A DNA stretch of 64,000 bases from a virus. The notes below the pieces were generated by a model, which was not told where the DNA came from, searched no databases, and saw nothing but the letters and a program-made list of their open reading frames with translations. Location of the stretch: positions 124,001-188,000 of the IMG/VR virus record IMGVR_UViG_3300027736_001324, one strand, 5' to 3'. This document shows positions 1 to 64,000 of this stretch, piece by piece. The stretch's first letter is position 1; the number at the start of each line of letters is the position of its first letter. The position numbers were made by a program, and so were the translations under genes.

Positions 1-7
1 GGTAAAT

Positions 8-32
8 AAACCTCACTTAAAAGGTGAGGTTT
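8..32. terminator. Inverted repeat, possible terminator of an upstream gene
   Basis: A perfect 9-bp stem (AAACCTCAC / GTGAGGTTT) encloses a 7-base loop. No T-run follows on the + strand, so it may be a weak or bidirectional terminator or an mRNA 3' end structure for a gene left of the window. Confidence 0.45.
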
Positions 33-53
33 ACCACATCTGGCATAAATACA

Positions 54-82
54 TTGACAGGTTGAGAAAGTAGTGCTATACT
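54..82 (+). promoter_or_regulatory. Sigma70-like promoter of gene 32
   Basis: TTGACA at 54-59 and TATACT at 77-82 are separated by exactly 17 bases. Transcription would start near 89 and give a leader of about 70 bases before the gp32 start codon. Confidence 0.75.
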
Positions 83-98
83 TACTCATCGTGTTAGT

Positions 99-115
99 TA
101 CTTCATAGTGAAGTA
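99..115 (+). promoter_or_regulatory. Hairpin in the gene 32 mRNA leader
   Basis: TACTTC pairs with GAAGTA across a 5-base loop close to the predicted mRNA 5' end. An A/T-rich, largely unstructured stretch and the ribosome binding site AAGGAAA follow. In T4, gp32 represses its own translation by binding from a 5' leader pseudoknot into unstructured RNA. A similar role here is inference. Confidence 0.4.
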
Positions 116-161
116 GCGAATTAAAAACGAGACCATCTCAAATTTATAAGGAAATATTATT

Positions 162-1166
162 ATGGCATCATTAGCAGAAATCCGCGCACGTATCGCAGCG
201 CAAGACAATAAGTCAACAACAAAGAGTTCTAACACTCAATCAGATAATTCTATCTACCCCCACTGGAATATGGACGAAGGCACAACAGCCGCAATTCGTT
301 TCTTGCCCGATGGCGACACAAAGAACGAATTCTTCTGGGTAGAAAAACAAATCATTAAACTTCCATTCAATGGAGTTAAAGGACATCCTGAAATGAAACA
401 GGTTGTTGTTCAAGTACCTTGCGTTGAAATGTATAACGATGGTTCAACTTGTCCTATTTTGGCTGAGGTTCGCCCTTGGTACAAAGATGAGACATTGAAA
501 GAAATGGCAAACAAATATTGGAAGAAGCGTAGTTACATCTTTCAAGGCTTTGTACGTCAGAACCCACTTGGTGATGACAAGACTCCTGCGAATCCAATTC
601 GTAGATTCGTTATCAGCCCACAAATTATCCCAATCGTTAAGAGTGGATTACTTGATCCTGAAATCATGGAATTGCCTACAGATTATACACGTGGTCTTGA
701 CTTCAATATTAAGAAGTCTAGCAAAGGTGGCTATGCTGATTACAGTACAAGTAACTGGGCACGTAGAGAAACAGCATTGACTGAGGTTGAACAAACAGCA
801 ATCGAGGCACATGGATTGTTTGACCTTAGTACATTTTTACCGAAGAAGCCAGGTGAAGCTGAATTGCGTATTTTGAAAGAAATGTTTGAAGCATCAGTAG
901 ATGGTCAACCATACGACAACGAACGTTGGGGACAATACTATCGTCCATGGGGCTTAGATGCTCCAGCTGGTTCACAAACTGAAGCAGCGCCCTTGCCAAC
1001 TCGCACTGCACCAGCAGCACCCGCAGGTCTACCCGCTTGGGAAGATGATGTTGCGGCAGCAGAAGCATCTTTCACTAGTCCAGTTGTAGTTCCTACAGCG
1101 GCTCCGTCAAGTGATAAAGCACAAGACATTCTAGCAATGATTCGTGCTAGACAAAACAAGTCTTAA
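162..1166 (+). CDS. 32: Single-stranded DNA-binding protein gp32
   Basis: A 334-residue homologue of T4 gp32 (301 residues), which coats single-stranded DNA during replication, recombination and repair. The N-terminal basic segment (residues 1-25) matches the cooperativity region. The aromatic-rich core (about 30-250) is the OB-fold part; it contains the FLPDGD stretch and a Cys-poor version of the zinc-binding region. A Pro/Ala-rich linker (about 270-310) leads to a tail that is less acidic than in T4 and ends in a short helix. The start follows AAGGAAA. It is the first gene of the gp32-uvsX-uvsY cluster, consistent with joint action at replication forks and recombination intermediates. Assignment rests on sequence pattern and synteny. 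Confidence 0.9.
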   Translation: MASLAEIRARIAAQDNKSTTKSSNTQSDNSIYPHWNMDEGTTAAIRFLPDGDTKNEFFWVEKQIIKLPFNGVKGHPEMKQVVVQVPCVEMYNDGSTCPILAEVRPWYKDETLKEMANKYWKKRSYIFQGFVRQNPLGDDKTPANPIRRFVISPQIIPIVKSGLLDPEIMELPTDYTRGLDFNIKKSSKGGYADYSTSNWARRETALTEVEQTAIEAHGLFDLSTFLPKKPGEAELRILKEMFEASVDGQPYDNERWGQYYRPWGLDAPAGSQTEAAPLPTRTAPAAPAGLPAWEDDVAAAEASFTSPVVVPTAAPSSDKAQDILAMIRARQNKS

Positions 1167-1171
1167 TCTAA

Positions 1172-1191
1172 ATAGGGGCTACGGCCCCTAT
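1172..1191 (+). terminator. Stable intercistronic hairpin after gene 32
   Basis: An 8-bp perfect stem (ATAGGGGC / GCCCCTAT) is capped by TACG closed by C-G, a UNCG-type extra-stable RNA tetraloop. There is no T-run and the next gene's ribosome binding site follows directly. It therefore looks more like an mRNA 3'-end stabiliser or attenuator that sets gp32 level relative to downstream genes than a full terminator. Confidence 0.6.
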
Positions 1192-1205
1192 CTTAGGAGA
1201 ACACT

Positions 1206-1445
1206 ATGACATTACCAGACGAAAGATATCGTGCCTTAAAGCAAGGCAAAAAATTATTAGAGGAGTTGTGTGATCCTGGACGTACACCACGTGTACCTAG
1301 TTTAATCAGAGACCGCGCAAGAGCCGCACTACGTCACTATCCGCAAGATTGGGAAATTGATTCAATTGCAGAAAAATGTCCCGATATACTTGATAAAATA
1401 TCATATTCTGATAGAATGTATCTTAATGGTACAAATAACCGATAA
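1206..1445 (+). CDS. BPSL0761-like small conserved protein
   Basis: A 79-residue soluble protein starting MTLPDERYRALKQGKKLL and continuing with an arginine-rich segment (RDRARAALRHYP). This resembles, from memory, the BPSL0761 family of small proteins found mostly in proteobacterial genomes and their mobile DNA; no activity is known. The start is supported by TAGGAGA 7 bases upstream. It sits between gp32 and uvsX, a place where T4 has no equivalent gene, so it may be a cargo gene from a proteobacterial host lineage. Family assignment is moderate and function unknown. Confidence 0.65.
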   Translation: MTLPDERYRALKQGKKLLEELCDPGRTPRVPSLIRDRARAALRHYPQDWEIDSIAEKCPDILDKISYSDRMYLNGTNNR

Positions 1446-1465
1446 CAAAGAAAGAGAGATTATCA

Positions 1466-2533
1466 ATGGCAAAACCATTTGACGTATCGAAATTTAGAAA
1501 AGAAATTACTAAGTCAATTGAAGGACTTAGCATAGGATATAACGATCCAACAGATTGGATCAGTACAGGAAATTATGGACTTAATTATCTCATTAGCGGG
1601 GATTTTAATAAAGGCGTTCCTCTTGGTAAAGTTACTGTCTTTGCCGGAGAGTCTGGATCAGGAAAATCATTCATCTGCTCAGGAAACCTCGTCAGACACG
1701 CACAACAACAAGGAATCTACGTTGTCTTAATTGATAGCGAAAACGCCTTAGATGAAAAATGGCTACACGCATTGGGTGTAGATACAAGCGAAACTAAATT
1801 GCTTAAACTAAACATGGCTATGATTGATGATGTGGGTAAGACTATATCAGAATTTATGAAGTCATACAAACTAATGGCAGAAGATGATAAACCAAAAGTA
1901 TTGTTTGTCATTGACAGTCTTGGTATGCTATTGACTCCAACTGACGTTAATCAGTTTGAAGCAGGTGATATGAAAGGTGATATGGGTCGTAAGCCTAAAG
2001 CACTAACAGCACTTGTTCGTAATTGTGTTAATATGTTTGGTAGTCACAATGTAGGATTGGTTGCTACTAATCACACATACGCAAGTCAAGATATGTTTGA
2101 CCCAGATGATAAAATCAGTGGTGGTCAGGGATTTGTTTACGCAAGTTCAATCGTAGTTGCTATGAAGAAACTCAAACTCAAAGAGGATGAAGATGGTAAC
2201 AAGGTTAGTGAAGTAAATGGTATTCGTGCTGCTTGTAAGATTATGAAAACTCGCTATGCGAAACCTTTTGAAAGTATTCAAGTTAAGATTCCGTATGAAA
2301 CAGGCATGAGTCCTTATAGTGGCTTAACTGATATGCTTGAGAAGTCTAATGCATTGAAAAAAGAAGGCAACAGTTTAGTTTATGTAACTGAAGATGGTGA
2401 AATTCTTAAAGCGTTTCGTAAGGGTTGGGAAGCCAACAAAGACGGAATACTTGACAAGGTGATGCTTGAATATACTGGAAAAACTAAAAGTGTGATAAGT
2501 AATGTAACATCTACGGAGGAAGTTACAGAATGA
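1466..2533 (+). CDS. uvsX: UvsX RecA-like recombinase
   Basis: 355-residue RecA/RAD51-fold strand-exchange ATPase, close in size to T4 UvsX (391). The Walker A motif GESGSGKS is at residues 61-68, a Walker B-like strand (VLFVIDSLGML) lies near 150, and a conserved SGGQG segment lies in the DNA-binding loop region. It would load on gp32-coated single-stranded DNA with UvsY and drive recombination-dependent replication. The start follows AAAGAGAGATT. Its stop overlaps the next start (ATGA), and uvsY lies one gene further on, as expected for a co-translated recombination operon. Confidence 0.92.
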   Translation: MAKPFDVSKFRKEITKSIEGLSIGYNDPTDWISTGNYGLNYLISGDFNKGVPLGKVTVFAGESGSGKSFICSGNLVRHAQQQGIYVVLIDSENALDEKWLHALGVDTSETKLLKLNMAMIDDVGKTISEFMKSYKLMAEDDKPKVLFVIDSLGMLLTPTDVNQFEAGDMKGDMGRKPKALTALVRNCVNMFGSHNVGLVATNHTYASQDMFDPDDKISGGQGFVYASSIVVAMKKLKLKEDEDGNKVSEVNGIRAACKIMKTRYAKPFESIQVKIPYETGMSPYSGLTDMLEKSNALKKEGNSLVYVTEDGEILKAFRKGWEANKDGILDKVMLEYTGKTKSVISNVTSTEEVTE

Positions 2534-2775
2534 GTTTAGACGTTATATCAGAAGTTTGGGATGCATTACGTGAGCATATTGATTTAAGTGAACGTGATGA
2601 TGCGGCAGATACACTTGTCAATTTTTTAATTGATAATAATTATGAGATAGATGATATCAAAGATGCCTTCAAGGACAAAGATATTACTAAAGCATTAAAA
2701 GGTTACGCTGAAGAACATTTCCAAGAAGATGATTACGAAGAATTTGAAGAAGAAGATTTAGACGAATGGGATTAA
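2530..2775 (+). CDS. Small acidic protein between uvsX and uvsY
   Basis: An 81-residue, strongly acidic protein: the last 25 residues are almost all Asp/Glu with aromatic residues. It overlaps uvsX by ATGA and its stop abuts the uvsY start, so the three are translationally coupled. No family recognised. The acidic tail resembles a DNA mimic or a protein-docking tail; its position suggests an accessory role to UvsX/UvsY, which is inference only. Confidence 0.7.
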   Translation: MSLDVISEVWDALREHIDLSERDDAADTLVNFLIDNNYEIDDIKDAFKDKDITKALKGYAEEHFQEDDYEEFEEEDLDEWD

Positions 2776-3237
2776 ATGTCAAATTGGTATACAAGAGTAT
2801 CAGTGAATTTAGGTGTAATCCCTGATTTCATTCAGCACTTTGAATCTGAGTTAGAACAAGCAAAACGTGAAGTAAAGGTATACGGCAATGTTGAAAAGAA
2901 CATTGCTGCTATTCCTGGTGTCACCGAACATAGATTCAATCAATTACAAGAAGTAGAAGCGGTACTTAACTTGCTCAATATTAGATTAAAGAAGATTCGC
3001 CGAACTCATTTTCAAAAATATTTAGAAGCGTATAATAGAGCATTGACAAGCCGTGATGCTGAAAAGTATGCTGAAGGCGAAGATGAAGTAATTGATATGG
3101 AAGTATTGATTAATGAAGTCGCTTATCTTAGAAATCGTTGGCTTGGTATAATGAAGGGCTTAGAGGCCAAACAGTGGCAGATGGGTCATATCGTGCGGTT
3201 ACGCACAAGTGGAATGGAAGATATTACAATTGGCTAA
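2776..3237 (+). CDS. uvsY: UvsY recombination mediator
   Basis: 153-residue, helix-rich protein matching T4 UvsY (137 residues) in size, position after uvsX and pattern. Recognisable parts are a C-proximal RNRWLGIMKGLEAKQWQMG helix and the conserved 'LRTSGMED' ending. UvsY helps UvsX displace gp32 from single-stranded DNA and nucleate presynaptic filaments. Its start codon directly follows the stop of the acidic gene with no separate ribosome binding site, so translation is coupled. Function is known for the family; membership is inferred from context and pattern. Confidence 0.8.
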   Translation: MSNWYTRVSVNLGVIPDFIQHFESELEQAKREVKVYGNVEKNIAAIPGVTEHRFNQLQEVEAVLNLLNIRLKKIRRTHFQKYLEAYNRALTSRDAEKYAEGEDEVIDMEVLINEVAYLRNRWLGIMKGLEAKQWQMGHIVRLRTSGMEDITIG

Positions 3238-4087
3238 TTCAAATATATTAAATCAAATCGCAGCAAGAAACCTTAAATCATCTGGTGTTATTGCCGGTGC
3301 TAACGGTAATCACCATACAATCACAATGGGTAACATTCAACCATTAACTTCACTTACACTTAGTGGATTGAATGGTACAAGTAATGATTGGGATATATTT
3401 GGTAATAAAAATGTTAAGAAATATGAGGTGTTTGAAACCACTGAGGATATTTTAGCATTGAGTGTTACTTGGCATAGGTTGCGTCCATTAATAAGTCATG
3501 GTATTAGTAACATAATAAATCCTAGTAACAGACCAACTAAACTTACTGATGAAGTTTTATTCAAAGAAATAATTCAGGAAGATAGAGATAAGGCTAATGT
3601 TATCCGTGACTATTACAGTAAGAAACTTATGATGTTTACCTTAAAAGGTCAACAACTAACTAGTTATAGAAAAGATTTGAACACATTCATCCATGGTGAT
3701 TGTAAAGTAGTTAAAGAAGAAATGATGCCATTGGTGTATCGTTTACCTGAATTCTATGAGTATGATGTTGGGCTAGATGAAATGTTTTTAGAATTAGATA
3801 CTAGATTTGAAGGATCACAAATTGCGTCATCTACAATAAAAACACTTAATCCAGTAAAGAAATTTACAGTAAAACGCAAAAGTAGAAGATTTGTAGAGTA
3901 TTGGTTGAAGGACGAAGAAAATAAACCTTACAAAATTGAAATTGATTCAAATAATGAATTGATGCACTTGTGGGATTACTTTTATGATAGGGGCAAGTTT
4001 CACGAAATAACACTTGATACTGTAATTAGATTTAGCAATAGGGATAGTATTTCCCATTATAAATTGATTAAGTGGAAATTAGCATAA
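3230..4087 (+). CDS. Conserved hypothetical after uvsY
   Basis: About 285 residues. A GTG at 3209 gives a slightly longer frame but has no ribosome binding site. The TTG at 3230 has GGAAG about 9 bases upstream and overlaps the end of uvsY, so I prefer it. The protein is mixed alpha/beta with a Gly/Thr-rich N-terminal stretch (about 20-55) and a basic central segment (KKFTVKRKSRRFVEYWL). No domain recognised. As the last gene before a strong terminator it completes the gp32-uvsX-uvsY operon and may assist recombination, but nothing in the sequence proves that. Confidence 0.7.
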   Translation: MANSNILNQIAARNLKSSGVIAGANGNHHTITMGNIQPLTSLTLSGLNGTSNDWDIFGNKNVKKYEVFETTEDILALSVTWHRLRPLISHGISNIINPSNRPTKLTDEVLFKEIIQEDRDKANVIRDYYSKKLMMFTLKGQQLTSYRKDLNTFIHGDCKVVKEEMMPLVYRLPEFYEYDVGLDEMFLELDTRFEGSQIASSTIKTLNPVKKFTVKRKSRRFVEYWLKDEENKPYKIEIDSNNELMHLWDYFYDRGKFHEITLDTVIRFSNRDSISHYKLIKWKLA

Positions 4088-4088
4088 T

Positions 4089-4113
4089 AAAACCCCCGGA
4101 ATCGGGGGTTTTT
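4089..4113 (+). terminator. Rho-independent terminator of the gp32-uvsXY operon
   Basis: CCCCCG / CGGGGG stem with a GAAT loop, extended by A/T pairs and followed by a run of five T. It lies directly after the stop of the last operon gene and before the first early-island promoter. Confidence 0.9.
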
Positions 4114-4139
4114 GCTTATGGCCATAGATAAAATTTTGG

Positions 4140-4168
4140 TTGACATTAAATGGTTTTGGGTCTATAAT
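4140..4168 (+). promoter_or_regulatory. Reiterated early promoter, copy 1
   Basis: TTGACA (4140-4145), 17-base spacer, TATAAT (4163-4168). The spacer begins with TTAAATGG and contains TTTTGGG, both shared with the other copies of this promoter. An SD (AAAGGAG) follows before the start at 4199. Confidence 0.9.
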
Positions 4169-4198
4169 AGAGGCTTAGATTGATTAAAGGAGCTAGTT

Positions 4199-4471
4199 AT
4201 GACACAAGTTTACGACCGTTTGACAGACAAAGAAAAGCGTGAAGTTCGTATGTATGGCGTGACCGTAGCAGGTATGCGTGAGTCTGTGGAATCTAGCATC
4301 ACTTTCAAACTGTCCGGTCCTGCTATGATGATTGCTAGCCTCATGAGTGACGCCCAAGAAATGGTCAATACCGAGTACGGTGATGTTGACTATATGCGGG
4401 CTGAAGATGCCCGTCAATGTCTGAATCGTGCTAAGTGGATTTTGTTTGAATATGTAATGAAAAGAGATTGA
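4199..4471 (+). CDS. Small early protein, unknown
   Basis: 90 residues, no recognised domain. An N-terminal charged segment (DRLTDKEKREVRMYG) precedes a Met- and Ala-rich helix-forming middle (GPAMMIASLMSDAQEMV). It has its own consensus promoter and AAAGGAG ribosome binding site. Codon use (CGT, GGT, CTG) looks more host-like than in the late genes, as expected for strongly expressed early genes that act on the host. The final TGA overlaps the -35 hexamer of the next promoter, so the island is tightly packed. Confidence 0.75.
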   Translation: MTQVYDRLTDKEKREVRMYGVTVAGMRESVESSITFKLSGPAMMIASLMSDAQEMVNTEYGDVDYMRAEDARQCLNRAKWILFEYVMKRD

Positions 4472-4496
4472 CATTAAATGGTTTTGGGTATATAAT
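4468..4496 (+). promoter_or_regulatory. Reiterated early promoter, copy 2
   Basis: TTGACA (4468-4473), 17-base spacer with TTAAATGG and TTTTGGG, TATAAT (4491-4496). The -35 hexamer overlaps the stop codon of the previous gene. Confidence 0.9.
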
Positions 4497-4528
4497 AGAG
4501 ACTTAAACAGTTAATCAACGGAGCAAAT

Positions 4529-4903
4529 ATGTCTGAATTCACTACTTGGGAACAAATGTCTGACTTGGAGCAGGCCCAATGTCAATATTGGGATATGTAC
4601 AAGGACGCTTACGGTGTTCGTCCCCGCGGTGTTGACACCTCTACGTGGACCCTTGCGGACTTTGATGCTGAGTTCCAGTTGCTCGGTGAAATCATCAAGC
4701 AAGAGGACATTGCACGTAAAGCGGCCGAAACTGAGGCTATCGATAGGTTTGAACAGCATGTAACCAACACTATTTGCATGGGTGCCCGTGATCGGGAAAC
4801 AGCATTGCGCTGGATCATGGATGCTAGCAATGCTAACGGTGACTGGGAATATTTGTGTTATGATCTGGGCCTGCCCTATCATTATTTTCGTAAGGTTGCG
4901 TAA
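4529..4903 (+). CDS. Small early protein, unknown
   Basis: 124 residues, acidic and aromatic (TTWEQMSDLEQAQCQYWDMYKDAYG), with a predicted helical middle rich in Glu/Ala (GEIIKQEDIARKAAETEAIDR). No family recognised. Preceded by promoter copy 2 and a GGAG ribosome binding site. Context suggests an early host-takeover or metabolic-switch protein; function not readable from sequence. Confidence 0.75.
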   Translation: MSEFTTWEQMSDLEQAQCQYWDMYKDAYGVRPRGVDTSTWTLADFDAEFQLLGEIIKQEDIARKAAETEAIDRFEQHVTNTICMGARDRETALRWIMDASNANGDWEYLCYDLGLPYHYFRKVA

Positions 4904-4912
4904 TCTCAAAAC

Positions 4913-4941
4913 TTGACATTAAATGGATTTGGGTATAAAAT
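4913..4941 (+). promoter_or_regulatory. Reiterated early promoter, copy 3
   Basis: TTGACA (4913-4918), 17-base spacer with TTAAATGG and ATTTGGG, and a -10 of TAAAAT (4936-4941), one base off consensus and so probably weaker than its siblings. Confidence 0.8.
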
Positions 4942-4968
4942 GAACACTTATTCAGTTGAAAGGTGTTT

Positions 4969-5223
4969 ATGAAATTCAATTCTGTTGCATTGTCTGTACT
5001 GTATTTCAAAGTGTCTGTCAAAAAGAAGCCCTATAGCAATGAAGAAATTTGTTTGCTAATTGCTGCTAGTGATCACACTAAGCGAAACGCAAAAGATAAA
5101 GTAATGCTAGGCAAAACATTATACTTTAGAGAATTGCCGCTCTCTACTGAGCAATCTGTAATTGATTCTCATATTGAAAACATTACAAAATTGAACAACT
5201 TTTCAGTTGCCCAAGTGTTGTAA
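4969..5223 (+). CDS. Small early protein, unknown
   Basis: 84 residues from the ATG at 4969. An in-frame GTG two codons earlier overlaps the AAAGG ribosome binding site and is unlikely. The N-terminus (MKFNSVALSVLYFKVSVKKKPYSNEEI) is a beta-rich basic stretch, followed by a Lys-rich helix. No signal peptide or family recognised. Monocistronic behind promoter copy 3. Confidence 0.7.
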   Translation: MKFNSVALSVLYFKVSVKKKPYSNEEICLLIAASDHTKRNAKDKVMLGKTLYFRELPLSTEQSVIDSHIENITKLNNFSVAQVL

Positions 5224-5242
5224 AAATACAACATACCCAAAG

Positions 5243-5271
5243 TTGACAATAATTGGCTTTGGGTATATAAT
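5243..5271 (+). promoter_or_regulatory. Reiterated early promoter, copy 4
   Basis: TTGACA (5243-5248), 17-base spacer with TAATTGG and CTTTGGG (two changes from the family consensus), TATAAT (5266-5271), then the shared leader CAGTTAATTAAAGGA before the start. Confidence 0.9.
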
Positions 5272-5305
5272 ACAATCTTAGACAGTTAATTAAAGGACTT
5301 AGAAA

Positions 5306-5572
5306 ATGGCTAAAAAAATCTCTATCAAAGTGTTCGGTGACCCGGGTCATGCATGGGCCCGCTTCCCCAAAGCAAAGTTGGTCAGTCTTGGTATCGCAGA
5401 TAAAATCTCTACATACAGCTACCAAAATGGTACCAATGCTTTTTTGGAAGAAGATTGTGATTTGTCAGTACTAGTGGTCGCTTTGCGTGACCGTGGATAT
5501 GAGATCAAATTCAACGAAAGCCACGCTAATAAGCAGAGCAAAATCCGCGGATACGCTACATATAGGGCTTGA
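5306..5572 (+). CDS. Small early protein, unknown
   Basis: 88 residues, basic (MAKKISIKVFGDPGHAWARFPKAKL...), alternating beta-strand and short helix, with a C-terminus rich in Lys, Arg and Tyr. No family recognised. Good AAAGGA ribosome binding site. The TGA stop overlaps the -35 box of promoter copy 5. The high charge suggests a nucleic-acid- or protein-binding early effector, but this is only inference. Confidence 0.75.
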   Translation: MAKKISIKVFGDPGHAWARFPKAKLVSLGIADKISTYSYQNGTNAFLEEDCDLSVLVVALRDRGYEIKFNESHANKQSKIRGYATYRA

Positions 5573-5597
5573 CATTAAATGGTTTTGGGTATATAAT
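5569..5597 (+). promoter_or_regulatory. Reiterated early promoter, copy 5
   Basis: TTGACA (5569-5574), 17-base spacer identical to copy 2, TATAAT (5592-5597). Followed by the shared CTTATTCAGT leader and an AGGAG ribosome binding site. Confidence 0.9.
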
Positions 5598-5630
5598 AGA
5601 GTCTTATTCAGTCAACAACAGGAGTTTTAT

Positions 5631-5849
5631 ATGGGCTACAAAGTTATCGCAGACAAACATCAGATGGATGAAATGCGTACCAAGTACGGTCCGCGTAAGG
5701 GGCTAGAAGGTCCTTTCAACTTCTCCGGACGTGTCCTGTATTACGATACTAAAGAAGGCATGTACTATGACCCGACTACGGACTTTTATGTTGAGCGGGA
5801 TGAAATGGATATCATCCATCAGCGTATTGTTAACATTTTGAAGGCATAA
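5631..5849 (+). CDS. Small early protein, unknown
   Basis: 72 residues from the ATG at 5631. An open frame extends upstream to 5487, but it runs through the preceding gene and promoter copy 5, whereas 5631 has AGGAG 6 bases upstream. The protein is Tyr/Gly-rich with a short beta hairpin (GRVLYYDTKEGMYYDPTTDFYV) and a charged C-terminal helix. No family recognised. It shares its promoter with the small membrane-type gene that starts 2 bases after its stop. Confidence 0.75.
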   Translation: MGYKVIADKHQMDEMRTKYGPRKGLEGPFNFSGRVLYYDTKEGMYYDPTTDFYVERDEMDIIHQRIVNILKA

Positions 5850-5850
5850 T

Positions 5851-6018
5851 ATGTTTTGGACTATCGTTCTAATCGGTGCAGGATTGTCATCTACCAGTGT
5901 CATGTATGTGGGCCAGTTTGAACAACAGGAAACTTGTGCTAAAGTAGCACAGGAATTTAAGCAGCAAAATATGAAAGCCGCCTGCGTACAAATGACTGGC
6001 GTTCCGGTTAAAAAATAA
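5851..6018 (+). CDS. Small single-membrane-segment protein (55 aa)
   Basis: A 55-residue frame starts right after the previous stop and ends just before the next promoter. Residues 2-20 are hydrophobic with small residues (TIVLIGAGLSSTSVMYV), giving either a membrane anchor or an uncleaved signal segment. The remaining part is polar and has two cysteines (positions 29 and 45) that could pair outside the cytoplasm. No family recognised. Position in an early polycistron suggests a membrane-acting early function such as superinfection exclusion; that is speculation. Confidence 0.6.
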   Translation: MFWTIVLIGAGLSSTSVMYVGQFEQQETCAKVAQEFKQQNMKAACVQMTGVPVKK

Positions 6019-6019
6019 T

Positions 6020-6048
6020 TTGACATTAAATGGATTTTCGTGTATCAT
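6020..6048 (+). promoter_or_regulatory. Reiterated early promoter, copy 6
   Basis: TTGACA (6020-6025), 17-base spacer starting TTAAATGG, -10 TATCAT (6043-6048). The TTTGGG element is degraded to TTTTCG, so this is a divergent copy. Confidence 0.8.
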
Positions 6049-6081
6049 AACGGCTTATTCACTTAATTAAAGGAATCAAAA

Positions 6082-6264
6082 ATGATTACTACTCTTGCAC
6101 AATTCATCCAGCAATGTGAAGTGTCCACAAACTATGAGATTTACAAATTGTTTGAATTCAAAACTTCCGAAGAAGTTCGGAACGATGTTTATATGTGGGC
6201 CGATCCTAAGAGCCCGGAACCATTTCGTAGTGCTATGTACAATCTAGGGTTCACCGACTATTGA
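6082..6264 (+). CDS. Small early protein, unknown (60 aa)
   Basis: 60 residues, acidic and aromatic, with no membrane segment. The sequence reads as two short helices (LAQFIQQCEVSTNYEIYKLF and EEVRNDVYMWADP). It has its own promoter (copy 6) and AAAGGAA ribosome binding site, and its stop overlaps the -35 hexamer of copy 7. No family recognised. Confidence 0.7.
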   Translation: MITTLAQFIQQCEVSTNYEIYKLFEFKTSEEVRNDVYMWADPKSPEPFRSAMYNLGFTDY

Positions 6265-6289
6265 CAATAAATGGGTTTTAGTATATAAT
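6261..6289 (+). promoter_or_regulatory. Reiterated early promoter, copy 7
   Basis: TTGACA (6261-6266), 17-base spacer with ATAAATGG, TATAAT (6284-6289), then the shared CAGTTAACTAAAGGAA leader. Confidence 0.9.
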
Positions 6290-6323
6290 ATAGTCTTAAT
6301 CAGTTAACTAAAGGAATTTATCT

Positions 6324-7358
6324 ATGTCAACAATTCGCATTTTCTCTGGTTCTTATCGTAATAACCCTGTTGCTAATGAAGTGTTTACACTAGTTAAGGG
6401 TTATCAAGTTGGTAAGAAGGGTGGATTTGTTACTGTTAAAAATGACGGACAGTTTGCAATGGGTGGACCTCAGGTCCGTGTCAATGTAGAAAGCATTGAG
6501 GATATTGAATTTTTGAATGGAGAGACAGTGGCAGATAATACAGTAGAGTTTAAAGTCAAGGCAGAAGTGTCCAAAGAAACTGAAGTAGAGGCAATGGACC
6601 GCATTGCACTACGTTTCGGCATTCTTGATGAAATGGCAAGTGCTTGTATCAGCGGTGACATTCGTGCTATGATTGTGTCAGGTCCTCCCGGAGTTGGTAA
6701 GTCACATGGCGTTGAAAAGCAAATGGAAAAGTCAAGCATGTTTGACAAGATTGCCGGCAAGCGTGTTCGTTTCAATGTTGTTAAAGGTGCTATGACTGCA
6801 CTAGGTTTGTACACACAGTTGTACAAATATTCTGACACAAAAAATGTGTTGATTTTTGATGACTGCGACAGTGTGTTTGCTGATGAATTGGCTTTGAACA
6901 TTCTGAAAGCAGCATTGGATAGTGGCAAGACTCGCAAGATTTGCTGGAATAGTGACAGTCGTTTGCTACGTGAAGAAGGTATCCCGAATCAATTCAACTT
7001 TAATGGTAGTGCTATCTTTATCACTAACTTGAAGTTTGAAAACGTGAAAAGCAAGAAATTGCAAGATCACTTGGAAGCACTACAAAGTCGTTGTCACTTT
7101 CTGGACCTCACTATTAATAGTGAGCGTGACAAAATGTTGCGTATCAAGCAGGTCCATCGTGATGCTGATGGTGGGTTGTTTGTTGATTACAACTTTGAAG
7201 AAACCCAATCTACTGAAATTCTAGATTTCATGTGGGAAAATCACGGCAAACTGCGTGAAATGAGTTTGCGTATGTGTTTGAAAATTGCCGATCTAGTTAA
7301 GATCAGCCCAGCAAACTGGAAAAATCTTGCACGTACTACTTGCATGAAGAATGCTTAA
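6324..7358 (+). CDS. AAA+ ATPase (MoxR/CobS-like uncertain)
   Basis: 344 residues. Residues 1-90 form a beta-rich, phage-specific N-terminal part. The AAA+ core has Walker A GPPGVGKS at 120-127, Walker B VLIFDDCD near 175, a sensor-1-like IFITN near 232, a possible Arg finger (LQSRCHF) and a sensor-2-like helix (LREMSLRM). Such single-domain AAA+ proteins usually form hexamers that remodel a partner. It is the only enzyme in the early island, driven by promoter copy 7 and closed by a strong terminator. It does not look like clamp loader gp44: the N-terminal part is different and no gp45/gp62 is adjacent. Partner unknown. Confidence 0.75.
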   Translation: MSTIRIFSGSYRNNPVANEVFTLVKGYQVGKKGGFVTVKNDGQFAMGGPQVRVNVESIEDIEFLNGETVADNTVEFKVKAEVSKETEVEAMDRIALRFGILDEMASACISGDIRAMIVSGPPGVGKSHGVEKQMEKSSMFDKIAGKRVRFNVVKGAMTALGLYTQLYKYSDTKNVLIFDDCDSVFADELALNILKAALDSGKTRKICWNSDSRLLREEGIPNQFNFNGSAIFITNLKFENVKSKKLQDHLEALQSRCHFLDLTINSERDKMLRIKQVHRDADGGLFVDYNFEETQSTEILDFMWENHGKLREMSLRMCLKIADLVKISPANWKNLARTTCMKNA

Positions 7359-7376
7359 TTAAAATATAAGTTTTAT

Positions 7377-7402
7377 AGGGGAACAATTGTTCCCCTTTTT
7401 TT
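7377..7402 (+). terminator. Rho-independent terminator after the early island
   Basis: A perfect 20-base palindrome (stem AGGGGAAC, central AATT) is followed by seven T. It separates the early island from uvsW. Confidence 0.92.
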
Positions 7403-7412
7403 GCCTTTATGT

Positions 7413-7442
7413 TTGCAATTGCTAATTAGTTTATGTTATACT
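7413..7442 (+). promoter_or_regulatory. Sigma70-like promoter of uvsW, near-leaderless
   Basis: TTGCAA (7413-7418), 18-base spacer, TATACT (7437-7442). Only 11 bases separate the -10 box from the ATG at 7454 and no Shine-Dalgarno sequence is present, predicting a leader of about 4-5 bases. Confidence 0.65.
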
Positions 7443-7453
7443 AAGTACTAATT

Positions 7454-8941
7454 ATGAAACAATGTAAAATAATCGTCAGGGATGAAGTCAATGTAAAGAT
7501 TGAAGGTCTAGAATTGACTGAACGTAAATCCCTAGTAAAAATGTTTGAGTACGAAGTGCCCGGTGCAAGGTATCTTCCCGCGGTCCGTCTAGGTAGATGG
7601 AATGGTAAGGTTAGTTTCTTTAGTCTCGGTGGCAGTAGTTATGTCAATCTACTACCCGAAATACTACCCTTCATAGACAGCCGAGACTATGATATTGAAC
7701 TAGAGGACCTTCGTACATATAGTACAACATTCAATTTTGTTGAAGTGTCCGAGGATACGTTCAAACACAAGAATTGGCCCGAAGGTCATCCAATTGCAGG
7801 ACAACCAGTTGTATTGCGTGACTATCAAATATCAATCATTAATGAGTTTTTAAAGAATCCACAATCACTACAAGAAATTGCTACGGGAGCAGGTAAGACA
7901 TTAATCACAGCAGCATTGAGTTGGTCTATTGAAAGTTACGGACGCAGTATTGTTATCGTCCCAAACAAAAGTCTTGTAACACAAACCGAAGCAGATTACA
8001 TTAATCTAGGATTAGATGTTGGTGTGTACTTTGGTGATAGAAAAGAATACAATAAGACGCATACAATCTGTACATGGCAAAGCCTTAACAATATGCTTAA
8101 GAAAACAAAAGCAGGTGAAGCAGAAGTTGAGATTGGTGACTTCTTAGAAGGTGTAGTTTGTGTCATGGTAGATGAGGTTCACATGGCCAAAGCCGACGCA
8201 CTAAAAGAATTGCTTACTGGCGTAATGAGTAACATCCCAATTCGTTGGGGATTGACTGGAACTATACCTAAAGAAAAATTCGCAAGTCAAGCCATCTTTA
8301 TTAGTCTTGGCAATGTTATCAACAAATTATCTGCTAGCGAATTACAAGATAGAGGGGTATTGGCACAATGTCATGTAAACATTGTACAACTACAAGATGG
8401 TGTTGAGTTTAGTAATTACCAATCTGAACTAAAACATTTACTTGAAGATGATAAACGATTAAATAAAATTACTCAATTGGTCGATGTGATTAAGAATAGT
8501 GGCAACACATTGATATTAGTTGATAGAGTAGCAGCAGGTAAAGAACTACATAATAGGTTAGCCGAACTACTACGTAATTTTAAAACAGAATATGATGTTG
8601 TATTTGTATCAGGTAATACCGGTATGGATGAACGCAAAGAACAATATGATGAGGTTGCTACAGCAACTAACAAAATCATTATCGCTACATATGGTGTAGC
8701 AGCAGTTGGTATTAACATTCCCCGAATCTTTAATCTTGTTCTTATTGAACCGGGTAAGAGTTTTGTTCGGGTAATACAAAGTATCGGTCGTGGTATTCGT
8801 AAAGCTGAAGATAAGAACTTTGTTCAGATTTGGGATATCACAAGTAATTGTAAGTTTGCAAAACGGCATCTTACACAAAGAAAAGCATTTTATAAAGAAG
8901 CAAACTATCCATTTGATGTTGAAAAACTTACATATAAATGA
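7454..8941 (+). CDS. uvsW: UvsW DNA/RNA helicase
   Basis: 495-residue superfamily 2 helicase, matching T4 UvsW (503). An N-terminal domain of about 100 residues (GRWNGKVSFFS region) precedes motif I ATGAGKT at 143-149, motif II DEVH at 240-243, motif III-like GLTGT near 269 and motif VI QSIGRGIRK near 440. UvsW unwinds R-loops and branched DNA and drives fork regression, moving T4 from origin- to recombination-primed replication. A start without Shine-Dalgarno sits 11 bases from its promoter. Downstream genes continue toward clamp-loader functions. Confidence 0.93.
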   Translation: MKQCKIIVRDEVNVKIEGLELTERKSLVKMFEYEVPGARYLPAVRLGRWNGKVSFFSLGGSSYVNLLPEILPFIDSRDYDIELEDLRTYSTTFNFVEVSEDTFKHKNWPEGHPIAGQPVVLRDYQISIINEFLKNPQSLQEIATGAGKTLITAALSWSIESYGRSIVIVPNKSLVTQTEADYINLGLDVGVYFGDRKEYNKTHTICTWQSLNNMLKKTKAGEAEVEIGDFLEGVVCVMVDEVHMAKADALKELLTGVMSNIPIRWGLTGTIPKEKFASQAIFISLGNVINKLSASELQDRGVLAQCHVNIVQLQDGVEFSNYQSELKHLLEDDKRLNKITQLVDVIKNSGNTLILVDRVAAGKELHNRLAELLRNFKTEYDVVFVSGNTGMDERKEQYDEVATATNKIIIATYGVAAVGINIPRIFNLVLIEPGKSFVRVIQSIGRGIRKAEDKNFVQIWDITSNCKFAKRHLTQRKAFYKEANYPFDVEKLTYK

Positions 8942-8947
8942 TACAAT
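8919..8947 (+). promoter_or_regulatory. Leaderless sigma70-like promoter inside the end of uvsW
   Basis: TTGAAA (8919-8924), 17-base spacer, TACAAT (8942-8947), then only 6 bases to the ATG at 8954 with no Shine-Dalgarno. The promoter overlaps the last codons of uvsW. Confidence 0.6.
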
Positions 8948-8953
8948 AACACT

Positions 8954-9454
8954 ATGAGAATTTTGACCCTAGATAACGAATACTATAACTTAGAGACATT
9001 GCCAGAGGAGATAGATGATTTACGATTTGCAATATTGGACAACAGTAATCCAAGCAATGTAGATTATCATTATATACCATTAATCTTTTTAGAAAGTTTT
9101 AATGCCCCGGCACTTGTATTGAAGATTGGTAAACACACAATTAAAATGCCAGTGGATTGGCAAATATTGATTGGTGAAAAAGAGCATGGCGATTTAGAAA
9201 CATTGCCACTAACAAGTATCAATGATAGAGGATTTAATGCGTTTGAGTTTAATCCGTTAACTAGTTTTAGTCCTACCTTTCTACCTATTGAGATTGTAGA
9301 TATATACCACGATGTAACATGGTATGCTCCCCGATTAAAGAACGGGCAGTTTCTGTGTGTACCGTTGAATGATGGGCCTAAACCCGAATGTGTATATTTT
9401 GTAAAAGAAATTAGTCGTAACTGTGAGATAATAGATTATAGTCAGGCATTCTAA
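8954..9454 (+). CDS. Conserved T4-like hypothetical next to gp62
   Basis: 166 residues, beta-rich. A central block (KMPVDWQILIGE...GDLETLPLTSINDRGFNAFEFNPL) followed by a VPLNDGPKPECVYFVKEISR segment resembles, from memory, a widely conserved hypothetical of marine T4-like phages. No catalytic motif seen. Its stop overlaps the gp62-like start (TAATG), so they are translationally coupled. This suggests a role tied to replication or late transcription, which is inference. Confidence 0.75.
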   Translation: MRILTLDNEYYNLETLPEEIDDLRFAILDNSNPSNVDYHYIPLIFLESFNAPALVLKIGKHTIKMPVDWQILIGEKEHGDLETLPLTSINDRGFNAFEFNPLTSFSPTFLPIEIVDIYHDVTWYAPRLKNGQFLCVPLNDGPKPECVYFVKEISRNCEIIDYSQAF

Positions 9455-10047
9455 TGGCAACAAGAAAAGTAGCAGTACCCGTTGATGAAAAATTTGACAA
9501 ACAAGATTTAGACTTGTTTGAGGTCCTTGCCGCATTAGATAAGAAAGATTATGATTTCTTTGATAGACTATCACCCGAACAACAAAAAAAGTTTGTCCCG
9601 TTTACAATGATACAATGGCTAAGTGCTATTAAAGGTAGTGAGGGATTAAGTCGTTATTATGTAATGAGTACAGCAGAGTATGCGAACAAGTATCTGTTCA
9701 ATGAGAATATTCAAAAGCATCCTAAACTACAATGGTTGATGATGTGTGCTAGTAGCCCGGGCTCAGGTAAACAATTCCATCAGTGGATACCTAACATCAG
9801 CCCTAAGGTAAGTAAATTACAAGCAGCAGCTAAACTAAAAGATATTAAAGAGTATTACAAGAAGATATATCCTAGAGCAGATAGTGATGATATTGACGCA
9901 GTAAGTGAAGCGTTTGTAGTTAATCAAAAACGCAAACTTAAATTAGCAGAATTGTTTCCTAATATGAAACTAACAGACATTGAGACATTAAATGAAACTA
10001 TTACTGAAGAACAACTTAAGCAATATGAAAGAGACCTCGGCAATTAA
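9454..10047 (+). CDS. 62: Probable clamp-loader small subunit gp62
   Basis: 197 residues, close to T4 gp62 (187). The pattern resembles the phage clamp-loader A subunit: a short N-terminal helix (LDLFEVLAALDKKDYDFF), a PFTMIQWLSAIKG helix, an Asn/Tyr-rich middle (AEYANKYLFN), a KLQWLMMCASSPGSGKQFHQW segment corresponding to the basic-aromatic stretch, and a C-terminal helix pair (about 150-195). gp62 binds gp44 and opens clamp gp45. No gp44 or gp45 gene is in the window, so the call rests on pattern and the neighbouring replication genes. Confidence 0.55.
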   Translation: MATRKVAVPVDEKFDKQDLDLFEVLAALDKKDYDFFDRLSPEQQKKFVPFTMIQWLSAIKGSEGLSRYYVMSTAEYANKYLFNENIQKHPKLQWLMMCASSPGSGKQFHQWIPNISPKVSKLQAAAKLKDIKEYYKKIYPRADSDDIDAVSEAFVVNQKRKLKLAELFPNMKLTDIETLNETITEEQLKQYERDLGN

Positions 10048-10726
10048 GGCAGCAAAGTATGGCTGTGAATTTTGTAAGAGGGAGTTCTTGCGTGAATCAA
10101 CCACGCTTAGTCATGTATGTGAGCAGAAGCGTAGATGGTTAGATAAAGACAATCACGGCAATCGTATTGGGTTTCAATGTTGGTTGGAGTTTTATAAAAA
10201 GAATACATCAAAACGAAAGAATCTTAAGCAAGAAGATTTTATTAAGAATCCATATTACATTGCGTTTGTTAAGTTTGGTAATTATTGTGTCAACATCAAT
10301 GCGATAAATATTCCAAGATTTACTGATTGGTTATTAAAGAATCAAGTTAAGATTGACAATTGGTGTAGTGATAGTACATACACTAAATATCTAATTGAGT
10401 TTTTGAGACATGAAGATCCATTTGATGCTATACATCGTAGCATTGAAAAATGTATAGAAATGGCAAGTGACGCTAACATACAGCCACATGACTTATTGAG
10501 ATATGGCAATGCAAATAAGATTTGTTATGCGATAACAACGGGTAAGATTAGTCCATGGTTGTTGTATCAAAGCGACAGCGGGGTCCATTTCTTAGATGGA
10601 TTAAATGAAGGCCATGTTAAAATGATCATTGATTATATAAATCCAGAACAGTGGGCAATAAGGTTTAAACGTGATGCAGAACTTACGAAACGAATTAAAG
10701 ACACCCTCGGTGAAGCAGGGTACTAG
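10028..10726 (+). CDS. Zinc-finger hypothetical protein
   Basis: 232 residues from the ATG at 10028; the frame is open to 9992 but that would lie deeper inside gp62. The N-terminus carries a small zinc-finger-like motif, C-x2-C at residues 13-16 and H-x-C near 28-30 (CEFCKREF...LSHVC), followed by a basic patch (EQKRRWLDKDNHGNRIG). The rest is helical, with aromatic blocks (FIKNPYYIAFVKFGNYC) and no recognised domain. Overlap of 20 bases with gp62 indicates coupling. A DNA- or protein-binding helper of the replisome is plausible but unproven. Confidence 0.7.
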   Translation, partial: KETSAIKAAKYGCEFCKREFLRESTTLSHVCEQKRRWLDKDNHGNRIGFQCWLEFYKKNTSKRKNLKQEDFIKNPYYIAFVKFGNYCVNINAINIPRFTDWLLKNQVKIDNWCSDSTYTKYLIEFLRHEDPFDAIHRSIEKCIEMASDANIQPHDLLRYGNANKICYAITTGKISPWLLYQSDSGVHFLDGLNEGHVKMIIDYINPEQWAIRFKRDAELTKRIKDTLGEAGY

Positions 10727-10907
10727 GGTTCGTATCCCTTGGATGAAAGGTGATACAATTAGTGATTGGGATGAAACTTGTATTTGGGCAATGGAACAAT
10801 TTGATTTGCCGGGTGGGAAGTTTTACACACACATGACAGAAGATTATATGGATTTTGTATTTAAAGATGAGCGTGATGCGATACATTTTAGTTTAAGATG
10901 GTTATGA
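10674..10907 (+). CDS. Small LRW-tail paralogue A
   Basis: 77 residues if started at 10674 (an AAGG lies upstream); a later ATG at 10743 would give 54. The longer form keeps a beta-Trp-helix start (RVRIPWMKG) shared with siblings. The C-terminus reads FVFKDERDAIHFSLRWL, matching the family signature F-x-x-x-x-D-A-x-x-F-x-L-R-W. Overlaps the zinc-finger gene by 53 bases. First member of the tandem array that runs to 13138. Function unknown. Confidence 0.65.
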   Translation: MQNLRNELKTPSVKQGTRVRIPWMKGDTISDWDETCIWAMEQFDLPGGKFYTHMTEDYMDFVFKDERDAIHFSLRWL

Positions 10908-11119
10908 GAAGATGGGAAGATATACGACCGGGTTGGCATGAACGTGTTATTAAACTAGATGAAAACCGCCGGCAACTGCATCGTATTGAAATAATAGATT
11001 GGGTATGTAATAAAATTGAAAATTATGAAAGGCACACATTGTGCACCTGGGATGAATTTGAAGTAAGAATAAAATTTAGATATGAACGAGACTACATTTT
11101 TTGTAGTTTAAGATGGTAA
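10904..11119 (+). CDS. Small LRW-tail paralogue B
   Basis: 71 residues, ATGA overlap with paralogue A. Contains a Trp-rich N-terminal part (MRRWEDIRPGWHERVIKL), a helix ending in WVCNKIENYE, and the family tail RYERDYIFCSLRW. The tail codons AGA-TGG-TAA include the ATG of the next gene in another frame. Function unknown. Confidence 0.7.
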   Translation: MRRWEDIRPGWHERVIKLDENRRQLHRIEIIDWVCNKIENYERHTLCTWDEFEVRIKFRYERDYIFCSLRW

Positions 11120-11361
11120 CAAAAACAAAACAAGTAACTTATAAATATGTGGCCAGATTATGGGGCGCAGACTATGCCGCCCTGTTAATTTGGCTACAAA
11201 AAAATATAGGCAAATTAGTTGCCGCTAAGCCTATTGTTGCCTGGGAAGGACAAGGTTGGTATATGATATTAGTACAAGGCAACCATGGAGACCCTTATTG
11301 TGATATACATTTTGTAAATAAGAAACATTTAAAACTTTTGGAAAAAGACTGGGTTGAATGA
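11113..11361 (+). CDS. Small array protein C (divergent)
   Basis: 82 residues, beginning inside the last codons of paralogue B (7-base overlap). The helix-strand layout and Trp content match the array (LIWLQKNIGKL, WEGQGWYMILVQG), but the C-terminus (FVNKKHLKLLEKDWVE) lacks the L-R-W signature. It is either a diverged member or an unrelated insertion. Function unknown. Confidence 0.65.
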   Translation: MVTKTKQVTYKYVARLWGADYAALLIWLQKNIGKLVAAKPIVAWEGQGWYMILVQGNHGDPYCDIHFVNKKHLKLLEKDWVE

Positions 11362-11660
11362 TAAAGAAACGTGCCATGGCTAACAATAGATGGGTATCTG
11401 ATTTAGCAAATCAATGGATAGATGAAATCAACGTGAAACGCCTTGAAACTGGTTATGCTGACAATCAACCTAAATGGCCCTACTGGGTTCGTCCACACAA
11501 CTACGAGGAGAAAGAGTGGTATGACATGGACAAATGGCTGCTAAACATAATGGGTGATAATAATTGGCATAAAGAAAACGCACGTTGGGTAGGCAGCAAT
11601 CGTAAGTATTGGTTCCGTGATGAAGCAGATAGAACCTTTTTCATATTGAGATGGTCATGA
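11358..11660 (+). CDS. Small LRW-tail paralogue D
   Basis: 100 residues, the longest member, ATGA overlap with C. Unusually rich in Trp (about 12). The middle resembles siblings (YWVRPHNYEEKEWYDMDKWL) and the C-terminus is YWFRDEADRTFFILRWS. The coding sequence of LRWS (TTG-AGA-TGG-TCA-TGA) carries the next gene's start codon. Function unknown. Confidence 0.72.
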   Translation: MIKKRAMANNRWVSDLANQWIDEINVKRLETGYADNQPKWPYWVRPHNYEEKEWYDMDKWLLNIMGDNNWHKENARWVGSNRKYWFRDEADRTFFILRWS

Positions 11661-11899
11661 ACAGCAAACAGCGTAGAAAAGAAAAACGTGATATTGATAA
11701 GAATTATCACAAGGTACATCTTACAGTACGCCCAGGAATGAATTGGACTGATTGGTGTGATCAAGTTGCGGAAATGGTTAGGTGGGTTAGTGAACATACT
11801 AGGCGTGATTGTTGTTTGCAAAAAAATGAGTGGGCTGGTAGTACATTCTATTTCGTAGACGCAAAAGATGCTACACATTTTATATTGAGATGGTCATGA
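11657..11899 (+). CDS. Small LRW-tail paralogue E
   Basis: 80 residues from the ATGA overlap at 11657. N-terminus strongly basic (NSKQRRKEKRDIDKNYH), then HLTVRPGMNWTDWCDQVAEMVRWV and the tail FVDAKDATHFILRWS, an exact fit to the family signature. The basic head is absent from other members, so paralogues differ mainly at their N-termini. Function unknown. Confidence 0.72.
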   Translation: MNSKQRRKEKRDIDKNYHKVHLTVRPGMNWTDWCDQVAEMVRWVSEHTRRDCCLQKNEWAGSTFYFVDAKDATHFILRWS

Positions 11900-12156
11900 T
11901 AGATATAGAACACGAATACATTGACAAACTTGCTAAAGATATGGCTGACAGCATTGATACAGAAGTATTGTATAATGCTATGGGTTGGACTGTTGTTAAC
12001 ATACCGCATCCATGGTACATTCCTAGTGTGCGTAATAGTGTAACAGATTGGTTAGAAGAAAATAAAATTGAATATCATGAATATCATTGTTGGGACGGCA
12101 GAATTGCTTTCAAAGAAGGTAGTGATGCTACATTTTTCATATTGAGGTGGTCATGA
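11896..12156 (+). CDS. Small LRW-tail paralogue F
   Basis: 86 residues, ATGA overlap. N-terminus is acidic (MIDIEHEYIDKLAKDMADS) in contrast to its basic neighbour E; then VVNIPHPWYIP, a helix VTDWLEENK, and the tail AFKEGSDATFFILRWS. Function unknown. Confidence 0.72.
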   Translation: MIDIEHEYIDKLAKDMADSIDTEVLYNAMGWTVVNIPHPWYIPSVRNSVTDWLEENKIEYHEYHCWDGRIAFKEGSDATFFILRWS

Positions 12157-12398
12157 GTAAATTTACACACAAAACAGAACGCTATTTTGGTAGCAAAGTT
12201 AATATACATACTATCTCTTGGAAGAACCAAGATGATGTTGACCCTAAAGAAATCAAGAAATGGTGTAAAAAGAATTACGGCAATTCAGGGTATGATGATG
12301 AAACTGGAAGTAATCGTTGGGTAGATAATATTAAGCAATGTGAGATAATGCTTACCCGTGACGAAGATTTAACATTGTTTTTATTGCGCTGGGAATGA
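12153..12398 (+). CDS. Small LRW-tail paralogue G
   Basis: 81 residues, ATGA overlap. Layout VNIHTISWKNQDD, helix PKEIKKWCKKNYG, RWVDNIKQCEIMLTRDEDLTLFLLRWE tail in register with siblings. Function unknown. Confidence 0.72.
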   Translation: MSKFTHKTERYFGSKVNIHTISWKNQDDVDPKEIKKWCKKNYGNSGYDDETGSNRWVDNIKQCEIMLTRDEDLTLFLLRWE

Positions 12399-12598
12399 AA
12401 TCTGTAACCATCTACGGCAAAAGTGCGAATGAAGTAATAGAAATATTACATCAAATGCAAGCACACGGCTGGACTGATGGAGTAGATTTTGATTGGGCAT
12501 ATCATCGTTCTTCCACATATGATACAAGAGATCGCCGAGCAGTGTTTAATTTCTACAAAGAAGAATACAGTACTTACTTTGCATTGAGATGGGTATGA
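12395..12598 (+). CDS. Small LRW-tail paralogue H
   Basis: 67 residues, the shortest clear member and close to a minimal domain: strand (KSVTIYGK), helix (SANEVIEILHQMQAHG), polar turn and the tail FNFYKEEYSTYFALRWV. Coupled by ATGA to both neighbours. Function unknown. Confidence 0.7.
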   Translation: MKSVTIYGKSANEVIEILHQMQAHGWTDGVDFDWAYHRSSTYDTRDRRAVFNFYKEEYSTYFALRWV

Positions 12599-12864
12599 CC
12601 AATATATCAAAATCATTTCAAGATTATGATGACGATGATCCGGCATTACATCAACGAAAGAATCGTTGGAAGTATTGGGAAGCATTGAAAAAAGTTCGTG
12701 TAGAGTACATGGAAAACAAAACTGATTTTGACGCATATGATTTTGAAGATTATCTACAAAAGAAGTACGGTGTAAGAATGAATATTACCAATGGCAATAT
12801 AACAGATGGTTATCAGATAGTAGATGAAAAACTCTATTTAATATTTTTATTAAAATGGGGATGA
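12595..12864 (+). CDS. Small LRW-tail paralogue I
   Basis: 89 residues from the overlapping ATG. N-terminal half is charged and helical (DDDDPALHQRKNRWKYWEALKKV), then a Phe/Asp helix, and a tail IVDEKLYLIFLLKWG in which Arg is replaced by Lys. Function unknown. Confidence 0.7.
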   Translation: MTNISKSFQDYDDDDPALHQRKNRWKYWEALKKVRVEYMENKTDFDAYDFEDYLQKKYGVRMNITNGNITDGYQIVDEKLYLIFLLKWG

Positions 12865-12865
12865 T

Positions 12866-13138
12866 ATGGCAATAAAATACACAGAATGTTTCCATCCAGC
12901 ATATCCCAATGCCTCAGGCTCTTTATGTAAGGATAACAAATATAAAGCAGGACACAAAACAGTCTATCAAAGAGATTGTAGATATCATAAAGAGGATCCA
13001 TCTATCATTGTAAAATGGATGAGAAGAAATTTTGGTGAAAGACACCAAGGTTGGGACTTCTCTTTAGCTGGAGGATGTGTTACAATAGAGTTGTGGGATG
13101 ATAGATTTATAACAATGTATGAAATGTGGCAGATGTAA
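12866..13138 (+). CDS. Small array protein J (divergent tail)
   Basis: 90 residues starting 2 bases after paralogue I. It has cysteines (positions 8, 21, 37, 71) not seen in siblings and a C-terminal strand-helix ending MYEMWQM that aligns only loosely with the F-x-L-R-W tail. The WMRRNFGERHQGW helix resembles those of D and G. Its stop overlaps the exonuclease start (TAATG). Probably the last, most divergent array member. Confidence 0.65.
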   Translation: MAIKYTECFHPAYPNASGSLCKDNKYKAGHKTVYQRDCRYHKEDPSIIVKWMRRNFGERHQGWDFSLAGGCVTIELWDDRFITMYEMWQM

Positions 13139-13686
13139 TGGCAAATGATATAATGATTGATTTGGAGACACTTGACACAAGTCCATATTGTGTTATATTA
13201 ACTATAGGAGCTGTGCGGTTTGATCCTAAGGGTAATGGTGTAGTAGAACGATTAGAATTGCGTCCTACGATTGAAGAACAGACAGAAAAATATGATAGGA
13301 TAATTGATGACAGTACAATTGAATGGTGGGCAAAACAAAGCCCTGCCGCACTTGAAGAAGCGATGGGAGATGAAGGACGTGTTTCATTTAGTGAATGTAT
13401 GGAAACCCTTTATAAGTTTTGTTGGAATCGCCGTGCTGTGTGGTCTAATGGGGCTGCATTTGATATCGTTGCTTGCGAGACCGCATGGAGGCAACTTGGA
13501 GTGCGAATACCGTGGCCATTCTATACCGTACGAGATACTAGAACGTTGTATGAAGTTGCAGGAGTCAAACTAAGTGATGGCGGACATTCTACTAGTCACA
13601 AAGCAGTAGAAGATGCCGAAAGACAAGCAATTGTTGTACAAAAAGCGTATACTAAACTAATTAAAGCAGGAGTAATGGCACCATGA
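13138..13686 (+). CDS. dexA: DexA-like DEDDh 3'-5' exonuclease
   Basis: 182 residues from the ATG at 13138, which overlaps the preceding stop. Exo I motif D8-x-E10 (MIDLETLD), an STIEWWAKQSP block also present in T4 DexA, Exo II-like SNGAAFDIVACE and Exo III HKAVEDAERQA (His and Asp spaced as in DEDDh nucleases). T4 DexA (227 residues) degrades single-stranded DNA from the 3' end; related proteins act on RNA. Being in the small-protein operon it may process DNA or RNA during takeover. Family call is firm, substrate is inferred. Confidence 0.82.
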   Translation: MANDIMIDLETLDTSPYCVILTIGAVRFDPKGNGVVERLELRPTIEEQTEKYDRIIDDSTIEWWAKQSPAALEEAMGDEGRVSFSECMETLYKFCWNRRAVWSNGAAFDIVACETAWRQLGVRIPWPFYTVRDTRTLYEVAGVKLSDGGHSTSHKAVEDAERQAIVVQKAYTKLIKAGVMAP

Positions 13687-21189: not shown

Positions 21190-21900
21190 ATGAAACTAAC
21201 TGAATTAAACCACAATCGCCGCTCTTTCTCTACTAAAGTATTGAAAGAACAGTACGAAACCTCATTTAACGTAGATGGTATGTCCATGTCATCTACCCGC
21301 ACTATGCTTCAAAAAGTACGTGGGTTACTGAGTGAGTCAAAGCAATCTCCTGACTATCATAATAGTCAATCATCAAATTCTTATATGAAATTGGTGTTCA
21401 TGGAGCAAGCACTTAGTGACCACTACAACGAACTACGTTCACTTCCACAGCCAAGAATCATGGTTGAGAATGAAGAAGTTGAGAAGTCACAAGTTGTATT
21501 AGCAGCGCAAGACATGGTAGACCAAGTACAGAAGATGCTTGAAGATGTAGGTCAGATGCAAGTTAAAGAATTGCCTGCGTTAGTATCAAGCATTGAAAGC
21601 GAAATTGGTGTTAACGAAAGTCAAACATACAATGATCAAGTTTCAGGTCAATTAGATACATTATCTGCTTCATTGAAAGAAGCATCAACTGCATTAAAAA
21701 ATGCGTTGAATGGTTTAACTGGTCAAGCAGTAGACGCAGCATTTGATGCTGGTGCTGACATGGGTGCAGAAGCAGGGGTAGATGCTGGCATGGACGCAGG
21801 CATGGATGCTGGTGCTGATATGAGTATGGGTGATGTTCCCCCTCCTGCTGAAGAACCAGATATGCCCCCATCAGGTGGTGTTGGTAGAGCAAAGAGATAA
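21190..21900 (+). CDS. Probable head-core or scaffold-like protein
   Basis: 236 residues. The N-terminal part (SMSSTRTMLQKVRGLLSESKQSPDYH...SYMKLVFMEQAL) resembles, from memory, a protein of marine T4-like phages sometimes annotated as prohead core. The middle is long helix (residues 90-175), and the C-terminus is an unusual Gly-Ala-Asp-Met repeat (D-A-G-M-D-A-G-M pattern, 180-215) with a Pro-rich tail. High helix and acid content fits an internal scaffold. Late promoter directly upstream. Confidence 0.55.
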   Translation: MKLTELNHNRRSFSTKVLKEQYETSFNVDGMSMSSTRTMLQKVRGLLSESKQSPDYHNSQSSNSYMKLVFMEQALSDHYNELRSLPQPRIMVENEEVEKSQVVLAAQDMVDQVQKMLEDVGQMQVKELPALVSSIESEIGVNESQTYNDQVSGQLDTLSASLKEASTALKNALNGLTGQAVDAAFDAGADMGAEAGVDAGMDAGMDAGADMSMGDVPPPAEEPDMPPSGGVGRAKR

Positions 21901-21901
21901 T

Positions 21902-22234
21902 ATGTTTCTCTTTGAACTTGCTGATCCGGCGAGTGCTAAACTTATCGTTCTTGTCAATCAACTTAAAACTGATTTAGATAACGGTATAATAGATCCTAGT
22001 AGTTACACGACGGACGAGTTTTTAACTTATCTACAAGATAAAGGTGATATTGTTTTAGATGTCACCGACTTGTATGATATGATAAAGAACCCTCCTTTAA
22101 ATACTGTAATTAAAAATATTCAAGGTGATCAGATTATCTTCAAAGGACATGATGAGACTCCGGAAAATCCAGATCAATCACAAAGTCAACAAGTTGTACA
22201 ACAAATGGCACAAAGTGCTATGCCAACACAATGA
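21902..22234 (+). CDS. Conserved small hypothetical, late
   Basis: 110 residues from the ATG at 21902, one base after the previous stop; an extended frame to 21830 lies inside the previous gene. Helical start (FELADPASAKLIVLVNQLKTDL), beta core and a Gln-rich tail (DQSQSQQVVQQMAQSAMPTQ). Coupled to the IscA-like gene by ATGA. Unknown function. Confidence 0.7.
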   Translation: MFLFELADPASAKLIVLVNQLKTDLDNGIIDPSSYTTDEFLTYLQDKGDIVLDVTDLYDMIKNPPLNTVIKNIQGDQIIFKGHDETPENPDQSQSQQVVQQMAQSAMPTQ

Positions 22235-22551
22235 TAACTGTTACAGATAAAGCAACAAACAAAGTAAAACAAACTCTTGCAAAAAGAGGCAAAGGATTAG
22301 GAATTAGAATAGGTGTCAAAACGACAGGCTGTTCTGGTTTAGCCTATGTTCTTGAATATGTTGATCAACCAATGTCAGAAGATATAAAGATTGATTGTGA
22401 TGGGTGCTCATTATATGTTGATCCAAAAAGTTGTGCTTATCTTCAAGGGATGACAATAGATTATGTCCGCAATGGACTTAATGAGGGTTTTGAATTTCGT
22501 AACCCTAACGAACGTGATAGATGCGGGTGTGGAGAAAGTTTCCGAATCTAA
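22231..22551 (+). CDS. IscA/ErpA-like iron-sulfur carrier
   Basis: 106 residues, full length for the A-type carrier (HesB/IscA) family. GIRIGVKTTGCSGLAYVLEY with C34, and a C-terminal C98-G-C100-G, are the three cysteines that bind a Fe-S cluster or iron. A-type carriers pass clusters to apo-enzymes. As a phage auxiliary gene it may keep Fe-S enzymes working during infection or mature a phage Fe-S protein. It sits at the end of a late operon, just before the nuclease promoter. Confidence 0.9.
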   Translation: MITVTDKATNKVKQTLAKRGKGLGIRIGVKTTGCSGLAYVLEYVDQPMSEDIKIDCDGCSLYVDPKSCAYLQGMTIDYVRNGLNEGFEFRNPNERDRCGCGESFRI

Positions 22552-22580
22552 TTGACATTAGTATTATAATCAACTATAAT
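22552..22580 (+). promoter_or_regulatory. Sigma70-like promoter of the nuclease gene, near-leaderless
   Basis: TTGACA (22552-22557), 17-base spacer, TATAAT (22575-22580): full consensus. The ATG at 22589 is 8 bases from the -10 box, without a Shine-Dalgarno. Confidence 0.8.
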
Positions 22581-22588
22581 TTACTATA

Positions 22589-23275
22589 ATGTACAATCCA
22601 AACAAATACAACTATATACTCATGAGCAGGGTAGAAATTGAAGGCAAACGTAGATATGCTACACCAGATGGTGAGAAACTTCCAAGCGTTACAACAATAC
22701 TAGACGCAACCAAGTCAGAAGAAAGTAAACAAGCATTACATAACTGGCGCAAACGAGTTGGTGTTCAAAAAGCACAAGAGATTACAACTGAGGCAGCAGG
22801 ACGTGGCACACGTATGCACAAGTTTCTTGAGGATTATATCAAGACAGGTATAGTTACTGAGCCTGGCAGCAATCCCTACAGTATTCAAAGTCACAAAATG
22901 GCAAAGCAAATTATTGAACAGGGATTAGTGAAATGTAACGAATACTGGGGAACAGAAGTTCCTTTATACTTCCCTAAAATCTATGCAGGCACAACTGACT
23001 TGTGCGGGGTGCATGATGGAAGTGATGCTATTATGGACCACAAACAATCTAACAAATTCAAAAAGCGTGAGTGGATTGACGATTACTTTATTCAACTAGC
23101 AGCGTATGCCAATGCTCACAATGAAGTACACGGGACTAAGATACGCAAAGGCGTCATTTTTATGTGTACCGCTGATGTTGTTTATCAGGAATTCATCATT
23201 GAAGGTACTGAATTTGACAAGTATAGTGACATGTGGTTTAAGCGGGTAGAGCAATACTATATGAAATTTGTATAG
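22589..23275 (+). CDS. RecB-like PD-(D/E)XK exonuclease
   Basis: 228 residues. GTTDLCG (D137), MDHKQS (D150, K152) and QLAAYANA (Q169, Y173) are the PD-(D/E)XK and RecB-family motif III signature; GRGTRMHKFLEDY near 71-83 is the conserved helix with His. An alternative start at 22622 (MSRVEIEG) also lacks a ribosome binding site. Family members are single-strand or double-strand exonucleases used in recombination or host DNA degradation. Driven by a consensus promoter, so expressed earlier than its late neighbours. Confidence 0.82.
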   Translation: MYNPNKYNYILMSRVEIEGKRRYATPDGEKLPSVTTILDATKSEESKQALHNWRKRVGVQKAQEITTEAAGRGTRMHKFLEDYIKTGIVTEPGSNPYSIQSHKMAKQIIEQGLVKCNEYWGTEVPLYFPKIYAGTTDLCGVHDGSDAIMDHKQSNKFKKREWIDDYFIQLAAYANAHNEVHGTKIRKGVIFMCTADVVYQEFIIEGTEFDKYSDMWFKRVEQYYMKFV

Positions 23276-23293
23276 CGGTTAAGTCAATATTAT

Positions 23294-23301
23294 GATAAAT
23301 A
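23294..23301 (+). promoter_or_regulatory. Late promoter box
   Basis: GATAAATA; its last base is the first base of the hairpin stem that precedes the fibre start. Confidence 0.75.
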
Positions 23302-23326
23302 AGTGTAAACGTGAAGAATTACACTT
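23301..23326 (+). promoter_or_regulatory. 5' hairpin abutting the start codon
   Basis: AAGTGTAA pairs with TTACACTT (8 bp) around a 10-base loop, and the ATG follows at the next base. The only purine-rich stretch (GTGAAGAA) lies in the loop, so ribosome access may depend on this structure. Confidence 0.6.
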
Positions 23327-26300
23327 ATGGCCATAGTACAAATCTCAAAGATACAGCAAAGAGCAGGTAACCTAGTTGACTTACCACAGCTAGACAACGG
23401 TGAATTTGGCTGGGCAACTGATGAAAATAGACTTTTCATTGGAAGAACCGGAAACACTTATGCAGATGAGAATATTGAGGTATTAACTTCATATTCCAAT
23501 ATAAGTTTTAGTCAAATTAACGGTAGTGATGGTGGCAACTTTAACATAACCGTACCATTGAATGGACAAATATTGACATATGTATCAAGTACCGATACAT
23601 GGGAAAACTACACCGGATTAAATTCACAACTCGGTGGTGCCAAACTTAAATTAGGTAATGTATCAAATATTTCAATGACCGGTGGGGCCATTGGATATAT
23701 CTTAGAAACAGACGGGTTAGGAAATCTTTCTTGGACTCCTAAGAATACATTGTATACTACAATCAAAGGATTAACAAACAACATTACTGGTAATATTGTT
23801 ACTATGACAGTTTCTAATTTGACCCCATATACCAATGGACAGATTGTAACTATTACTAGTGCAACAATTACTAATTCCGGGGCAAATTCAAATATTAATG
23901 GTCATACATTTTATTTAAAATTAAATGGGGATTACGCTACCTCAGGCAATGTAGTATTATATACTGATTTAGGATTAACAGCAACTGCCAATGGTGCAGG
24001 ATTGTTAACGTATGTAGCGAATTCTGGAATAGCCACTGCTGCATTAGGTGGTAGTGGCAGTGGAGTAGTAGGTGGTTCAAATACTACTGTACAGTTTAAT
24101 GATCAAAATATTTCAAATGGTGTTGCTGCGTTTACCTTTGATAAAAACACAACTACATTAACCGTTTCTTCTGGCAATGTTGTTGCTGGAAACATTAATG
24201 CGGTCACCGCAGTTACTGGTCCAGTAATAGTTTCAAACGTTGCTGTTGGCACAGCCCCACTAACTGTAACAAGTACAACACTTGTTCCTAATTTGTTTGT
24301 AGCTAGGTCAAATGTTTCTGAATATGCTAATACTGCGTTAACAACCACTGGAACTTGGTATCCGTTATTTGTAAACGCAACGTCGGGAAATTTAGCACAA
24401 GGTGCAAATGCCAATCTATCATTCAATGCTTCAACCGGTAATTTAACTACTACATTATTAAATGTAACTGGTAATGCCAATACTGGTAATTTGGGTACAA
24501 CTACATTGGTTGCTACAACAGGTAATATCACTACTATCAACAGTGGATTGATGAAGAATAGTACAAGTAATATTACCATTGCATCCGCCGGCAATGTTTC
24601 TACCTTTATTGGTGGCAATGCTACTGCACAATTTGTAGTTACTTCAACTGGCGCAAATATACCAGGTACTGCTAATGTTGTTACCTTAGTTACATCAACT
24701 GCAACAATTACAACAGGTAATATTACTACTATTAATAGTGGATTAATGCAAAACGGCAATAGCAATATTACCATTACTGCTAATGCCAATATCTCTCACT
24801 TTGTCACTGGTAATACTACTAGTCAATTGACTGTAACTGCAACTGGTGCAAATATACCCGGTACTGCTAACGTTGGTGGTAACGCTAACGTTGGTAATTT
24901 AGGAACTGCACAAGTATTGGCAAGTGCTAATATTACTACCCCGCAATTCATATCTAATGTAGCTACTGGTACTGCTCCATTAAGTGTACAAAGTACAACT
25001 GTAGTTCCTAATTTATATGTGGCAAGGTCTAATGTATCAGAATATGGTAATGTTGTATCACAAACCGCAGGCACTTTCTATCCAACAATGGTCAGTGCTA
25101 GCGCAAGTGCTAATTATCAGTTAGGTAGTAATGTTAATTTATCATTTGCTGTCAATACGGGTACATTGAGTGCCACATTATTTACAGGTACATTAACAAC
25201 AGCAGCACAACCAAATATTACAAGTGTTGGTACATTAACTTCATTGACTGTTTCAGGTAATATCAATAGCACAGGTAATATAAATGCTAATTATATTGTA
25301 GGGAATGATGCTTACCAAGGTGGACTAAATATAGTAGGAAAGATAGGAGCTGCAGGTGATTCTGAACAAGGTGGATCAATTGGCATACAAGGTGGTAATG
25401 GCAATTCATCAGGAGTTACCATCGGCGGAGTAGTTACTCTTTCCGGTGGGGCTGCTTCTGCAAATGGACTTGGGGGCTATGTAGGCTTAGTAGGTGGTTT
25501 GGGCGCAGGCACCGGAGCGTTCATTCAAGCAAACGGCGGATCCTCTAATTCTTCTAGCAGCGGCGGTGACTTGATATTAAGAGGCGGTGCAGGAAGAGGC
25601 ACTAACACAAACGGCGGTATCATTACTATTACAGGTGGAATAGGAACTGGTACAGGAACACCCGGCAACGTAGCAATTCGTGTAGCTGCTGCAATTGCAT
25701 CTGGTAGTGCAAACCAAACTGCAGCCAATGTTGTAGTATTTTCTTCATCAGGTATTACATTTGCTGCCAACGGAAACATAACACAAAGTGGTGCATCATC
25801 ACAAATATCAGGTGCAAATTTAGTAAGTGCCAGTTACTTAACCGGTACATTAACAACAGCAGCACAACCAAATATTACAAGTACAGGTACATTAACAAGT
25901 TTGGCGGTAACAGGTAATATAACAAACGGCAATGTTACTGGTGGTAATCTAGTTAGTGCCAGTTACTTAACCGGTACATTAACAACAGCAGCACAACCAA
26001 ATATTACAAGTACAGGTACATTAACAAGTTTGGCGGTAACAGGTAATATAACAAACGGCAATGTTACTGGTGGTAATCTAGTTAGTGCCAGTTACTTAAC
26101 CGGTACATTAACAACAGCAGCACAGCCAAACATCACTAGTGTAAGTACATCATTCACTAACCTTACCTTTGCCAATGCACAAACAATCAGCGGCAATAAT
26201 ATGACACTTACTACTGGTGCAAATACGCTTCTTGGAACCATTACAGGCAACTGGTCATTAAGTGCCGGTAGTAAATTACAAGCAACATACGCTGACTTGG

Positions 26301-26656
26301 CAGAATACTATGAATCAGATAAATCATACGAACCTGGTACTGTAGTAGAGTTTGGCGGTGAAAAAGAAGTTACAATAGCTGAAGATGGCACAACAAGAGT
26401 TGCTGGGGTAGTATCAACTAACCCAGCCTATGTAATGAATTCACAATGCCAGGGTGAACATGTTGTTGCTGTAGCATTGCAAGGACGTGTGCCATGTAAA
26501 GTTCGTGGAACAATACATAAGGGCGATATGCTTGTAAGCGGCGGCAATGGATTTGCTAGACCATCTCAATTACCTGTAATGGGAATGGTAATCGGAAAAT
26601 CACTAGAAAACTTTGAAGGTGAAGGCGTTATTGAAGTAGCGGTTGGCAGACTTTAA
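23327..26656 (+). CDS. Large repeat-rich tail fibre / receptor-binding protein
   Basis: 1109 residues. The N-terminus (IQQRAGNLVDLPQLDNGEFGWATDENRLFIG) is the head found on many phage fibres and Mtd-type proteins. The shaft is Asn/Thr/Gly-rich beta-repeat, including modules around [13 protein letters not shown]...GTLTSL. A Gly-rich block lies about 660-790 and three 43-residue near-identical repeats about 833-930. The C-terminus (YADLAEYYESDKSYEPGTVVEF...GVVSTNPAYVMN) resembles the C-terminal domain of self-processing fibres (peptidase G2-like), though I cannot identify catalytic residues. Late promoter. Probably a trimeric fibre that binds the host surface. Confidence 0.75.
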   Translation: MAIVQISKIQQRAGNLVDLPQLDNGEFGWATDENRLFIGRTGNTYADENIEVLTSYSNISFSQINGSDGGNFNITVPLNGQILTYVSSTDTWENYTGLNSQLGGAKLKLGNVSNISMTGGAIGYILETDGLGNLSWTPKNTLYTTIKGLTNNITGNIVTMTVSNLTPYTNGQIVTITSATITNSGANSNINGHTFYLKLNGDYATSGNVVLYTDLGLTATANGAGLLTYVANSGIATAALGGSGSGVVGGSNTTVQFNDQNISNGVAAFTFDKNTTTLTVSSGNVVAGNINAVTAVTGPVIVSNVAVGTAPLTVTSTTLVPNLFVARSNVSEYANTALTTTGTWYPLFVNATSGNLAQGANANLSFNASTGNLTTTLLNVTGNANTGNLGTTTLVATTGNITTINSGLMKNSTSNITIASAGNVSTFIGGNATAQFVVTSTGANIPGTANVVTLVTSTATITTGNITTINSGLMQNGNSNITITANANISHFVTGNTTSQLTVTATGANIPGTANVGGNANVGNLGTAQVLASANITTPQFISNVATGTAPLSVQSTTVVPNLYVARSNVSEYGNVVSQTAGTFYPTMVSASASANYQLGSNVNLSFAVNTGTLSATLFTGTLTTAAQPNITSVGTLTSLTVSGNINSTGNINANYIVGNDAYQGGLNIVGKIGAAGDSEQGGSIGIQGGNGNSSGVTIGGVVTLSGGAASANGLGGYVGLVGGLGAGTGAFIQANGGSSNSSSSGGDLILRGGAGRGTNTNGGIITITGGIGTGTGTPGNVAIRVAAAIASGSANQTAANVVVFSSSGITFAANGNITQSGASSQISGANLVSASYLTGTLTTAAQPNITSTGTLTSLAVTGNITNGNVTGGNLVSASYLTGTLTTAAQPNITSTGTLTSLAVTGNITNGNVTGGNLVSASYLTGTLTTAAQPNITSVSTSFTNLTFANAQTISGNNMTLTTGANTLLGTITGNWSLSAGSKLQATYADLAEYYESDKSYEPGTVVEFGGEKEVTIAEDGTTRVAGVVSTNPAYVMNSQCQGEHVVAVALQGRVPCKVRGTIHKGDMLVSGGNGFARPSQLPVMGMVIGKSLENFEGEGVIEVAVGRL
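25826..26150 (+). repeat. 129-bp direct repeats inside the fibre gene
   Basis: Units begin at 25826, 25955 and 26084 with a 129-bp period (43 codons). The first two are almost identical at DNA level and the third is partial. They encode [19 protein letters not shown] modules and could expand or contract by recombination. Confidence 0.9.
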
Positions 26657-26658
26657 TA

Positions 26659-26665
26659 ATAAATA
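26659..26665 (+). promoter_or_regulatory. Late promoter box
   Basis: ATAAATA just after the fibre stop codon, followed by ATAGGAAT before the start at 26684. Confidence 0.7.
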
Positions 26666-26683
26666 AGATATAGGAATAATAAA

Positions 26684-27241
26684 ATGACAACATACGCATA
26701 TACAGCAAACATTGCAACACCGGCAGCTTCAGCAAACATTGCAACAGATAAAGTAAGAATAGCCACTTCTAATGCAGCTATTCAATATACTACTAGTTTC
26801 CCTAATGTAGCATTAACCGGTAATGTAACTTGTGCTACTAATACTAGTACAGTAACTGGAGTGGGAACATTATTTTTAACCGAATTGGGAATTGGATATT
26901 GGATAGGCAATACTGCCGGAAACTCAGCCGGCATTGTTAAAGCAATTGCTAATAATACTAGTTTAACACTAACAGCAAATGCTTCTGTGGCAATAGCAAA
27001 TACTACCGCAAGATATAGTCCATATGGTGTTCCGTATACTGTAGCAAATGCCAATAGCGAAGTTATTCCTGCAAACACTGTAGAAAATAGTATCATAGTA
27101 GGACAAGGTAATATTGTATCTTACTTAACATTAGCCGGTGCTAATTCTATATTCAGTATTACTGAATTGGGCATGCCTCATTCTAATACGGGTACATCAG
27201 GTATATTGGCAACCCCTGTTAATGGTGGTCCAAAGAAGTAA
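26684..27241 (+). CDS. Ala/Thr/Asn-rich virion protein
   Basis: 185 residues, low in charge, beta-rich, with repeated T-A-N and A-N-T triplets. The middle (TGVGTLFLTELGIGYWIGNTAGNSAGIVKAIANNTSLTLT) resembles the small beta-sandwich modules in tail proteins. Own late promoter and ribosome binding site. Probably a fibre-associated or decoration protein that acts with the fibre encoded just upstream; no named homologue. Confidence 0.62.
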   Translation: MTTYAYTANIATPAASANIATDKVRIATSNAAIQYTTSFPNVALTGNVTCATNTSTVTGVGTLFLTELGIGYWIGNTAGNSAGIVKAIANNTSLTLTANASVAIANTTARYSPYGVPYTVANANSEVIPANTVENSIIVGQGNIVSYLTLAGANSIFSITELGMPHSNTGTSGILATPVNGGPKK

Positions 27242-27255
27242 ATTTTACTCCTTAA

Positions 27256-27263
27256 GATAAATA
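27256..27263 (+). promoter_or_regulatory. Late promoter box
   Basis: GATAAATA, 83 bases before the start at 27346: the longest late leader in the window. Confidence 0.72.
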
Positions 27264-27280
27264 TATAATACATTCGCATT

Positions 27281-27326
27281 CGGCGAGTTTATGCGGTCCC
27301 CGCCGCGTAGTGACTAGAACTCACTA
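27281..27326 (+). promoter_or_regulatory. Structured GC-rich leader with alternative pairings
   Basis: GCGG/CCGC (27293-27303) competes with CGGCG/CGCCG (27281-27285 with 27301-27305); a second hairpin TAGTGA/TCACTA spans 27308-27326. GC content is far above the surroundings. It lies between a late promoter and the AAGGAGAA ribosome binding site. Confidence 0.5.
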
Positions 27327-27345
27327 ATATTTCAAGGAGAAACAA

Positions 27346-28620
27346 ATGGGACGCCCTCTAAAAATCGCAAAGGCTCAAGCAGTCTTAACAGTAACTGATA
27401 CAGCAGAAACCGGCAGTATCGTCACAATATCAGGTGGAAATTTAACTACATCACCTACTGTAGGTGTAGCTAAAGGTATGTCATTTATAGTTGCTACAAC
27501 TGTTGGTGGATTAACAGCTAACACAATTTATTATGTAAATTCAATACTAACAAATACTACATTTAATGCATCACAGACTCAGTTAAGTGTACAGCCACAA
27601 ATAATGCAACCATTAACAGACACAACTGGTCAATCAGTTAGTGCTTCATTTAATGTTGTTGATGCATACTTTAACAACCCAGTTGGTGGAACAGGTTTCC
27701 CTGCTACTAATGCTAACACATACAGTGTAGTTGGTGGTAATACAGCAATCATTGGTAAACAAGTATTAGCACAAGTTGCTATTGGTATCAGTGGTACAGG
27801 TACATTATACACACCTTTAGCAGTTAATACTAGTAATGTAGTAGTTGGTGTAGGTACTGATTTAGCTAACTTAGCTACTGGCGCAGCACTACAAATTGCA
27901 GTTGCTAATAATAACGGTAGTACTGATTATGTTAGTCTTGGGTTTGCTTCTGCTACACACGGTAATGTTTCAGTAGCTGTTGCCAATACAACAGTATCAG
28001 GTAGCGTTATTGGAACTTCGGGTAATGCACAAACTCTTATAGCAGATATGCCAATACAGTTTAGCGCAAATTTTGGCGGTTTAACTACAGGTACAACATA
28101 TTTTGTTAAAACTATCGCTAACGCAGCAGCATTCACCGTTTCTACTAGTCAAGGTGGACCGGTACAAGCTGTCACCGCTAATGCGTCAGTAACAGCTAAT
28201 GCTCTTATGAATCGTGTTGTACTAACAGCCAATGCTAACGTTGTCAGAAGTAATGCTTCATTCATCTATGCTAATGATGAAGCAGGTTATATTGTTCGTC
28301 AAAAGGGTAAACAAAAATATCTAGTAACAGGAACAGTAACTGGTTTAACAGCACAATGCTTTACAGCAAACGTTGCAAACACAGCATTGACACCAAACTC
28401 AATGCGTATCCTTGCTACATATGCTAATAGTGCTACTCAAACAGTACAAAGTCTTTCTGACCACACTGGTGAGTTGTTTACTGCTACTTCAGGACCAATT
28501 GCTACTGGTAATATAGTGTTCCAAAATGCTGCTCCAGTATTTGCAACATTCAACACAGCAGTAGCAGCAAATGCGACTGGTGGACAACCTTACGCAATCG
28601 TAACTATTGCTAGCGCATAA
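27346..28620 (+). CDS. Virion protein with recurring 'TYYV' domains
   Basis: 424 residues, no lysine-rich regions, beta-rich. Two copies of a domain also found in gp18 and other virion proteins here: about residues 22-98 (GLTANTIYYVNS) and about 194-285 (MPIQFSANFGGLTTGTTYFVKT...FTVSTSQGG). The last 120 residues (YIVRQKGKQKYLVTG) resemble a head or tail structural protein of environmental phages. Strong AAGGAGAA ribosome binding site and long leader suggest abundant product. Exact role unknown. Confidence 0.65.
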   Translation: MGRPLKIAKAQAVLTVTDTAETGSIVTISGGNLTTSPTVGVAKGMSFIVATTVGGLTANTIYYVNSILTNTTFNASQTQLSVQPQIMQPLTDTTGQSVSASFNVVDAYFNNPVGGTGFPATNANTYSVVGGNTAIIGKQVLAQVAIGISGTGTLYTPLAVNTSNVVVGVGTDLANLATGAALQIAVANNNGSTDYVSLGFASATHGNVSVAVANTTVSGSVIGTSGNAQTLIADMPIQFSANFGGLTTGTTYFVKTIANAAAFTVSTSQGGPVQAVTANASVTANALMNRVVLTANANVVRSNASFIYANDEAGYIVRQKGKQKYLVTGTVTGLTAQCFTANVANTALTPNSMRILATYANSATQTVQSLSDHTGELFTATSGPIATGNIVFQNAAPVFATFNTAVAANATGGQPYAIVTIASA

Positions 28621-28621
28621 T

Positions 28622-28936
28622 ATGGCAACCGCATCAAGTAAGGCCGTTAAAATGCAACCTGAAACTGAAATTGCGGTACTTCAAGTCCAAGTTAAGAACA
28701 TCGAGGATAAAATTGGTGATCTTAAAATGGATTTGAAGTCAATTCGTGATGCCCTAGATGAGAACGCAGAAGAAACTAGACAAATGTTGAAAACTATGCG
28801 TGAACAAGATGTTAAGGAACATAGCGAATTAGCTGGAAAGATTTCAGTTTTAGAAAAATGGCGCTGGATGATGATGGGAGCAGGTGTAATAATCGGCTCT
28901 ATGGGATTCAATACAGTGTCAACATTGCTAAAATAA
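28622..28936 (+). CDS. XhlA/holin-like coiled-coil membrane protein
   Basis: 104 residues from the ATG right after the previous stop. Residues 15-80 form a charged coiled coil (AVLQVQVKNIEDKIGDLKMDLKSIRDALDENAEE...), and residues 85-103 a C-terminal membrane segment (WMMMGAGVIIGSMGFNTVSTLL). This layout is that of hemolysin XhlA-type proteins that work with holins in lysis. It ends at a bidirectional terminator. Alternative: a small membrane-anchored tail component. No second holin gene seen nearby. Confidence 0.6.
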   Translation: MATASSKAVKMQPETEIAVLQVQVKNIEDKIGDLKMDLKSIRDALDENAEETRQMLKTMREQDVKEHSELAGKISVLEKWRWMMMGAGVIIGSMGFNTVSTLLK

Positions 28937-28962
28937 AAAAAGAGACTTAGGTCTCTTTTTTT
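28935..28962. terminator. Bidirectional terminator between convergent genes
   Basis: A run of A, GAGAC, loop TTAG, GTCTC, a run of T: a symmetrical hairpin that works for the + strand holin-like gene and the - strand NUDIX gene. It overlaps both stop codons. Confidence 0.9.
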
Positions 28963-29414
28963 GTAAGTGTCTTTAACTTGTCCTGGACAACATCAAAATT
29001 CACAGTACTAAACAATCCAGGATGTAATGGCTTGGGATATTGATTATCTCCTACCCATGCATATCCACAATGTTCTTCATTAAGTGCAGGAACAAACTCA
29101 TCTTCTACCTCACAAAAGAATGTATGATAGGTAAAGGTGTGATTGATGAATTTCTGTATAGGTATTAATTTAGCATTAATTGGAAACATTCCAATTTCTT
29201 CCTGACATTCTCTAGCAATACCCTCAAACAGAGTTTCATCATCTTCTATCTTGCCGCCGGGAATACCCCAATTGCCAGGGTTTTTGTTGTCTGTGCGTAA
29301 TAGATATAGGTAGCGATTTGTTTTACTACTATAAAAGAAAACTCCGGCTGATGTATTGCTCATACTATGATTTATCACAGTATTAGATGACGATAGAATA
29401 ATCCCCTTGATCAT
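28947..29414 (-). CDS. NUDIX hydrolase
   Basis: 155 residues if started at the ATG at 29414, which has GAAGG 6 bases upstream; the alternative start at 29363 (MSNTSAGVFF) fits the domain start and lies 5 bases after a near-late box (GATAAATC). NUDIX box: G54-x5-E60-x7-R68-E-C-Q-E-E-I-G75-M, a complete match to GX5EX7REUXEEXGU. It hydrolyses nucleoside diphosphate-linked compounds; substrates in phages include ADP-ribose, NAD and capped RNA. It is translated after gp15 (32-base overlap). Confidence 0.88.
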   Translation of the reverse strand: MIKGIILSSSNTVINHSMSNTSAGVFFYSSKTNRYLYLLRTDNKNPGNWGIPGGKIEDDETLFEGIARECQEEIGMFPINAKLIPIQKFINHTFTYHTFFCEVEDEFVPALNEEHCGYAWVGDNQYPKPLHPGLFSTVNFDVVQDKLKTLTKKET

Positions 29415-30759
29415 ACCATCCTTCGTATGATTTCATCCAAGTATCATCTACAAAACGATATTGGACATTAGTTGTTAAGTTAGTTACATATTCTAATGTA
29501 GTTGGGGTTGCAATAGTGCTATCAAAACTTACAAACCATTCTCCAGCGCCGGCATTGTATTCAATAATGTCATTAGCAAATGCTACTACATTACCCCATG
29601 CAACAGTGCTATCACCGGGAGCACCAATGTTATCTACTAGAAGATATCTACGTCCATTAACTGGCCCGGGCAATCCTGCATTTGGACCAGTTAATTGAGG
29701 GTTTATCACACCGTCAACTGGATCCAATGTATTTTGTGGTAATGTATCAGGGTCAATGTTATAGATTAATAATCTATCATCATTGGGATTAGGTACAATA
29801 GTGCCTACAATTTCGTGATCCATAAATGGATTTTGTAGCCAAATTTGACTAATACCTGGTTTAACTGTTCCATACACATTTAACACACTAGACCAATATA
29901 TATCAGTATTGGGATTATCAGGTAATTCTGTATTAAAATTACTTGGATCAAACGCAACTGCTTGTGGCAATATTTGTAATGTATTTCCCAATAGCAATAA
30001 TTTGTATCCGTATGGTGTGATTTTTGGTCTAGTTCCTAACAGCAAATCATCATCTTGTATATCAGTTAATGCTGTGCCTTTAAAGATTGATGCAATAATT
30101 TTTTCAATAACACCCATCTTCTTAAGTTTACTTGCTGTACTAATCCAAATTGGCATATAGAATTTCCAACTCATAACATCAATTGGATTACCGGTGCCTA
30201 CTGGAATACTGCGACTACTGAAAGTTAATCCATCTTGGTATACAACACTTAATGAGGTCCAATCAATAAAGTTATCAGTACTTTGTATCTCTAATGCAGG
30301 GTTAAACAATGTGCCTAATTGTTCTATTAATTGCAGTTTTTGATTATAGTTTGTAGTCCAAAAATCTACAGTAAGTCTTAATGTATAAGGCACTGGCATT
30401 AATCTTTCTACCGTGAATGCCTGTCCTTGCACAGTTTCATATTCTTGTGTGTCGTTATTATAAGATCGTTGTCGAACTTGCACCTTATCAATAAATGTAG
30501 GATCTTGTGTTCTGCGTTGATCGTATTCCAATGCAGTAATATAATATGTTATTAGAGGTGCGCTTGGTAAGTTACTGGCACTATTATTAGCAATAATAGT
30601 TGATGCCTGTCTGCTGCTATCACCATACATAACAGGAACACGAACTAATATTTCATTACCCGCTGGATCTTTGCCTTTAGTAACTTGCCAGTTACTGAAA
30701 ATTTTTGCAAATTGAATTAAAAATCTGCGTACCTGATTGTCATAGAAAAAATCTGCCAT
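29383..30759 (-). CDS. 15: Tail sheath stabiliser gp15 (extended)
   Basis: 458 residues against 272 in T4. The start MADFFYDNQVRRFLIQFAKIFSNWQV and following IRVP-like segment match T4 gp15 (MFGYFYNSSFRRYATLMGDLFSNIQI), and the YTLRLTVDFWTTNYNQKLQLIEQLG segment matches its middle. gp15 caps the contracted or uncontracted tail and joins it to the neck. The extra C-terminal 190 residues are beta-rich (GRRYLLVDNIGAPGDSTVAWGNVVAFANDII) and look like an added domain. It is on the minus strand with gp14 upstream, so sheath-cap and neck proteins are made together. Confidence 0.85.
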   Translation of the reverse strand: MADFFYDNQVRRFLIQFAKIFSNWQVTKGKDPAGNEILVRVPVMYGDSSRQASTIIANNSASNLPSAPLITYYITALEYDQRRTQDPTFIDKVQVRQRSYNNDTQEYETVQGQAFTVERLMPVPYTLRLTVDFWTTNYNQKLQLIEQLGTLFNPALEIQSTDNFIDWTSLSVVYQDGLTFSSRSIPVGTGNPIDVMSWKFYMPIWISTASKLKKMGVIEKIIASIFKGTALTDIQDDDLLLGTRPKITPYGYKLLLLGNTLQILPQAVAFDPSNFNTELPDNPNTDIYWSSVLNVYGTVKPGISQIWLQNPFMDHEIVGTIVPNPNDDRLLIYNIDPDTLPQNTLDPVDGVINPQLTGPNAGLPGPVNGRRYLLVDNIGAPGDSTVAWGNVVAFANDIIEYNAGAGEWFVSFDSTIATPTTLEYVTNLTTNVQYRFVDDTWMKSYEGWYDQGDYSIVI

Positions 30760-30769
30760 TATATACTCT

Positions 30770-32473
30770 TTATACTACTGGGGGCAACGGGTCAGGTGTC
30801 AATCCTAAAATAGTTGACAACGCTTGACGTTGCGGAACAAATGTTCCATCTGTAAGTTTTGTTTGCGCCCTATCATTAATAAAGCTAGATTTCTGTGATT
30901 TATCTGCTTCCGTCATGCCTGTAGGCGTTCTGACATTTTTAGATATTCTAACCCATATTCTACCATCCCAGCGATATAGCAATTGCGGGAAGTAATCAAT
31001 ACGTAAAAAGTAATCTCCAACTTGTGGATTTTGTGGGAAACTTATACCAGCTCCAGTTGGGAATCCATTTGGTGCTTCTCCGGTGCCATCTAAATATCCT
31101 GTCGTATATCCAAAACTTCTTGGGCTACTACGTGCAATGAATTGGAATGCCGGATCACAATCTGCTCTCCAATCCATATCCTGATTAATTGTACCAGTAA
31201 ATCCCGGTAGTTCTGGGTTAGCATCAGCAGTTGCATATGTATTATCAGCAGTACCGTATGGTCCGGTAATTTGTCCCATTGAATATACTGTTAATATTTT
31301 GTTCCCTGTTACCTGCCCTGAATTAGTATCTGTTCTTTCAGGTGCTAAGGTAACTGTTTCTAAATTGACAGTGTTGAAAATATCTAACTTATCATATCCC
31401 ATATCAGCCGTCATGTCCCAAATACTTTTTATTGCTGCTTTAGAAATTTTAAGTACTGGGCTAGGATTTTTAAAATTAGAGTTACGAACCATCATTACTC
31501 TAACATTTATAACTGGATTACTACCATTTGTATTAACCCCAACCGGTGGTGCAGGATTATTAATGGCTCGGGATAAAACTCCATCACTTGAATATTCACC
31601 GTACGTGGGTACAATATATAGATTACTTCTATCGTAACCTGCCTTAGGTACAAGACGTTCTGCTTCAACAAGGGCAGCATTGTTAATTTCAATGTTCTTA
31701 TTGTAAGTAGCAAGAATATCTTTAAGATTATCCGCGGTATCTAATTGCCAATATGTAGGATCAGGTGGGTATGTCCCGGCCGGAACATCAATTAATGCCT
31801 TGTAATTTTTATCACCGTAAGTAATTACATATCCTGCAGGATATGTTTTATTTTTGTCCCATATACCTAAATAAGTATCTTGGTCTATTGGAGCACTTAA
31901 TATCTGACTAAATTCTTCACTATCAACCAATGGTTCACATTTGATACGCCATAGATGCGGGAACCAAGTTGGACTAAACCCCTCGCTAGCATAATTAGCG
32001 TCGGTAATTTGCATGAAACGTTTCAATGCAGTTGGGATAGTTTCCTTTAAGGGGTTGTAATCTAGTAAATGAGGTAATTCAATTACATCACCAACCATTA
32101 ACTTTCTACCAATCAAATCAATCATATCATTATAATGAACTGTAATGAATATAATATCATTGTTTAAGAATAATCCAAACTGACTTAAATCAAAATCTAA
32201 ATTCTGTACATTGTAATGTCCACGTAAACGATATACATTTGGGTCATATGTTCTGTCACGGTTTTCCAAGAATAACAAATCTTGTATATTAGTCGGGGCT
32301 AATACATCATATTCAGGTTGGGTAGCATCAATTGATGGACCTTGGTTTGTTGGACCCATATACTTATGTACATACAAATCCGTGGAACCTGCGGTGAACT
32401 GTTCTGATATTATCTTATCAAAAAAGTTATAATCATTAGTTTTATTGGGACGCCAAAGTGAAAGCCGGGGCAT
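30770..32473 (-). CDS. 14: Neck protein gp14 (extended)
   Basis: 567 residues, about twice T4 gp14 (256). The N-terminal part (TDLYVHKYMGPTNQGPS...QDLLFLENRDRTYD) and the segment DFDLSQFGLFLNNDIIFITVHYNDMIDLIGRKLMVGDVIELPHL match gp14. Residues about 200-245 (WDKNKTYPAGYVITYGDKNYKAL...YWQL) look like an inserted carbohydrate-binding module of the type seen in CBM5/12, and another aromatic module occurs near 480. AGGTAGG ribosome binding site and minus-strand late box upstream. It forms the collar through which tail and head join. Confidence 0.85.
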   Translation of the reverse strand: MPRLSLWRPNKTNDYNFFDKIISEQFTAGSTDLYVHKYMGPTNQGPSIDATQPEYDVLAPTNIQDLLFLENRDRTYDPNVYRLRGHYNVQNLDFDLSQFGLFLNNDIIFITVHYNDMIDLIGRKLMVGDVIELPHLLDYNPLKETIPTALKRFMQITDANYASEGFSPTWFPHLWRIKCEPLVDSEEFSQILSAPIDQDTYLGIWDKNKTYPAGYVITYGDKNYKALIDVPAGTYPPDPTYWQLDTADNLKDILATYNKNIEINNAALVEAERLVPKAGYDRSNLYIVPTYGEYSSDGVLSRAINNPAPPVGVNTNGSNPVINVRVMMVRNSNFKNPSPVLKISKAAIKSIWDMTADMGYDKLDIFNTVNLETVTLAPERTDTNSGQVTGNKILTVYSMGQITGPYGTADNTYATADANPELPGFTGTINQDMDWRADCDPAFQFIARSSPRSFGYTTGYLDGTGEAPNGFPTGAGISFPQNPQVGDYFLRIDYFPQLLYRWDGRIWVRISKNVRTPTGMTEADKSQKSSFINDRAQTKLTDGTFVPQRQALSTILGLTPDPLPPVV

Positions 32474-32493
32474 AATTAACCTACCTTATTACT

Positions 32494-32501
32494 TATTTAT
32501 C
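32494..32501 (-). promoter_or_regulatory. Late promoter box (minus strand)
   Basis: GATAAATA on the minus strand, 20 bases before the gp14 start, with AGGTAGG between. Confidence 0.85.
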
Positions 32502-32533
32502 GTAAATACAGACGACGGCGTATTACCAAAAAC

Positions 32534-32562
32534 TTGACATTAAATGGTTATTGTGTTATACT
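32534..32562 (+). promoter_or_regulatory. Reiterated early promoter, copy 8 (divergent)
   Basis: TTGACA (32534-32539), spacer beginning TTAAATGG as in the 4-6 kb copies, TATACT (32557-32562), 17-base spacing. It lies back-to-back with the gp14 late promoter. Confidence 0.85.
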
Positions 32563-32592
32563 ACGTATTCAATTGAAACTTTGGAGTAATAT

Positions 32593-33759
32593 ATGGCTAC
32601 ACGTAAGCATACAGACGATCATTTTGTAAAAGCACTCAACCCCAGAGATGCTGATACAAAGTATATGGGTGAAGAACCATTCTTCCCGACCCAGCCCGAA
32701 CCCGAAACAAGATTTTCAGCACTTGCTAGAAGTTTTACGTGGTACACCCGTTTCTATACTAAAAAAGACGCAAAAGAACTATTGTGTCAATATCTGGATT
32801 ACAATAAGCGAACAGACGAGGCTAAGTTGGTTCGTAAGGTCCATGAAAGCGAATTCATTATTACATTGTGCTGGGTAGCACGTATGACAATGCGCGGGCT
32901 AGAATTAACCGAGCATGAAGAACTGACATTGCAAAATGATATTGGACGACTAGTCAAATCATTGAATTCTACAGAAACAAAAACTAGCGCAACCAGTATC
33001 GTAAAAGAAGAAGTGGTTGCAACACGCCCCAACATTCAGGAAATTCTGAAAGAAAAGGCACGAGATGCCGCCGGCGAAATGGAAGGGATGATTGACGATT
33101 TTGTTACTAAGGGCAAAGCGTTGGAAAAGACAGTTGATATTGTTGCAAAATACAATGTCATGCCTCAACATATCCCAATCATTGTTGAAATCTGGAAACG
33201 TAAGCAAGATGAATTTCAACGTCTAAGTGACGGTGACGAGTCTCTAAAAGAGGGTTATGCGTTCCTAGGCAAGATTCAGATTCGTAACATTCTGAAATTT
33301 ATTGAGGGTGTGCTAGGTGACTTGAATAGCTATATCAGCATTAAGAAAGCAAGCAAGGCTCCGCGCAAACGTAAAGCAGTCCCTGTTGAAAAGATTGTTG
33401 CTAAACTGAAATACTTGAAGTTGTTCAAGGATGTTCAATCTAAACTTGATTTAGTTAGTGTACATCCTACAAAACTTCACGGGGCAAGTGAAGCGTGGGT
33501 TTATGATACTGGTAAGCGTAAATTACATCACTACATTGCTGACGATTATAGCAAAGTGTTCAGTGTTAAGGGTAACACATTGCTAGGGTTTGATGCGAAT
33601 ACTAGTGAGATGAAAACATTACGTAAGCCCGGCGAGCAAATCAAAGAAGTGATGGGAAGCAAGCCCGCAGCACGTAAGTATTTCAAAGATATCAAAGCAG
33701 TAGGTGCAGTGCCCAATGGAAGGTTCAACGAAAATATGTTGATTTTGAAAGCGTTTTAA
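32593..33759 (+). CDS. Early-class hypothetical protein
   Basis: 388 residues, basic and mainly helical. Residues 30-130 contain Arg/Trp motifs (FSALARSFTWYTRFYTKKDAKELL). A central region about 170-260 has long helices (EKTVDIVAKYNVMPQHIPIIVEIWKRK). A basic patch ASKAPRKRKAVPVEKIV near 258 is followed by a small domain with KYFKDIKAVGAVPNGRFNENMLILKAF. No family recognised. Driven by the same promoter type as the 4-6 kb island and followed by three coupled small genes. Nucleic-acid binding is plausible from the basic patch. Confidence 0.72.
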   Translation: MATRKHTDDHFVKALNPRDADTKYMGEEPFFPTQPEPETRFSALARSFTWYTRFYTKKDAKELLCQYLDYNKRTDEAKLVRKVHESEFIITLCWVARMTMRGLELTEHEELTLQNDIGRLVKSLNSTETKTSATSIVKEEVVATRPNIQEILKEKARDAAGEMEGMIDDFVTKGKALEKTVDIVAKYNVMPQHIPIIVEIWKRKQDEFQRLSDGDESLKEGYAFLGKIQIRNILKFIEGVLGDLNSYISIKKASKAPRKRKAVPVEKIVAKLKYLKLFKDVQSKLDLVSVHPTKLHGASEAWVYDTGKRKLHHYIADDYSKVFSVKGNTLLGFDANTSEMKTLRKPGEQIKEVMGSKPAARKYFKDIKAVGAVPNGRFNENMLILKAF

Positions 33760-33760
33760 A

Positions 33761-33949
33761 ATGAACAGACAAGAGGTACAACAACGAATGACAGAGATTA
33801 TGGTTATGATTGACCAGTCAATAGCAATGACCGATGACAGAAATGAAATATTAATGTTAGCCTGTGCTATGATGCAGAGGTCTAAAGAGATATTTGAGTC
33901 TGAATTGGGTGTAGAAGGAAGAAAAGAAATGTTTAAGGATTATGTATGA
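33761..33949 (+). CDS. Small hypothetical protein (62 aa)
   Basis: 62 residues, Met/Glu-rich, helical (VQQRMTEIMVMIDQSIAMTDDRNEILMLACAMMQRSKEIFE). Starts one base after the previous stop, and its own stop overlaps the start of the membrane gene (ATGA). No family recognised. Confidence 0.68.
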   Translation: MNRQEVQQRMTEIMVMIDQSIAMTDDRNEILMLACAMMQRSKEIFESELGVEGRKEMFKDYV

Positions 33950-34122
33950 CAGATAAATTTTTTATATGGTTTGATCGTAACCGTAAAACGATTGGATATA
34001 CAGTTGCCGGACTCAATATTTTGAGTGGGTTAAGTTTGCTTGCTAGCGGACAAAGTGCAAATGGCTGGTTGCAGATTTTCTTGGGAGGTGTCATTGGAAT
34101 TGATACTGCAACAACACCATGA
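33946..34122 (+). CDS. Small membrane protein (58 aa)
   Basis: 58 residues with a short basic head (MTDKFFIWFDRNRKTI) and two hydrophobic stretches separated by QSANG (YTVAGLNILSGLSLLASG and WLQIFLGGVIGID). It is coupled to both neighbours by ATGA. The hydrophobic hairpin suggests an inner-membrane protein made early; possible roles are superinfection immunity or holin-like function. No family recognised. Confidence 0.62.
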   Translation: MTDKFFIWFDRNRKTIGYTVAGLNILSGLSLLASGQSANGWLQIFLGGVIGIDTATTP

Positions 34123-34565
34123 AAATTGATTTAAACAAATACCAAGAGTTTGTAGAGGCAGTTACTAGTCAAGCAAGCAATGACCTGACTACATTCCATG
34201 ATACGATAGATCGGTTAGATGCTAACTATGAACTAGACTTAGCAGACAATCAGATGAAGCATGGACCTGATGTTAATATTCCACTACTAATCACAGCATG
34301 TTTTGGATTAGCGGCTGAAAGTGGTGAATTTATTGAAGTGCCCAAGAAGATCATTTTTCAGGGTAAAGCATTGACTGACGAGAATGTATTTCATATGAAA
34401 CGTGAACTCGGTGACATTATGTGGTACTGGGTAAATGCATGTCGTGCGTTGAATCTTGACCCCAACGAAGTGATTGCTGAGAATATACGCAAGTTAGAGT
34501 CACGCTATCCCGGTGGAAAGTTTGACGCATTTTACAGCGAAAATCGTAAAGACGGCGACTTGTAA
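34119..34565 (+). CDS. MazG-like nucleotide pyrophosphohydrolase
   Basis: 148 residues, one MazG domain. E67-x2-E70 (LAAESGEFIE) and E96-x2-D99 (KRELGDIMWYW) are the Mg2+-binding pairs of the all-alpha NTP pyrophosphatase fold. Phage MazG proteins hydrolyse NTPs/dNTPs, preferring dGTP and dCTP in cyanophages; the once-proposed ppGpp role is doubted. Coupled to the membrane gene by ATGA and part of the early-promoter unit, so it acts in early nucleotide control together with gp1 encoded nearby. Confidence 0.85.
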   Translation: MKIDLNKYQEFVEAVTSQASNDLTTFHDTIDRLDANYELDLADNQMKHGPDVNIPLLITACFGLAAESGEFIEVPKKIIFQGKALTDENVFHMKRELGDIMWYWVNACRALNLDPNEVIAENIRKLESRYPGGKFDAFYSENRKDGDL

Positions 34566-34577
34566 TACATGAACCAT

Positions 34578-34613
34578 AGTGTTACCTGATAAATAGTATT
34601 ATTAGGTAACACT
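34578..34613 (+). promoter_or_regulatory. Inverted repeat enclosing a late promoter box
   Basis: AGTGTTACCT (34578-34587) and AGGTAACACT (34604-34613) are perfect 10-bp complements 16 bases apart. GATAAATA (34588-34595) lies directly inside the left arm. The right arm supplies the AGGTAA ribosome binding site, 2 bases before the gp13 start codon. Confidence 0.8.
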
Positions 34614-34614
34614 T

Positions 34615-35412
34615 ATGTCAACATATCCAACCGCTTCTGTTCTTTCAACTCCAACCGGGTTAACTTTATCAGAATTAAAAGAGGGATTATTCAGTAATCT
34701 TAGATATCGTCTTGGTGACGGGATGATTGATATTGAATTGGATCCTCAACATTACGAGGCAGCGTACAATTACGCTATTAAGGTCTATCGTCAACGGGCA
34801 CAAGCCGCTACGGAAGAATCTTATATTCTAATGACCATTGAAAAGAATGTAGATACCTACACTCTTCCTGCTGAGTTTATCAATGTAAGAAGTATTTTCC
34901 GTAGAACAATTGGTTTAGAAACTGGGCCATCAAGCAGCAGTTTTGATCCGTTTAGTAGTGCTATTCTAAACACCTATTTGCTTAACTATAATTATGCTGG
35001 CGGTATGGCAACATATGACTTTTATGCAGGTTATGTTGAGTTAGCAGCAAGAATGTTCGGTGGTTATGTAACATACACATTCAACCCAGTGTCCAAGATA
35101 TTGCGTATTGTTCGTGATCCAAAAGGATCGGGAGAGCGTGTATTGATATGGGCCGATGTACAAAAGACAGAAGAAATATTACTACAAGACCCGGGCGCTG
35201 GTGTATGGATTGGTGATTTTATTTTAGCTAATCTTAAAGTTATGATTGGTGAAGCCCGTGAGAAATTTGGCACTATCGCCGGTCCAGGTGGCGGTACAAC
35301 ATTGAACGGTACTGCCATGAAAGCAGAAGGCAAAGCTGGAATGGAATTATTGATTGAAGAATTGAAGAAATATGTAGATTACAGTCAACCATTAACATGG
35401 GTACAGGGTTAA
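34615..35412 (+). CDS. 13: Neck protein gp13
   Basis: 265 residues (T4 gp13 309). The opening GLTLSELKEGLFSNLRYRLGDGMIDIELDPQHYEAAYNYAIKVYRQRA, the DTYTLPAEFINVRSIFRR strand pair and the C-terminal GDFILANLKVMIGEAREKFG / KAEGKAGMELLIEELKKY helices match T4-like gp13. It forms the neck ring with gp14. Unlike T4, gp13 is separated from gp14/gp15, which lie on the other strand 2 kb away. Its promoter sits inside an inverted repeat that probably also hides or exposes its ribosome binding site. Confidence 0.85.
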   Translation: MSTYPTASVLSTPTGLTLSELKEGLFSNLRYRLGDGMIDIELDPQHYEAAYNYAIKVYRQRAQAATEESYILMTIEKNVDTYTLPAEFINVRSIFRRTIGLETGPSSSSFDPFSSAILNTYLLNYNYAGGMATYDFYAGYVELAARMFGGYVTYTFNPVSKILRIVRDPKGSGERVLIWADVQKTEEILLQDPGAGVWIGDFILANLKVMIGEAREKFGTIAGPGGGTTLNGTAMKAEGKAGMELLIEELKKYVDYSQPLTWVQG

Positions 35413-35471
35413 CCTAAATGCTTTCTATTGTCTTGTTACTGTAATATAATAAGTACTTATAGGAACATTGT

Positions 35472-36131
35472 ATGATTATAGGTATCACTGGTTTAATTGG
35501 TTCAGGCAAAGACACAATTGCTGACTATCTTACTACCCATCACGGGTTTAAACGAATCAGTTTTGCATCCAGTCTTAAAGATGCAATAGCAGTAATCTTT
35601 GGATGGAACCGTGAATACTTAGAAGGCACAACAAAAGCTAGTAGAGTTTGGCGTGAACAGAAAGATGAATGGTGGAGCAATCGTTTGGGTATGGACATTA
35701 CCCCAAGATGGATACTACAATATTGGGGAACTGATGTATGTCGTAATCACTTTCACAATGATATCTGGGTAGCAAGCGTAGAACACAAGCTATTAAACTC
35801 TAATGAAGATATTGTAATTACCGATTGTAGATTTGCCAATGAGGTAAATGCTATTAGAAACATAGGCGGTATAGCAATTAGAGTAAAACGAGGCCCTGAT
35901 CCTGAATGGTATGATTCAGCAGTGGCATACAATAGAGGGCCAAACGGTAACTCAGCTTGGTCTCTAAGCAAAATGAAGTTAGACAAACTACACATTCATG
36001 CTAGTGAGTACAGTAGTGTAGGACTAGACTATGACCATATGGTAGATAACAACAGTACCATTGATGAATTACACAACACTATGTACGGAATAATTAGTAG
36101 TCAATTTGTAGATCACCTCGACGCCAAGTAA
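35472..36131 (+). CDS. 1: Deoxynucleoside monophosphate kinase gp1
   Basis: 219 residues (T4 gp1 241). P-loop GLIGSGKD at 7-14, a conserved WREQKDEWWSNRLGMDITPRWILQYWGTD block and DIVITDCRFANEVNAI characteristic of phage dNMP kinases. It phosphorylates dTMP, dGMP and modified dCMP for the phage dNTP pool. TAGGAA ribosome binding site; a TATAAT at 35445-35450 may belong to a weak promoter. The 3' end overlaps a convergent HNH-like gene by 38 bases. Confidence 0.9.
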   Translation: MIIGITGLIGSGKDTIADYLTTHHGFKRISFASSLKDAIAVIFGWNREYLEGTTKASRVWREQKDEWWSNRLGMDITPRWILQYWGTDVCRNHFHNDIWVASVEHKLLNSNEDIVITDCRFANEVNAIRNIGGIAIRVKRGPDPEWYDSAVAYNRGPNGNSAWSLSKMKLDKLHIHASEYSSVGLDYDHMVDNNSTIDELHNTMYGIISSQFVDHLDAK

Positions 36132-36447
36132 CATCTTTTTTCTTAACTACTTCTATACAATTTAAACAAATACTACGTAGATTAGTATGTTCAGTATGTT
36201 CTAAGTTTCCGTCAATATGAAACACGGTTATTTGTGTAAGAAATAGACTTTTAAACCCACATAAATCACATGTGGCTTTTTTTTTATATCCACTTTTGGT
36301 CCAATTAGCCTTTCTAGGCTTTAGTTTGTTTTTCTTTCGGCCGCATTCATCACATGTACTTCTGTAATGTGTAACTCCGTCACGTTTATAATTTATAGCG
36401 GTATGATTTTTGTTACATTTAATACAAATTGGGCGTTGATTTAGCAT
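36094..36447 (-). CDS. HNH-like zinc-ribbon protein
   Basis: 117 residues. Two zinc-binding Cys pairs at N-terminus (C8/C11, C32/C35) and another ribbon (C60/C63 with C94/C97) enclosing FHIDGNLEHTEHTNLRSICLNC, in which H77 and N89 sit as in HNH nucleases, although the first catalytic His (usually His-His) is a single one. Basic middle (KKNKLKPRKANWTKSGYKKK) would bind DNA. It may be a solitary HNH nuclease or a homing relic; its - strand placement against gp1 supports insertion. Predicted leaderless late transcript. Confidence 0.65.
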   Translation of the reverse strand: MLNQRPICIKCNKNHTAINYKRDGVTHYRSTCDECGRKKNKLKPRKANWTKSGYKKKATCDLCGFKSLFLTQITVFHIDGNLEHTEHTNLRSICLNCIEVVKKKDVTWRRGDLQIDY

Positions 36448-36451
36448 ACAG

Positions 36452-36458
36452 TATTTAG
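36452..36458 (-). promoter_or_regulatory. Leaderless late promoter box (minus strand)
   Basis: CTAAATA on the minus strand only 4 bases before the ATG of the HNH-like gene; no Shine-Dalgarno. Confidence 0.5.
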
Positions 36459-36506
36459 TTAGAAACCTTCGAAGGTACGGTTAAACCGACTTTTTTGAAT
36501 TTATTA

Positions 36507-36513
36507 ATAAATA
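36507..36513 (+). promoter_or_regulatory. Late promoter box of the tail sheath gene
   Basis: ATAAATA, 53 bases before the gp18 start, with AAAGGAAA as strong ribosome binding site at 36553-36560. Confidence 0.7.
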
Positions 36514-36566
36514 ATAGTATGCAATCAGGTAGTAAACCTCAAAATTTTACATAAAGGAAAAATAAA

Positions 36567-39500
36567 ATGGCATTAACATCACCCGGCGTAGAAGTAACGA
36601 TCATTGACCAGAGTCAATATTTACCAGCGGCTGCTGGTTCTGTTCCGCTAGTAGTATTAGCTACAGCGCAAAACAAAGCCAATCCAACAGGTACAGGCGT
36701 AGCACCCGCTACAACTGCTGCAAATGCAAATAAGTTGTATCAAGTTACAAGCCAAAGAGATTTAGTAAGTTTGTATGGAACACCATTCTTCTATACTACA
36801 ACAGCTGGAACACCAATTCAAGGTTACGAATTAAATGAATATGGTTTATTAGCAGCATATTCATTATTAGGCGTTACTAACCGTTGTTATGTATTACGTG
36901 CTGATATTGATTTAGCAAGTTTAGTTGGACAAACAGCACGTCCAACAGGTGCCCCTGCTGACGGCGCATATTGGTTAGATACTCTTACTTCAACTTGGGG
37001 TATAAATATATTCAATGCAACAACAGGACAATTTGTCCCAGTATCTCCTCTTGTTATTAGTGATGCAGCTTCATTAACTGGAGGTGGATATCCATTAGAT
37101 AGTATTGGTAACATTGGAAGTTATGCAGTAAATGCAACAGTGACTGGAACAGGCGCCCCTGTTACAACACACCAATTCTTTTTAAAGAATTACAATAATA
37201 CTTGGGTTCCATTGGGATCAAATGAATGGATGGCTTCTGTTCCTACAATTCAAGGTACTGTAAGTAATCCTACATTAATTGCAACTAATACATTTACTAT
37301 AAATGTAAGTGGTATATACAACATTGTAATAGAAGTTCCAGCAGATAATACTGTTGAAGGAGTTGCAAGTGCTATTAATGATGTAGGATTAGGCATTATT
37401 TCAGCAAGAGTAAGTTCAGGTAGATTGTTGATTTATTCTGTACAAACTTCAACAAGTCTTGGTTATTTCTCTATAACAAATACTACAGGAACACCGGCAA
37501 CTGCAATGGGACTTCCTTTATCAACAAACGTTTATCAACCAATATTACAGTACGGCACTTCATCTCAGATGCCATTGTGGTCTAGTAGTCAAACAACTCC
37601 TCGTCCAACTGGTTCTATTTGGATGAAAATTGGTTCTTCTGGAAACGGATTGGAACCAATTGTATCTAGATATAGTACTACAACTGCATCATGGGTTGCA
37701 AAATCTGTATCATTGGCTCAATCTGATTGGTCAGTTACCGCTACGTTAGATCCATCAGGCGGAGCATTGATTGCAGCAGGTGAAGTTTATGGTCAATATA
37801 ATTTTAATGGACAATTTAATGCAGGTCCGGTTTACTTATGGGAAAGATTAGCATCTGGCCCAACAGTAGTAACAGGAACAACAACTGATGTTGTATTTGC
37901 TGGGCTTACTAGTTCTACTAGTTGTACTGCAACAACAGCATCAAGTGATCAAATTACTGTAGCAAGTTCTGCTGCTTTTAATATTGGTGACCCGGTAGTA
38001 TTTACAGGCAGTGTTTTTGGTAATGTAGTGGTTGAAACTACATATTATATCTTAGATAAGCCAACTGCAACCGCAGTAACAATTTCTGCTACCCTAGGTG
38101 GAAGTACATTCCAATTAGCTAATGCAACTGGTACAATGACCATGACTAATCCAGATGTATCTTTGTATGTTCAAGTAAGCGCAGCTGGTTCCACTAATTT
38201 ATCAGCAGTGTATAGCTTTGTAGTTGAGGACGGAATGGATAACACAGATTTTGTAACTGCATGGCAATCATCAGGTATACCTAATACTAGTGCAAGCATT
38301 ACTACTGACGGCGCAATTCAACTACAACACACCCTAGGCGGTGTAATTGTAATGAATGATGTTATTCAAACTGCGGGCGCACTTAAAGGATATTCTGCAG
38401 GTATTTTAGATCAAGCTGGATTCATAGTAGGGGATACACTATTTACTAAATATGGAAATCAACCAACTGTTACTTTTACATCAGTTACTCCTAATTCCAC
38501 TGATAGTGCTACAGGAACTAATGCAACGGTAACTATAACAGGCAATTATGGAAAGTATGTATTAAATGGTAATGGTGTAGCAACCGCTGGAACTGGATAT
38601 GCAATAGGTGATCAATTAACGTTCTTGGGTACACAATTAGGTGGAACAAGCCCGGCAAACGATTTAGTAGTTCAAGTTACTGCTATATCAGGTGACAGCG
38701 CAACTGGTCCAGTAACCGCAACTGCATGGGTTTCAGGTACTTCTAGTATTAATTATTCAGTAGAATGTAGTAATTGGGTAGAATTAGACTTTACTGCTAA
38801 CGAAGGTGCCCCAGTAGCAACTCCAACAAATGGTACAAACTGGTTCTACAGTGTTATTGACCAAGTTGATATACTAGTGCAAGCTAATGGTCAATGGAAT
38901 GGTTATAGAAATATAAATTACGATTCTACTGGTTTCCCATCAGCAACAGGCAGTAATGCAACAGATCCAAATGGTCCTATAATTGCTGCAACTGAACCAA
39001 CAACTCAAAGTGACGGCACAACTGCATTAGCATACGGTGATTTATGGATCAACACAACTGATTTAGAAATGTATCCGGTTATTAGTCGTTGGCAAAGTGT
39101 TGAGTCTGTAGATCAGTGGGTATTGATTGACAATGCAGATCAAACTAGCAGCAAAGGTGTAGCATTCTATGATGCACGTTGGAGCAGTTCTGGTGCAATC
39201 AACCCAGTTGATGATCCGATTCCAACTATCAAGAGTTTGTTAATTAGTGATTATGTTGATTTAGATGTTCCGAATCCAGCTGCATACCCAACAGGTATGT
39301 TGTTGTTCAACACACGCCGTTCAGGATACAATGTAAAAGAATTCACAACAGGATATTTTACAAGTGCTAATTATCCAAATGCCGGATCATATGATGCAGG
39401 GGATCCTACTAACATAGATAACTTACCATTGGTTAGCTATACATGGGTAAGTCAAAGTGGATTACAAAGTAACGGCAGTCCGTATATGGGTCGCCAAGCA

Positions 39501-40430
39501 CAACGTAATATGGTTGTAAAATCATTGCGTTCAGCGATTGACACTAATACTGATATCCGCGACGAAGATAACTTCTTCAACTTAATGGCTACACCTAACT
39601 ATCCAGAATTACAACCTAACATGGTTGTATTGAATGCGGATCGCGGTGAGACAGGTTATATTATTGGTGACACTCCAATGAGATTGCCTCCAAGTGCTAC
39701 TGATATTCAAGCATGGGCAACTAACGCCGCAGGTGCAACAAGCACAGGCGAAGAAGGTTGTGTAACACGTAATACATACTTAGGGTTGTTCTATCCAAGT
39801 GGTATCACAAGTGACCTAAGTGGTAACTTAGTTGCTGTTCCTCCAAGTCACATGATGTTGCGTACATTCTTACGTAATGACACCATCAGCTATCCTTGGT
39901 TAGCAGCAGCAGGCACACGCCGCGGTATCATTGACAATGCTACAAACATTGGTTATATTGATTCAGCTACTGGTGAGTTTGTTACTACTAAGACACAAAT
40001 TGGTATTCGTGATGTATTGTACATTAACTTTATCAATCCGTTGGTATTCTTTACAGGCGTTGGGTTACTAAATTATGGTAACAAGACAAGTTATAACAGT
40101 TCTAGCGCATTAGATAGAGTTAACGTTGCACGACTAATTGCTTATGTACGTAGACAATTAACATTAGCAGCAAGACCGTTTGTATTTGAACCTAACGATG
40201 CATTGACTCGTAATCAAATCGCAGGTGTGGTTCAAACATTGATGGTTGATTTAGTTGCTAAACGCGGTATCTATGATTACTTGGTAATTTGTGACGAAAG
40301 TAACAATACCCCAGCAAGAATCGATAGAAATGAACTTTGGATTGACGTTGCACTTGAACCAGTGAAAGCCGCTGAATTCATTTACATCCCGGTTCGTGTT
40401 CTAAACACAGGTGAGATAGCATCATTATAA
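36567..40430 (+). CDS. 18: Tail sheath protein gp18, enlarged
   Basis: 1287 residues, nearly twice T4 gp18 (659). N-terminal MALTSPGVEVTIIDQS...AAAGSVPLVVLATAQNKA and the C-terminal block (NVARLIAYVRRQLTLAARPFVFEPNDALTRNQIAGVVQTLMVDLVAKRG...IPVRVLNTGEI) are the conserved sheath core that forms the contractile lattice. The middle (about 120-850) contains inserted beta-rich domains exposed in this fold, among them one copy (about 455-528) of a domain shared with three other virion proteins here. Strong ribosome binding site, own terminator, late promoter. Central in contraction; insertions probably decorate the tail surface. Confidence 0.92.
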   Translation: MALTSPGVEVTIIDQSQYLPAAAGSVPLVVLATAQNKANPTGTGVAPATTAANANKLYQVTSQRDLVSLYGTPFFYTTTAGTPIQGYELNEYGLLAAYSLLGVTNRCYVLRADIDLASLVGQTARPTGAPADGAYWLDTLTSTWGINIFNATTGQFVPVSPLVISDAASLTGGGYPLDSIGNIGSYAVNATVTGTGAPVTTHQFFLKNYNNTWVPLGSNEWMASVPTIQGTVSNPTLIATNTFTINVSGIYNIVIEVPADNTVEGVASAINDVGLGIISARVSSGRLLIYSVQTSTSLGYFSITNTTGTPATAMGLPLSTNVYQPILQYGTSSQMPLWSSSQTTPRPTGSIWMKIGSSGNGLEPIVSRYSTTTASWVAKSVSLAQSDWSVTATLDPSGGALIAAGEVYGQYNFNGQFNAGPVYLWERLASGPTVVTGTTTDVVFAGLTSSTSCTATTASSDQITVASSAAFNIGDPVVFTGSVFGNVVVETTYYILDKPTATAVTISATLGGSTFQLANATGTMTMTNPDVSLYVQVSAAGSTNLSAVYSFVVEDGMDNTDFVTAWQSSGIPNTSASITTDGAIQLQHTLGGVIVMNDVIQTAGALKGYSAGILDQAGFIVGDTLFTKYGNQPTVTFTSVTPNSTDSATGTNATVTITGNYGKYVLNGNGVATAGTGYAIGDQLTFLGTQLGGTSPANDLVVQVTAISGDSATGPVTATAWVSGTSSINYSVECSNWVELDFTANEGAPVATPTNGTNWFYSVIDQVDILVQANGQWNGYRNINYDSTGFPSATGSNATDPNGPIIAATEPTTQSDGTTALAYGDLWINTTDLEMYPVISRWQSVESVDQWVLIDNADQTSSKGVAFYDARWSSSGAINPVDDPIPTIKSLLISDYVDLDVPNPAAYPTGMLLFNTRRSGYNVKEFTTGYFTSANYPNAGSYDAGDPTNIDNLPLVSYTWVSQSGLQSNGSPYMGRQAQRNMVVKSLRSAIDTNTDIRDEDNFFNLMATPNYPELQPNMVVLNADRGETGYIIGDTPMRLPPSATDIQAWATNAAGATSTGEEGCVTRNTYLGLFYPSGITSDLSGNLVAVPPSHMMLRTFLRNDTISYPWLAAAGTRRGIIDNATNIGYIDSATGEFVTTKTQIGIRDVLYINFINPLVFFTGVGLLNYGNKTSYNSSSALDRVNVARLIAYVRRQLTLAARPFVFEPNDALTRNQIAGVVQTLMVDLVAKRGIYDYLVICDESNNTPARIDRNELWIDVALEPVKAAEFIYIPVRVLNTGEIASL

Positions 40431-40438
40431 TAAGCTAG

Positions 40439-40460
40439 GATAACCCCGAAAGGGGTTATC
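40439..40460 (+). terminator. Terminator hairpin after gp18
   Basis: Perfect 9-bp stem GATAACCCC / GGGGTTATC with GAAA tetraloop, followed by TGTTTATTT. Confidence 0.85.
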
Positions 40461-40471
40461 TGTTTATTTAA

Positions 40472-40479
40472 GATAAATA
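40472..40479 (+). promoter_or_regulatory. Late promoter box
   Basis: GATAAATA directly after the gp18 terminator, ahead of AGGAGA and the gp19 start. Confidence 0.85.
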
Positions 40480-40501
40480 AGATTAACAGGAGATATATAA
40501 A

Positions 40502-41134
40502 ATGGCAACAGCCTCACAATCATTGTTCAACATGACAGTAGCATCTGATAATGCCGGTGGCAATCAGGGCTTACTAATGCCAAAACTACAATTCAGATTC
40601 AGAGTAAACTTTTTGAATTTTGGAACAGACACAAGTACAGTAGAGTTAACTAAACAAGTTATTGACTGCTCACGTCCACAAGTACAGTTCCAAGAAATTA
40701 CACTACCAGTATACAATTCAACAATGTATTTGGCAGGTAAATATGCTTGGCAAACAATGTCAGTCAACATTCGTGATGACGCAACTGGTAGCGTTTCAAA
40801 ATTAGTTGGTCAACAACTACAGAAGCAATTAGACTTTGTTGAAATGGCAAGTGCTGCATCAGGACAAGACTATAAATTCCAAACCAACATCGAAATTTTA
40901 GATGGTGGTAATGGTACAAATGCTCCTGTAGTATTAGAGACATGGGAACTATATGGATGTTTCTTGCAAACAGCTAACTACAACACATTGAACTATGGTA
41001 CAAATGAGGTTGTGACAATATCATTGACAATACGCTTTGATAATGCAATTCAATCTGCAATTGGTTCTGGTGTAGGTGCTACTATCGGTAGAACAGCAGG
41101 TTCATTATCTACAGGTATTGGCGCTGGTTCATAA
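40502..41134 (+). CDS. 19: Tail tube protein gp19
   Basis: 210 residues (T4 gp19 163). The segments LLMPKLQFRFRVNFLNFGTD, IDCSRPQVQFQEITLPVYNSTMYLAGKYAWQTMSVNIRDDATG and VVLETWELYGCFLQTANYNTLNYGTNEVVTISLTIRFDNA are those of T4-like tube subunits, which polymerise into hexameric rings inside the sheath. A Gly/Ser-rich C-terminal tail (GVGATIGRTAGSLSTGIGAGS) is additional. Next to gp18 as in T4. Own promoter, AGGAGA ribosome binding site. Confidence 0.9.
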   Translation: MATASQSLFNMTVASDNAGGNQGLLMPKLQFRFRVNFLNFGTDTSTVELTKQVIDCSRPQVQFQEITLPVYNSTMYLAGKYAWQTMSVNIRDDATGSVSKLVGQQLQKQLDFVEMASAASGQDYKFQTNIEILDGGNGTNAPVVLETWELYGCFLQTANYNTLNYGTNEVVTISLTIRFDNAIQSAIGSGVGATIGRTAGSLSTGIGAGS

Positions 41135-41140
41135 TCAACG

Positions 41141-41147
41141 CTAAATA
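41141..41147 (+). promoter_or_regulatory. Leaderless late promoter box
   Basis: CTAAATA, 8 bases before the ATG at 41156; no Shine-Dalgarno in between. Confidence 0.55.
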
Positions 41148-41155
41148 AATCTAGC

Positions 41156-42418
41156 ATGTCTGGATTTTTTCAAGACTTACTTAAAGGCGCCGCCGGAACA
41201 TTTTTCGGCGGCGATTACCTACGGGATTATACTCATGCTAGTAAGACATTTAGACCTAATTCATATCAAAACGCTCCTAAGTTTAAATATCTATTTCATA
41301 CATATTTTGAAATAAATCCAGCAGCATACGGCGAAGGTATTAGTACAGGATCTAATTTTGGTATTCTAGTTAAAACAGTAAAACTCCCTAGTTTTACTTT
41401 TGACGTAGCGGTAATGAATCAATATAATCGCAAAAGATTGGTTCAATCAAAAATAAAATATGATACCATAGATATTACTTTCCATGATGATCACGGCACT
41501 GCACCTAATACTCCAAATTCAGGTGGCACAATAAGAAGTTTGTGGAAAGCATATTACAATTATTATTATGCTGATGGTACTGTGCCTCAAGTTGTGTTGC
41601 CAGGTGCACCCGGTGCCCCTCCCAGAAAATTAGTTAGTGGTGCATATCCATTCTCTACTGATGCTACATATAACAATCGTAATCAATATAAACCGTCTAT
41701 AACAGGCAATGACAATTGGGGATATTCAGGAGACTCTCCTGACCCGTCTGGTTCAAAAATACCTTTCTTTAAACAAATAACTGTATTTGGTCTAAGTCAA
41801 CATAATTGGACTGCCTACACGTTGATTAACCCAGTCATAACTAGATTTACACACGATACATATGACTATGCTCAAGGTACTGGTACTATGGAACATCAAA
41901 TGTCTATCGATTATGAAACGGTAGTATACAATGATGGTGGATTAAGCGGAAAGGCACCGGGAAATATTGTTACTGGATTTGGTGATGATGCTAATTATGA
42001 TCGAACGCCTAGTCCAATAATGAGACCAGGCGCTAATAAAACTATATTAGGTCAAGGCGGATTACTAGATGCAGCAGGTGGTATTATCAATAATTTAACT
42101 CCTGATCCAGTCACCGGAGAAGTAAACCTACTAGGTGCTATTCAAAAAGCAGGGACAGCATATAACACATTTAAAAATACTAATTTAGGCAGTCTGGTTA
42201 AATCAGAACTTACTGCCGGTATAATAAATGCAGTTGGACAAACCCCTAATAGAAATTTAATTGTTAGTACCCCTATCTTTGGGGCAGCACCTCAAACTAG
42301 TGGCACCGCCGGAGCACCACCAAGTAATGCACAATCTACCCCTCAACAACTCGGCGGAGCTCCTTATGCGGGTACTAGTAATAGCGGAGTTACTAATTCC
42401 CCGCGAGGCGGCAGATAA
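41156..42418 (+). CDS. Tail-tube-fold protein, probably baseplate tube initiator
   Basis: 420 residues. Central region (ILVKTVKLPSFTFDVAVMNQYNRKRLVQSKIKYDTIDITFHDDHG and MEHQMSIDYETVVYNDG) has the strand order of tube-like proteins (gp19, gp48, gp54). Hydrophobic Gly start (MSGFFQDLLKGAAGTFFGG) and long Pro/Gly/Ala-rich tail (280-420) are extra. In T4, gp48 and gp54 form the platform on which gp19 polymerises; position after gp19 supports such a role. Exact equivalence to gp54 or gp48 is not proven. Confidence 0.62.
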   Translation: MSGFFQDLLKGAAGTFFGGDYLRDYTHASKTFRPNSYQNAPKFKYLFHTYFEINPAAYGEGISTGSNFGILVKTVKLPSFTFDVAVMNQYNRKRLVQSKIKYDTIDITFHDDHGTAPNTPNSGGTIRSLWKAYYNYYYADGTVPQVVLPGAPGAPPRKLVSGAYPFSTDATYNNRNQYKPSITGNDNWGYSGDSPDPSGSKIPFFKQITVFGLSQHNWTAYTLINPVITRFTHDTYDYAQGTGTMEHQMSIDYETVVYNDGGLSGKAPGNIVTGFGDDANYDRTPSPIMRPGANKTILGQGGLLDAAGGIINNLTPDPVTGEVNLLGAIQKAGTAYNTFKNTNLGSLVKSELTAGIINAVGQTPNRNLIVSTPIFGAAPQTSGTAGAPPSNAQSTPQQLGGAPYAGTSNSGVTNSPRGGR

Positions 42419-42421
42419 ATA
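42414..42421 (+). promoter_or_regulatory. Late promoter box
   Basis: GATAAATA overlapping the stop codon of the preceding gene; 20-base A/T-only leader without Shine-Dalgarno before 42442. Confidence 0.65.
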
Positions 42422-42441
42422 GTATAAACTATTAATTTATT

Positions 42442-42801
42442 ATGCCACAAATACTAGATCAACGCACTTCAATGGATCAAACGGTTAGAATATTTGACTC
42501 CTTTTATGCCATCACTTTAACTATAAACGGAAACGAATATGATATCGTTCGTGGATATTTTCTATCAATTTGTGCTACAAAAAATATTGCAAATAATTTC
42601 ACTGCGGTGTTATTCAGAATATCACAAGAAACCGGAATAGATGCACTTGATTTGTTAGACCAAATAAAAGGCAAAAAAAAGATGGAGATGAATCAAATTT
42701 TTGCTTACTATATGAATAGTTTCAAAAGCAAAACATCTCTTTATGGTATAGGTACAGTACCAAAACCTAATTTACCCGTAGCACGTAATATCGTACAATA
42801 A
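42442..42801 (+). CDS. Conserved T4-like small protein near gp4
   Basis: 119 residues. VRIFDSFYAITLTINGNEYDIVRGYFLSICATKNIANNFTAVLFRISQETGIDALDLLDQI resembles, from memory, a conserved protein of marine T4-like phages located among tail/neck genes; no biochemical role known to me. It ends 2 bases before the gp4 start. Possible assembly chaperone or small structural subunit. Confidence 0.72.
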   Translation: MPQILDQRTSMDQTVRIFDSFYAITLTINGNEYDIVRGYFLSICATKNIANNFTAVLFRISQETGIDALDLLDQIKGKKKMEMNQIFAYYMNSFKSKTSLYGIGTVPKPNLPVARNIVQ

Positions 42802-42803
42802 TC

Positions 42804-43241
42804 ATGGGTAACTGGGCACAAGGCATATATACTCCTAAAAACCCACAAAAATATGTAGGGAAACATAAACCTAAATACCGTTCAGGATGGGAATTAACAT
42901 TCATGACCTTTTGTGATACACATAATAACGTAACACATTGGGCTAGCGAATCAATGTCTATTCCTTATCGTAGTCCATTAGATGGTAAAGTGCATAACTA
43001 TATTCCAGACTTCTTTGTTGTTTATCAAAACAAGTATGGAAAAGCAATTGCTGAAGTAGTAGAGATTAAACCCAAGAAACAAAGTCTAATTGAAAGCCGT
43101 GCGGCAAGCGCAAGAGATAGAGCAGTAGTTGCTGTAAATCATGCTAAATGGGCCGCTGCTACTGCATATTGTAAAATGCAAGGGTTTGCGTTTAGAGTCA
43201 TAACTGAAGATGACCTTTTTAGAAACGGGTCACGAAAGTAA
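42804..43241 (+). CDS. 4: Head completion protein gp4
   Basis: 145 residues (T4 gp4 150). KNPQKYVGKHKPKYRSGWELTFMTFCD, HWASESMSIPYRSPLDGKVHNYIPDFFV and EVVEIKPKKQ match the gp4/gp50 family; E30, D69 and E87-x-K89 form the nuclease-fold (TnsA-like) pattern. gp4 acts after DNA packaging to complete the head so that a neck can attach. Only 2 bases after the previous gene. Its stop is followed at once by the late box of gp16. Confidence 0.9.
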   Translation: MGNWAQGIYTPKNPQKYVGKHKPKYRSGWELTFMTFCDTHNNVTHWASESMSIPYRSPLDGKVHNYIPDFFVVYQNKYGKAIAEVVEIKPKKQSLIESRAASARDRAVVAVNHAKWAAATAYCKMQGFAFRVITEDDLFRNGSRK

Positions 43242-43248
43242 CTAAATA
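43242..43248 (+). promoter_or_regulatory. Leaderless late promoter box
   Basis: CTAAATA, starting at the base after the gp4 stop and 5 bases before the gp16 ATG; no Shine-Dalgarno. Confidence 0.55.
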
Positions 43249-43253
43249 CTTTT

Positions 43254-43730
43254 ATGACAAAAAAGCTAGAAGAATTATTTGAACTTCCCCAAAATGAAAT
43301 AGACACTTTGGCAAAACCGACGCCAGAGAACGCACAAGAAATTACCACTGAAGCATTAGATAGTCTATCAAAAATAGAACAAGCATTACCACAAGTACGT
43401 GGATTAGAAGCTGCTGACGATGAGATGGATAGTCTTGCTACACTAGCACAAGATAGCTATAAAGACTTGATGGACTTGGGAATGCAAGTTGATAGTAGAT
43501 ATGCTAGCGAGATATTCAATGTTGCTGGAACTATGCTAGGACATGCTATCACAGCAAAGACTGCTAAACTAAATAAGAAGTTAAAGATGATTGATTTGCA
43601 ACTAAAAAAAGCGCAATTAGATCAAAAAGAAGCAAGTAGAGACAAAGAGATTGAGGCTACCCCGTTAGGTGAGGGTAGAGAACTTGACAGAAATGAGTTA
43701 CTTAAGATGTTGGCAGCGAAATCCGACTAA
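43254..43730 (+). CDS. 16: Small terminase subunit gp16
   Basis: 158 residues (T4 gp16 164). Helical throughout; the DSYKDLMDLGMQVDSRYASEIFNVAGTMLGHAITAKTAKLNKKLKMIDLQLKKAQLD region is the coiled-coil core that forms gp16 oligomers in T4-like phages. gp16 recognises concatemeric DNA and stimulates the gp17 motor. No gp17 gene lies in this window, a departure from the T4 order 16-17-18. Predicted leaderless late mRNA. Confidence 0.82.
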   Translation: MTKKLEELFELPQNEIDTLAKPTPENAQEITTEALDSLSKIEQALPQVRGLEAADDEMDSLATLAQDSYKDLMDLGMQVDSRYASEIFNVAGTMLGHAITAKTAKLNKKLKMIDLQLKKAQLDQKEASRDKEIEATPLGEGRELDRNELLKMLAAKSD

Positions 43731-43733
43731 AAA

Positions 43734-43741
43734 GATAAATA
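43734..43741 (+). promoter_or_regulatory. Late promoter box
   Basis: GATAAATA directly after gp16, with CAGGAAT as ribosome binding site before 43761. Confidence 0.8.
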
Positions 43742-43760
43742 ATATATACAGGAATAAAAA

Positions 43761-44390
43761 ATGCGAAGCCTCAAACAACATATTATGGAAAGTATACATA
43801 CTTACAAGTATACTATCAAAATTGCCGGCACCATTGACAAAAACTTTTTAGATATGTTTAAATACAATCTAACCAAGTTTGACCCAGTGGAAATCAGTGA
43901 ACCAAAGTCTACCCCGATACAGAAGTCACCATATGGATTTCCTAATTTAGAGAATGAAAGCGTAACATTGATTAAAGTTGAGTTTAGATACCCAGCTACA
44001 GAGCCAATGGTACAACAACTTGCTCAACTATGTGGATACAATGTTAACATGGTGCGTATGGTATCAACAGACTTTGATGATAGCATTGACAGCGAAATGG
44101 CCGGCTATGAAAATGAAATGAAAAATAGTCCATTACTTGACAAAGAAGAAATGGGTCAACAGCCAGACGCTAAAGCAGCAAGCAAAGCGTATGGAGATTC
44201 ATATTTAACTTCAATCAAAGATCAAGCTAAAGAGTCTAAGATTGATATTCCATATGCAGGAACAAAAACAAAAGATGCGTTTGACCCGTTCAAGCCATAT
44301 TTAGATGATAAGAAGTTGGGTGATAAGAGTCCAATGACTACTATCAAAATGCCACCAAAGCCAAAGACTGGCGCAGCATATAACCGTTAA
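43761..44390 (+). CDS. Conserved hypothetical, late
   Basis: 209 residues. The N-terminal domain (HTYKYTIKIAGTIDKNFLDMFKYNLTKFDPVEISEPKSTPIQKSPYGFP...VTLIKVEFRYPATEPMVQQLAQLCG) has a ferredoxin-like strand-helix pattern. The rest is acidic and disordered, ending in a Pro/Lys tail (SPMTTIKMPPKPKTGAAYNR). I recall relatives in environmental T4-like phages without function. Cotranscribed with the following acidic protein (10-base gap). Confidence 0.7.
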   Translation: MRSLKQHIMESIHTYKYTIKIAGTIDKNFLDMFKYNLTKFDPVEISEPKSTPIQKSPYGFPNLENESVTLIKVEFRYPATEPMVQQLAQLCGYNVNMVRMVSTDFDDSIDSEMAGYENEMKNSPLLDKEEMGQQPDAKAASKAYGDSYLTSIKDQAKESKIDIPYAGTKTKDAFDPFKPYLDDKKLGDKSPMTTIKMPPKPKTGAAYNR

Positions 44391-44400
44391 GGAAAAGAAA

Positions 44401-47262
44401 ATGGATATCAGAGATATATTAAAATCATTCGACAATTTATCAGAAGCAACAACAGCTACTGATAAAGGTACAGTTCACAAAGCAGGCCCAGGTGGATATG
44501 GAAATAAACATGGATCAGAAGATGTTACTGATCAATATGGTAAACCAATTGCTCGTATGAGTTTAGGTAAAATGGGTCTTGCAAATGAACCAAAGCGCGG
44601 CAAAGGTCGTCCACCAAATCCTGACAAAGCAAAAGAGTACGATAGCACAGCACTAAACAAAGCAATGGGTGTCGGTAAAGCACCTAAGCCAACTGGCAAG
44701 CCTAGTGTTAAGCATAGTCTTAAAGAATACTTTGATATAATGGACGAAGCATTAAGCGAAGCAGGACTAGCAGTACAACCAATGCCAGCTACACCGCAAC
44801 AGAAGCAACAGCAGCAAATGGCAACAAAGCCATCTTTTATGATTAAAGATCCTGCTAATCCTAATATGCCAGCTATCACTACTCAAGATCCAGCAGTGGT
44901 ACAAGCAGCTAAGAATGGTACAATGTCAATGCAGAAGCCAGGCGCTGCCCCAACTGCACCTGGTGCTGCACCCGCTGCAGGTGCAGGCTCACAAGTTGCA
45001 CCAATGAAAGAAACAGGAGATGTTGGTAAGCATAACAATGCCTCTACAGGATTTGACGCATTGGTTCGTAAATTGACACCTAAGTACGGCAAAGAAGCTG
45101 CTACAAAAATTGCAGGCTCACAATTTCAAAAAATGAAAGAAAGTGAAATAGAAGAAGCAGCTAAGTATCGTGATCCTAAATACAAAGACCAATTGTACAC
45201 ACAGGAACCACTAGACCATACGTTTGGCCCTGACATGGATGATGCTTACGATAATGACTACCCCGATGACTACGCTGGCAGAAAAAGCCCAATGCACAGT
45301 GGCACCGGTGATCCATTAGAAAAATGGCATCGTAGGTCGGCTAAAAATAGTATAAACACTCAGGGCAAAAGAGCAGGCTTGCCATCAAGAGATCAAATTA
45401 CCAGTTTGAAACAAAGTATTAAAAATGTTCACGGTCAACATGCAAGACCTAATTTGCCAGAAGCAGAACAACCGCAACATTTTGCACAATCAAGCCCACT
45501 AAGCACTGCTAATCGCGGTGTGTTAGAAAGCAAAAAAGGTGTTAATCCTTTCGCTAAGAAAGATGACAAAAAAGACGATAAGAAAAAGCCAGATGCCAAC
45601 AAGAACGGTATCCCTGACTATGCTGAAGATGGTAACGGTCCAAACGATACAAAGAAAAAAGGTGCAGCACCTAAGAAAGGTGTAAATCCTTTTGCTAAGA
45701 AAACTGAGAAAAAGAAAGTGAAAGAAGGTATGGAACATCATTTACAAGCAGCAAGACTTGAAGGTAAGAGTCACGCACTAAGAAAAATGCCTTACAATTG
45801 CACACACGATAATATGGAAGAAGCACGTTGCTACCATGATGGCTTTAAAGAAGGCCTAGATGAGTGCTATGGTCAAATGCCAATACTTGGTCGTACAAGA
45901 GTTGGTGAAGTAGACGAGGCTTATGTGGCTAGTCCATCTAATCAATATGATCATTATGGTGATGAGGCTTCTCCAGAAGAACACAAAGCATACCAAGATG
46001 AAATCAATTTGTATAAGACTCCGGGTGCTCATCCTGCTCTAGCATCAATAGGCATGGGCCGCGCTCAAGATATGAATAGTCGTTTAATTCAAACATTACA
46101 AAAAAGAGGAAAGCCTGTTCAACAAGCATTTGGTGAAAACGAAGTAGGCACAATGGCTAGTTATGGTGCAGATGACATGGGTATGGATGAAGGCAATCCT
46201 TTCACTGCCGGGCTTGCTAGAACACCACAAGGTGGCAAGTTTAAAGTAGGTGGAAATACATTTACTGATAGAACACGCTATGATTCAAATTTAGAAGAAT
46301 TTGCGTTTGAATCATTGGACAAGCAATTGAATGCACTACTTGAAAGCGAAGAAAAAGTTTCAGAAGGCATGACAGTTTCTATCAGTAAAGGTCAACAAGG
46401 TTCTCCTGATTCAGTAAGTGTATCAGCACAAGATGGTGAAGCTGACCAGTTGTTAAGTATCATCAAGTCAGCAGGCATGGGTTTGTTTGGCGGTGATGAA
46501 CACAATGGTTATGGCGCACCACAAGGCTCAACACAAGCTCCTGGTGGCATTGAAGTAGTTGATGACCATGACGGTATGATGGCATTGATGAGAAAGTTAT
46601 CAGGCGCAGGCGGCGAAATGCCAAGTGGCGGTGATTACGAAAGTGAAGAAGGTCACGAAGGACACGGCGAAGAAGATCATATGCACGGTGAAGAAGAAAC
46701 TTGCAATGAATGCGGCGGCATGATGGAAGCTGGTCATTCTTGTGGTTCAAAAGAAATGGTAGATGAAGTAGAATCAGAAGATCAAATGGAATTTGAAGTA
46801 TCTGAAAATGCTCCAGACTCTGGTGCTGATAATACTAATGCTGATGTCGCAGGTAATGCAGCGGCTAATAGCGCATTAGCAACAGCGGATGCAGGTGCTG
46901 ATGAAGAAGAAGGTCAAGTATATTCAAGTCCTACTGAAGGTAAAGAAGATACTACTGGTGAAGAAGCCGGTAAAGAAGTAAAAAAAGATATTGAATACGA
47001 TGACAAGAAAGACGAAAAATACAAGAAAGACACAAAAGTAGATGAATCATACGCTAATAGCGCAGATGATACTTTTGAAGCTGACATTGACTTTATGACT
47101 AAGGTTATCAGTGGTGGATTGAATAAACAAAAATCTACTGGTCAAACAACAGTTCCAGTTATCAATGGTCAAAAGAATCGTATGGGAGTTGATGGATTAG
47201 GTAGTCCAATGAAAGAGTCTAATGATTTATTAAAAGACTACAGAAAATTAAGCGGTCTATAA
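44401..47262 (+). CDS. Large acidic, low-complexity virion-associated protein
   Basis: 953 residues, mostly disordered and charged. Features in order: AT-hook-like KRGKGRPPNPDKAK (about 62-75), Pro/Ala/Gln-rich stretch (120-200), two copies of K-K-G-V-N-P-F-A-K-K (about 378-388 and 424-434), short helices with EEA motifs, His/Asp/Glu-rich segment with a Cys cluster (CNECGGMMEAGHSCG, about 765-780), and an acidic tail. It could be an internal head or injected protein, since acidic low-complexity proteins and DNA-binding hooks occur together there. Followed by a terminator. Function not assigned. Confidence 0.65.
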   Translation: MDIRDILKSFDNLSEATTATDKGTVHKAGPGGYGNKHGSEDVTDQYGKPIARMSLGKMGLANEPKRGKGRPPNPDKAKEYDSTALNKAMGVGKAPKPTGKPSVKHSLKEYFDIMDEALSEAGLAVQPMPATPQQKQQQQMATKPSFMIKDPANPNMPAITTQDPAVVQAAKNGTMSMQKPGAAPTAPGAAPAAGAGSQVAPMKETGDVGKHNNASTGFDALVRKLTPKYGKEAATKIAGSQFQKMKESEIEEAAKYRDPKYKDQLYTQEPLDHTFGPDMDDAYDNDYPDDYAGRKSPMHSGTGDPLEKWHRRSAKNSINTQGKRAGLPSRDQITSLKQSIKNVHGQHARPNLPEAEQPQHFAQSSPLSTANRGVLESKKGVNPFAKKDDKKDDKKKPDANKNGIPDYAEDGNGPNDTKKKGAAPKKGVNPFAKKTEKKKVKEGMEHHLQAARLEGKSHALRKMPYNCTHDNMEEARCYHDGFKEGLDECYGQMPILGRTRVGEVDEAYVASPSNQYDHYGDEASPEEHKAYQDEINLYKTPGAHPALASIGMGRAQDMNSRLIQTLQKRGKPVQQAFGENEVGTMASYGADDMGMDEGNPFTAGLARTPQGGKFKVGGNTFTDRTRYDSNLEEFAFESLDKQLNALLESEEKVSEGMTVSISKGQQGSPDSVSVSAQDGEADQLLSIIKSAGMGLFGGDEHNGYGAPQGSTQAPGGIEVVDDHDGMMALMRKLSGAGGEMPSGGDYESEEGHEGHGEEDHMHGEEETCNECGGMMEAGHSCGSKEMVDEVESEDQMEFEVSENAPDSGADNTNADVAGNAAANSALATADAGADEEEGQVYSSPTEGKEDTTGEEAGKEVKKDIEYDDKKDEKYKKDTKVDESYANSADDTFEADIDFMTKVISGGLNKQKSTGQTTVPVINGQKNRMGVDGLGSPMKESNDLLKDYRKLSGL

Positions 47263-47277
47263 AAGAATCGTACTTTA

Positions 47278-47307
47278 AAATACCCGGCAATAGTCGGGTA
47301 TTTTTTT
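47278..47307 (+). terminator. Rho-independent terminator
   Basis: AAATACCCG / CGGGTATTT stem with an 8-base loop and a T-run to 47307, directly downstream of the 953-residue protein gene. Confidence 0.9.
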
Positions 47308-47329
47308 GGGTCACCGTTTCTCAAATAAC

Positions 47330-47348
47330 GATAAATACATTATAAATA
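47330..47348 (+). promoter_or_regulatory. Tandem late promoter boxes
   Basis: GATAAATA (47330-47337) and TATAAATA (47341-47348, the exact T4 consensus) precede the giant fibre gene. AGGTAACACT, identical to the gp13 leader, follows directly and contains the ribosome binding site. Confidence 0.85.
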
Positions 47349-47360
47349 GGTAACACTAAC

Positions 47361-55751
<8,391 letters not shown>

Positions 55752-55766
55752 CATTGAAAGTTGATA

Positions 55767-56855
55767 ATGGGAATATCATTTGGACCAATGCGAATATCGG
55801 GATTTACTGCGGTAATAATTTCAGTACCTAATGCACCCACAGTAGGTACTGCAACTGCTACTGGAACAACAACAGCTACATTAACTTATACTGCCCCTGC
55901 ATATAACGGTGGCTCTACTATAACTAGTTATACTGCAACCTCAAATCCCGCCGGCGGATCTGGTACATTGAGTCAAGCAGGGTCAGGCACTATTAATATT
56001 ACTGGATTATCACCGGGTACAGCATATACATTTACTGTTACTGCAACAAATTCAATTGGTACAAGTTCTCCTAGTTCTGCAAGCAATCAAATTACTACAA
56101 CCGCAGCAGCCGGGCAACAAGCATATACAACTGCTGGATACTATATATGGACAGCACCAGCTGGCGTAACATCAGTTAGTGTAGTTACAATAGGCGGCGG
56201 CGGCGGAGGATATAATAATGCAGGTGGAGGTGGTGGCCTAGGCTGGCAAAATAATATTGCAGTTGTGCCGGGAAATACATATCCGGTTTACGTTGGTCCC
56301 GGTGGCGCAGGATCTTTTTCGTCACCGGATTGTGATGGAAGTGCATCACATTTTAATAATTCAGTTTTTGGCAATGGAGGATTGGGCGGCGGCAGCGGCG
56401 GGTCAGGTGGTGGATATTCAGGCGCCACCGGTGGCGGCACGGGCGGCAACGGCGGAACCTTTTGGGGAGGCTACGGCGGCGGCGGTGGCGCCGGCGGCTA
56501 CTCAGGTAACGGCGGGAACGGATCAACTGCTAGCAACCAGAATGGTAGCGATGGCGCAGGAGGAGGTGGCGGCGGTGGCGGCGGGTCGGTTAGCGGCGGC
56601 TCACAAAGAGCCGGTAACGGCGGAGGTGTAGGAATATATGGTCAAAGTAACAATGGTGCCGGCGGGGTCTATGATATTGACGGTGGTCGCGGAGGAGGTG
56701 GAGGTTCGGGCGGCAGCTCCGGGGCATCTGCTACATATGGTGTAGCGGGTGGTGCATACGGCGGAGGAGGTTCAGGCGGTGCTTGTCCAGGCGGCGACGG
56801 AGCCGTATATATAGTCTGGCCTGGATCAACACGATCTTTCCCGTCAAGTATATAG
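55767..56855 (+). CDS. FN3 / poly-glycine adhesin
   Basis: 362 residues from the ATG at 55767 (GAAAG upstream); a TTG two codons earlier is possible. Residues 25-120 form a fibronectin type III-like domain (PNAPTVGTATATGTTTATLTYTAP...NITGLSPGTAYTFTVTATNSIGTSSPS). Residues 150-350 are a glycine-rich domain with short hydrophobic strands and runs of 4-9 Gly, ending GDGAVYIVWPG. This recalls the polyglycine-II receptor-tip proteins of T2-like phages (gp38) and Gly-rich tail adhesins. Situated right after the long fibre gene, it could be its tip. Confidence 0.68.
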   Translation: MGISFGPMRISGFTAVIISVPNAPTVGTATATGTTTATLTYTAPAYNGGSTITSYTATSNPAGGSGTLSQAGSGTINITGLSPGTAYTFTVTATNSIGTSSPSSASNQITTTAAAGQQAYTTAGYYIWTAPAGVTSVSVVTIGGGGGGYNNAGGGGGLGWQNNIAVVPGNTYPVYVGPGGAGSFSSPDCDGSASHFNNSVFGNGGLGGGSGGSGGGYSGATGGGTGGNGGTFWGGYGGGGGAGGYSGNGGNGSTASNQNGSDGAGGGGGGGGGSVSGGSQRAGNGGGVGIYGQSNNGAGGVYDIDGGRGGGGGSGGSSGASATYGVAGGAYGGGGSGGACPGGDGAVYIVWPGSTRSFPSSI

Positions 56856-56880
56856 GTCATCAACAACCTTCAATCAAAAC

Positions 56881-56888
56881 GATAAATA
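56881..56888 (+). promoter_or_regulatory. Late promoter box
   Basis: GATAAATA, with AAGGAAG as ribosome binding site before the endolysin start at 56907. Confidence 0.85.
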
Positions 56889-56906
56889 CTATAATAAGGA
56901 AGTATT

Positions 56907-57527
56907 ATGGTAACACTAGATTTATTGACACATATGTGTCCCCGAACAAAATCAAGTATTCTTGAGGGATACTTAGAACCACTAAACACAGTGGCTGAAT
57001 ACTATGACATGAATGTTAATCCAGCAAGATTGGCAGGCTTTCTAGCACAAACAGCACATGAATCCGGTGGATATACTGCTATTAAAGAAAATTTAAACTA
57101 TAGTGCTAAGGGTCTACGTGGTACATTTGGTAAATATTTTCCCAACGATGAACTAGCAAATCAATATGCTAAAAAGCCAGAACGTATTGCTAATCGTGTC
57201 TATGCTAATCGTATGAGTAATGGCCCAGAAGAATCAGGTGATGGATATCGCTTCTGTGGTCGTGGACTAATTCAATTAACAGGTCGTGCTAACTATACAA
57301 AATTTGCAGCAGATTTAGGCATGAGTTTAGAAGATACAATAGCTTACTTAGAAACGCCAAACGGTGCTGTAGCAAGTGCTGGATGGTTCTGGGATAATAA
57401 CAAACTAAATCAATACTGTGATAGTGGAGATTTTGTAACATTAACTAAACGTATCAATGGTGGTACAATTGGTTTAGAAGATAGAAAGCATCATTACGAA
57501 TTAGCGATGCATTATTTAACAAGTTAA
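56907..57527 (+). CDS. GH19-family endolysin
   Basis: 206 residues, one glycoside hydrolase 19 (chitinase/lysozyme) domain. AHESGGY holds catalytic E52, the following ENLNYSAKGLR holds the second acid (E61), and GYRFCGRGLIQLTGRANY is the substrate-cleft signature. No signal peptide or membrane segment is visible, so release would need a holin; the XhlA-like protein at 28622 is a candidate. It cleaves peptidoglycan at lysis. Placed among fibre genes, it might also be tail-associated, but its compact stand-alone form favours endolysin. Confidence 0.9.
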   Translation: MVTLDLLTHMCPRTKSSILEGYLEPLNTVAEYYDMNVNPARLAGFLAQTAHESGGYTAIKENLNYSAKGLRGTFGKYFPNDELANQYAKKPERIANRVYANRMSNGPEESGDGYRFCGRGLIQLTGRANYTKFAADLGMSLEDTIAYLETPNGAVASAGWFWDNNKLNQYCDSGDFVTLTKRINGGTIGLEDRKHHYELAMHYLTS

Positions 57528-57528
57528 T

Positions 57529-60324
57529 ATGGCACAACCAACTTGGATTACCCCCGCAGGTTCTATAGGAACTTATCCCTATGGATATACTATGACTTTT
57601 TTGGTTTCAGCCACTCCAGTGGATCCGGCAGCTACAATAACATATACTTTATTATCCGGATCACTTCCTACTAATCTAACATTGAAAACAAGTAACGGAT
57701 TAATAAGTGGTGTACCTACACTAGTTACACAAAATACTACAACTTCATTTACTATTCGTGCAACTGATAACTTGGGTAATATACGTGACAGGACGTTTAG
57801 CATAACCGTGTCAGGGACTGCTGTACCACAATTTACCACTCCCGCTGGTTCGTTGAAAAATGTAAACGATAGCACATGGACACAAATTCAAGTACAATAC
57901 GCTAATCCTGATACGACAAATAATGTAATAGTTGATTTGCAAGAAGGACTATTACCTCCGGGGCTTGAATTATCTGAATCAGGGCTTATTCAAGGTTATG
58001 CACTCCCGCCAATAATTAATTTAACACTACCCACTGTAACAACTGTAGCATTGTCATCAAGTTCAACTACTGATTATATTTCATGTTTTGACAATTCTAT
58101 AAACAGTACTATGATAGGAAGACCGGTTGTATTTACTAATACATTCGGGGATATTGTATCTAATCAAACTTACTATATAAGAGATGTTAATACATCAAAT
58201 AATTCATTTTCAATATCTGCTACTGAATTTGGTACTGCATTACCATTGGCCGATGCGTCGGGCACAATGAATGTTACGTTACCGAGTATCTCTACCGGAC
58301 AACCCACAAAAAGAACATATTCATTTGTGTTAAGACTATTAAGCCCACTTGGCGGCAATATTGCTTCTTATTCAATTACTGTTATTAATCAAAACTTGCC
58401 CTTAAGTCAAGGGGGTACATTAGGATTACAGCCTAATACTAGACCACCAACTATATTAAATACAAGACCATTAGTTATTGCTCCAACTGATAATGATCCA
58501 TATTATGGTTATTATATTTTACCACCTATCCCACCTACACAGGCTGCACAAATAGGAACAATTCAAAGTGATAACTACTTTGCATTTAAAGTGTTAGGCT
58601 ACGATTTTGATGGAAATAATTTAGAATATATATTCTCTAACTTGCCAAGTTGGATGTCAGGTAATTCAACTACAGGATGGTTGACTGGATATCCTATATT
58701 AGATGTAAAGAGTATAATTAATTATAATTTTACAGTAAGCGTGAGAAAAGTAAATAGCCCATCTATAACATCAGGTAATTTTAATTTCTCACTTACATTA
58801 AGTTTTGATATATTAGGTAATATTATATGGATTACTACTGAAAATTTAGGGACTGTTTACAACGGTAGTATCAGTACATTAAAAGTTGAAGCAGTATCTG
58901 ACACAGAAGATTTACAATATAGATTAACTTCAGGATCATTACCTCCTGACTTAGAATTGTTATCTAACGGAGAAATAATAGGTATTATAGCGGATCAACC
59001 TACATCACAAATGTTAGATGCATCCACTACTACTAATTTTAGTTTCACAGTACAGGCATATTCAACTACATATAATTCAATATTTTCTAGTAAAACATTT
59101 GAAGTAAATGTATATCAAGAATATAATCAACCAACTGACATATTGTACATAGAAGCATCGCCTAGCATACAGGATAGACAACTTCTTAATACATTATTAG
59201 ATAATGACGCTCTAATAGACCCTCTATTATTATATAGACCAACTGACGTTCATTTTGGAAAAGCTACTAATGTTATATATGAACATGCGTATGGAATATA
59301 TGCTAGTGATATAAATCAATATATTGCAGCAATACAAAGAAAAAATCACTATTGGAGAAATATTACTTTAGGTGAATTAAAAACTGCGGTGGCAAAAAAT
59401 GATGCAGGCGAGATTATATATGAAGTGGTGTATAGTGAAGTAATAGATAACTTAGTTAATCCGTCCGGTGTAAGTGTTCCTGCTGAAATAAACTGGCCTC
59501 GCCCAATAGATTTAAATTTAGGGGCATGGTATACTAGTGTAACTAATATTTTTACAAGCTATTATTTTGGTCAACCGGGAAGTACGTTAAGTGTAACTGC
59601 TACTGCTGCCACAACCAATCAGATTACTTGCGGTTCAACTGTGGGTTTATTGTCAGGTAGACAAATAATGTTTTCTGGCACTACTTTTGGAAACATTGAA
59701 GCAGGTACTACTTATTATGTTCTTAGTGTTGATAGTACAACTGAATTCACGGTATCTACTACCCCCTACAATGGGACTGCTATGGTATTAACTACTGATA
59801 CAGGTTTGATGGATTGTATTATATATGAGCCTACCTTCTATACCAGTTTAACTCCGGGCTATGCTATAACGTTATATCCTAATAGTTTGTTCAATATGCG
59901 TAATCAAGTAGCCGATGTATTAGGACAAGTGTATAATAGTACATTATTACCGCAATGGATGACGAGTCAACAAGAAAATGGTAGTACATTGGGATATACT
60001 CAGGCTTGGGTTATATGTTATACAAAACCAAGAGAAACCGGTGGAATAAGTCCTGCGGAAGTTATAAAAACAAATATAGAAACAAATTGGGGATATACAA
60101 ACGCACAAGGTAACTTTGTACATTACTCATTGAATCAAATTAATTTTGAACTTGATAGATTTACCGTTAATAAGAGTGCTACATATGATTGGGATAATGG
60201 ATTAAACCCACCTGCTTGGACCGGACTACCAAGTGCTACCCCTACTCCCAATCCATTAAATAGCCAAGATTTTTATGTGTTATTCCCTAGACAAACTATT
60301 TTACCGGACGAATCACAATACTAA
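57529..60324 (+). CDS. Large virion protein with putative Ig (He_PIG-like) domains
   Basis: 931 residues. Repeated cadherin-like/He_PIG units such as SGSLPTNLTLKTSNGLISGVPT, EGLLPPGLELSESGLIQGYA and SGSLPPDLELLSNGEIIGI, alternating with two copies (about 180-250 and 696-763) of the 'TYYV' domain shared with gp18. The C-terminal 200 residues (FGKATNVIYEHAYGIYASDINQYIAAIQRKNHYWRNITLGELKTA) look like a specific structural core. From memory, similar giant virion proteins occur in marine T4-like phages. Starts 1 base after the endolysin stop. Probably baseplate or fibre-hinge protein. Confidence 0.68.
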   Translation: MAQPTWITPAGSIGTYPYGYTMTFLVSATPVDPAATITYTLLSGSLPTNLTLKTSNGLISGVPTLVTQNTTTSFTIRATDNLGNIRDRTFSITVSGTAVPQFTTPAGSLKNVNDSTWTQIQVQYANPDTTNNVIVDLQEGLLPPGLELSESGLIQGYALPPIINLTLPTVTTVALSSSSTTDYISCFDNSINSTMIGRPVVFTNTFGDIVSNQTYYIRDVNTSNNSFSISATEFGTALPLADASGTMNVTLPSISTGQPTKRTYSFVLRLLSPLGGNIASYSITVINQNLPLSQGGTLGLQPNTRPPTILNTRPLVIAPTDNDPYYGYYILPPIPPTQAAQIGTIQSDNYFAFKVLGYDFDGNNLEYIFSNLPSWMSGNSTTGWLTGYPILDVKSIINYNFTVSVRKVNSPSITSGNFNFSLTLSFDILGNIIWITTENLGTVYNGSISTLKVEAVSDTEDLQYRLTSGSLPPDLELLSNGEIIGIIADQPTSQMLDASTTTNFSFTVQAYSTTYNSIFSSKTFEVNVYQEYNQPTDILYIEASPSIQDRQLLNTLLDNDALIDPLLLYRPTDVHFGKATNVIYEHAYGIYASDINQYIAAIQRKNHYWRNITLGELKTAVAKNDAGEIIYEVVYSEVIDNLVNPSGVSVPAEINWPRPIDLNLGAWYTSVTNIFTSYYFGQPGSTLSVTATAATTNQITCGSTVGLLSGRQIMFSGTTFGNIEAGTTYYVLSVDSTTEFTVSTTPYNGTAMVLTTDTGLMDCIIYEPTFYTSLTPGYAITLYPNSLFNMRNQVADVLGQVYNSTLLPQWMTSQQENGSTLGYTQAWVICYTKPRETGGISPAEVIKTNIETNWGYTNAQGNFVHYSLNQINFELDRFTVNKSATYDWDNGLNPPAWTGLPSATPTPNPLNSQDFYVLFPRQTILPDESQY

Positions 60325-60327
60325 ATA
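60321..60327 (+). promoter_or_regulatory. Late promoter box
   Basis: CTAAATA overlapping the stop codon of the previous gene; ACGGAAT ribosome binding site before 60347. Confidence 0.6.
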
Positions 60328-60346
60328 TATATAACGGAATAAAAAC

Positions 60347-61879
60347 ATGAGTACAATCAACACAACCGCAATAAATGTAAATTACCCTGTCCCGGGCGTT
60401 AACAATAACAGCCAGGGATTCAGAGATAATTTTGCTTCTATCGTAAACAATTTAAATGCCGCCGGCAATGAAATAACTGACCTACAAAATAAAGTTGTAG
60501 TTAAACAAGCATTACTAGGCACTACAATTAATAATGATATGGCTAATACACTTATCAGTAATGCAAGTACACGTGGCTTTAGAGCAACAACTTATAATTT
60601 AGGTAACGCATTAGCCGGTACTGTACTAGTTGATGTGTCATTAGGTGATGTACAGTATGGAACAGTTGCTGCAAATACTACAATCAATTTTGGTAGTTGG
60701 GCACCAACTGGTACTCAAAGCAATGTGCAACTAAATCTATCAGTTTCAAATGCTAATGCTGTAATCAGTTTTCCAAGTGAATTAGTAATCTCCAATGATG
60801 ATGGTGTTATGTTACTTGAAAACTTTGCTAATATTGGTACTATACCAACTGTTACAGTACCAAATGGAGTAACACAACTTAACTATTTGATAAGTTCAAC
60901 TGATTGCGGCAACACATTGTATATTCAACCAATCAATAGACCAAGACAATCAACTCAGATTCAACAAAAACTTATTTCCCCTAAAGGATTTCAAGGTGAT
61001 GTTAATGGTGATATCGCAGTTGGGCCATCGTTTAATCAATTATCTGTGTTATCGTCAAATACAGGAATGTCTCTGTCTACCGTAGTGATTTCAAATACTT
61101 CAGGTGGGTTTACTTGTAGTGCGACATCATTACCATTAGCAGTGGATCAACAATTGAGAATATCTGGAACTGCAGGTGGCACAGGTAGTATCAGTGGGTA
61201 TTCAGATCCTAGTACATATTATATTATAGCTACCAATGGAACAACTAACTTTCAATTATCAACTACTAGCGGCGGCTCAAACATTACAACAACAACCGGA
61301 ACACCTACTGGTTTAACATATAAAGTTAATAATGGATATTTAAATGTAGCAGATACTACTCAACTATATACCGATTTGCCAATTGTATTCACTGGTACTA
61401 GTTTTGAAGCTAATATCACTAGCGGTGCTACATATTATGTTAGAAATGTTTCTGCTAATACATACTTTACAGTTTCATCAACTATTGGTGGTGCCAATGT
61501 AAACTTGGCAGGCGGGTCTGGTACAATGTATGCAAACCCAGTGTCGTATGTATATGTCGCTACAGACTCATATAATTCTTCATCATACGGAACATCAGTA
61601 ACACAAACATATGCTAATGGCATGATAACCTTAAGTGGCAATACTGGAAGTTTAGCAAATAATGCCCCAATCATTTTTGCTGCTAATATGGGAGGATTAG
61701 TTTCAAACACTGTTTATTATGTTAAATCCTTCTCCGGCGCCAATATTACAGTAAGTTTAAGTAGATCAAATGGAGTAGCAGATACTACCGTTGTCCTATC
61801 TGGTAATACTACTGCAACAACTGCAACATTCTATGTTGGCAATGATATCTGGAAAAGAATCGCACTATCTTCTTGGTGA
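60347..61879 (+). CDS. Virion structural protein with recurring 'TYYV' domains
   Basis: 510 residues. The N-terminal 190 residues (FRDNFASIVNNLNAAGNEITDLQNKVVVKQALLGTTINNDMANTLISNASTRGFRATTYNLGNAL) match, from memory, a conserved virion protein of cyanophage-type T4 relatives. The rest is made of three copies of the recurrent domain (about 252-325, 330-398 and 423-500) with motifs STYYIIATNGTTNFQLSTTSGG, GATYYVRNVSANTYFTVSSTIGG and NTVYYVKSFSG. Likely baseplate or tail surface. Ends at a late box that drives the next gene. Confidence 0.7.
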   Translation: MSTINTTAINVNYPVPGVNNNSQGFRDNFASIVNNLNAAGNEITDLQNKVVVKQALLGTTINNDMANTLISNASTRGFRATTYNLGNALAGTVLVDVSLGDVQYGTVAANTTINFGSWAPTGTQSNVQLNLSVSNANAVISFPSELVISNDDGVMLLENFANIGTIPTVTVPNGVTQLNYLISSTDCGNTLYIQPINRPRQSTQIQQKLISPKGFQGDVNGDIAVGPSFNQLSVLSSNTGMSLSTVVISNTSGGFTCSATSLPLAVDQQLRISGTAGGTGSISGYSDPSTYYIIATNGTTNFQLSTTSGGSNITTTTGTPTGLTYKVNNGYLNVADTTQLYTDLPIVFTGTSFEANITSGATYYVRNVSANTYFTVSSTIGGANVNLAGGSGTMYANPVSYVYVATDSYNSSSYGTSVTQTYANGMITLSGNTGSLANNAPIIFAANMGGLVSNTVYYVKSFSGANITVSLSRSNGVADTTVVLSGNTTATTATFYVGNDIWKRIALSSW

Positions 61880-61885
61880 TAAATA
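61878..61885 (+). promoter_or_regulatory. Leaderless late promoter box
   Basis: GATAAATA overlapping the preceding stop codon and 5 bases before the ATG at 61891; no Shine-Dalgarno. Confidence 0.65.
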
Positions 61886-61890
61886 TTTGA

Positions 61891-62154
61891 ATGGAACATC
61901 CATTCTTAGATAAGAAAAAACTGGCCGAAAAGACATTAGAGGAAATCCAGACTGATTTAACCGGTCTGATGAATAAACTAACCTTTGCTTCTCGTACAGG
62001 TAATAGGCCATTAATTAATCAGCTTCATATGGTAATTGAAACGTATCGTAATGAAGCCAGCAAAAAACTTGACGATGTTATGAAAAAACAAAACATTCAA
62101 GGTCAAGTATCAATACAAAAAGAGGATCAAATTGGCAACAAAAATAGAACGTGA
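61891..62154 (+). CDS. Conserved small helical protein
   Basis: 87 residues, helical and charged: a helix (LAEKTLEEIQTDLTGLMNKLTFASRTGNRPLINQLHMVIETYRNEASKKLDDVMKK) followed by a Gln/Asp tail. From memory it resembles a small protein of T4-like cyanophages of unknown role. Predicted leaderless; overlaps the next gene by 23 bases. Confidence 0.72.
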   Translation: MEHPFLDKKKLAEKTLEEIQTDLTGLMNKLTFASRTGNRPLINQLHMVIETYRNEASKKLDDVMKKQNIQGQVSIQKEDQIGNKNRT

Positions 62155-62737
62155 ATTCGCATTCCAAGCTGGGGTTTATTTTGAAGGTGAATTCTTAATG
62201 ACCATATATGAACTTGCATTAAAAATGGAAGTTGATACAGCATCTATTAAAGAACAGAATATAGCAATGGACAGAATACATTACTTCTTGCATGAATGTT
62301 TGGGTAATAGTATCTTTGTACAAGATTCAGAAAAAAAAGCTATAGAAAAGTATATGCAAGCTGATATCAAAGTCTGTACATTACCTGACGAACCATATGA
62401 TCAAATCATAACCATATTATTATTGCTTAAACTAAATGCAATAACAGAAGGCAAACTGCATATTACCGATATTTCACTTATGTCTGGGTTAAGTGATGAT
62501 GTTAAATTTGTATATGACATAGAAAATGTGTCTAATCACCCATTTGGTAATAAGGGCTGGTGGAGTGATAGTTCTACTAATATGTCAGATATAACCAAAT
62601 CTAACAAAAAGGATAAAATTGTTAGACTGGTAAAACAACATTCTGATTGGTGGAGCGTTGGGTTAGATTGGGAACAAAAAGAATATACCACTACTGAAAT
62701 TATTTTTAGTAATGACCATGAAAAACAACCATTATAG
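62132..62737 (+). CDS. Conserved hypothetical
   Basis: 201 residues with TTG start after AGAGGATC. Helical N-terminus (FAFQAGVYFEGEFLMTIYELALKMEVDTASIKEQNIAMDRIHYFLHECLGNSIFVQDSEKKAI), strands with LPDEPYDQIITILLLLKLNAITEGKLHITDISL, and a Trp-rich end (GWWSDSSTNMSD, HSDWWSVGLDWEQK). I recall similar proteins in marine T4-like phages; role unknown. Confidence 0.72.
   Translation: MATKIEREFAFQAGVYFEGEFLMTIYELALKMEVDTASIKEQNIAMDRIHYFLHECLGNSIFVQDSEKKAIEKYMQADIKVCTLPDEPYDQIITILLLLKLNAITEGKLHITDISLMSGLSDDVKFVYDIENVSNHPFGNKGWWSDSSTNMSDITKSNKKDKIVRLVKQHSDWWSVGLDWEQKEYTTTEIIFSNDHEKQPL

Positions 62738-64000: not shown

Follow-up and report, generated by a model that had tools for sequence, protein, structure and literature searches.

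The window analysed here, a stretch of 64,000 nucleotides (positions 124,001-188,000 of IMGVR_UViG_3300027736_001324), comes from a freshwater giant phage and carries, in a neighbourhood of replication and recombination genes, ten consecutive plus-strand open reading frames at 10671/10674-13138 that form a tandem array of paralogues. The conserved left border of this variable slot is a gene of unknown function (9992..10726, +; PHROG 11058), whose 3' end is overlapped by the 5' end of the first paralogue, and the conserved right border encodes a DnaQ/Rv2179c-like 3'-5' exonuclease (13126..13686, +). The paralogues, all on the plus strand, are A (10674..10907; 77 aa, starting at ATG 10674 or GTG 10671), B (10904..11119; 71 aa, starting within an ATGA overlap with A), C (11113..11361; its ATG sits within the R-W codons of B), D (11358..11660; 100 aa, 10% Trp), the basic E (11657..11899), the acidic F (11896..12156), G (12153..12398), H (12395..12598; 67 aa), I (12595..12864; tail FLLKW) and J (12866..13138). 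The listed starts of several members lie too early; the likely starts are the ATGs of the ATGA overlaps, at 10904 (B), 11657 (E), 11896 (F), 12153 (G) and 12595 (I). "MVYIEVVM"-like N-termini were rejected as genuine protein, being the upstream tail translated out of frame.

An earlier note made from the sequence alone had described about ten coupled paralogues here, and comparison with relatives bears this out. The array is not a product of chance, since in 80 related viral contigs this slot has the same genes on either side and is filled with the same kind of genes, orthologue groups show an average pN/pS below 1, and the family profile finds matches in other phages. The comparison of copy number between relatives that the note had called for revealed 34 gene orders among 42 complete arrays, each of 5-30 genes. 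Most relatives retain A, B, D, G, H, I and J as a near-constant core, with A found in 37 and B in all 42 of the complete arrays, and the accessory set varies: F occurs in 7/42, and accessory groups are often confined to a single relative. Internal frameshifts are few (groups 57 and 97). The family profile, likewise proposed in the note, recovered nine copies in this genome, all inside the array, and 31 matches dispersed through the genome of the isolated Sinorhizobium phage Phosso, which, though distant, keep a tail FKLxW. The family is sparse in Agrobacterium phage Atu_ph07 and Pseudomonas phage PA5oct, and the search of XacN1 returned no copies.

Eight of the ten genes (A, B, D, E, F, G, H and I) end in F/C-x-L-R/K-W and fit the wider pattern F-x(4)-[DE]-x(3)-F-x-L-[RK]-W. 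The note's stricter version, with D-A ahead of the last F, holds among these tail-bearing paralogues only for A, E and F. Conservation does extend beyond the last five positions, as the note would have it: a Trp in helix 1, the last Leu (L74) and the last Trp (W76) are each present in 90% or more of a set of 81 diverse members. Among group A orthologues, V19, W32, G47, F63, A69, F72 and L74, mainly core-type positions, are invariant, and R75 and W76 vary. Trp makes up 5.9% of the family groups versus 1.0% of large phage proteins; the approximately 65 groups span pI 4.1-9.9, with 26/65 acidic. The pattern TTTNNNYTNMGNTGG also matches elsewhere in the genome, in seven repeats at 94.9-98.8 kb, but these do not belong to the array family.

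Profile-profile comparisons gave probabilities of 91% for A-B, 93% for both D-E and D-F, and 88% for D-G, and by this computation the tail-bearing groups share common ancestry. The alignments span approximately 60 columns for A-B, A-E, D-E and D-G; the signal between groups lies mostly in the last 20 residues and is mostly gone once these are cut, leaving a helix match between G and J as the only strong one among the window groups. Given that most groups stop matching in this way, common ancestry of the whole proteins rests on the tail, the helix and two predicted folds. The divergent members suspected in the note, C (tail KDW) and J (lacking LRW and ending YEMW), could both be placed. For C, the link is a 99% profile match to group 9, a tail-bearing intermediate with members ending FGLVW, through which C belongs to the family; J matches G at the level of a helix (69-76%) and is a member by its predicted fold. 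Membership of the 13683 protein, which the note had considered a possible distant relative, is not clearly supported: hhalign against ten family groups gave at most 2.2%, and its HMM score was marginal at best.

Structures predicted for A and J at moderate confidence (pLDDT 78 and 76, respectively) suggest that the first paralogue and the farthest-looking one share a beta-alpha-beta-beta-alpha core, in keeping with the single fold that the note anticipated. The model of A reads E-H-E-E-H, its tail forming the C-terminal helix, and that of J reads E-E-H-E-E-H, an A-type core with one extra N-terminal strand; the two have viral Foldseek neighbours in common. Both models end with the second helix, and the fourth strand of a ferredoxin-like sheet (beta-alpha-beta-beta-alpha-beta, four-stranded) is absent from its canonical place, so the predicted folds do not qualify as ferredoxin-like. 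Fold matches in the PDB were generic (ferredoxin-like, ACT, RRM and designed proteins, Z ~6), with no Foldseek match there below E 0.24, and we set aside any functional assignment drawn from them.

Sequence searches gave no name to the family. None of the ten window proteins had a Pfam match that passed the curated cut-off, and the 81 diverse members gave isolated weak matches only (best E 0.0029 in Pfam and 0.01 in PHROGs). Searches of the defence models of PADLOC and of PDB sequences returned no convincing match, and no description of the family appeared in the open-access literature searched. Single-sequence tblastn against phage records found few matches because the family is too divergent.

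The conserved tail is, on computational evidence, dual-coded, in that the codons for L-R-W double as a Shine-Dalgarno-like stretch, with a 4-nt overlap between the stop and the start of the next gene. Specifically, of 219 distinct tails, 135 overlap the following start by 4 nt and 19 by 1 nt (154 in total), and the tail Arg is AGG in 71/138 (51%) coupled tails versus 67/936 (7%) inside the same genes (Fisher p 2.5e-34). This bias yields TTGAGGTGGTCATGA, which joins the Shine-Dalgarno-like stretch to the 4-nt overlap, and the duplex with the anti-Shine-Dalgarno sequence reaches -5.2 kcal/mol versus -2.9 kcal/mol after synonymous recoding. Direct repeats of 44-49 nt at gene ends contain these elements: the repeat of A (10859..10907, +; direct-repeat family D1) comprises beta3/alpha2 codons, the Shine-Dalgarno-like stretch and the start of B; those of D (11612..11660, +), E (11851..11899, +) and F (12108..12156, +) carry the ribosome-binding sites and starts of E, F and G, respectively, that of F with TTGAGGTGGTCATGA; and that of H (12550..12598, +) carries the start of I. 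The earlier reading overlooked this embedded site and overlap, which the codon usage marks as a partial, nucleotide-level cause of tail conservation. Where F directly follows D, CGT replaces AGA/AGG in all three contigs with this arrangement. Across 192 junctions, the tail R and L codons do not track the downstream gene (the observed value is reached in 260 and 295 of 300 shuffles, respectively), so cassette swapping inside the tail is not upheld and recombination there is not demonstrated; the two free bases before ATGA do track it (0/300 shuffles), a weak hint of such swapping.

Most array members have pN/pS of 0.44-0.54, versus 0.11-0.21 in flanking genes, with the core members G (0.18) and I (0.19) evolving slowly; the rate at which protein bodies evolve is several times that of most flanking genes. 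As averages stay below 1, positive selection is not shown, and such values, together with a core set kept in most relatives, do not look like a pure arms race. The shared predicted core of A and J, the fast bodies and the turnover in gene content nevertheless agree with the note's picture of a kept scaffold with a diversified remainder.

What, then, might such a row do? We give about even odds (roughly 0.5) to a small, non-enzymatic scaffold for binding that is maintained as interchangeable, translationally coupled cassettes, with core and accessory members differing in their partners. Each gene would encode one domain of ~60-100 residues, beta-alpha-beta-beta-alpha, without recognisable catalytic residues, with an amphipathic helix at the C terminus (DAxxFxLRW) packed against the sheet. 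Given the dual coding, one mRNA would be translated cassette by cassette through termination-reinitiation, and the dual-coded boundary may allow cassettes to come and go while translation of the row stays intact. We infer that the near-constant core members recognise partners shared by all these phages or their hosts, and that the variable accessory members have targets, in the host or its defences, that are specific to a lineage. A coupled row of 5-30 genes in ever-changing combinations points to an undescribed, fast-evolving family whose members probably bind a variety of partners from host or phage. As codons of the structural helix would supply the next cassette's ribosome-binding site and start, making members swappable, we suggest more tentatively, at somewhat less than even odds, that this undescribed small-protein superfamily is a modular binder repertoire in which cassettes are swapped against changing host targets.

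In the main rival to a binding scaffold, the paralogues would assemble into a single hetero-oligomeric phage complex, such as an accessory ring for the replisome or for recombination, and ordered co-translation would fix the stoichiometry of its subunits. The surrounding replication and recombination genes and the retained core would suit such a complex, but a gene number of 5-30 in changing order, the scattering of the Phosso relatives and accessory groups limited to one relative would not, and we consider it unlikely. Less probable still are small RRM/ferredoxin-like nucleic-acid binders, such as mRNA regulators or DNA-coating proteins; weak fold likeness, Trp-rich sequences and placement in a DNA-metabolism operon speak for them, yet every structural match is generic, the wide pI range includes many acidic groups, and a conserved basic or RNP-like motif was not seen. 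It could also be argued that the tail owes its conservation to DNA function alone, as an embedded ribosome-binding site plus recombination repeat, in otherwise dispensable, expanding cassettes, as the gene-end repeats and the strong codon bias toward TTGAGGTGG and xxATGA might suggest. This we regard as very improbable, and we reject a purely DNA-signal tail because the amino acids persist without the overlap: where the next gene begins past the stop, FxL[RK]W is retained while the AGG preference fades (3/12 Arg codons). Further, tail pN/pS is 0.11-0.40 in tail-bearing groups with synonymous sites varying, FKLxW is kept in Phosso, and a ribosome-binding site would not reach as far upstream as the F/D/A/F positions. 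These patterns indicate that the tail is also selected at the protein level.

The binding-cassette reading, if true, would mean that every array already amounts to a library of proteins binding host factors or defences. Irrespective of function, part of the small-gene dark matter in giant phages now has a family that can be named and a profile, and the family's copies in the cultured phages Phosso, Atu_ph07 and PA5oct, and in relatives of PA5oct, mean that function can be tested. The tail also clearly illustrates how two codes can shape a single protein motif at once, and cautions against reading conserved terminal motifs purely at the protein level.

Anti-CRISPR-type loci are arrays of small, diversified phage proteins directed against host defences, and the array genes resemble them in being small, fast in turnover, co-directional and non-enzymatic in appearance; the array differs in its conserved core set and matches no named inhibitor family by sequence. 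With ferredoxin-like and RRM-like small domains, the predicted models have the beta-alpha-beta-beta-alpha order in common, through generic matches, but they lack the fourth strand, and no sequence relationship was found. In Bacillus phage G, approximately 35 zinc-ribbon copies represent a lineage-specific expansion of one small domain (PMC7824862), and such jumbo-phage expansions share with the array many diverged copies of one domain. The array domain is a different one, without zinc ligands, and its copies form one translationally coupled row whose tails are dual-coded. Searching that survey by keyword for paralogues and expansions turned up no mention of the family. Finally, gene pairs coupled by termination-reinitiation through ATGA overlaps, as described in PMC6728339 and PMC10666635, share with the array the 4-nt start/stop overlap and a Shine-Dalgarno-like stretch in the upstream gene, whereas the array extends this arrangement over many consecutive paralogues, in which the same conserved amino acids appear to encode the signal.

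The slot between two border genes holds ten small co-directional genes, paralogues A to J (10674-13138), in bases 124001-188000 (the window) of a parent IMG/VR virus record of 263,709 bases. Eight of the ten proteins end in F-x(4)-[DE]-x(3)-F-x-L-[RK]-W, here called the tail, and for most of the genes the probable start is the ATG within a four-base ATGA overlap, which lies a few codons 3' of the longest-ORF start. The left border gene (9992-10726; 244 residues, PHROG 11058) is conserved and overlaps paralogue A by approximately 50 bases; its protein carries an N-terminal C2H2-like zinc-finger pattern, CEFCKREF...LSHVC, that is retained in Sinorhizobium phage Phosso, Agrobacterium phage Atu_ph07, Pseudomonas phage PA5oct, and XacN1. 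The right border gene (13126-13686) encodes a DnaQ/Rv2179c-like exonuclease. Further along, a 203-aa protein (13997-14608) is annotated in isolated relatives as a DnaE-like DNA polymerase III alpha (PHROG 11778, 'DNA polymerase'), although it is far too short to be a polymerase. From 7454 to 14608 the main genes are all on the + strand, with no strong + strand terminator found in between; upstream, a perfect sigma-70 consensus promoter (6261-6289) precedes the 6324 gene, which is followed by a strong intrinsic terminator (7377-7396).

Two codes are overlaid in the tail, that of the protein and that of the next gene's translation signal, the latter as computed. In 135 of 219 distinct tails, the following gene's start lies exactly four bases back from the stop. 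AGG accounts for 71 of the 138 arginines in coupled tails, compared with 67 of 936 in the interior of those genes (Fisher p 2.5e-34) and 6% in large phage genes; among leucine codons, TTG makes up 127/201 in the tails versus 23% in large phage genes. In the tail consensus, TTGAGGTGGTCATGA, a GAGG falls about five bases 5' of the ATG, and the computed anti-Shine-Dalgarno pairing of the tails is -5.2 kcal/mol, versus -2.9 after synonymous recoding (stronger in 139 of 172 tails). The gene ends form 44-49-nt direct repeats that may be recombination sites; only the two bases ahead of ATGA track the downstream gene beyond the level of shuffled data.

The tail amino acids are under selection of their own besides this coding signal, because in tails followed by a gene that begins 0-15 bases past the stop, R/K and W are each retained in 18/21, while the Arg codons spread across AGA, CGA, AGG, and CGC (AGR share, 7/12 versus 120/138 in coupled tails; p 0.02). 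Among group A orthologues, F63, A69, F72, and L74 never vary and R75 and W76 do (LSCL, LCCG, LTCG); the constraint from the protein therefore falls on the hydrophobic helix positions, and the R-W codons double as part of the next gene's signal. The earlier note had proposed that the fold of the tail is kept among the paralogues, and the AlphaFold2 models of two members share a core: A is predicted as beta-alpha-beta-beta-alpha (pLDDT 78, pTM 0.66), with its tail as helix 66-76, and J, which lacks LRW, as the same arrangement plus one extra strand, beta-beta-alpha-beta-beta-alpha (pLDDT 76, pTM 0.61). Both models share as neighbors the predicted proteins A0A6J5NXQ2, A0A6J5KY55, A0A6J5LU99, and A0A6J5LHB1 of uncultured phages, and their PDB structural matches are generic. 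Profile-profile comparison links A-E, D-E, D-F, and A-B at >90%, D-G at 88%, and C to group 9 (terminal residues FGLVW) at 99%, with the J-G link running through the first helix. Nearly all of these links are lost when the last 20 residues are cut, so most of the sequence signal lies in the tail. The membership suggested for the 13683 protein found no support.

Using the 197-residue neighbor (9454-10047) as query, we retrieved 80 related viral loci, L020 to L099; both flanking genes bound a complete slot in 42 loci, including the window. These slots are ~1.2 to 7.4 kb long, contain between 5 and 30 genes, and show 34 distinct gene orders. B is present in all 42, I in 40, A in 37, G in 35, H in 32, J in 31, and D in 28; the remaining groups, including F (7/42), are accessory, and many were seen once. 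Altogether, ~65 groups were assigned to the family through the tail or through a link. Family profile A4 has 9 matches in this genome, 36 in a 364-kb relative (in two arrays, the second at another locus, L109:834-4825, or G002:200333-204324, minus strand), 31 in Phosso, 5 in Atu_ph07, 3 in PA5oct, and 0 in XacN1. With the pattern ...WC..N.G...W...F.F....DAMLFKLTWS, the Phosso proteins clearly belong to the array's family, judging by sequence. The isolated relatives have the same neighborhood, in which Phosso has one tail-bearing gene immediately ahead of a DnaE-like gene and PA5oct has none at the corresponding site; Phosso has two DnaE-like genes, each directly behind tail-bearing small genes.

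Other genes occur within or beside the arrays. In one relative's array, four small tandem genes (groups 53-56; L022:13302-14392) with a different motif, FAELIV-EC ... HFGVEE, lie between F/g12 and g15 and are apparently an inserted second, unrelated paralogue family. Some arrays (L079:4747-6650, L091:5215-6444, L092:6043-10841, L088:4067-5389) have insertions of a PhyH-type oxygenase and of radical-SAM proteins, one of which matches a B12-binding domain weakly; these could conceivably be connected with modification of the Trp-rich small proteins. Several arrays have endonuclease VII-like (HNH-type) genes on their right edge (L068:3685-4116, L091:9501-9902), possibly mobile elements that could drive array turnover. 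Upstream of the window, an 85-aa ORF (genome 114905-115162) ending in FLKSKDYVFWSLKYK, with a marginal HMM score, may be a distant, isolated family member. Seven identical or near-identical TTTGATTTTAGTTGG matches (genome 94958-98785; L001-L007), several ~400 bases apart, suggest one long repetitive gene and are not of the array's family.

Orthologue pN/pS values, from Nei-Gojobori counts that pool non-independent pairs and serve as a guide only, are 0.44-0.54 for A, B, D, E, F, H, and J, 0.31 for C, 0.18-0.19 for G and I, and 0.11, 0.14, and 0.21 for the three flanking genes, with tails (last 20 codons minus the last three) at 0.11-0.40 in tail-bearing groups and no group above 1. Tryptophan makes up 5.9% of the family versus 1.0% of large phage proteins, and pI ranges from 4.1 to 9.9, a spread that argues against a single uniform nucleic-acid-binding role and in favor of diverse surfaces. 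We propose that ribosomes would translate a long message from the replication region one cassette after another via termination-reinitiation, a process established in other systems for ATGA overlaps (PMC10666635). Each product would be a small and stable domain in which the sheet and the C-terminal helix form a constant back and the rest varies; a binding protein is the simplest reading. We infer that the constant members probably serve a common partner and the accessory members, probably, lineage-specific host targets, with counter-defense as the obvious candidate. The serious rival is that the paralogues form a heteromeric complex, as the fixed core set and the enrichment of gene overlaps for complex subunits would favor, although the varying gene number and the dispersal of copies in Phosso speak against it.

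Overlapping coupled genes are common. Sequence searches of Pfam, PHROG, PADLOC, and PDB gave no convincing match for the family, and two jumbo-phage surveys and an AP-J-162 genome paper, searched by keyword, gave no mention of it. Expansion of a single small domain is already known from a jumbo phage, in the zinc ribbons of Bacillus phage G (PMC7824862). What is new here is how three features come together: an undescribed domain, a coupled array of variable content, and a conserved tail that is dual-coded.
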